From Glaciihabitans sp. (GTDB lineage: Bacteria > Actinomycetota > Actinomycetes > Actinomycetales > Microbacteriaceae), in assembly GCA_017882805.1 (NCBI GenBank), contig JADGOT010000081.1, positions 1 to 32,511 on the forward strand: a stretch of 32,511 nucleotides of DNA, read 5' to 3'. Positions 1 to 32,511 of this stretch are shown here, piece by piece. The notes below the pieces were generated by a model. That model did no database searches, was not told where the DNA came from, and saw only the letters and a list, made by a program, of their open reading frames with translations. The stretch's first letter is position 1. The number at the start of each line of letters is the position of its first letter. A program made the position numbers and the translations under genes.

Positions 1-119
1 AGCGCGGCAGCCTGCACGACCTGAAGCTGGAACAGTCGCCCGCTGAACACCAGCACCACCAGGAAGACCACAACCACGGTGAGCGTGAGTCGCACGCTCG
101 CTCTTCTGGCTCTGTTCAT
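1..119 (-). CDS. ftsI: Peptidoglycan glycosyltransferase/transpeptidase FtsI (PBP), N-terminal fragment running off the window
   Basis: Minus-strand reading from the ATG at 119 gives MNRARRASVRLTLTVVVVFLVVLVFSGRLFQLQVVQAAA, a typical class B PBP N-terminal TM segment; lies directly downstream of FtsL-like and rsmH (dcw order). Not in the ORF track because it is truncated. Confidence 0.85.
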   Translation of the reverse strand, partial: MNRARRASVRLTLTVVVVFLVVLVFSGRLFQLQVVQAAA

Positions 120-130
120 TGACCTTTGTC

Positions 131-781
131 CTAGTGCGTCACCGGGGATGGCAGGTCGCCGGAGTTCGACGGGTTCGCCTTCGCCGGCACGGTTTTACCC
201 GTTGCGGCCGTCGACGATCCCTTGGTCGATTGTGAGTTGTCGGATGTCGAAACGGCCGCATTCGCGTCGCCGTGTCCTGCACCTGTGGATTTGATGAGAG
301 GAATCGTTACGAGGAGGGAGTTGGGAACACTGTCTGTCGAGCCATCCCCAGACGTCCCCGGTGCGCTTGCTGCCCCCGCCGGCGCTGCGTTGCCGAGCAC
401 AGAACCGTCGGAGAGGCGAAGGAAGGCGGCTTGCGAGGAGTTGACCATGCCAAGAGCGAGCGCATTTGCCTGAAGATTCTGGCTCGAACCCAACGTGTCT
501 AGTTTCTCGTTGAGTGAGGACGCGGTCCTCCCGAGATTCTGCTGCACAGACTGCAGGTCGGTGATTGTGTATGCACCACTCGAGAGCGCAATCGTGATGA
601 GAAGCTGCACCAGGAAGATGGCGAACAGCACCCCGGTGGCACCAAGCGCGTATACGAGCTTGGGACGTGCACGTCTCTGTGCACTGGTCGTGACGATCTG
701 GACACGTCGGGGCACAGGCACGAGCGCGATCTCGTCACGCGTGCGACGCACCGATGGTGCGTAGGCGAGGTTCGAGCTCAT
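131..781 (-). CDS. FtsL-like small bitopic cell-division protein (actinobacterial type)
   Basis: 216 aa, single TM ([25 protein letters not shown]) followed by a short coiled-coil-like segment, between rsmH and ftsI; overlaps the rsmH stop (ATGA). Confidence 0.75.
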
Positions 782-1731
782 GCCGCGTCCCGCACTCTCT
801 CGACGGCGCGCAGGCGCACGGGGGTCGCGCGAGGGTTGTCGTGTCGTTCCTGCTCGCTGGCCAGTTCGGCGCCGCGAACGAGAAGTCGTAGCTCGGGCCG
901 ATGTTCCGGTAGTTCCACGGGCAGCCCGCTCGGCGCCGTTGATGTCGAACCAGCGGCGAATGCCCGCTTCACGATGCGGTCTTCCAGCGACTGGTATGCG
1001 AGAACCACCATGCGTCCGCCCACGGCGAGAGCATCAATGCCGGCCGGAATCGCTCGCGCGAGAACGCCAAGCTCATCGTTGACCTCGATGCGAAGGGCCT
1101 GAAACACCCGCTTGGCAGGATGCCCGGCACGCCTGACTGCGGCGGGGGTAGCTGCGATCAGCAGTTCGACGAGTTGACCAGACCGCGAGAGGGGGGAGAT
1201 CTCGCGAGCCTGGACGATCTTGCGCGCGTAGCGCGGGGCGAGTTTTTCCTCGCCGTATTCGAAGAAAATCCGGCGCAGGTCGTACTCGCTGTATTCGGCG
1301 AGGATTCGCTCCGCTGTCAGCTTGGACGCAGCGTCCATCCGCATGTCGAGCGGGGCATCCTGAGAGTACGAGAATCCGCGATCGACTCGGTCGAGCTGGA
1401 GTGACGAGACCCCGAGGTCGAACAGGATGCCGGTGGCTCGTGCAAACCCCTGCGCCTCAAGAGCATCCGGTACCGCGTCATAGACGGAATGAACGAGGCG
1501 CACCCGCGCGCCAAAGGGCGCAAGCCTCTCGCTCGCGAGCGCGAGCGCCTCGTCATCGCGATCGATGCCGACCAGAACTAGTTCGGGGAAACGGGTCAGG
1601 AACGCCTCCGCGTGACCGCCGAGCCCGAGGGTTGCATCCACGAGAACTGCACCCGGAGCAGCCAGCGCAGGCGCCAGGAGCTCGACCGTACGCTCGAGAA
1701 GCACAGGAGTATGTAGTGAAGTGTCGACCAT
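778..1731 (-). CDS. rsmH: 16S rRNA (cytosine(1402)-N4)-methyltransferase RsmH (MraW)
   Basis: [19 protein letters not shown]..., [17 protein letters not shown] motif, [28 protein letters not shown]; start chosen at 1731 rather than the ORF-track 1788. Confidence 0.95.
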
Positions 1732-1856
1732 GAGAAACGGGCAAGATCTGAATCGATCTGAAACCCCCAGAAGCTGATCCCCATCCATTCAGGCGAAACC
1801 GGGCATCGGGGAAGAGTGTCCGGGTTCGAGAACGGCTGAGGGTCGGCTACTGGGCG

Positions 1857-2288
1857 CTAGAAGAGCCCGGGGATCACCTCCTCAGTCCTGTTCGCGTACT
1901 TTGATTCGGCTTCGCCGTAGTAGGTGTTCCAGGCGTCTGTGTCCCAGATTTCGGCCCGGTTGCCCGCTCCGATGACAGTTAGCTCGCGATCGAGACCTGC
2001 GTATTCGCGAAGGATCACCGGCAGGGTGACGCGGTTCTGCTTGTCTGGCAGCTCCTGGATTGCGCCGGAGAGCAACCCGCGCTGGTAGTCCCTGGTGGCT
2101 TTGTCGGTGACTGGCCCCTGGCTGACCTTTTCGAGAACGCGCTCGAACTCGCGGGAGCTGTACACGTAAAGGCAGTGTTCCTGGCCCCTGGTGATGACGA
2201 CGCCCGCGGCGAGCTCGTCCCTGAACTTGGCCGGCAGGATGATGCGGCCTTTTTCGTCGAGCTTCGGAGCATAGGTGCCAAGAAACAT
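1857..2288 (-). CDS. mraZ: Transcriptional regulator MraZ
   Basis: [26 protein letters not shown]... SpoVT/AbrB-like tandem domains; first gene of dcw; RBS GAGGGGAG upstream; start chosen at 2288. Confidence 0.95.
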
Positions 2289-2332
2289 CAGGCACGCTCC
2301 CCTCAACGATCCGGCCAGAATTTCAGGTTGAC

Positions 2333-2358
2333 CTCCACTTTACTCCACATTTCTCCAC
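2333..2358 (-). promoter_or_regulatory. MraZ-binding repeats (three GTGGAG direct repeats, 10-bp period)
   Basis: Minus strand reads GTGGAGAAAT GTGGAGTAAA GTGGAGGTCA; ctccac at 2333, 2343 and 2353 on +. Matches the known MraZ box layout (TGG-type pentamers separated by 5 nt). Confidence 0.85.
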
Positions 2359-2488
2359 AAAATGAAGAAAAATACCCAAATCGAATGCCCCCCTTTCGAG
2401 GCAAGGCTGAAATCTCGGACGTTTTGGGGGTGGATGGAGGTGGAGGGGATTTCACGAATATCGGCTCAAACGTGGCGCGATAGCAACA

Positions 2489-2522
2489 AAAAAGGGCCGA
2501 TCCGAGTGGATCAGCCCTTTTA
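2489..2522 (-). terminator. Rho-independent (possibly bidirectional) terminator downstream of the DUF3040 gene
   Basis: aaaaaaGGGCcGATCCgagtGGATCaGCCCttttt: 10-bp stem with one mismatch, 4-nt loop, A/T tracts on both sides. Confidence 0.8.
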
Positions 2523-2539
2523 GAAGTTAGTGGAGGGGT

Positions 2540-2920
2540 TTATTCGTCGTGCTCGTCCGTACGGTTTTCCCACTGATCGTTGCCATTTTGACGAAACGAC
2601 CCGCCGGTTCCGCTGGAGGTATCTGCTCCCGCATTCGATCCAGGACGAGCGGACGACGTACCGCGGGGAGGCGTGAGCGCAATGAGCACTCCCGCAAACA
2701 TGAGGATGAAGCCGAGCACTCCGACAATCGGCAGTCGAACACCCACGCCAGCGATCAAAGTCGCGACGCCGACGACACCAATCAATACCCCGGTGACGAT
2801 CGTCGTATATGTGGGGCGGCCATGCCGACCCGCTGCACCAGCGACAAAATCGGCGTCGTTATGGTAGAGACTGCGCTCCATTTCTTCAAGGAGCCGCTGC
2901 TCCTGCTCGGAAAGTGGCAT
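2540..2920 (-). CDS. DUF3040 family membrane protein
   Basis: MPLSEQEQRLLEEMERSLYHNDADFVAG... plus two TM segments; start chosen at the internal ATG. Confidence 0.85.
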   Translation of the reverse strand: MPLSEQEQRLLEEMERSLYHNDADFVAGAAGRHGRPTYTTIVTGVLIGVVGVATLIAGVGVRLPIVGVLGFILMFAGVLIALTPPRGTSSARPGSNAGADTSSGTGGSFRQNGNDQWENRTDEHDE

Positions 2921-3002
2921 TCTATTTACCTCACGCTGCATCGGTGACGTACTACAACTATTTGCTCAATAGTATCCCCGCCCGCCTAGCTAGGCTAGGA
3001 GT

Positions 3003-4124
3003 GTGCCTGTGAGTACCCGGTTAGTCGACCTCATCGGCGCGACGCTCGACGACTTTCTGGCCGACCGTGGGCCCGCCGTTTCTGCGATTGCCACCGAACT
3101 CAGCCCCTTTGTCGAGTACTCCAGCGCCCTGCTCCGCGGAGGCAAACGATTCCGCGCACTCTTTTGCTATTGGGGTTGGAACGCCGTTGGTGCGGGTCGG
3201 GATGGATTCGACCCGCTCGAGACCCTCGAGCCACCCCGCGACCTCGCGAGCGTAGTGGATGTTGCGGCCGGCCTGGAGATATTCCACGCCGCTGCACTCG
3301 TGCACGACGACATCATGGACAACTCCGATACGCGGCGAGGGATGCCCGCGGCACACAAACGCTTTGCAACGCTGCACGTCGACAACGGCTGGACCGGGTC
3401 AGCGGCTGGCTTCGGGGGCTCGGGCGGGCTGCTCCTGGGCGACCTTCTACTCGGCTGGAGCGACGAGCTCATCGAGCGAGGACTCGCGTTGCTCGATTCG
3501 CGCAAAGCGGCAAACGCCGCACGCGCCGAGTTCAATCGAATGCGCACCGAGGTCACGGCGGGTCAGTATCTTGACATCCTCGAGGAGCGGTCATGGCGAA
3601 GCTCCCCCGAGAGCGAACAGCTCGCTCGGGCGCATCGCGTTCTTGTCTACAAGTCGGCCAAATACAGTGTCGAGGCGCCCCTCGCAATCGGTGCTTCGAT
3701 GGGTGGTGGTAGCGACGAGCAGCTGGCAGCGCTTCGCGCATTCGGACTCCCGCTCGGAATCGCCTACCAACTCCGTGACGACATTCTCGGGGTTTTTGGC
3801 GATCCGGATGTTACGGGCAAGCCCGCCGGAGACGATCTGCGCGAAGGCAAGCGCACCGTACTGATAGCAATCGCGCGGGCCGATCTGCCCGCAACCGCCG
3901 TGCGCCTGCTTGACGAACTCCTGGGCGATCCCAGTCTGGACGGCGAACAGATCCGAATGCTACAACGCACGCTCCTCGACGCGGGCAGCGTCGAGAAAGT
4001 CGAGCGCATGATTGCGCACAACGTCGAGCTAGCGCGGGCGGCCCTCGACGGGGCACCCCTCGATCGTGCTGCCCTACTGCAGTTGGGTCATCTCGCGGAC
4101 ACGGTCATCAACCGAAGGTCCTGA
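3003..4124 (+). CDS. Polyprenyl (geranylgeranyl-type) diphosphate synthase
   Basis: FARM-like VHDDIMDNSDTRRG and SARM-like RDDILGVFGDPDVTGKPAGDDLREGKRT; start GTG 3003 (leaderless) or GTG 3009. Confidence 0.92.
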   Translation: MPVSTRLVDLIGATLDDFLADRGPAVSAIATELSPFVEYSSALLRGGKRFRALFCYWGWNAVGAGRDGFDPLETLEPPRDLASVVDVAAGLEIFHAAALVHDDIMDNSDTRRGMPAAHKRFATLHVDNGWTGSAAGFGGSGGLLLGDLLLGWSDELIERGLALLDSRKAANAARAEFNRMRTEVTAGQYLDILEERSWRSSPESEQLARAHRVLVYKSAKYSVEAPLAIGASMGGGSDEQLAALRAFGLPLGIAYQLRDDILGVFGDPDVTGKPAGDDLREGKRTVLIAIARADLPATAVRLLDELLGDPSLDGEQIRMLQRTLLDAGSVEKVERMIAHNVELARAALDGAPLDRAALLQLGHLADTVINRRS

Positions 4125-4144
4125 CCCGCAATTGGCACATAAAT

Positions 4145-4486
4145 TCAGAAGCCGAGCGCCTGGGCGACGCGACGAACCTCCGCCTTGCGACCAGCCTTAA
4201 GCGCATCCACGGGGCTGACACCGAGACTGTCTTCCGGAGTGAGCAGCCAGTGCATCGCTTCGTCGTCGTTGAAGCCACTGTCTCCGAGAACCACAAGCGT
4301 GCCTTTGAGTTCTCCCATCGGCTCGCTACCCACAATGAAGTCGGCCGGTACGCGCCACACCCCGTCAACCCGCGAAGCAAGAAGAGCACGGTCCTCGATC
4401 AGTCGCCGCACCTGACTGACTTTGAGGCCGAGCAACTCCGTTAGTTCAGGAATCGTCAGCCACTGCACGTCAGGGAGATCAGCCAC
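4145..4486 (-). CDS. Rv2175c family DNA-binding protein
   Basis: MADLPDVQWLTIPELTELLGLKVSQVRRLIEDRALLASRVDGVWRVPADFI... winged-HTH-like; sits beside the kinase as Rv2175c sits beside pknL. Confidence 0.85.
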   Translation of the reverse strand: MADLPDVQWLTIPELTELLGLKVSQVRRLIEDRALLASRVDGVWRVPADFIVGSEPMGELKGTLVVLGDSGFNDDEAMHWLLTPEDSLGVSPVDALKAGRKAEVRRVAQALGF

Positions 4487-4680
4487 GCCTTAATCCTTTC
4501 ACGCACACTCCCGCAAGCTCCGCATTTCCCAGACTGTTTCCGCGATTGTTTACTTTAGTCACACAAGCAACAGTGATTGACACCAGTGCGATTCTGTGTC
4601 ACGTTTGATCTCTGGGCAGCAGGGGGTGTTGCCGGTATCGGGACCCTGTTTATCGGGTTCTTTTCTAGAACGGGAAGTTC

Positions 4681-5937
4681 ATGTCGGAGTTTTTGGACCG
4701 CGAGCACCCGTCGACCTCGCCTTTTATCGGCCTGCGGCCATCGCGCCTCCCCGCGCCGACTGGTACCGGTAACGCGCGCCACCTCGAACGCACAGAGCCT
4801 GCCCGAGCAGGCCGCACCCTCATGGCGACTATGCCTGTGCTTCTGGTCGGCTCTCTTGCGATCAGCAGCCTCGGGCTCGCACCGGTACCCACGCCCGCGA
4901 AGGCAGATCATCGACACAGGGTCAATGCCACCCACCCGGCGTCAGCTCGGGCATCCATCGACTCCGTGACGGTTGACAACTCCGTGCCGGTCGACGACTC
5001 AGCGACCCCGGGCGAGGTCACTACCGCCGCCGTCGCTCCTGCGACCTACACCGTTCGTACCGGTGACACGGTGAGCGCGATCGCTGGCCGATACGGGATC
5101 TCGACCGCGGCCGTTCTCGCACTCAATGGACTCGGCTGGAAGTCGCTGATCTTCCCCGGCCAGGTACTCCAACTCTCCAAGTTGGTTTCGACTCCACCAG
5201 TTTCTAGCCCGCAGACCGTGAGTACGACCCCGGTCCAGCCGGTGTCCTCCGTCGTCTCGCAGCCACCTGCACCGATTGTGACCACACCTGCCCCCGCCAC
5301 GGTACCGGTCGCGAGCGCTCCCGCGCCGACAACGCCGCCCGCCAAGACCAGCAACGGGAGTTATGTAATCCAACGCGGCGACACCATCACCGCGATCGCA
5401 AAGAAGTTCGGAGTTACCGTAACCGCGGTACTCGCGGCCAACAACCTCAGTGGGTCGAGCATTATCTACGCCGGCCGCACGCTCGTGATCCCGGGCATCC
5501 AGATCGCGCTCGTCGGCTCGGTCACCGTGCCGTTGAGTCCGAGCATGCAGGCCAACGCGCAAACCATCATCTCCGTTGGCCGTTCGCTCGGCGTCCCCGA
5601 CTACGGAATCGTTGTCGCGCTTGCCGCCGCCGCCCAGGAATCAGACCTGCAGAACCTCAGCTACGGTGATCGGGACTCGGTCGGGCTGTTTCAGCAGCGC
5701 CCAAGTGCGGGGTGGGGCACGGTCTCTCAATTAGAGACCGCAAGCTACGCCGCCCGCCTCTTCTACGGCGGGCCGAGCAACCCCAACAGGGGAAAGACGC
5801 GCGGCCTTCTCGATATCGCGGGCTGGCAGTCGATGACCGTGACCCAGGCCGCCCAGGCCGTGCAGATCTCCGGCTCGCCGAACGCCTACGCCAAGTGGGA
5901 GGCGTCCGCGCGGTTCTGGCTCGCCGAGCTGAGCTAG
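4681..5937 (+). CDS. Secreted/anchored protein with two LysM domains and a C-terminal lytic-transglycosylase-like domain
   Basis: YTVRTGDTVSAIAGRYGISTAAVLALNGL and YVIQRGDTITAIAKKFGVTVTAVLAANNL; C-terminus AAAQESDLQNLSYGDRDSVGLFQQRPSAGWGT. Confidence 0.85.
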   Translation: MSEFLDREHPSTSPFIGLRPSRLPAPTGTGNARHLERTEPARAGRTLMATMPVLLVGSLAISSLGLAPVPTPAKADHRHRVNATHPASARASIDSVTVDNSVPVDDSATPGEVTTAAVAPATYTVRTGDTVSAIAGRYGISTAAVLALNGLGWKSLIFPGQVLQLSKLVSTPPVSSPQTVSTTPVQPVSSVVSQPPAPIVTTPAPATVPVASAPAPTTPPAKTSNGSYVIQRGDTITAIAKKFGVTVTAVLAANNLSGSSIIYAGRTLVIPGIQIALVGSVTVPLSPSMQANAQTIISVGRSLGVPDYGIVVALAAAAQESDLQNLSYGDRDSVGLFQQRPSAGWGTVSQLETASYAARLFYGGPSNPNRGKTRGLLDIAGWQSMTVTQAAQAVQISGSPNAYAKWEASARFWLAELS

Positions 5938-6031
5938 CGCGTACCCTTCGCCCGCTGGTTCGACCGTGTGGAATGGCTCGTAGCGCCGTGTTCAGCAGGC
6001 TGCGTCGCGGTCTCGAACCTACAATCAAACG

Positions 6032-7984
6032 GTGACTGCAGGCTCAACGGACCAACTGATCGGGCGTCTTCTCGACGGCCGGTATCAGGTGCGTTCCCGC
6101 ATCGCACGTGGCGGAATGGCGACCGTCTATCTGGCGACCGATCTACGCCTCGAGCGCAAGGTTGCCCTCAAGGTCATGCACGGTCATCTGTCGGATGATG
6201 AGAAGTTCCGGGACCGATTCATTCAGGAAGCGCGTTCCGCCGCGCGTCTCGCGCACCCCAACGTGGTCAATGTCTTCGACCAGGGTCAGGACAGCGACAT
6301 GGCGTACCTGGTCATGGAGTACCTGCCGGGGATTACCCTGCGCGATCTGCTTCAGGAACACGGTCGCCTCACTACTGACCAAACCCTCGACATTCTCGAG
6401 GCCGTCCTCGCCGGGCTGTCCGCGGCGCACAAGGCGGGCATTGTGCACCGCGACCTCAAACCGGAGAACGTCCTGCTCGCCGACGATGGGCGCATCAAGA
6501 TCGGCGACTTCGGTCTGGCCCGGGCTGCCAGTGCCAACACCGCAACGGGTGCCGCGCTGCTGGGAACGATCGCCTACCTCTCCCCCGAGCTTGTCACGCG
6601 TGGCATTGCCGACACGCGAAGTGATATCTACGCAGTCGGCATCATGACCTACGAGATGCTGACGGGCAAACAGCCCTTCGTGGGCGAACAGCCCATGCAG
6701 ATCGCGTACCAGCATGCGAACGACACCGTGCCAGCCCCGAGCACCGAGAATCCGCGCGTTCCCGCTGAACTCGACGAGCTGGTGCTCTGGTCGACGGCCA
6801 GGGAACCTGACGAACGCCCGCGTGACGCGCGCGCGCTGCTCAACGAGGTGCTCGCGGTGCGGGCGAAGCTCGATGCCGAAGCCGGGCCGGCGGCAACTTC
6901 GATTCAGCGCACCGTCGTGATGCCTGAGGCGGCGGTTCCGCTCGCCGCAGGCGACGCGTCCGAGACCCAGGTGCTCGATCCGGTTCGTCGCCGGGCCGCT
7001 CCCCCGGTCTCGTCCGCCGTGGATGACCTGGCTAAACGCTCACGCAAGCGCCGCGGGCGCGGCTGGTGGATCGCTGCGCTCATCATCGTTCTCGTTGCTG
7101 CGGCGGGAGGCACGGGTTGGTATTACGGGATCGGGCCCGGCGCGCACGCCTCCGTACCGAATGTTGCGGGTGACACGGTTCCGGCCGCAAGTGCCGCTTT
7201 GACGGCTGCGGGCCTCGAGCCACGGGCGACGACGATTTCGCGCAACGATCCGGATGTCGCGGCAAACGCCGTCTCCGGCACAAGCCCTGCGGTCGGCTCG
7301 ACAGTGGCGAAAGGCGCGAAAGTCACGATAATTCTGTCCACCGGTCCCGCACTGATCAAGATTCCACCGCTCACCGGACTCACTGAGTCGCAAGCAAAGA
7401 GCGCAGTCAAGACCGCGCACTTTCTCGTAGGCAGCCCGACGATCCGACAGTTCGACGCCAAGATCGATAAGGGAACCGTTCTGGACTACCTGGGCAGCGA
7501 CGGTAAGAGTCTGCTCACCCAGACCACCTACAGCGAGAAGCGGCCGATAACGCTAGTGATATCGGCCGGGCCACTCCCCAACGTCAGCGGCCTCACCGTG
7601 GACGCCGCGGTAAAGCTCCTGAAGACGGCCGGCCTGAACGCGGTTGCGGGCAGTGCAGCCTACGACCCGGTCGTGCCACAGGGTGATGTGGTGTCGATCG
7701 ACCCGCAGACCAATTCAGCTGGTGTGTCGCGGTTGTTCCGAGTCGGCGACCCAACGCAGGTTCTGCTCATCACCTCTCGCGGGCCGGAAATGATCCTGGT
7801 TCCCAACGTCGTCGGGTTGAAATGGAATAAGGCCAAGCCAATTCTCGCGGCCGCCGGGTTTGCCCTCGATTACGACCACGCCGCCGACGGCATCGCGGCA
7901 TCTTTCGCCACCGTCGCCACCGAGACGCCCAAGGGTGGCACCTCACAGCCAAAGGGCTCGACCATCAAGATCACGTTCGGCTAG
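6032..7984 (+). CDS. PASTA-domain Ser/Thr protein kinase (PknB/PknL type)
   Basis: GRYQVRSRIARGGMATVYLA, HRDLKPENVLL, IGDFGLARA, one TM, then four PASTA-like repeats. Confidence 0.95.
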   Translation: MTAGSTDQLIGRLLDGRYQVRSRIARGGMATVYLATDLRLERKVALKVMHGHLSDDEKFRDRFIQEARSAARLAHPNVVNVFDQGQDSDMAYLVMEYLPGITLRDLLQEHGRLTTDQTLDILEAVLAGLSAAHKAGIVHRDLKPENVLLADDGRIKIGDFGLARAASANTATGAALLGTIAYLSPELVTRGIADTRSDIYAVGIMTYEMLTGKQPFVGEQPMQIAYQHANDTVPAPSTENPRVPAELDELVLWSTAREPDERPRDARALLNEVLAVRAKLDAEAGPAATSIQRTVVMPEAAVPLAAGDASETQVLDPVRRRAAPPVSSAVDDLAKRSRKRRGRGWWIAALIIVLVAAAGGTGWYYGIGPGAHASVPNVAGDTVPAASAALTAAGLEPRATTISRNDPDVAANAVSGTSPAVGSTVAKGAKVTIILSTGPALIKIPPLTGLTESQAKSAVKTAHFLVGSPTIRQFDAKIDKGTVLDYLGSDGKSLLTQTTYSEKRPITLVISAGPLPNVSGLTVDAAVKLLKTAGLNAVAGSAAYDPVVPQGDVVSIDPQTNSAGVSRLFRVGDPTQVLLITSRGPEMILVPNVVGLKWNKAKPILAAAGFALDYDHAADGIAASFATVATETPKGGTSQPKGSTIKITFG

Positions 7985-9370
7985 CTAGAGGTCGACCCTC
8001 TCGAACGCGCTGAGCTCCTCGGCAACAAGGAACGCCAGCTCGAGCGACTGCATGTGGTTCAGGCGCGGGTCACACAACGACTCATAGCGCATCGCCAGGT
8101 CAGCTTCGTCGATCTGCTCAGATCCACCCAGGCATTCGGTGACGTCGTCGCCGGTGAGCTCGATGTGGATGCCGCCAGGGTACGTGCCCACGGCGTGGTG
8201 CGCCTCGAAGAAGCCCTGGACCTCGTTCACGATGTCGTCGAAACGTCGCGTCTTGTAGCCCGTAGGCGTTGTCATCCCGTTGCCATGCATCGGATCACTG
8301 ATCCAGAGCGGGTTCGCATCCATGCCTTTGATTGCCTCGAGCAGCGGTGGGAGCGAATCCCGAACCTTGCCGGCGCCCATGCGTGCGACAAAGGTCAGGC
8401 GCCCGGGCTCGCGGTTCGGATCGAGCTTGTCGATCAGCTTCTCCATGTCAGAGACCGTCGTGCTCGGGCCGAGCTTGACACCGATCGGATTGCGGATGCG
8501 ACTGAAGTAGTCGACATGCGCGCCCTCAAGAGCGCGAGTGCGCTCACCGATCCAGACAAAGTGCGCAGAGGTATTTACAGGTGTTCCGTTGCGCGAGTCG
8601 ATGCGGGTCATAGGACGCTCGTAATCCATGAGCAGTCCCTCGTGGCTCGAGTAGAACTCGACCCGCTTGAGTTCATCGAAATCTGCACCCGCGGCCAGCA
8701 TGAAGCGGATGGCTTTGTCGATCTCGTTCGCCAACTTCTCGTACCGGTGGTTGGCCGGGTTCGAGGCGAAGCCACGGTTCCAGCTGTGCACCTGGCGAAG
8801 GTCCGCGAATCCACCCTGCGTGAACGCACGAATGAGATTAAGGGTGGAAGCGGCGGTGTGGTAGCCCTGCACGAGTCGACGCGGATCGGCCTGGCGGGAC
8901 TCGGGGGTGAAATCGTAGCCGTTCACGATGTCGCCCCGGTATGCCGGCAACGTGACATCGCCGCGAGTCTCGGTGTCGCTCGAGCGGGGCTTGGCGAACT
9001 GACCGGCCATGCGCCCCATCTTGACGATGGGCATCGAGGCGCCGTAAGTCAGGACGACCGCCATCTGCAGGATTGTCTTCACCCGGTTGCGAATCGCCTC
9101 GGCCGTGGCACCAGCGAACGTCTCGGCGCAGTCGCCGCCCTGGAGAAGGAACGCCTCACCGCGCGCCGCCTTCGCGAGCTGCGCTCTCAGGATGTCGACC
9201 TCACCGGCAAAGATCAGCGGAGGCAGCCCGGCAATCTCGGCGCTAGCTTCGGCAACCGCATCCGGGTCCGGCCACGCCGGCTGCTGGCTGATGGGAAGCG
9301 TCCGCCAATAGTCGAGTCCAGCCAATACTTCAGGATCGGCGAGAACGACGGTTTCGGACGGGTCAACCAC
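7985..9370 (-). CDS. aroG: Class II 3-deoxy-7-phosphoheptulonate synthase (DAHP synthase)
   Basis: AFLLQGGDCAETFA, KMGRMAGQFAKPRSS, WISDPMHGNG, GGIHIELTGDDVTECLGG. Confidence 0.95.
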   Translation of the reverse strand: MVDPSETVVLADPEVLAGLDYWRTLPISQQPAWPDPDAVAEASAEIAGLPPLIFAGEVDILRAQLAKAARGEAFLLQGGDCAETFAGATAEAIRNRVKTILQMAVVLTYGASMPIVKMGRMAGQFAKPRSSDTETRGDVTLPAYRGDIVNGYDFTPESRQADPRRLVQGYHTAASTLNLIRAFTQGGFADLRQVHSWNRGFASNPANHRYEKLANEIDKAIRFMLAAGADFDELKRVEFYSSHEGLLMDYERPMTRIDSRNGTPVNTSAHFVWIGERTRALEGAHVDYFSRIRNPIGVKLGPSTTVSDMEKLIDKLDPNREPGRLTFVARMGAGKVRDSLPPLLEAIKGMDANPLWISDPMHGNGMTTPTGYKTRRFDDIVNEVQGFFEAHHAVGTYPGGIHIELTGDDVTECLGGSEQIDEADLAMRYESLCDPRLNHMQSLELAFLVAEELSAFERVDL

Positions 9371-9426
9371 TTCAAGTTCCTTGCAGTCAGAGTCGGTTTT
9401 GAGCCTGTTCGGCTCAGCCCATCAGC

Positions 9427-10110
9427 CTACTTGCTACCGGCCTTTTCCTTGACCGACGAAGCGTAGACGTCGACGTACTCCTGGCCACTCAACTTGCCGA
9501 GCTCATACATAATCTCGTCGGTGATTGAACGGAGTACGAAGCGGTCGCCCTCGAGTCCGTGGAATCGCGAAAAGTCGAGTGGCTCGCCGAAGACGATGCC
9601 GATGCGCTTGACCTTCGGAATCGTGCTCCCGGTAGGCATGACCTGGTCGGTGTCGACCATAGCGACGGGAATGACGGGAACGCCGGACTCGAGAATCATT
9701 CGCGCGACGCCTGTGCGACCGCGGTACATCCGGCCGTCGGGGCTCCGCGTTCCCTCCGGGTAGATTCCCAACTGCTCGCCCTTGGCAAGAACGGCGAGCC
9801 CGGTATTGAGGGATGCCTCGGACGCTTTTCCGCCGGAACGATCGATGGGGAGCATGCCGGTTCCGTTGAAGAAGGTCTTCGTAAAGAACCCCTTGATGCC
9901 CTTGCCCCGGAAATAGTCGCTCTTAGCCAAAAAGTAGATGGGGCGATCGAGGACGATCGGCAAAAACACCGAGTCGATGAACGACAAGTGGTTTCCCGCG
10001 AAGATAACCCCGCCCGACTTGGGGATGTTCTCTTTTCCGATCACCCACGGACGAAACACCGTCAGCAAAAGCGGTCCCACAAACAAATTTTTGAGTAGCC
10101 AGTACAGCAT
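9427..10110 (-). CDS. 1-acyl-sn-glycerol-3-phosphate acyltransferase (PlsC family)
   Basis: GNHLSFIDSVFLP (NHx4D), YPEGTRSPDG, GVPVIPVAM. Confidence 0.92.
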   Translation of the reverse strand: MLYWLLKNLFVGPLLLTVFRPWVIGKENIPKSGGVIFAGNHLSFIDSVFLPIVLDRPIYFLAKSDYFRGKGIKGFFTKTFFNGTGMLPIDRSGGKASEASLNTGLAVLAKGEQLGIYPEGTRSPDGRMYRGRTGVARMILESGVPVIPVAMVDTDQVMPTGSTIPKVKRIGIVFGEPLDFSRFHGLEGDRFVLRSITDEIMYELGKLSGQEYVDVYASSVKEKAGSK

Positions 10111-10180
10111 CCCGAATGCCTCCCAGACCTCTCAGCGTACTGCGGGTGAGCCTAGCCGTGAAGCGCGGCGGCGCACCAAA

Positions 10181-11125
10181 CTAGCGCTGGGCGTGGATTC
10201 TGGCGAGGTCGGCTGCGCCCACTACGCCGGCATTGTTGACAAGCTCGGCTATCGCGAACTTGGGCTCCGGATGAAATCCGCGCGCAGGCAGATGCGCGAG
10301 AAATGATTCCCGGATGGGGTCAAGCAGCACATCGCCCGCCATCGCGACTCCGCCGCCGAAGACAAAGACCTGCGGATCAAGTACTGCCGCAAGGCTTGCG
10401 CAGGCCGCACCGAGCCATCCGCCCAGTTCGCGCAGAGCCTGAAGAGCGCCGGGATCGCCAGCCGCAATGAGTTCGCCGACCTGGTCGCCCGTGAGCTCCC
10501 CGTTTACCCGACGGGCATCCGCGAGTGCGAGTCCGATGCCGCCGACGTCAGCGATCGCGTTTGCCATTCGGAGCAGAGCACGACCCGAACCATATTGTTC
10601 GATGCAGCCACGGGCGCCGCAACCACAAGGAAGGCCGTCCGGAACAACCCGCAGGTGGCCAATCTCCGCTCCTGCCCCGAACCCGCCGCGAAATAGTCGA
10701 TCCTGGGTCACCACGGCGCCACCGACGCCTGTGCCGAGAGTGAGCATGGTCATGTCGCTGTACAGGCGGCCGGCGCCATAGCGGAACTCCGCCCATCCCG
10801 CCGCATTCGCATCGTTGTCGACGGTGATATCGATGTCGAGTTTGTCGAGCAAGCGCTGCCGGAGTGGCTCGTTGCGCCAGTTGATGTTCGGCGCGTAATA
10901 CACGGTCGACTGTGCGGCGTCGATGAACCCTGCCGCCGCGACACCCGCAGCAATGACTTCGTGCCCCAGCGACAACCGACCGATCATCTCTACGACAGTG
11001 TCAACGATCGCCTCGGCGTCACCGGCCGGGGTGGGACGACGTTCCTCGAGTAGGATTTCGCCCTCGTCATCAACGAGCGCCCCCGCAATCTTGGTTCCGC
11101 CGATATCAATCCCGATGGCATGCAC
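10181..11125 (-). CDS. ROK family glucokinase-like sugar kinase
   Basis: HAIGIDIGGTKIAGALVDDEG, TLGTGVGGAVV, zinc motif GLPCGCGARGCIEQYGSG; start chosen at GTG 11125. Confidence 0.9.
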   Translation of the reverse strand: MHAIGIDIGGTKIAGALVDDEGEILLEERRPTPAGDAEAIVDTVVEMIGRLSLGHEVIAAGVAAAGFIDAAQSTVYYAPNINWRNEPLRQRLLDKLDIDITVDNDANAAGWAEFRYGAGRLYSDMTMLTLGTGVGGAVVTQDRLFRGGFGAGAEIGHLRVVPDGLPCGCGARGCIEQYGSGRALLRMANAIADVGGIGLALADARRVNGELTGDQVGELIAAGDPGALQALRELGGWLGAACASLAAVLDPQVFVFGGGVAMAGDVLLDPIRESFLAHLPARGFHPEPKFAIAELVNNAGVVGAADLARIHAQR

Positions 11126-11144
11126 GAGACACAACACTACTGAA

Positions 11145-11158
11145 ATGAGAGCGCTCTT
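11145..11158. promoter_or_regulatory. LacI/CebR-type operator candidate upstream of the ROK kinase
   Basis: TGAGAGCGCTCTTT containing the perfect 10-bp palindrome AGAGCGCTCT, 20 bp upstream of the ROK start in the divergent intergenic region. Confidence 0.5.
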
Positions 11159-11250
11159 TTGTGCTCCCGATAGCAACCGCGGGGGCGGTGGGGACCGAAC
11201 CTGAATAGAGTTAGGTGGAGCAACACCCATCCGGTTTCGAGGGAGATACC

Positions 11251-13101
11251 GTGCAGCAAAGAGACACCCCCGCCGTAGTCAAGGCAAGCCCGGATTCGAA
11301 TGTCACCGATCTTCTGATCGACCGTGTGAAAGCCTCCCCAGACCTTCCGCTGTTCGCGACACCCGAGCCCGACGGTACGTGGAAGGATGTCACGGCCTCG
11401 GAGTTCCTCGACCAGGTGCGCACGCTCGCCAAGGGTTTCGTAGCCGCAGGCGTTCAGCCGGGCGACAAGATCGGACTCATCTGCCGAACCCGCTACGAGT
11501 GGACCCTCATCGACTTCGCCGTTTGGTTTGCCGGAGCGATTCTCGTTCCCGTCTACGACACCTCTTCTCCTCTTCAGATCCAATGGGACATGGAGGACTC
11601 GGGAGCAGTCGCGATCATCACCGAAACCGCCGAACACTTCGCGCGATTCGACGAGGTGCACGCCGACCTGCCACTCATCACCAAGACCTGGAAGCTCGAT
11701 CTCGGCGACCTTGAGAAGCTCGTCGCCTCGGGAACCGAAATCACGGACAAGGAAATCGAGCGACGCCGCAACCTTGCCAAGGGTTCCGACATTGCGACCC
11801 TCATCTACACTGCGGGTACGACGGGCAAGCCCAAGGGCTGCATCCTGACCCACTCGAACTTCTTCGAGCTTTCTCGCAATGCGAAGGCTGCCCTCCCCGA
11901 GGTCGTCCACCCGGGCACGTGCACGGTGCTCTTCATCACCCTCGCGCATGTCTTCGCGCGGTTCATTGCCGTGATGTGCGTGGATGCGGGAGTGAAGGTC
12001 GGCCACCAGCCCGACACTTCGAAGCTTGTTCCCGCCATGGAGAGCTTTCGCCCAACCTTCCTGCTCGCCGTTCCGCGTGTCTTCGAGAAGGTATACAACT
12101 CGTCCGAGCAGAAGGCCGAAGCAGGTGGGCGCGGCAAGATCTTCCGCAAGGCGGCGAATGTCGCCATTGCCCACTCGAAGGCGCTCGACGCGGGCAAGGT
12201 TCCACTCGGTCTCGCGCTGCAGTTCGCGGTCTTCGATCGGCTCGTGCTCTCCAAGATTCGTGCAGCGCTCGGCGGTCGCGTTGAGTACGCGGTATCCGGT
12301 TCCGCTCCGCTCGGACTTCGCCTCGGCCACTTCTACCGCAGTCTCGGGGTGAGCATCCTCGAGGGGTACGGCCTGACCGAGACGACCGCACCGCTCACGG
12401 TAAACCTGCCGTCCAACTTCAAGATCGGCACCGTTGGACCGCCGCTCCCGGGAGTCTCGATTCGCATCGCCGACGATGGCGAGATCGAGGGCAAGGGTAT
12501 CGATATCTTCGACGGCTACTGGAAGAACCCGAAAGCTACCACGGAGACGTTCAACGACGGCTGGTTCAAGACGGGCGACCTCGGGTCACTCGACGCAGAT
12601 GGCTACCTGACTATCACCGGCCGCAAGAAAGAAATCATCGTCACCGCGGGTGGGAAGAATGTCTCGCCCGCCGCGCTCGAAGACCCGATTCGTGCAGATC
12701 CGATCATCGATCAGGTGATCGTCGTCGGTGAGCAGAAACCGTTCATTGCCGCACTCGTCAGCCTCGATCGCGAGATGCTTCCGGCCTGGCTGAAGAGCCA
12801 GGGTGAGCATGCGGACATGTCGCTAACGGAGGCGTCCACCAACGCGAAGGTTGTTGCCGAAGTTCAGCGCGCGGTCGACAGGGCCAACGCACATGTCTCG
12901 CGCGCCGAATCGATCCGCAAATTCCACATCCTCGACAGCGACCTGACCGAGAGCAGCGGACACCTGACGCCCAAGCTCAGCATCAAGCGGAACGTTATCC
13001 TGAAGGATTTCTCCGGCGTTATCGACGCCATGTACGCAGGCGCCAAGGAAGACGGTACGACAGAAGAGAAGCCGAAGACGGAAGCTGCCGCGAAGAAGTA
13101 G
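11251..13101 (+). CDS. Long-chain-fatty-acid--CoA ligase (AMP-binding, FadD15-like)
   Basis: LIYTAGTTGKPKGCILTHSN, EGYGLTETTAPLTVN, GWFKTGDLGSLDADGYLTITGRKKEIIVTAGGKNVSP. GTG 11251 has GAGGGAG at RBS distance; ORF track begins at 11215. Confidence 0.93.
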   Translation: MQQRDTPAVVKASPDSNVTDLLIDRVKASPDLPLFATPEPDGTWKDVTASEFLDQVRTLAKGFVAAGVQPGDKIGLICRTRYEWTLIDFAVWFAGAILVPVYDTSSPLQIQWDMEDSGAVAIITETAEHFARFDEVHADLPLITKTWKLDLGDLEKLVASGTEITDKEIERRRNLAKGSDIATLIYTAGTTGKPKGCILTHSNFFELSRNAKAALPEVVHPGTCTVLFITLAHVFARFIAVMCVDAGVKVGHQPDTSKLVPAMESFRPTFLLAVPRVFEKVYNSSEQKAEAGGRGKIFRKAANVAIAHSKALDAGKVPLGLALQFAVFDRLVLSKIRAALGGRVEYAVSGSAPLGLRLGHFYRSLGVSILEGYGLTETTAPLTVNLPSNFKIGTVGPPLPGVSIRIADDGEIEGKGIDIFDGYWKNPKATTETFNDGWFKTGDLGSLDADGYLTITGRKKEIIVTAGGKNVSPAALEDPIRADPIIDQVIVVGEQKPFIAALVSLDREMLPAWLKSQGEHADMSLTEASTNAKVVAEVQRAVDRANAHVSRAESIRKFHILDSDLTESSGHLTPKLSIKRNVILKDFSGVIDAMYAGAKEDGTTEEKPKTEAAAKK

Positions 13102-13203
13102 ACGACCGCACCAGCTGGCGACGCAAGAATTTCGCCCTCACCGGTGGTCACCCCCTGAGAGCCTGGGAGCGCACGCCAACGAGCTATTGACTGTACGAGC
13201 GAT

Positions 13204-13698
13204 TCACTTCCACCACGACGCCTGGCGGATGGCGCGCATGGCCTCACGCTTGGTTTCGGGTTCGAGTCCCTCGATATAGAGGTGCCCATCAAGGTGGTCG
13301 GTCTCGTGCTGCAACGCCTGCGCTAGAACACCTTCTCCGCTGAGTTCGATCGGTGTGCCGTCGAGATCGATGCCAGTCACGCGCGCGGACGGGAATCGTC
13401 GGCGTGGAAAGAAGAAACCGGGAACCGACAGGCAGCCCTCTTCGACCAGCTCCGGCTCCCCTGAAGTCTCGACGAGCACCGGGTTGATCACGTAACCGAC
13501 GACGCCGTCAATGTTGTAGCTGAAGGCGCGCAGCCCGACGCCGATCTGATTGGCCGCGAGTCCCGCGCGCCCGGGAACCTGGACGGTCTCCAGCAGGTCA
13601 TCGATGAGACCTTTTGCACGAGCATCGCCGGGCGCGATCGGATCGCAGGCTGATCGGAGAACGGGGTCACCAAACAGTCGGATTTGCCGTTCCGTCAT
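13204..13698 (-). CDS. def: Peptide deformylase
   Basis: [27 protein letters not shown] motifs; start at [14 protein letters not shown]. Confidence 0.93.
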
Positions 13699-13702
13699 CC
13701 GT

Positions 13703-15091
13703 TCAGGCTCCCCGGCGCACGGGGAGCCCGTCCATGACGAGGGCTGCCAGGTCACGCGACGAGCTCACCGTAAGCGGCCTCAGCTCGCTGTAATTCACGA
13801 CAGAACCCGCCGCCAGATGCGGATCGTATGGCATGCGCACAACCGCACGCACTCGTGAATTGAAGTGCGCTTCGATCTCGCCCAGTTTGACCAGGTTGGT
13901 GGCGTGGGTCGCGGTATTGAGCGCTACGACTGCGTTGCGCGCAAGCTCTGGATAGCCATTCGACTCGAGCCAAGTCAGGGTCTCGGATGCGAGGCGAGCC
14001 TCGTCAACACTTCCGCCCGAGACGACAACGATTGCGTCGGCACGCTGGAGTGTCGCCCGCATGACGGAGTGCACGATGCCAGTACCACAGTCGGTAAGAA
14101 CGACGGAGTAGTACTTTGCGGCCTGGTCGGCCACCACGTTGTAGTCAATCTCGTCGAACGCCTGAGCGAGCATCGGATCGGTGTCCGACGCGAGAATGTC
14201 GAGGCGCGTCTCGTCGCGCGAAATGAGCGTCTGGAAGTCGGTGAATCCGGTAATCGTGTCGGCGCGCGTGACAACGTCGCGAACGGTCGAACGCGTCTGC
14301 TTGTTGACCCGCTCAGCGAGGGTGCCGCGATCGGGGTTTGCGTCGATTGCGATAACGCGGTCATCGCGCACGTCGGCCATCGCCATCCCGAGCAGGGTTG
14401 TGATCGTCGTCTTACCGACACCACCCTTGCGGGTAAGAATTGGGATGAAACGAGTTCCGCCCTCGAACTGCTTGTTTATTCGCGCATCGAGAGCCTTGCG
14501 CTCGCGGACGCGCAGCGAGTCACCGATGTTGATGATGTGGAGCGAGCCCTTATAAAGCAACTCCGGCCAGAACCCCTCGGGAGCGGGCCGCCGCTTCTTT
14601 CGCTTGTCGATCAGTCGGTCTGCGGTAAGCATTGCTGCCGGTTCCGGGGTGCTGGAGGGTTCACCGCGCAGGCTCTCGCGTCGTGTGTACGCTGCGGGCT
14701 CGGGTTCTGGCAGCGGAACGACTTGCTGCACCACGGTTGGCTCTTCAGCAACCGGAGCAACCGTTGCTATCGCAGGGATCGCGACCGAGGTAGTGGTTGG
14801 TTCAACAACGCCGGGATCGACCGGGACGTCGTGGATCGCGACGGCGACCTCGTGGTCGGGAGCCTCATGCACGTGCGCGGGTAGATCGACGCTGAAGGTT
14901 ACGGTTTCGGGCGGAGCCGATTGTGCAGTTCGCGGCGAAGCGACCCGCCGCGGAATTGTGCGAGTCGCACCCGCAACAGCGACGGACGGGGTTGGAGCGG
15001 CTTTTGCGATGGTCGAACCCTGTGAGTTCTTCTTCGGCGCGGACTGTGCCGATTCTGCTTTCTTGTCGTGTGATTTTTGCTGCGTCACCAA
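13703..15091 (-). CDS. MinD/ParA-like P-loop ATPase with long disordered N-terminus
   Basis: [46 protein letters not shown] deviant Walker A; N-terminal ~150 aa low complexity. Confidence 0.88.
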
Positions 15092-15165
15092 AAGTTACGA
15101 TTCCCTTGTTCTCTGGACGACTAGCGAGTCTACCGCTGAGAACAAATCGAGGCCCGGGGTTGTAC

Positions 15166-18100
15166 TCAGCCTATTTCCACGATTAAATCGCCGGCATCTA
15201 CCTGCTGGGTCTTCGGGATGGCGACGCGACGCACGGTTCCACCGATCGGCGCAGTGATCGCGGCCTCCATCTTCATGGCCTCAATCGACGCGACGGCCTG
15301 GCCCGCTTCGACGGTGGCGCCCTCATCAACCTGAAGCGTCACCACGCCGGAGAACGGAGCTGCGACATGGCCCGGCTTCGACGGGTCGGCCTTTTCGGCA
15401 GCCTTGCTCTGTACTGTGACACCTCGGTCGCGCACGAAAACGGGCCGAAGCTGCCCGTTCATCGTGGTCATCACCGTGCGCATGCCTTTGTCATCGGCCT
15501 CGCCGATCGCCTCAAGCCCGACGAAGAGGCTGACGCCCTTGCTCATTTCGACGACGTGCTCAACACCCTGCTGTAGTCCGTATAGGTAGTCGATCGTGTC
15601 GACGACCGACAGGTCTCCGTACATTTCGCGGTTCTCTTCAAAGATCTTGGTTGGCCCAGCGAACAGGAGGCGGTTGAGCGTGCGACGCCGAGTGGCTGAA
15701 TCTGCCTCGAGGTCGGATTTGTCTGAGGAACTCAACTCCTCGACACCGATCTTCACCGTGCGACCCTTGAGCACCTTGGTACGGAACGGCTCCGGCCATC
15801 CTCCCGGCAGGTCGCCGAGTTCACCGGCCATGAAGCCGATCACGGAATCGGGGATGTCGTATTTCTGCGGGTTCGCTTCGAAATCATCCGGGTCGGCGTC
15901 GGCCGCGGCAAGCGCGAGCGCCAAGTCACCGACGACCTTGGACGACGGGGTCACCTTGGGGGGACGGCCGAGAATGCGGCTTGCCGCAGCGTAGAGATTC
16001 TCGATCTTTTCGAAGTGATCGCCGAGACCAAGCGCGATCGCCTGCTGGCGAAGGTTCGACAGCTGGCCGCCCGGGATCTCGTGCTTGTAGACCCGACCGG
16101 TCGGCCCGGGCAATCCGGACTCGAACGGCTTATAGATGTGCCGAACGGCCTCCCAGTAAGGCTCAAGGTCGGACACGGCCTGCAGCGAGAGCCCCGTGTC
16201 GCGCTCGGTATGTGCCAGCGCTGCAACGAGAGCGGATGCCGAGGGCTGGCTGGTCGTGCCTGCCATTGGCGCGCTCGCTACATCGACTGCGTCCGCACCC
16301 GCGCGGCTTGCCGAGAGCAGCGTTGCCAGCTGGCCACCGGCGGTGTCGTGCGTGTGCACGTGGACGGGCAGGTCAAATCGATCGCGGAGTGCGGTCACGA
16401 GCTTCTCGGCCGCGCCCGCGCGGAGTAGGCCAGCCATGTCCTTGATCGCGATGATGTGCGCACCGGCATCCACGATCTGCTCGGCGAGCTTCAGGTAGTA
16501 GTCAAGCGTGTAAAGCTCTTCCGCAGGATCGAGTAGGTCGGCCGTATAGCAGAGGGCAACCTCGGCGATCGTTGTTCCCGTTTCCAGCACTGCGTCGATG
16601 GCAGGCTTCATCTGGGAAACGTCGTTGAGCGCATCGAAGATTCGGAAGATGTCGACCCCGGTTGCGGCCGCTTCCTTCACGAACGCATCGGTGACTTCGG
16701 TCGGATACGGCGTATAGCCAACCGTGTTGCGACCTCGCAGCAGCATCTGGATGTTGATGTTCGGCAGGGCTTCGCGCAGCGCGGACAACCGCTCCCACGG
16801 GTCCTCCGCGAGAAAGCGCAGCGCGACGTCATAGGTCGCCCCGCCCCACGCCTCGACCGAGAGCAGCTCAGGGGTTAGACGCGCAACGTACGGCGCGATC
16901 GCGACGAGGTCGCGAGTGCGAACGCGGGTCGCCAGCAGCGATTGGTGCGCATCCCGCATCGTGGTTTCTGTTACGGCGAGAGCGGTCTGCGAACGCAGAG
17001 CCGACGCGAACCCGACCGGGCCGAGTTTCAGCAGCTTCTGCCGTGAGCCTGTGGGCGCGGGCGCAGTAATGTCGACATCCGGCAGTTTGAGCGACGGATT
17101 GATCATCCCTTCGCCGCTGCCGTTTGGCTGGTTGACGGTCATGTCTGCTAGCCAATTGAGAACCTTGGTGCCGCGATCCTTCGACTGGTGTCCGCGCACG
17201 AGCCACGGTCGCTCTTCGATGAACGAGGTGCTCAGATCGCCAGCCGCGAAGTCTGGGTCATCCAGAACCGCCTGCAGGAACGGGATGTTCGTAGTCACAC
17301 CCCGAAGGCGGAATTCGGCAAGTCCACGCTTGGCGCGCGTGACCGCCGCGGTGAAATCGCGTCCTCGGCAGGTCATCTTGACCAGCATCGAGTCAAAGTG
17401 CGGCGAGATCTGGGCACCCGGGTTGAGCGTTCCGCCATCCAAGCGGATGCCCGCACCACCGGGGGAACGATAGCTTGTGATTTTGCCAGTATCCGGCCGG
17501 AACCCCGCGGCCGGATCCTCGGTGGTAATACGGCATTGCAGAGCAAATCCGCGCAGTCGAAGTTCAGATTGTTCAAGTCCGAGGTCACGCAGCGTCTCAC
17601 CGAAGGCGATCCGCATCTGCGACTGCACAAGATCGACGTCGGTGACTTCTTCTGTCACCGTGTGCTCGACCTGAATACGCGGGTTCATTTCGATGAAGAC
17701 GTGCTCGCCCTTGCGCTCCCCCGCGGTGTCGAGGAGAAACTCGACCGTCCCGGCGTTGACGTAGCCAATCGACTTGGCAAACGCGATCGCGTCGCGATAC
17801 ATGGCCTGGCGGACGCCCTCGTCAAGGTTGGGAGCTGGCGCGATCTCGACGACCTTCTGGTGGCGACGCTGCACCGAGCAGTCGCGCTCGAAGAGGTGAA
17901 CGGTCTCCCCCGTCGCGTCCGCCAGGATCTGAACCTCAATGTGGCGCGGGCGCACAACCGCCTGTTCGAGGAACATGGTGGGATCGCCGAAGGCACTGTC
18001 GGCCTCACGCATGGCTGCCTCAAGAGCGTCGCGCAGGTCTTCCTTCTTTTCGACCCGACGCATCCCGCGTCCGCCGCCGCCTGCAACGGCCTTCGCGAAG

Positions 18101-18564
18101 ATCGGAAAGCCGATGGCGTCCGCTCCGGCAAGCAGCTCGTCAATGTCTTTGGACGCGGGCGTGGACGCGAGCACCGGGACGCCCGCGGCGATCGCGTGCT
18201 CCTTCGCCGTGACCTTGTTGCCGGCCATCTCGAGGACCTTGGTTGGTGGGCCAATGAAGGTGATCCCCGCATCCGCCGCAGCCTGTGCAAGATCAGGATT
18301 CTCGGACAGGAAGCCATAGCCCGGGTAAATCGCATCCGCACCCGAGAGCTTCGCGACACGAATGATCTCGGACACGTCGAGATAGGCGCGCACCGGATGA
18401 CCTTCGACACCGATCTGGTATGCCTCGTCGGCCTTGAGCCGGTGCATCGAGTTGCGGTCCTCATACGGAAACACCGCAACGGTCGCGGCGCCCAGTTCAA
18501 ATGCCGCCCGCATTGCTCGAATCGCAATCTCACCACGGTTGGCTACGAGGATCTTCGTGAACAT
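15166..18564 (-). CDS. pyc: Pyruvate carboxylase
   Basis: MFTKILVANRGEIAIRAMRAAFELG, HLFERDCSVQRRHQKVVEIAPAPNL, ETTMRDAHQSLLATRVRTRDL, biotin site EAMKMEAAITA. Confidence 0.97.
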   Translation of the reverse strand: MFTKILVANRGEIAIRAMRAAFELGAATVAVFPYEDRNSMHRLKADEAYQIGVEGHPVRAYLDVSEIIRVAKLSGADAIYPGYGFLSENPDLAQAAADAGITFIGPPTKVLEMAGNKVTAKEHAIAAGVPVLASTPASKDIDELLAGADAIGFPIFAKAVAGGGGRGMRRVEKKEDLRDALEAAMREADSAFGDPTMFLEQAVVRPRHIEVQILADATGETVHLFERDCSVQRRHQKVVEIAPAPNLDEGVRQAMYRDAIAFAKSIGYVNAGTVEFLLDTAGERKGEHVFIEMNPRIQVEHTVTEEVTDVDLVQSQMRIAFGETLRDLGLEQSELRLRGFALQCRITTEDPAAGFRPDTGKITSYRSPGGAGIRLDGGTLNPGAQISPHFDSMLVKMTCRGRDFTAAVTRAKRGLAEFRLRGVTTNIPFLQAVLDDPDFAAGDLSTSFIEERPWLVRGHQSKDRGTKVLNWLADMTVNQPNGSGEGMINPSLKLPDVDITAPAPTGSRQKLLKLGPVGFASALRSQTALAVTETTMRDAHQSLLATRVRTRDLVAIAPYVARLTPELLSVEAWGGATYDVALRFLAEDPWERLSALREALPNINIQMLLRGRNTVGYTPYPTEVTDAFVKEAAATGVDIFRIFDALNDVSQMKPAIDAVLETGTTIAEVALCYTADLLDPAEELYTLDYYLKLAEQIVDAGAHIIAIKDMAGLLRAGAAEKLVTALRDRFDLPVHVHTHDTAGGQLATLLSASRAGADAVDVASAPMAGTTSQPSASALVAALAHTERDTGLSLQAVSDLEPYWEAVRHIYKPFESGLPGPTGRVYKHEIPGGQLSNLRQQAIALGLGDHFEKIENLYAAASRILGRPPKVTPSSKVVGDLALALAAADADPDDFEANPQKYDIPDSVIGFMAGELGDLPGGWPEPFRTKVLKGRTVKIGVEELSSSDKSDLEADSATRRRTLNRLLFAGPTKIFEENREMYGDLSVVDTIDYLYGLQQGVEHVVEMSKGVSLFVGLEAIGEADDKGMRTVMTTMNGQLRPVFVRDRGVTVQSKAAEKADPSKPGHVAAPFSGVVTLQVDEGATVEAGQAVASIEAMKMEAAITAPIGGTVRRVAIPKTQQVDAGDLIVEIG

Positions 18565-18686
18565 GCGGTCCTTTCCGGGCTTGGTCAATTCTACGGTGGG
18601 CACAGCCCACCCAATCGACGGCGACGGCACCAACGACGCGCCAAGATTTAGGTTCTTTAAGACTAGTGAAGGTATCGTCGTGGATT

Positions 18687-19484
18687 GTGCATGTACTCAG
18701 CGTCAGCTCCCTTAAAGGGGGCGTGGGAAAGACCACGGTGACGCTAGGGCTAGCCTCAGCCGCTTTTGCCCGTGGATTACGAACTCTCGTCGTTGATCTC
18801 GATCCGCAGTCTGACGTGTCGACCGGAATGGATATCAACGTCGCCGGTCACCTCAACGTTGCCGATGTTCTCGCCAGCCCCAAAGAGAAGATCGTTCGCG
18901 CGGCGATCACATCCAGTGGATGGACGCGCGGCCGCAGCGGCAAGATCGATGTCATGATCGGGTCGCCGTCGGCGATCAATTTCGACGGACCGCATCCGAG
19001 CATCCGCGACATCTGGAAGCTCGAGGAGGCGCTCGCCAACGTCGAGGCCGACTATGACCTCGTGCTCATCGACTGCGCCCCGTCGCTGAACGCGCTCACC
19101 CGCACCGCCTGGGCCGCGAGTGACCGCGTCACCGTAGTGACGGAGCCGGGACTGTTCTCGGTCGCGGCCGCCGATCGTGCACTCCGGGCCATCGAGGAGA
19201 TCCGTCGAGGACTCTCGCCCCGCCTGCAGCCGCTCGGCATCATCGTCAACCGCGCTCGCGTACAGTCGCTCGAGCACCAGTTCCGCATCAAGGAGCTTCG
19301 CGACATGTTCGGACCGCTCGTACTCAGCCCACAGCTGCCCGAGCGCACCTCACTGCAGCAGGCTCAGGGGGCGGCGAAGCCGCTGCACGTCTGGCCCGGC
19401 GAAAGCGCGCAAGAAATGGCGCGCAACTTCGACCAGTTGCTCGAACGCGTGATGCGCACCGCTCGCCTCGGCGAGTTCGCCTAG
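18687..19484 (+). CDS. Orphan ParA-like ATPase
   Basis: [51 protein letters not shown]; no ParB nearby. ORF track begins at 18666. Confidence 0.9.
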   Translation: MHVLSVSSLKGGVGKTTVTLGLASAAFARGLRTLVVDLDPQSDVSTGMDINVAGHLNVADVLASPKEKIVRAAITSSGWTRGRSGKIDVMIGSPSAINFDGPHPSIRDIWKLEEALANVEADYDLVLIDCAPSLNALTRTAWAASDRVTVVTEPGLFSVAAADRALRAIEEIRRGLSPRLQPLGIIVNRARVQSLEHQFRIKELRDMFGPLVLSPQLPERTSLQQAQGAAKPLHVWPGESAQEMARNFDQLLERVMRTARLGEFA

Positions 19485-19520
19485 CCACGCTCAGCTCTCG
19501 TAATTCAGGAGTCGGCACAC

Positions 19521-19610
19521 CTAATTCAGGAGCCGGTGGTACTGGTGTTCACTGGTGACTACCCATGTGGCCACTTCTGACCCTGCCAACCACACACCCT
19601 CCTGAATTAG
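19521..19610. repeat. Palindromic intergenic element copy A (CTAATTCAGGAG...CTCCTGAATTAG)
   Basis: Perfect 12-bp terminal inverted repeats 19521-19532/19599-19610; further direct copy of the left end (taattcaggagtcgg) at 19501-19515; between convergent parA-like and merR. Confidence 0.7.
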
Positions 19611-19650
19611 GAGAGGGCAAATGAGGAGAGGGCGGTGAAGGGAGCGGGTG

Positions 19651-20199
19651 CTAGCTGGCGCGAGTCGCGCGGCGGCGAGCGAGTTCGTCAGCGGGATCCT
19701 CGCCCTTGACCGAGTCGAGCTCGATGAGGCTCGACTCGACTTCACGAAGCACCTTGCCGACAGCAATTCCGAAGACGCCCTGGCCGCGACTAACGAGGTC
19801 GATGACCTCATCGTCCGACGTGCAGAGGTAGACGCTGGCACCATCGCTCATGAGCGTGGTCTGAGCCAGGTCATTGACGCCGGCTTCGCGAAGCTGGTTC
19901 ACGGCCGTGCGGATCTGCTGAAGTGAGATGCCCGTGTCGAGAAGTCGCTTGACCAGTTTGAGCACAAGGATGTCGCGGAAACCGTAGAGTCGCTGGGATC
20001 CCGATCCTGCAGCACCACGTACGGTCGGTTCGACGAGCTCGGTGCGGGCCCAGTAGTCGAGCTGGCGGTAGCTGATGCCTGCTGCGCGAGCAGCAATAGC
20101 GCCGCGGTAACCAGTGGTGTCGTCGAGGTCGGGCATGCCGTCGGTAAAGAGCAAGCCGAGGTCGTAGCGCGAATCCTCGCTACGGCTGAGTTCACTCAT
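19651..20199 (-). CDS. MerR family regulator, Rv1830 (ResR)-like
   Basis: GYRGAIAARAAGISYRQLDYWARTELVEPTVRGAAGSGSQRLYGFRDILVLKLVKRLLDTGISLQQIRTAV; position relative to FHA and FtsR genes matches Rv1827-Rv1830 order. Confidence 0.85.
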   Translation of the reverse strand: MSELSRSEDSRYDLGLLFTDGMPDLDDTTGYRGAIAARAAGISYRQLDYWARTELVEPTVRGAAGSGSQRLYGFRDILVLKLVKRLLDTGISLQQIRTAVNQLREAGVNDLAQTTLMSDGASVYLCTSDDEVIDLVSRGQGVFGIAVGKVLREVESSLIELDSVKGEDPADELARRRATRAS

Positions 20200-20287
20200 G
20201 GCCTTGCCTTCCATAGAACATCGTGACGCGCGCTGGGCCTAGTCTCCCCCATGCATGCCCTAAGGCGAGAAGAAGACGCTCAAGCCA

Positions 20288-20305
20288 AACCTTCAGGTTG
20301 AGGTT
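20288..20305. promoter_or_regulatory. Candidate MerR operator AACCTTCAGGTTGAGGTT
   Basis: 5-2-5 inverted repeat AACCT-TC-AGGTT followed by a further AGGTT half-site, in the 221-bp gap upstream of the ResR-like gene. Confidence 0.4.
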
Positions 20306-20420
20306 GACACTTACGGTTTCCTAAATGCAACGCTACCCACGCCAACACCACCGATCAACGACATTCGCCAAAATCACTGCGGCGTGTCGAAACGGGGGCC
20401 AAGCGGATCTTGCGCGATCC

Positions 20421-21146
20421 CTACTGCAGTTTCGACAACGCGGACCGAATGAGACTCCCGCGAACGACTTCGAGCTGACCGGCAATCTCCTTTGCGAGTT
20501 CCGCAGCCTTGGCTCGAGACGAGGCATCCCGACGACGGGCGACGGGAATGAGGGCACTCTCGATTAGGCCGAGTTCGCGCTCCGCCGCCGCCCGGAACCC
20601 GCGCAGATGCCTCGGTTCGATCCCCGAACGCTGGAGTTCAACCAGGGCGCGCAGCACAGAGAGCGCTTCGTCGCCAAAGTACTCGGCCGGTAGGAGCAGG
20701 GATGCCGAGATCGCGTCGTTGAAGAGCATGGCCGTCGAACCGGCCTCCCGAAGGAGCTCGTCTTTCGTGTAGCGCCGATCAGTCGACAGAATCGACGGCG
20801 CTTGGGTTGCACCGCCAGGCAGAGTCGGCGTGCGGCCGGCATCCAACTCGTCCAGAAAGCCGCGGATGACCTTGAGCGGAACGTAGTGGTCGCGCTGCAT
20901 GGTCAGAACGAAGCGCAGGCGCTCGAGGTCGGTCGGCGAGAACTTGCGATAGCCCGAGTCCGTGCGCGCGGGGGTGATCAGGTGACGCTCCTCGAGAAAC
21001 CGGAGCTTCGACGGCGACAGGTCGGGGAACTCGGGGCTCAACCTCGCGAGCACCTGCCCGATGCTCAGCAGGCTCTGCTGCGGCGCACGCACGCCACCGG
21101 TCGTCCTCGGCGTCGCGGGCTTCTGAACAGCGGATTCGCGCGCCAC
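20421..21146 (-). CDS. ftsR: MerR family regulator FtsR (Rv1828-like)
   Basis: LLSIGQVLARLSPEFPDLSPSKLRFLEERHLITPARTDSGYRKFSPTDLERLRFVLTMQRDHYVPLKVIRGFLDELDAG; GTG start overlaps the FHA gene stop by 1 nt. Confidence 0.85.
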   Translation of the reverse strand: MARESAVQKPATPRTTGGVRAPQQSLLSIGQVLARLSPEFPDLSPSKLRFLEERHLITPARTDSGYRKFSPTDLERLRFVLTMQRDHYVPLKVIRGFLDELDAGRTPTLPGGATQAPSILSTDRRYTKDELLREAGSTAMLFNDAISASLLLPAEYFGDEALSVLRALVELQRSGIEPRHLRGFRAAAERELGLIESALIPVARRRDASSRAKAAELAKEIAGQLEVVRGSLIRSALSKLQ

Positions 21147-21652
21147 TAGTTGCCGGCCACGTGAGCGAGGTCGACACGAGACGCGTAGAAGGTGAGTCTG
21201 AACTTACCAACCTGCACTTCGGCACCATCGGACAGGCCGATCGTGCCGGAAATGCGATTGCTATCGAGGTAAGTACCGTTCAGTGAACCAAGGTCTTTGA
21301 CCTCAAAACTTGTGCCGTTGCGCAGGAACTCGGCATGCCTGCGGGACACCGTGACGTCGTCGAGAAAAATGTCTGCCTCGGGGTGACGCCCCACGGTGGT
21401 CAGGTCGGCGTCGAGCAGAAAGCGCGCACCGATATTTGGTCCGCGGCGAACGACCAGCAGAGCCGAGCCGGATGGGAGCGCACCAATCGCTTCCTGCTCT
21501 TCGGCGGTTACGTCGCCGTCGAGCGCAGCGAGTTGAGCGGCAAACCCGCCCGTGAAAGTCATCGTGACGTCGGTCTGCGACGCGTCTGCGGAATCCGCAG
21601 CCGGTGATTCGGCGGGCTGGTCGGGTTCCCCGACCCCACGGGAATCAACCAT
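21146..21652 (-). CDS. FHA domain protein, GarA/OdhI-like
   Basis: ALPSGSALLVVRRGPNIGARFLLDADLTTVGRHPEADIFLDDVTVSRRHAEFLRNGTSFEVKDLGSLNGTYLDSNRI; start at MVDSRGVG. Confidence 0.9.
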   Translation of the reverse strand: MVDSRGVGEPDQPAESPAADSADASQTDVTMTFTGGFAAQLAALDGDVTAEEQEAIGALPSGSALLVVRRGPNIGARFLLDADLTTVGRHPEADIFLDDVTVSRRHAEFLRNGTSFEVKDLGSLNGTYLDSNRISGTIGLSDGAEVQVGKFRLTFYASRVDLAHVAGN

Positions 21653-21665
21653 CGTGGACCTCCAT

Positions 21666-22283
21666 TCAGCCACCCAGCGTATCTGATGCTGCGGCCGACG
21701 CGCCCAGCGGAAGTCGAACAACTCGGATGGTTTCCAGAAGATAGACGATCCCCGCCCACCAGTACAAGAAGCCACCCCACAGGACGAAGGCCCAGCCCAC
21801 CGGATTTGTGATCCAGGCGACCTCGTGGAAGGCCAACCCGATCATCAGGATGGGCAGAGCGAAGAGCAACGAGAACGTACCCATCTTGCCGAGGTGGTGC
21901 ACAGGAAGCGGTCCGTAGCCGTGGTTCGCGAGGATGATTCCGAGGATGATCAGCATGAAGTCGCGCCCGACAATGATGATCACGAGCCAGAGCGGGATGA
22001 TGTCGCGAACGCATAGTCCGACGAGCGCGGCGATGATGAACAGACGGTCCGCGGCGGGATCGAGCAACTGCCCCAGTCGCGTTATCACCTGGAATTTTCT
22101 CGCGATCGTGCCGTCCAGGTAGTCGGTGACACCAGAAACCGCGAGCACGATCAGGGCGGCAAAGTCCGCACCGACAATGATGAAGACCAGAAACACCGGC
22201 ACGAGACCCAGCCGTATGAGGCTGAGGAGGTTCGGGATGGTCAGGATTCGGGAACTGACCTGGATGCGGTCTGTTCCTGCCAT
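21666..22283 (-). CDS. CDP-alcohol phosphatidyltransferase family protein (PgsA-like)
   Basis: DYLDGTIARKFQVITRLGQLLDPAADR (DGx2ARx8Gx3Dx3D), multiple TMs. Confidence 0.9.
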   Translation of the reverse strand: MAGTDRIQVSSRILTIPNLLSLIRLGLVPVFLVFIIVGADFAALIVLAVSGVTDYLDGTIARKFQVITRLGQLLDPAADRLFIIAALVGLCVRDIIPLWLVIIIVGRDFMLIILGIILANHGYGPLPVHHLGKMGTFSLLFALPILMIGLAFHEVAWITNPVGWAFVLWGGFLYWWAGIVYLLETIRVVRLPLGASAAASDTLGG

Positions 22284-22327
22284 GCCCCCGAGTCTATCCA
22301 GTGAAGGCACAGCAGTAAGCTGCCGAG

Positions 22328-23152
22328 GTGAATCCTCTTTTCGTTGCGCTTTACACGACCGCCGGCGTCTGCCTGTTCGTCTGGATCGCATCGCTCATCA
22401 CCCACGATCACTCGTGGGTCGATCGCATCTGGTCGATCATCCCGGTGGCGTACGTCTGGATTTTCGCGGGGGCAGCCGGGCTCGGGAATGCACGGCTCGA
22501 CGTCATGGCGGCTCTCGTTACGGTCTGGGGAGCTCGACTCACGTTTAACTTCGCGCGCAAGGGCGGCTACAGCGGCGTCGAGGACTATCGCTGGCCGATT
22601 TTGCGCGGTCGAATGTCACGCTGGCAGTTCGAGATCTTCAACTTCTTCTTCATCGTGATCTGGCAGAACATCATCCTGCTGCTCATCGCGCTGCCCGCTT
22701 ACACCGCGTACGAGCACCGCTCGACGCCATTCGGAAACTGGGATGTGGTGATCGCCGTGTTCTTCCTCGGCTTCACGATTGCCGAAACCGTTGCCGATCA
22801 GCAGCAGTGGAAATTCCAAAACTGGAAGAAGGCCGAGAAGGATGCGGGCCGTGAGCCGAGCCCTCGTTTTCTACAGACCGGGCTGTGGCGGTTCAGCCGG
22901 CACCCGAACTTTTTCTTCGAGCAGGCTCAGTGGTGGACCCTGTTCTCTTTCGGCGTAGTGGCTGCGGGGTCACTCTGGCAATGGACCGTGGCCGGCGCTT
23001 TCCTGCTGACCACGCTCTTCATCGGCTCGACGATCTTCACCGAGAGCATCACGAAGTCGAGGTATCCGGAGTATGCGGAATACCAAGCACGCGTCTCGCC
23101 AATCATTCCGTTTCCGTCGCGTCACGCTGAATCCGCGGCGACCGCGAGCTAA
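22328..23152 (+). CDS. DUF1295 (steroid 5-alpha-reductase-like) membrane protein
   Basis: TVWGARLTFNFARKGGYSGVEDYRWPILR and LWRFSRHPNFFFEQAQWW. Confidence 0.9.
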   Translation: MNPLFVALYTTAGVCLFVWIASLITHDHSWVDRIWSIIPVAYVWIFAGAAGLGNARLDVMAALVTVWGARLTFNFARKGGYSGVEDYRWPILRGRMSRWQFEIFNFFFIVIWQNIILLLIALPAYTAYEHRSTPFGNWDVVIAVFFLGFTIAETVADQQQWKFQNWKKAEKDAGREPSPRFLQTGLWRFSRHPNFFFEQAQWWTLFSFGVVAAGSLWQWTVAGAFLLTTLFIGSTIFTESITKSRYPEYAEYQARVSPIIPFPSRHAESAATAS

Positions 23153-23161
23153 CTTATTGAG

Positions 23162-23620
23162 ATGTCCTGCATCCGGTTTAACACCCCAGCGCAACGCCGC
23201 GCGATGCGGGATGCTGCGCCCAGCATGCTGACCTCCGAGGAGGCGCGGGTGCTCGCGGCAACCCAACATCCCGCGCCGCCGGTCACCGATTCGAAAATTG
23301 CACGGCTGCGAATTCTCGCGGCAGACGCGAATTCGAAGATTCGCGAGAGTGCAGCGAGCAGCTATCACGCGCCCGAGGACTTGATGGCTCAGTTGGCGGC
23401 AGATCCGGATGCCGGCGTGCGCGGATGCGTTGCACGCAACGAGTCGACGCCGTGTGACATTCTTCGTTCGCTTGTCGACGACGAGTCGGAGATGGTGCGC
23501 GGCTGGCTCGCCGTTAACTTCTACGTTCCGGCGGATGTGATGGAGCGCCTCGCGGATGACCCGAGCGAGACGGTGCGCAGCCTCGTTCGCTGGAAATCCG
23601 AACTCGCCACTGCGGGCTGA
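23162..23620 (+). CDS. Leucine-rich-repeat-variant (LRV) type protein
   Basis: Repeats: LAADANSKIRESAASSYHAPEDLMAQ / LAADPDAGVRGCVARNESTPCDILRS / LVDDESEMVRGWLAVNFYVPADVMER / LADDPSETVRSLVRWK. Confidence 0.75.
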   Translation: MSCIRFNTPAQRRAMRDAAPSMLTSEEARVLAATQHPAPPVTDSKIARLRILAADANSKIRESAASSYHAPEDLMAQLAADPDAGVRGCVARNESTPCDILRSLVDDESEMVRGWLAVNFYVPADVMERLADDPSETVRSLVRWKSELATAG

Positions 23621-24009
23621 TGGCTGAGCCCGCGACGTCGGCCCGCGTCGACAGCTGGATTTGGGCAGTGCGCCTAGTTAAGACGCGTTCGCTGGCCACG
23701 GCGGCGTGCCGTGCTGGGCACGTGCGCGTGAATGGTGAGCGAGCCAAGGCCGCGCAACCCGTGCACGTGGGCGATGAGATCCGCTACCGCGAAGCGGGCT
23801 TCGACAAGATTGTCACCGTCGGCGCAATCCTCGTGAAGCGCGTGAGTGCTCCCGTGGCAGCGGCCAGCTACACGGACCTCACTCCCCCGCCACCGCCACG
23901 CGAGGAGGTGGCTCTCGCCCCGATGCGTGACCGAGGCGCCGGCCGGCCAACGAAGCGCGAGCGCCGCGAACTAGAGAAGCTGCGCGACCGTGATGAGCCA
24001 TTTACCTAA
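23620..24009 (+). CDS. S4 domain RNA-binding protein (Hsp15-like)
   Basis: SARVDSWIWAVRLVKTRSLATAACRAGHVRVNGERAKAAQPVHVGDEIRY; ATGA overlap with the LRV gene. Confidence 0.9.
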   Translation: MAEPATSARVDSWIWAVRLVKTRSLATAACRAGHVRVNGERAKAAQPVHVGDEIRYREAGFDKIVTVGAILVKRVSAPVAAASYTDLTPPPPPREEVALAPMRDRGAGRPTKRERRELEKLRDRDEPFT

Positions 24010-24091
24010 TTCAGGAACCTATGTGACTGAAGTGGTGGATGGGGGTTCAATGCCGCTCATACGTCTCTTCAGCCACACAATTTCCTGAATA
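24006..24091. repeat. Palindromic intergenic element copy B
   Basis: 24-nt arms ATTCAGGAACCTATGTGACTGAAG (24009-24032) and CTTCAGCCACACAATTTCCTGAAT (24067-24090), 20/24 complementary; termini as in copy A; between convergent S4 and MFS genes. Confidence 0.7.
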
Positions 24092-24097
24092 ACGTAG

Positions 24098-25522
24098 TTA
24101 CTCGCCTGCGAGGGTGACCTCGCGGATGGGCGTGTTCTTGTCTTGTACGAGGAACAGCGACAGGATGCCTGCGATCACGGCGAGCCCGATGAGTCCGCCG
24201 CCGACCCAGTGGAAGCGGTCGACCGTCTGGGTCAGCGTGAGCCCCGCAGCGCCGACGATCGAGCCAAGGATGCTTACGCCGATCGAACCTCCGAGGCGCT
24301 GGGTGATGTTGAACAGGGTGTTGCCATCCGGCAGTTCGCTTTCGGGCAGCGGCGCCAGCATCGCAACCAGAAGCGGCGCCGTCACGAAGCCAATCGCAAT
24401 CGCCCGTCCGGACAGGATGAGCGCCGTCACCCACAGCGGCGTGTCCCGCTCGAGGAACAGCAGGAAAACACTTGACACCGCGAGGATCGCGAAGCCGAGG
24501 ATCACCATGACCTTGAGCGGAATGCGCCCCGTGAGCTTTTGCCCGACAAACGTACCGATGCCCATGATGATGCCCTGCGGCAGCAGTGCGATCCCGGTCG
24601 CGAGAGCGCTGTGCCCCTGCACCGACTGAGTGAAAATCGGTAGCAGGAAGACGGTGCCGAACGTCACGACCGAGCACAGTACCTGCAGCACGAGGGCGAT
24701 CGCCGAGTTGCGGTGCCGAACCATCCCGAGATTGACGGCGGGATGCGCACTCCGAAGCGCCCAGAACGTGTAGACCACCAGAAGCACCAGTCCGCCGGCA
24801 AGCGGCCCCCAGCAGATCGGCTTGTCCCAGCCCTGGGTCGTCCCCTGGGTTGCTCCGTACAGCGCCGCAGTGAGTCCGATCCCCAGCAACAGGAATCCGA
24901 TCGGATCGAACTTCGTCGCGGGATTCGGCCCGGGTGCGATATGCCGTGGCACTCGCAGCATTAGCAGTAGCCCGACAATGCCAATGGGCACGTTGATGAG
25001 GAAGATCCAGCGCCAGTGGGTGACGTCATTGCCGCTCAGGATGAGCCCGCCGACCGTGGGGCCGAGCGCGGGAGCGAGGAAAAGAGTCAGCGCCGCCGAG
25101 ACGGGGATCTTGCCGCCACCGATTCCGCTCTTGCCGAGCAGGATGCTAATCGCCAGCGGAACCAGCGGTGCGCCAACGAACCCCTGGACCGCCCGGAATC
25201 CGATGAGCCAGCCCACATCCCCGGCAAAAGCGCACGCGGCCGATGCCAACACAAACAGAATCATGCTCACCGTGTAAACCCGCAGAACACCGAACCTCTT
25301 CGCAAGGTATGCGGTCGCGGCAAGCGAGACGCCCAGCGCGAGCAGATACCCGCTGACAACCCACTGAATGCTCGACAGGTCGGTGACCTTCAGGTCTCGT
25401 GCGATCGAGGGTACCGCCACGTTGACGATGCTCGAGTCGATCATGCTCAGCAACGGGCCAACGAGCAGTGCGTAACGGGCTATTGCGCCGAGCGGCGCAT
25501 CCTCGACGACCATGACATCCAT
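24098..25522 (-). CDS. MFS transporter, DHA2 (14-TM drug:H+ antiporter) family
   Basis: LLSMIDSSIVNVAVPSIARDLKVTDLSSIQWVVSGYLLALGVSLAATAYLAKRFG...; LTLFLAPALGPTVGGLI motif C-like. Confidence 0.9.
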   Translation of the reverse strand: MDVMVVEDAPLGAIARYALLVGPLLSMIDSSIVNVAVPSIARDLKVTDLSSIQWVVSGYLLALGVSLAATAYLAKRFGVLRVYTVSMILFVLASAACAFAGDVGWLIGFRAVQGFVGAPLVPLAISILLGKSGIGGGKIPVSAALTLFLAPALGPTVGGLILSGNDVTHWRWIFLINVPIGIVGLLLMLRVPRHIAPGPNPATKFDPIGFLLLGIGLTAALYGATQGTTQGWDKPICWGPLAGGLVLLVVYTFWALRSAHPAVNLGMVRHRNSAIALVLQVLCSVVTFGTVFLLPIFTQSVQGHSALATGIALLPQGIIMGIGTFVGQKLTGRIPLKVMVILGFAILAVSSVFLLFLERDTPLWVTALILSGRAIAIGFVTAPLLVAMLAPLPESELPDGNTLFNITQRLGGSIGVSILGSIVGAAGLTLTQTVDRFHWVGGGLIGLAVIAGILSLFLVQDKNTPIREVTLAGE

Positions 25523-25594
25523 TCTGTCCTAGGCCACGGGGGCATCTCGCCACGCCTATTTGACTCTCGACTGCTGCCGGGAGACGCTGAGCGT

Positions 25595-26254
25595 GTGGCC
25601 AAACACAATTCCTCACCGGCACCGCGGATCAGCCTCAACGCGCCGGTCGGCCTCACTGAGGGCGACGTGCAGACCCTGGAGCCGCACGAGAGCCGCGAGG
25701 GCGAGCGATTCGACGGGGGTGATCTCACCGACGTTGACCTGAGCGGCGCCGCCTTTCTCGAGTGTGACCTCGATGGCGTGACCTTGACCGACACCGGGCT
25801 TCGAGGTGCTCGGTTCGTTGACAGCCAGATCACATCCCCGTTTGCCACCTCCCTTGTCGCTGCACGATCGATCTGGCGTCGCGTTCGCGTGGAGAACGCC
25901 CGCTGGGGGTCCGCGGAACTGTTCGACGCCGAGTTCGAGTCCGTCATCCTGTCCGGTGGCAAGATCGACTTTCTGAACTTCCGTGGTGCGAAACTTACCG
26001 ATGTTCTGATTGAGAATGCGCAGATCACCGAGCTCGATCTGGCGAGTTTCATCGGCACGCGCGTCGCGATCCGCAACTGCCGCATCGACACGATCGACTT
26101 CACCCGGGCAACCTGCCTCGACGTCGACCTGCGCGAGACGACGTTCGTAAGGGTGCTCGGCATCCAGGGCATGCGGGGCACCATCCTGGGTCAGGAACAG
26201 CTCGCCGACTTCGCGCCGATCATGGCCAGTCAGCTGGGCATCCGCGTCGAATAG
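25595..26254 (+). CDS. Pentapeptide repeat-containing protein
   Basis: FDGGDLTDVDLSGAAFLECDLDGVTLTDTGLRGARFV...DFLNFRGAKLTDVLIENAQITELDLASF; start GTG 25595 chosen, because the upstream part of the 25016 ORF is antisense to the MFS gene. Confidence 0.8.
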   Translation: MAKHNSSPAPRISLNAPVGLTEGDVQTLEPHESREGERFDGGDLTDVDLSGAAFLECDLDGVTLTDTGLRGARFVDSQITSPFATSLVAARSIWRRVRVENARWGSAELFDAEFESVILSGGKIDFLNFRGAKLTDVLIENAQITELDLASFIGTRVAIRNCRIDTIDFTRATCLDVDLRETTFVRVLGIQGMRGTILGQEQLADFAPIMASQLGIRVE

Positions 26255-26262
26255 CCGGAACT

Positions 26263-27102
26263 CTAGTTGCGGCGCTGCCTCAGGTGTTCCTGGGTGAGCG
26301 CATCCATCTCGGCGTCACTCAGGTCGTCGTAGGACTTCGCTTCCTTTCGATCGACCCGCGACCAGCGCACAAACAGGATGATCAGCACGGGCACGTCCGC
26401 GAGCTCCGCAATGAACCAGAGCAGGTCGCCGGATAGCTGCTGGTCCCGCAGCGGATTCGGATACCAGGCCGGACGCGCGCCCGCGACAGTTCCGAGTCCG
26501 TCGAGCACGGTGCCGCTGAGACGAATCAGGATGCCCGGGATCGCGTCGATGATGAGCGCAACGAAGGCCAGCAGAAACTCGACGGTCACGAAGAAAGCCG
26601 TGCGTCGCGTCGAGTATTCGATCAACGGCAGCACCAGGAGCAGCCCGATCAGGGGTATCAGAACCGTCACTCCGGCCTGACCGACGGCGCTCAATCGAAG
26701 CGCTCCCGCAAGCGGCGTGAGGAACACGGCGAAAATCAGCACTGTCACGAACGGCTCGACTACGGCGTTGCCGAGAAACTTGATCACGCGGGATGACAGG
26801 AAGGCGTCGAGCCGCGCGACCCCGCCTTGCCCCAGCGCCCTGCGGGCCAGCATGACCGGGCGACCGAGCGCGAGCAGCGCCGGCGACACAAAGAGCAGCA
26901 GCGCCGTGCGAGTACTGAATGCCCAGCGCAGGTCGGAGCTGTGGACCCCAAGGAAGCCGAGGGTGACGACCAGGAACGACCCGATTCCGAGGAGGTAGAA
27001 AGCCGCGATCAACCAGGCCGACCAGCGTTCACCCTTTTTGCGAACGACAACGACGCCCGCGCCGTACACGACCGCGAGCAGAACGGCGACGACGCAGGCC
27101 AC
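26263..27102 (-). CDS. CtaG-like (COG3336-type) cytochrome c oxidase assembly family membrane protein
   Basis: LLLFVSPALLALGRPVMLARRAL, PNPLRDQQLSGDLLWFIAELADVPVLIILFVRW; GTG start at 27102, but homology appears to extend upstream (see findings). Confidence 0.75.
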   Translation of the reverse strand: MACVVAVLLAVVYGAGVVVVRKKGERWSAWLIAAFYLLGIGSFLVVTLGFLGVHSSDLRWAFSTRTALLLFVSPALLALGRPVMLARRALGQGGVARLDAFLSSRVIKFLGNAVVEPFVTVLIFAVFLTPLAGALRLSAVGQAGVTVLIPLIGLLLVLPLIEYSTRRTAFFVTVEFLLAFVALIIDAIPGILIRLSGTVLDGLGTVAGARPAWYPNPLRDQQLSGDLLWFIAELADVPVLIILFVRWSRVDRKEAKSYDDLSDAEMDALTQEHLRQRRN

Positions 27103-27178
27103 CGGGTCAAGAAACCAGGTGCCGAGAATGACCGGAATCGATGGCGTTGGGGATCCTTCGTTCTAATTGCTAGCGATG

Positions 27179-28099
27179 TTACCTTCGCAGCCTGCTGCCG
27201 GACTCCGGGCGGGGCGGCAGCGGGAGGCCGAGACGGTCGCCGCTGACCCGCGTGAGAACGGATGACCAGGTGCGGAACGGCCGCCAGCCATCCATGATCG
27301 AGGCAATCTGATCCGGGGTAGCCTCGGCGCCCAGTCCGTAGAAGTGAGCGAGGTACGTCGGGAGCCGCGGTTCGACGCCCGTCATGGCGTCCACCGAGCC
27401 GGTTCCGCGAAGCAGGATGAGCGTGCCGTAGGTCGGGCCGATGCCGGGCAGCTTCATCAGGCGCTCCATGCCTTCCTCGGTCGGAACGCTGAGCAGCAGG
27501 TCAGCGTCGAGCTGACCATCGAGCGCGGCTCGGGCGACCGAGTGCAGTCGTTCGATCTTGACCGCTTCGAGACCCTGGACGTATTGCAGCTCGAGCAGCC
27601 GCTCCGGGGTGGGAAACGCAAACAGCCGGTGCGGACCCTCACCGTAAACACGACCGAGTTGTTCGGCAATCCGATTGCGCACGACGGTGCCCTGGGCACG
27701 CTGGCGACGCGCGCTAATGATCGACCACGCCGCAGCCTCGTACGGCGAGTGAAAGGAGACCGGGCGGAGCCCTAGATGCTCGCGCTGCATTGCGCCGAGA
27801 ACCGGGTCTGTCTCGCCGATCGCGGCCCACGCGGTGCCGCTCGCGTTGAGCGAGAGGATGCGACGAACCTGCTTCAGTACCACCTCGGTGTCGGCGTCGC
27901 TCTCGATGTCGCCGGTCAGATCGCCGTTGTCGTGCTGGTTGAGCGAGACGAATGCGTGGTTCCGGAAATCGTCTGCTACGAATGCAAGCTTCATCTGTGC
28001 ATCGGCGTAGGTGGGTCGACCGGTGTTGGGGCCGAAGCCGAAGTGGGACGCCGCCTCGAGTGAGAACGGGCCATCTGGGGTGATGGTGAACTGGGTCAT
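27179..28099 (-). CDS. HhH-GPD DNA-3-methyladenine glycosylase-like (AlkA/COG0122 type) protein
   Basis: MKLPGIGPTYGTLILLRGTGSVDAMTGVEPRL (HhH plus following loop), MDGWRPFRTWSSVL. Confidence 0.8.
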   Translation of the reverse strand: MTQFTITPDGPFSLEAASHFGFGPNTGRPTYADAQMKLAFVADDFRNHAFVSLNQHDNGDLTGDIESDADTEVVLKQVRRILSLNASGTAWAAIGETDPVLGAMQREHLGLRPVSFHSPYEAAAWSIISARRQRAQGTVVRNRIAEQLGRVYGEGPHRLFAFPTPERLLELQYVQGLEAVKIERLHSVARAALDGQLDADLLLSVPTEEGMERLMKLPGIGPTYGTLILLRGTGSVDAMTGVEPRLPTYLAHFYGLGAEATPDQIASIMDGWRPFRTWSSVLTRVSGDRLGLPLPPRPESGSRLRR

Positions 28100-28545
28100 G
28101 ATCTTCCTTCCGATTCTGTGCTGAGGATTTCGAGGGTTCGGCCGAGATCGGCCAATTGCGAGGCGGAGGCGGCCGAGAAGTAGATGTCGTTGAGTCGACG
28201 GGCCTCTGCGGATGCGGCGCGCGCGAGTTCCAGCCCTTCAGGGGTGAGTGCGACCGCCCGCGCGCGTGAGTCGCTTGGGTGCACAGTGCGCTGCAGGATG
28301 TCGCGACGCTCGAGCCCGCGAACGATCTGCGAGGCAGTGTTGGCATCCATGCCCAGACGTGTTGCAACTTCGGCTTGGCGCAGCGCCGGCCATTCGTGTC
28401 TGGCCTGCCGATACAGCGCCATCACGACGAGAAACTGCGGCACCGTAAGCGAGTGTGGCTTCAGGGCCGCGGTCGCCTCGGTGCGCCAGGTCTGCGCTGC
28501 GTGCAGCAGCAGATAGCCAAAGCCACCGCCGGCTGATTCCGCCAT
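28096..28545 (-). CDS. MarR family transcriptional regulator
   Basis: LTVPQFLVVMALYRQ...LRQAEVATRLGMDANTASQIVRGLERRDILQRTVHPSDSRARAVALTPEGLELA; ATGA overlap with the glycosylase gene; start at MAESAGG. Confidence 0.9.
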   Translation of the reverse strand: MAESAGGGFGYLLLHAAQTWRTEATAALKPHSLTVPQFLVVMALYRQARHEWPALRQAEVATRLGMDANTASQIVRGLERRDILQRTVHPSDSRARAVALTPEGLELARAASAEARRLNDIYFSAASASQLADLGRTLEILSTESEGRS

Positions 28546-28570
28546 CGTGCTCCCCTCAAGGTCTGAATTA

Positions 28571-28584
28571 GTACGTATACGTAC
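28571..28584. promoter_or_regulatory. Candidate MarR operator, perfect palindrome GTACGTATACGTAC
   Basis: 14-bp perfect palindrome in the divergent marR/ALDH intergenic region, 26 bp from the marR start. Confidence 0.6.
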
Positions 28585-28672
28585 CTTATAAACAGCCACC
28601 GACATTTCTTCGACCTGCACAGCGAGCGAGCAGTGTTTTGGGCGAGAATGAAGCACGATCAAAGGAGATCCC

Positions 28673-30433
28673 ATGACTCTCACCTCTTCCGCCGCACCGT
28701 CCGCGACAGCGCGTGGTGCGGATGCCACACTCGAGGCGGCCGCGAAGAAGCAACTCGACGCGACCATCGTTCGCCTCGCCGGAAACGAGAAGAGCTATGG
28801 CGCCCTCTCTGTCGCCGACCGCGCAAAGTTGGTCGATCGCGTGCACGCGACGGTGGCCGATGCCGCCGCGGATTGGGTGGATGCCGCGTCCCGCATCAAA
28901 CGCCTCGACGCGGACTCGCCCTACGTGGGCGAGGAGTGGATCTCGGGCCCGTACGCAGTTCTCGCCTCGCTTGCAGTACTGAGCGGTGCGCTCAAGGCCA
29001 TCAGCGCGGGCGCGAGTCCGCTGGCGCACAGCAAGTTCGGTCACGCCCCCGGAAACCGCGTGAGTATTACGGTTCTTCCGGGCTCGGTGAAGGAGTCCAT
29101 CCTCTTCAACGGCTTCCGCTCCGAGGTCTGGATGCCGCCGGGAGTGAGCGCCGAAACGGCAAGGGCCAAGGCCGGGCTTGGCGAACTCACCCCCACCAAA
29201 ACCGATGGCGTCGGCCTCGTGCTCGGCGCGGGCAACATCACGTCAATCCCGCCTCTCGATGTGCTCTACGAACTCTTCGCCAACAACCGGATCTCGTTGC
29301 TCAAGCTCAACCCCGTGCTCGCGGATATGGAACCTGCGTACCGCGCAGCCCTCGCACCGTTGATCGAGGCTGGCTACCTCGAGATTGTCCAGGGTGGCGG
29401 CGAGGTCGGGAGCTACCTCGCGCACCACCCGGGGATTTCGCATGTCCACATCACGGGCAGCTCGGCCACCCACGATGTCGTGGTCTGGGGCCCGGGTCAG
29501 GCTGGCCGCGATCGAAAGAAGGCGGGTACGCCGCTACTTGCCAAACCCATCACCAGCGAGCTGGGAGGCGTCTCACCCATCATCATCGTTCCGGGCAAGT
29601 GGTCGAAGGCCGACCTGACGTTCCAGGCCGAGCACGTCGCAACCCAGCGCCTACACAACGGCGGCTACAACTGCATCGCCGGACAGATCGTCGTGCTCTC
29701 GAGCGACTGGGACCAAAAGGATGCCTTCGTGGCGGAAATCCGGGCTGCTCTCGACCGCGCTCCCGTGCGCGAACCGTGGTACCCGGGAAGCGATGACCGG
29801 GTGAACGCGGCGGCGAAGGCGCACCCGAGCGCAAAGCGTCACGCGAGCGACACGCGACTATTGGTCGAAATCTCCGCGGAAGACGACGCATCCACAATCC
29901 AGAACACCGAGTACTTCTCGCCCGTCCTCGGAGTCGTCGAGGTCGCCGGCACGGGGATCGAGTTTTTCGCGAAGGCGGTAGAGACGGTCAACGCCGACTT
30001 CCTTGGAACCCTGGGTGCCAACGTTCTCATCGATCCGGCGACGCGCAAGAAGCTCGGAGCTGCATTCATGGATCAGATCGCGAACCTGCGCTATGGCACC
30101 GTCGCCATCAATACCTGGACCGGATTCGGGTATCTCACTGCCGGTGCGCCATGGGGCGGATACCCGGGCGCGACGCTGACAGACGTGCAGAGCGGAATCG
30201 GCGTCGTGCACAATGCGCTTCTGATTGATTCGCCCGAGCGTGCGGTGGCCTACGGGCCGTTCCGACCGTTCCCGCGTTCGTTTGGCGGCGGCGAAGCGGC
30301 CCTCTTCCCGAAGCCACCGTGGTTCGTGACGGCCCGCTCGGCGCGCACCACGGGCAAGCGCCTGGTGAATTACGCGAAGAAGCCGTCGTGGCTTCGGATG
30401 CCCGCGGTCTTCGGTTCTGCCTTCCGGGCATAG
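28673..30433 (+). CDS. Aldehyde dehydrogenase family protein
   Basis: ELGGVSPIIIVPGKW with candidate catalytic Glu, HNGGYNCIAGQIVV with candidate catalytic Cys; RBS AAGGAG upstream of ATG 28673. Confidence 0.85.
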   Translation: MTLTSSAAPSATARGADATLEAAAKKQLDATIVRLAGNEKSYGALSVADRAKLVDRVHATVADAAADWVDAASRIKRLDADSPYVGEEWISGPYAVLASLAVLSGALKAISAGASPLAHSKFGHAPGNRVSITVLPGSVKESILFNGFRSEVWMPPGVSAETARAKAGLGELTPTKTDGVGLVLGAGNITSIPPLDVLYELFANNRISLLKLNPVLADMEPAYRAALAPLIEAGYLEIVQGGGEVGSYLAHHPGISHVHITGSSATHDVVVWGPGQAGRDRKKAGTPLLAKPITSELGGVSPIIIVPGKWSKADLTFQAEHVATQRLHNGGYNCIAGQIVVLSSDWDQKDAFVAEIRAALDRAPVREPWYPGSDDRVNAAAKAHPSAKRHASDTRLLVEISAEDDASTIQNTEYFSPVLGVVEVAGTGIEFFAKAVETVNADFLGTLGANVLIDPATRKKLGAAFMDQIANLRYGTVAINTWTGFGYLTAGAPWGGYPGATLTDVQSGIGVVHNALLIDSPERAVAYGPFRPFPRSFGGGEAALFPKPPWFVTARSARTTGKRLVNYAKKPSWLRMPAVFGSAFRA

Positions 30434-30460
30434 CCCTGCCCGGCCAGTAGGCTGGCGCCC

Positions 30461-31840
30461 ATCGAAAAGCAACTGATTCTCGGCGCGTTCGAGGAATTTA
30501 CCCCCAGCTTCATCAGCAACGCGTGGCCGCACGAGCGCAGCAACCCCGCGGGCTTCGCCACGCTCGAATACTGGCAGGAGCTGGCGCGGGAGCTCGACTC
30601 CGCGGGGTTCGACTTCCTGTTCTTTGCCGACGCTCTCGCCTACCCGATGCACGAAGACACGATTCCGGATGTCGTGGTGCGCGAGGCCGTACAGTTCCCC
30701 GTGCATGATCCGCTCACGCTCGTCAGTGGCCTCGCGGCAACGGTCGACCGCCTCGGGTTCGTCGTCACCGCATCCACGACCGCCGAGCAGCCGTACCTGC
30801 TTGCTCGCCGTTTCGCGTCCCTTGACCACCTGACCAAGGGACGCATCGGCTGGAACGTGGTCACGTCCGACATGCAGACTGCTCTCGTCAAACTGCTGGG
30901 CGCTGGCGATGTCACCCCACATGACCGCCGGTATGACCGCGCCGAGGAATTCATTGATCTCACGCTGAAGCTGTGGGAGGGCGGCTGGTCGGACGATCCG
31001 TTCATCCTCGACAAGCAGTCTCGGGTCTTCACCGATCTCAGTAAGGTGCACCGCATCTCGCACGAGGGTGACTTCTATTCGCTGGATGGCTACTTTCCGG
31101 TCAGCCCGTCGCCGCAACGCACTCCGACCTTGTTTCAGGCGGGCGCATCCTCGCGCGGCGTGGAGTTCGCGTCGCGGATCGCCGAGTGCTTCTTCATTCA
31201 GGAGCGCGACCTCGACAAGGCGGCCAAACTCGTTGCCACAATCCGCGCGGAGGTCGAGAAGCGTGGACGAACTGGTGACACGGTGAAGATCATCAACAGC
31301 ATCTCGGTCGTCGTCGCTTCGACCGACGCTGAGGCCGCAGAACTTAGGGCGTCACTGACAGCGGCGCCCAGCCGCGACGCGATGGCCGCGCTTTTCCTCG
31401 GCTGGAGCGGAGTCAATCTGCTCGGGCTTGACCCGGACACGCTGCTCGACGATCTGAGCACAGAGATCGGCAAATCAACGCTCGCGATGTACCAAAACTC
31501 AGGGATGACAGTCGGTCAGGTGCTCGACGCCCTCGCAGAGACGCTGGGCGGCACAAAGGTCACAGGCACGCCGGCACAGGTCGCTGCCGAGATTGAGCGC
31601 ATCGCCGAAGTTACCGACGTCGACGGGTTCCTGATCGAGCACACCTTCGGGAGTCTTTCGACCTATCGGGAGTTCATTGACTCGGTCATGCCCATCCTGC
31701 GTGAGCACGGCGCGATCCCCGAGCATCCACGCTCGGGAACATTGCGCGAGATGCTCACCGGAGCCCCCACCGCGCGCCTCCGGCCGGAGCACCCGGGCTC
31801 GGCATTCCGGCCCGATAACCTAGGGCGAATTCGCGGATAG
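30461..31840 (+). CDS. LLM-class flavin-dependent monooxygenase, NtaA/SnaA/DszA type, probable non-canonical ATC start
   Basis: KQLILGAFEEFTPSFISNAWPHERSNPAGFATLEYWQELARELDSAGFDFLFFADALAYPM precedes the first in-frame ATG (30647); TKGRIGWNVVTS family signature. Confidence 0.8.
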   Translation: MEKQLILGAFEEFTPSFISNAWPHERSNPAGFATLEYWQELARELDSAGFDFLFFADALAYPMHEDTIPDVVVREAVQFPVHDPLTLVSGLAATVDRLGFVVTASTTAEQPYLLARRFASLDHLTKGRIGWNVVTSDMQTALVKLLGAGDVTPHDRRYDRAEEFIDLTLKLWEGGWSDDPFILDKQSRVFTDLSKVHRISHEGDFYSLDGYFPVSPSPQRTPTLFQAGASSRGVEFASRIAECFFIQERDLDKAAKLVATIRAEVEKRGRTGDTVKIINSISVVVASTDAEAAELRASLTAAPSRDAMAALFLGWSGVNLLGLDPDTLLDDLSTEIGKSTLAMYQNSGMTVGQVLDALAETLGGTKVTGTPAQVAAEIERIAEVTDVDGFLIEHTFGSLSTYREFIDSVMPILREHGAIPEHPRSGTLREMLTGAPTARLRPEHPGSAFRPDNLGRIRG

Positions 31841-31858
31841 CGAGCCTAGGCTTTGAGC

Positions 31859-32511
31859 ATGGCCGATGCGCTCGAGATCCCGACGGCGGGCGGCACCGTT
31901 CGCGGCATTCTTGCCGGCGATGTGCGGGAATGGCGGGGCATCCCGTTTGCCGCTCCCCCGATTGGCGAACTGCGGTTTCGCGCGCCAGCGCCCGCAGCAG
32001 CATGGACGGGAGTTCGCGACGCCACGGAATTCGGTCCGGTCGCACCACAGGATCGCAAGGGACCATTTTCGGGCGCGGAAGCAGAAACTCCGCGTAGCGA
32101 AGACTGCCTGACGATCAACGTCGCGGCACCGGCGGCCGCGTCGTCCGGACTGCCCGTCATGGTCTACGTCCACGGCGGCGGGTACAGCGTGGGTTCGCCG
32201 CGAGACACCGCGTTCCGTGGCATCAATTTCGCGCGCCGTGGAGTCATCCACGTCACCTTCAATTACCGGCTCAACGCCTTCGGCTATATCGACTTCAGCG
32301 AGTATGGTGCGGACAACAACCTCGGCCTGCGTGATCAAGTGGCGGCGCTCGAGTGGATTCGCGACAACATTGCCGCGTTCGGCGGTAACCCGGCCAACGT
32401 GACCGTCTACGGCGAAAGCTCGGGCGCAAACGCTGTCACCACGCTCCTCACTCTCCCTGCCGCGCGGGGGCTCTTCGCGCGTGCGATCGCGCAGAGCCCG
32501 CCAAGCAACGC
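31859..32511 (+). CDS. Type B carboxylesterase, truncated by the window end
   Basis: ATG 31859: MADALEIPTAGGTVRGILAGDVREWRGIPFAAPPIGELRFRAP...SEDCLTINVAAP...VMVYVHGGGYSVGS...VTVYGESSGANAVTTLL. Not in the ORF track (runs off the edge). Confidence 0.92.
   Translation, partial: MADALEIPTAGGTVRGILAGDVREWRGIPFAAPPIGELRFRAPAPAAAWTGVRDATEFGPVAPQDRKGPFSGAEAETPRSEDCLTINVAAPAAASSGLPVMVYVHGGGYSVGSPRDTAFRGINFARRGVIHVTFNYRLNAFGYIDFSEYGADNNLGLRDQVAALEWIRDNIAAFGGNPANVTVYGESSGANAVTTLLTLPAARGLFARAIAQSPPSN

Follow-up and report, generated by a model that had tools for sequence, protein, structure and literature searches.

Gene layout and the open reading frame

How is an enzyme translated when its conserved N-terminus lies upstream of the first canonical start codon in its reading frame? 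The question is raised by a gene for an LLM-class flavin monooxygenase (LLM) within a stretch of 32,511 nucleotides, hereafter the window, from a fragmented MAG (84% complete, 371 contigs). An aldehyde dehydrogenase-family gene (ALDH) and LLM lie in one frame, split by a TAG codon, and the frame remains open to the LLM stop (Table 1), as the earlier note had described. Its further reading of the frame also holds: ATG, GTG and TTG are absent across 30434-30646, the first being the ATG at 30647, and a start at that codon would remove 62 residues, counted from the ATC at 30461, of a conserved domain. The note's account left out two CTG codons in the same frame, at 30452 and 30473. As NTG triplets constitute about 4.4% of codons in a Galbitalea sample, the chance of finding none in 71 codons is about 4%, which is not rare in itself.

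The LLM protein belongs to the NtaA/DmoA family by the curated cutoff of TIGR03860 (437 bits against 279.7). The match covers model positions 1-421 of 422 and begins at residue 16 counted from 30434, i.e., at codon 7 from the ATC. Relatives in the PDB include riboflavin lyase (PDB ID: 5w48) and dimethyl-sulfide monooxygenase (PDB ID: 6ak1). Like the NtaA/DmoA FMN-dependent monooxygenases in general (e.g., PDB IDs: 5w48, 6ak1, and 3b9n), LLM matches over its full length from residue 2-3; it differs from them only in its initiation signal. An AlphaFold model based on a six-sequence alignment (pLDDT 40) was left out of consideration. Folding of the 5' end of an LLM mRNA beginning at the ATC was uninformative (z 0.26).

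Table 1. Features of the LLM locus in window coordinates, and atpB loci used for comparison
Feature	Position	Strand	Remarks
MarR-type regulator gene	28096..28545	-	divergent from ALDH; from the ORF list, start by inspection
ALDH gene, 586 aa	28673..30433	+	Pfam PF00171; stop TAG 30431-30433
ALDH stop-to-ATC gap, 27 nt	30434..30460	+	27 nt in L022, 42 nt in L004; frame common to all three copies
TAGGCT, -10 promoter element (TANNNT)	30448..30453	+	hexamer shared with the leaderless esterase and with the LLM promoters of G005 and G. soli, which have leaders
In-frame CTG overlapping the -10 element	30452..30454	+	rival start; untranscribed if the -10 element is used
ATC, proposed start codon	30461..30463	+	7 nt past the -10 hexamer; orthologs have GTG/ATG/TTG there
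LLM-class flavin monooxygenase gene, NtaA/DmoA family, 459 aa	30461..31840	+	stop 31838-31840; TIGR03860, PF00296
In-frame CTG, codon 5	30473..30475	+	rival start; 12-nt leader, weak AAAG match to the anti-Shine-Dalgarno
ATG, first canonical in-frame start	30647..30649	+	use would delete 62 conserved residues
Downstream esterase gene, TAGGCT-N6-ATG (TAGGCT-ttgagc-ATG)	31847..31861	+	leaderless layout inside the window
atpB loci			L165 (G004:C46), L200-L205, L212-L239, L242, L218

Conservation of the N-terminus and of the ATC codon

Comparison was made with other members of the genus of the window MAG (Microbacteriaceae; named member Galbitalea soli), referred to as congeners. In a sister Galbitalea species (G004, also a MAG), the LLM gene occurs on the contigs L004 and L022, and in both of them ATC occupies the same codon as in the window. 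A 35-nt block holding the ATC, GGCCAGTAGGCTGGCGCCCATCGAAAAGCAACTGAT, is identical in the three copies, while the synonymous divergence around it is 0.34-0.43 over codons 2-62 and rises to 0.97 beyond them. Between the window and L004, codons 2-62 differ by 13 synonymous changes and no non-synonymous one (dS 0.42; dN 0, 0/143 sites), and dN over these codons is 0-0.007 across the comparisons of ATC copies; from codon 63 to the end, dS is 0.97 and dN 0.036 (dN/dS about 0.04), with the frame undamaged. The N-terminal sequence, already called conserved on the strength of the window alone, shows a dN of 0 and matches relatives of known structure from residue 2-3 onward, numbering from the ATC.

A dN of 0 at a dS of about 0.4, together with the same ATC in the sister species, indicates that the region is translated, that the gene is not decaying and that the ATC did not arise from a read error. 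The fragmented state of the window genome would lend some color to a sequencing or assembly error or to a gene in decay. Such an explanation can be practically discounted, since a second MAG has the same ATC on two contigs, dN/dS from codon 63 onward is about 0.04 and the frame is intact; the sequencing error considered in the earlier note is, for practical purposes, refuted by the same two contigs. It had also anticipated that relatives might carry ATG at the codon of 30461: GTG or ATG is indeed found in distant relatives, but in the sister species the codon is ATC. The other Microbacteriaceae orthologs have ATG, GTG or TTG at the ATC's codon or at most 4 codons away, and one (L055) has CTG. 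In the phylogenetic tree, the three ATC rows are grouped with support of 100/100, with the GTG-starting G005 and G. soli outside. The carriers of the ATC comprise two species and three contigs, all MAG-derived.

TAGGCT as a promoter element and the leadered congeners

The start region of LLM reads TAGGCT-ggcgccc-ATC, i.e., TAGGCT-N7-ATC, which falls within the leaderless spacing of 6-7 nt. A survey of about 1.29 Mb from Galbitalea found TANNNT before ATG 69 times at 6 nt and 42 times at 7 nt, with about 0-11 occurrences at other spacings, and before GTG 55 times at 6 nt and 22 times at 7 nt. This enrichment is a signature of leaderless genes; about 20% of the predicted genes show the layout, with TAGGCT as the most frequent hexamer in both Galbitalea samples. 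As in leaderless genes, no Shine-Dalgarno sequence is found upstream of the ATC, the best match to the anti-Shine-Dalgarno complement being AGG (3 nt). The first codon, ATC in all three copies, departs from the AUG or GUG of leaderless mRNAs. Judged by its layout, the LLM gene would be leaderless, but it is not a canonical member of this class. Other frames in the window preceded by TANNNT-N6/7-RTG are found at 3003(+), 6032(+), 22328(+), 23162(+), and 22283(-).

A general leaderless use of ATC in the genus was not found in the Galbitalea codon scan. In the scan for TANNNT-N6/7-ATC, the count at spacing 7 (n=15, background about 8) barely exceeds the background, and nearly all the other cases have a usable ATG or GTG; LLM was the only hit with no canonical start upstream, its next NTG far away and a strong coding signal downstream, all three together.

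TAGGCTGGC is likewise present in G005 and Galbitalea soli, where a leader of 24-30 nt, a Shine-Dalgarno sequence and GTG come after it and no ALDH is adjacent. TAGGCT was also considered as a Shine-Dalgarno sequence and rejected: in these two genomes, a separate purine-rich Shine-Dalgarno sequence and the distance of 24-30 nt to the GTG mean that the hexamer cannot serve as one there. The earlier note had put forward TAGGCT in support of an ATC start; ATC is indeed the best supported of the three options it listed, but the hexamer is a -10 promoter element and not a ribosome-binding site.

The presence of TAGGCTGGC with a leader in G005 and G. soli makes it simplest to assume that leader and former start disappeared in the window lineage. 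Gene order changes as well. A MarR-type gene is divergent from LLM and adjoins it in G005, where there is no ALDH. Among the loci, L033 has the MarR homolog divergent and directly beside LLM, without ALDH; the order in the window and in L037 is MarR, ALDH, LLM. ALDH stands directly upstream of LLM in all three ATC copies and adjoins it in 0 other orthologous loci tested. No ALDH of the window type exceeded the search threshold in G001, G002, G003, or G005. The ALDH copies of G004 share 89% identity, compared with 60-66% for the best homologs elsewhere in Microbacteriaceae. Insertion of ALDH and loss of the leader coincide in the three ATC copies and may represent one event.

The shared frame of ALDH and LLM in all three copies would agree with readthrough of the TAG into an ALDH-LLM fusion of about 110-115 kDa, another option of the earlier note. 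This is highly improbable. The stops are TAG, TAG and TAA (TAA in L004), and the linkers differ in length (9 or 14 codons) and in residues, being unrelated upstream of the -10 block, which is not the pattern of a recodable stop. The conserved part of the linker lacks synonymous changes, as promoter DNA would, and LLM orthologs elsewhere in Microbacteriaceae are free-standing genes.

Near-cognate starts elsewhere in Microbacteriaceae

Genes with coding signal upstream of any ATG, GTG or TTG were sought in about 1.8 Mb of Galbitalea sequence (1488 predicted genes). A coding N-terminus without any canonical start is rare in this set: only three genes were flagged, namely LLM (window and sister copy), atpB, and a FAD-dependent oxidoreductase.

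The start of atpB (F0F1 ATP synthase subunit a) has the form GGAG-N6/7-CTG, with no ATG, GTG or TTG, in 33 of the 34 Microbacteriaceae loci first inspected, which span many genera. In two species of one genus (G070 and G133), ATC replaces the CTG behind an intact GGAG; one of them is the remaining locus of the 34, and the second has no canonical start adjoining the ATC. In the atpB locus L218 (G070), an in-frame ATG is also present five codons upstream. The CTG and ATC starts of atpB offer independent but indirect support for AUC and CUG as possible initiation codons in Microbacteriaceae. With CTG across many genera and ATC in one, they also suggest repeated use of near-cognate starts in the family. 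A limited literature search found no paper on the non-canonical start of atpB.

The only plausible start of the FAD-dependent oxidoreductase (L206, L207, and L209, from G000, G004, and G005) is a CTG that overlaps the upstream stop as CTGA; three other congeners have ATG or GTG near the CTGA site. The LLM ortholog L055 (G301) has CTG where close relatives have GTG, and its Shine-Dalgarno-like GAAGG is intact.

Proposed leader loss and initiation of LLM

On balance, ALDH and LLM appear to be two separate genes, the latter having lost its leader and being expressed from a leaderless-type mRNA with AUC as a weak start. The region between the -10 element and the coding sequence of the LLM promoter would have been shortened in the lineage of the window MAG and its sister species, probably when ALDH came between the MarR-type regulator and LLM. 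This would have cost LLM its 5' leader, Shine-Dalgarno sequence and GTG start but spared the -10 TAGGCT, so that the hexamer would now stand 7 nt upstream of an ATC in the place of the former start codon. RNA polymerase would begin at the A of the ATC or at the preceding C, giving a leaderless mRNA or one with a 1-nt leader, and its first codon AUC would be decoded with low efficiency by initiator fMet-tRNA.

The arrangement resembles known systems in part. Leaderless mRNAs are described from mycobacteria (PMC4633059) and as -10-adjacent genes from Deinococcus-Thermus (PMC12340547). As in these actinobacterial mRNAs and -10-adjacent genes, LLM has TANNNT 6-7 nt before its first codon, no Shine-Dalgarno sequence and a layout common in the genome; unlike the known leaderless starts (AUG or GUG), its codon is AUC, for which no activity at this position was reported in M. 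smegmatis. There, leaderless initiation required ATG or GTG, with ATC as the negative control, and ATC had low activity in reporters only behind a Shine-Dalgarno sequence, where ATT was strong (PMC4633059). In ribosome profiling of M. tuberculosis, ATC was not enriched at starts (PMC9094748). A further point against AUC initiation is that the -10 element and the CTG within it could owe their conservation to promoter function alone. Since the data from both species oppose a leaderless ATC, initiation at AUC is argued here from conservation and layout, as are the probable transcription start and order of rearrangement. A limited literature search found no paper that joins leaderless initiation with an ATC start codon. 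AUU starts of the infC type stand behind a Shine-Dalgarno sequence. LLM is similar to AUU and AUC starts of this kind in being a functional gene with a near-cognate AUN start, but it lacks a Shine-Dalgarno sequence and encodes a metabolic enzyme, not a translation factor.

Alternatively, an in-frame CTG might serve as the LLM start: the one at 30452, if ALDH and LLM share a polycistronic mRNA, or the one at 30473, on an mRNA that begins near 30461 and has a 12-nt leader. The lineage does have CTG starts (atpB with a Shine-Dalgarno sequence across the family, the CTGA-overlapping oxidoreductase of three Galbitalea species, and L055 among the LLM orthologs), and both codons are kept in the three ATC copies. 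We regard this as unlikely, because neither codon has a Shine-Dalgarno sequence at proper spacing, the CTG at 30452 lies within the -10 element, and a start at 30473 would lose K3, which is found in most orthologs. CTG was moreover a poor leaderless initiator in M. smegmatis (PMC4633059), which weighs against a CTG start for LLM.

Translational coupling, in which ribosomes from the ALDH stop would reinitiate at the ATC or a CTG 18-42 nt downstream, seems improbable as well. Under such reinitiation, LLM would need neither a Shine-Dalgarno sequence nor a promoter of its own. The two genes are on the same strand with gaps of 27, 27, and 42 nt, ALDH is the immediate upstream neighbor in the three ATC copies and in no other locus tested, and the CTGA overlap of the oxidoreductase makes coupling with weak starts plausible in Galbitalea. 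The gap length varies between copies, however, whereas the block from the -10 element to the ATC is fixed, and the promoter at LLM is also present in congeners without an ALDH neighbor.

Returning to leader loss, it is possible, if not quite probable, that LLM exemplifies a natural leaderless mRNA translated from a 5'-terminal AUC, born of leader loss and maintained by purifying selection in two species. Should AUC serve as a start with no Shine-Dalgarno sequence, the reported requirement of RTG for leaderless translation would not be general; a leaderless 5'-AUC mRNA, if true, would contradict the AUG/GUG rule of Actinobacteria. Gene finders restricted to ATG, GTG and TTG would shorten the enzyme by 62 residues. 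The pair formed by the leadered GTG of the congeners and the leaderless-type ATC of the window makes the step from leadered to leaderless directly testable, and LLM constitutes a clean natural test of the flexibility of bacterial translation starts.

Putative operators

An inverted repeat, GCCAG-TAGG-CTGGC (window 30443-30456), spans the -10 region and is kept in the three ATC copies; it may be an operator or due to chance. A perfect palindrome, GTACGTATACGTAC, lies at 28571-28584 of the window between the divergent MarR-type gene and ALDH and is likely an operator.
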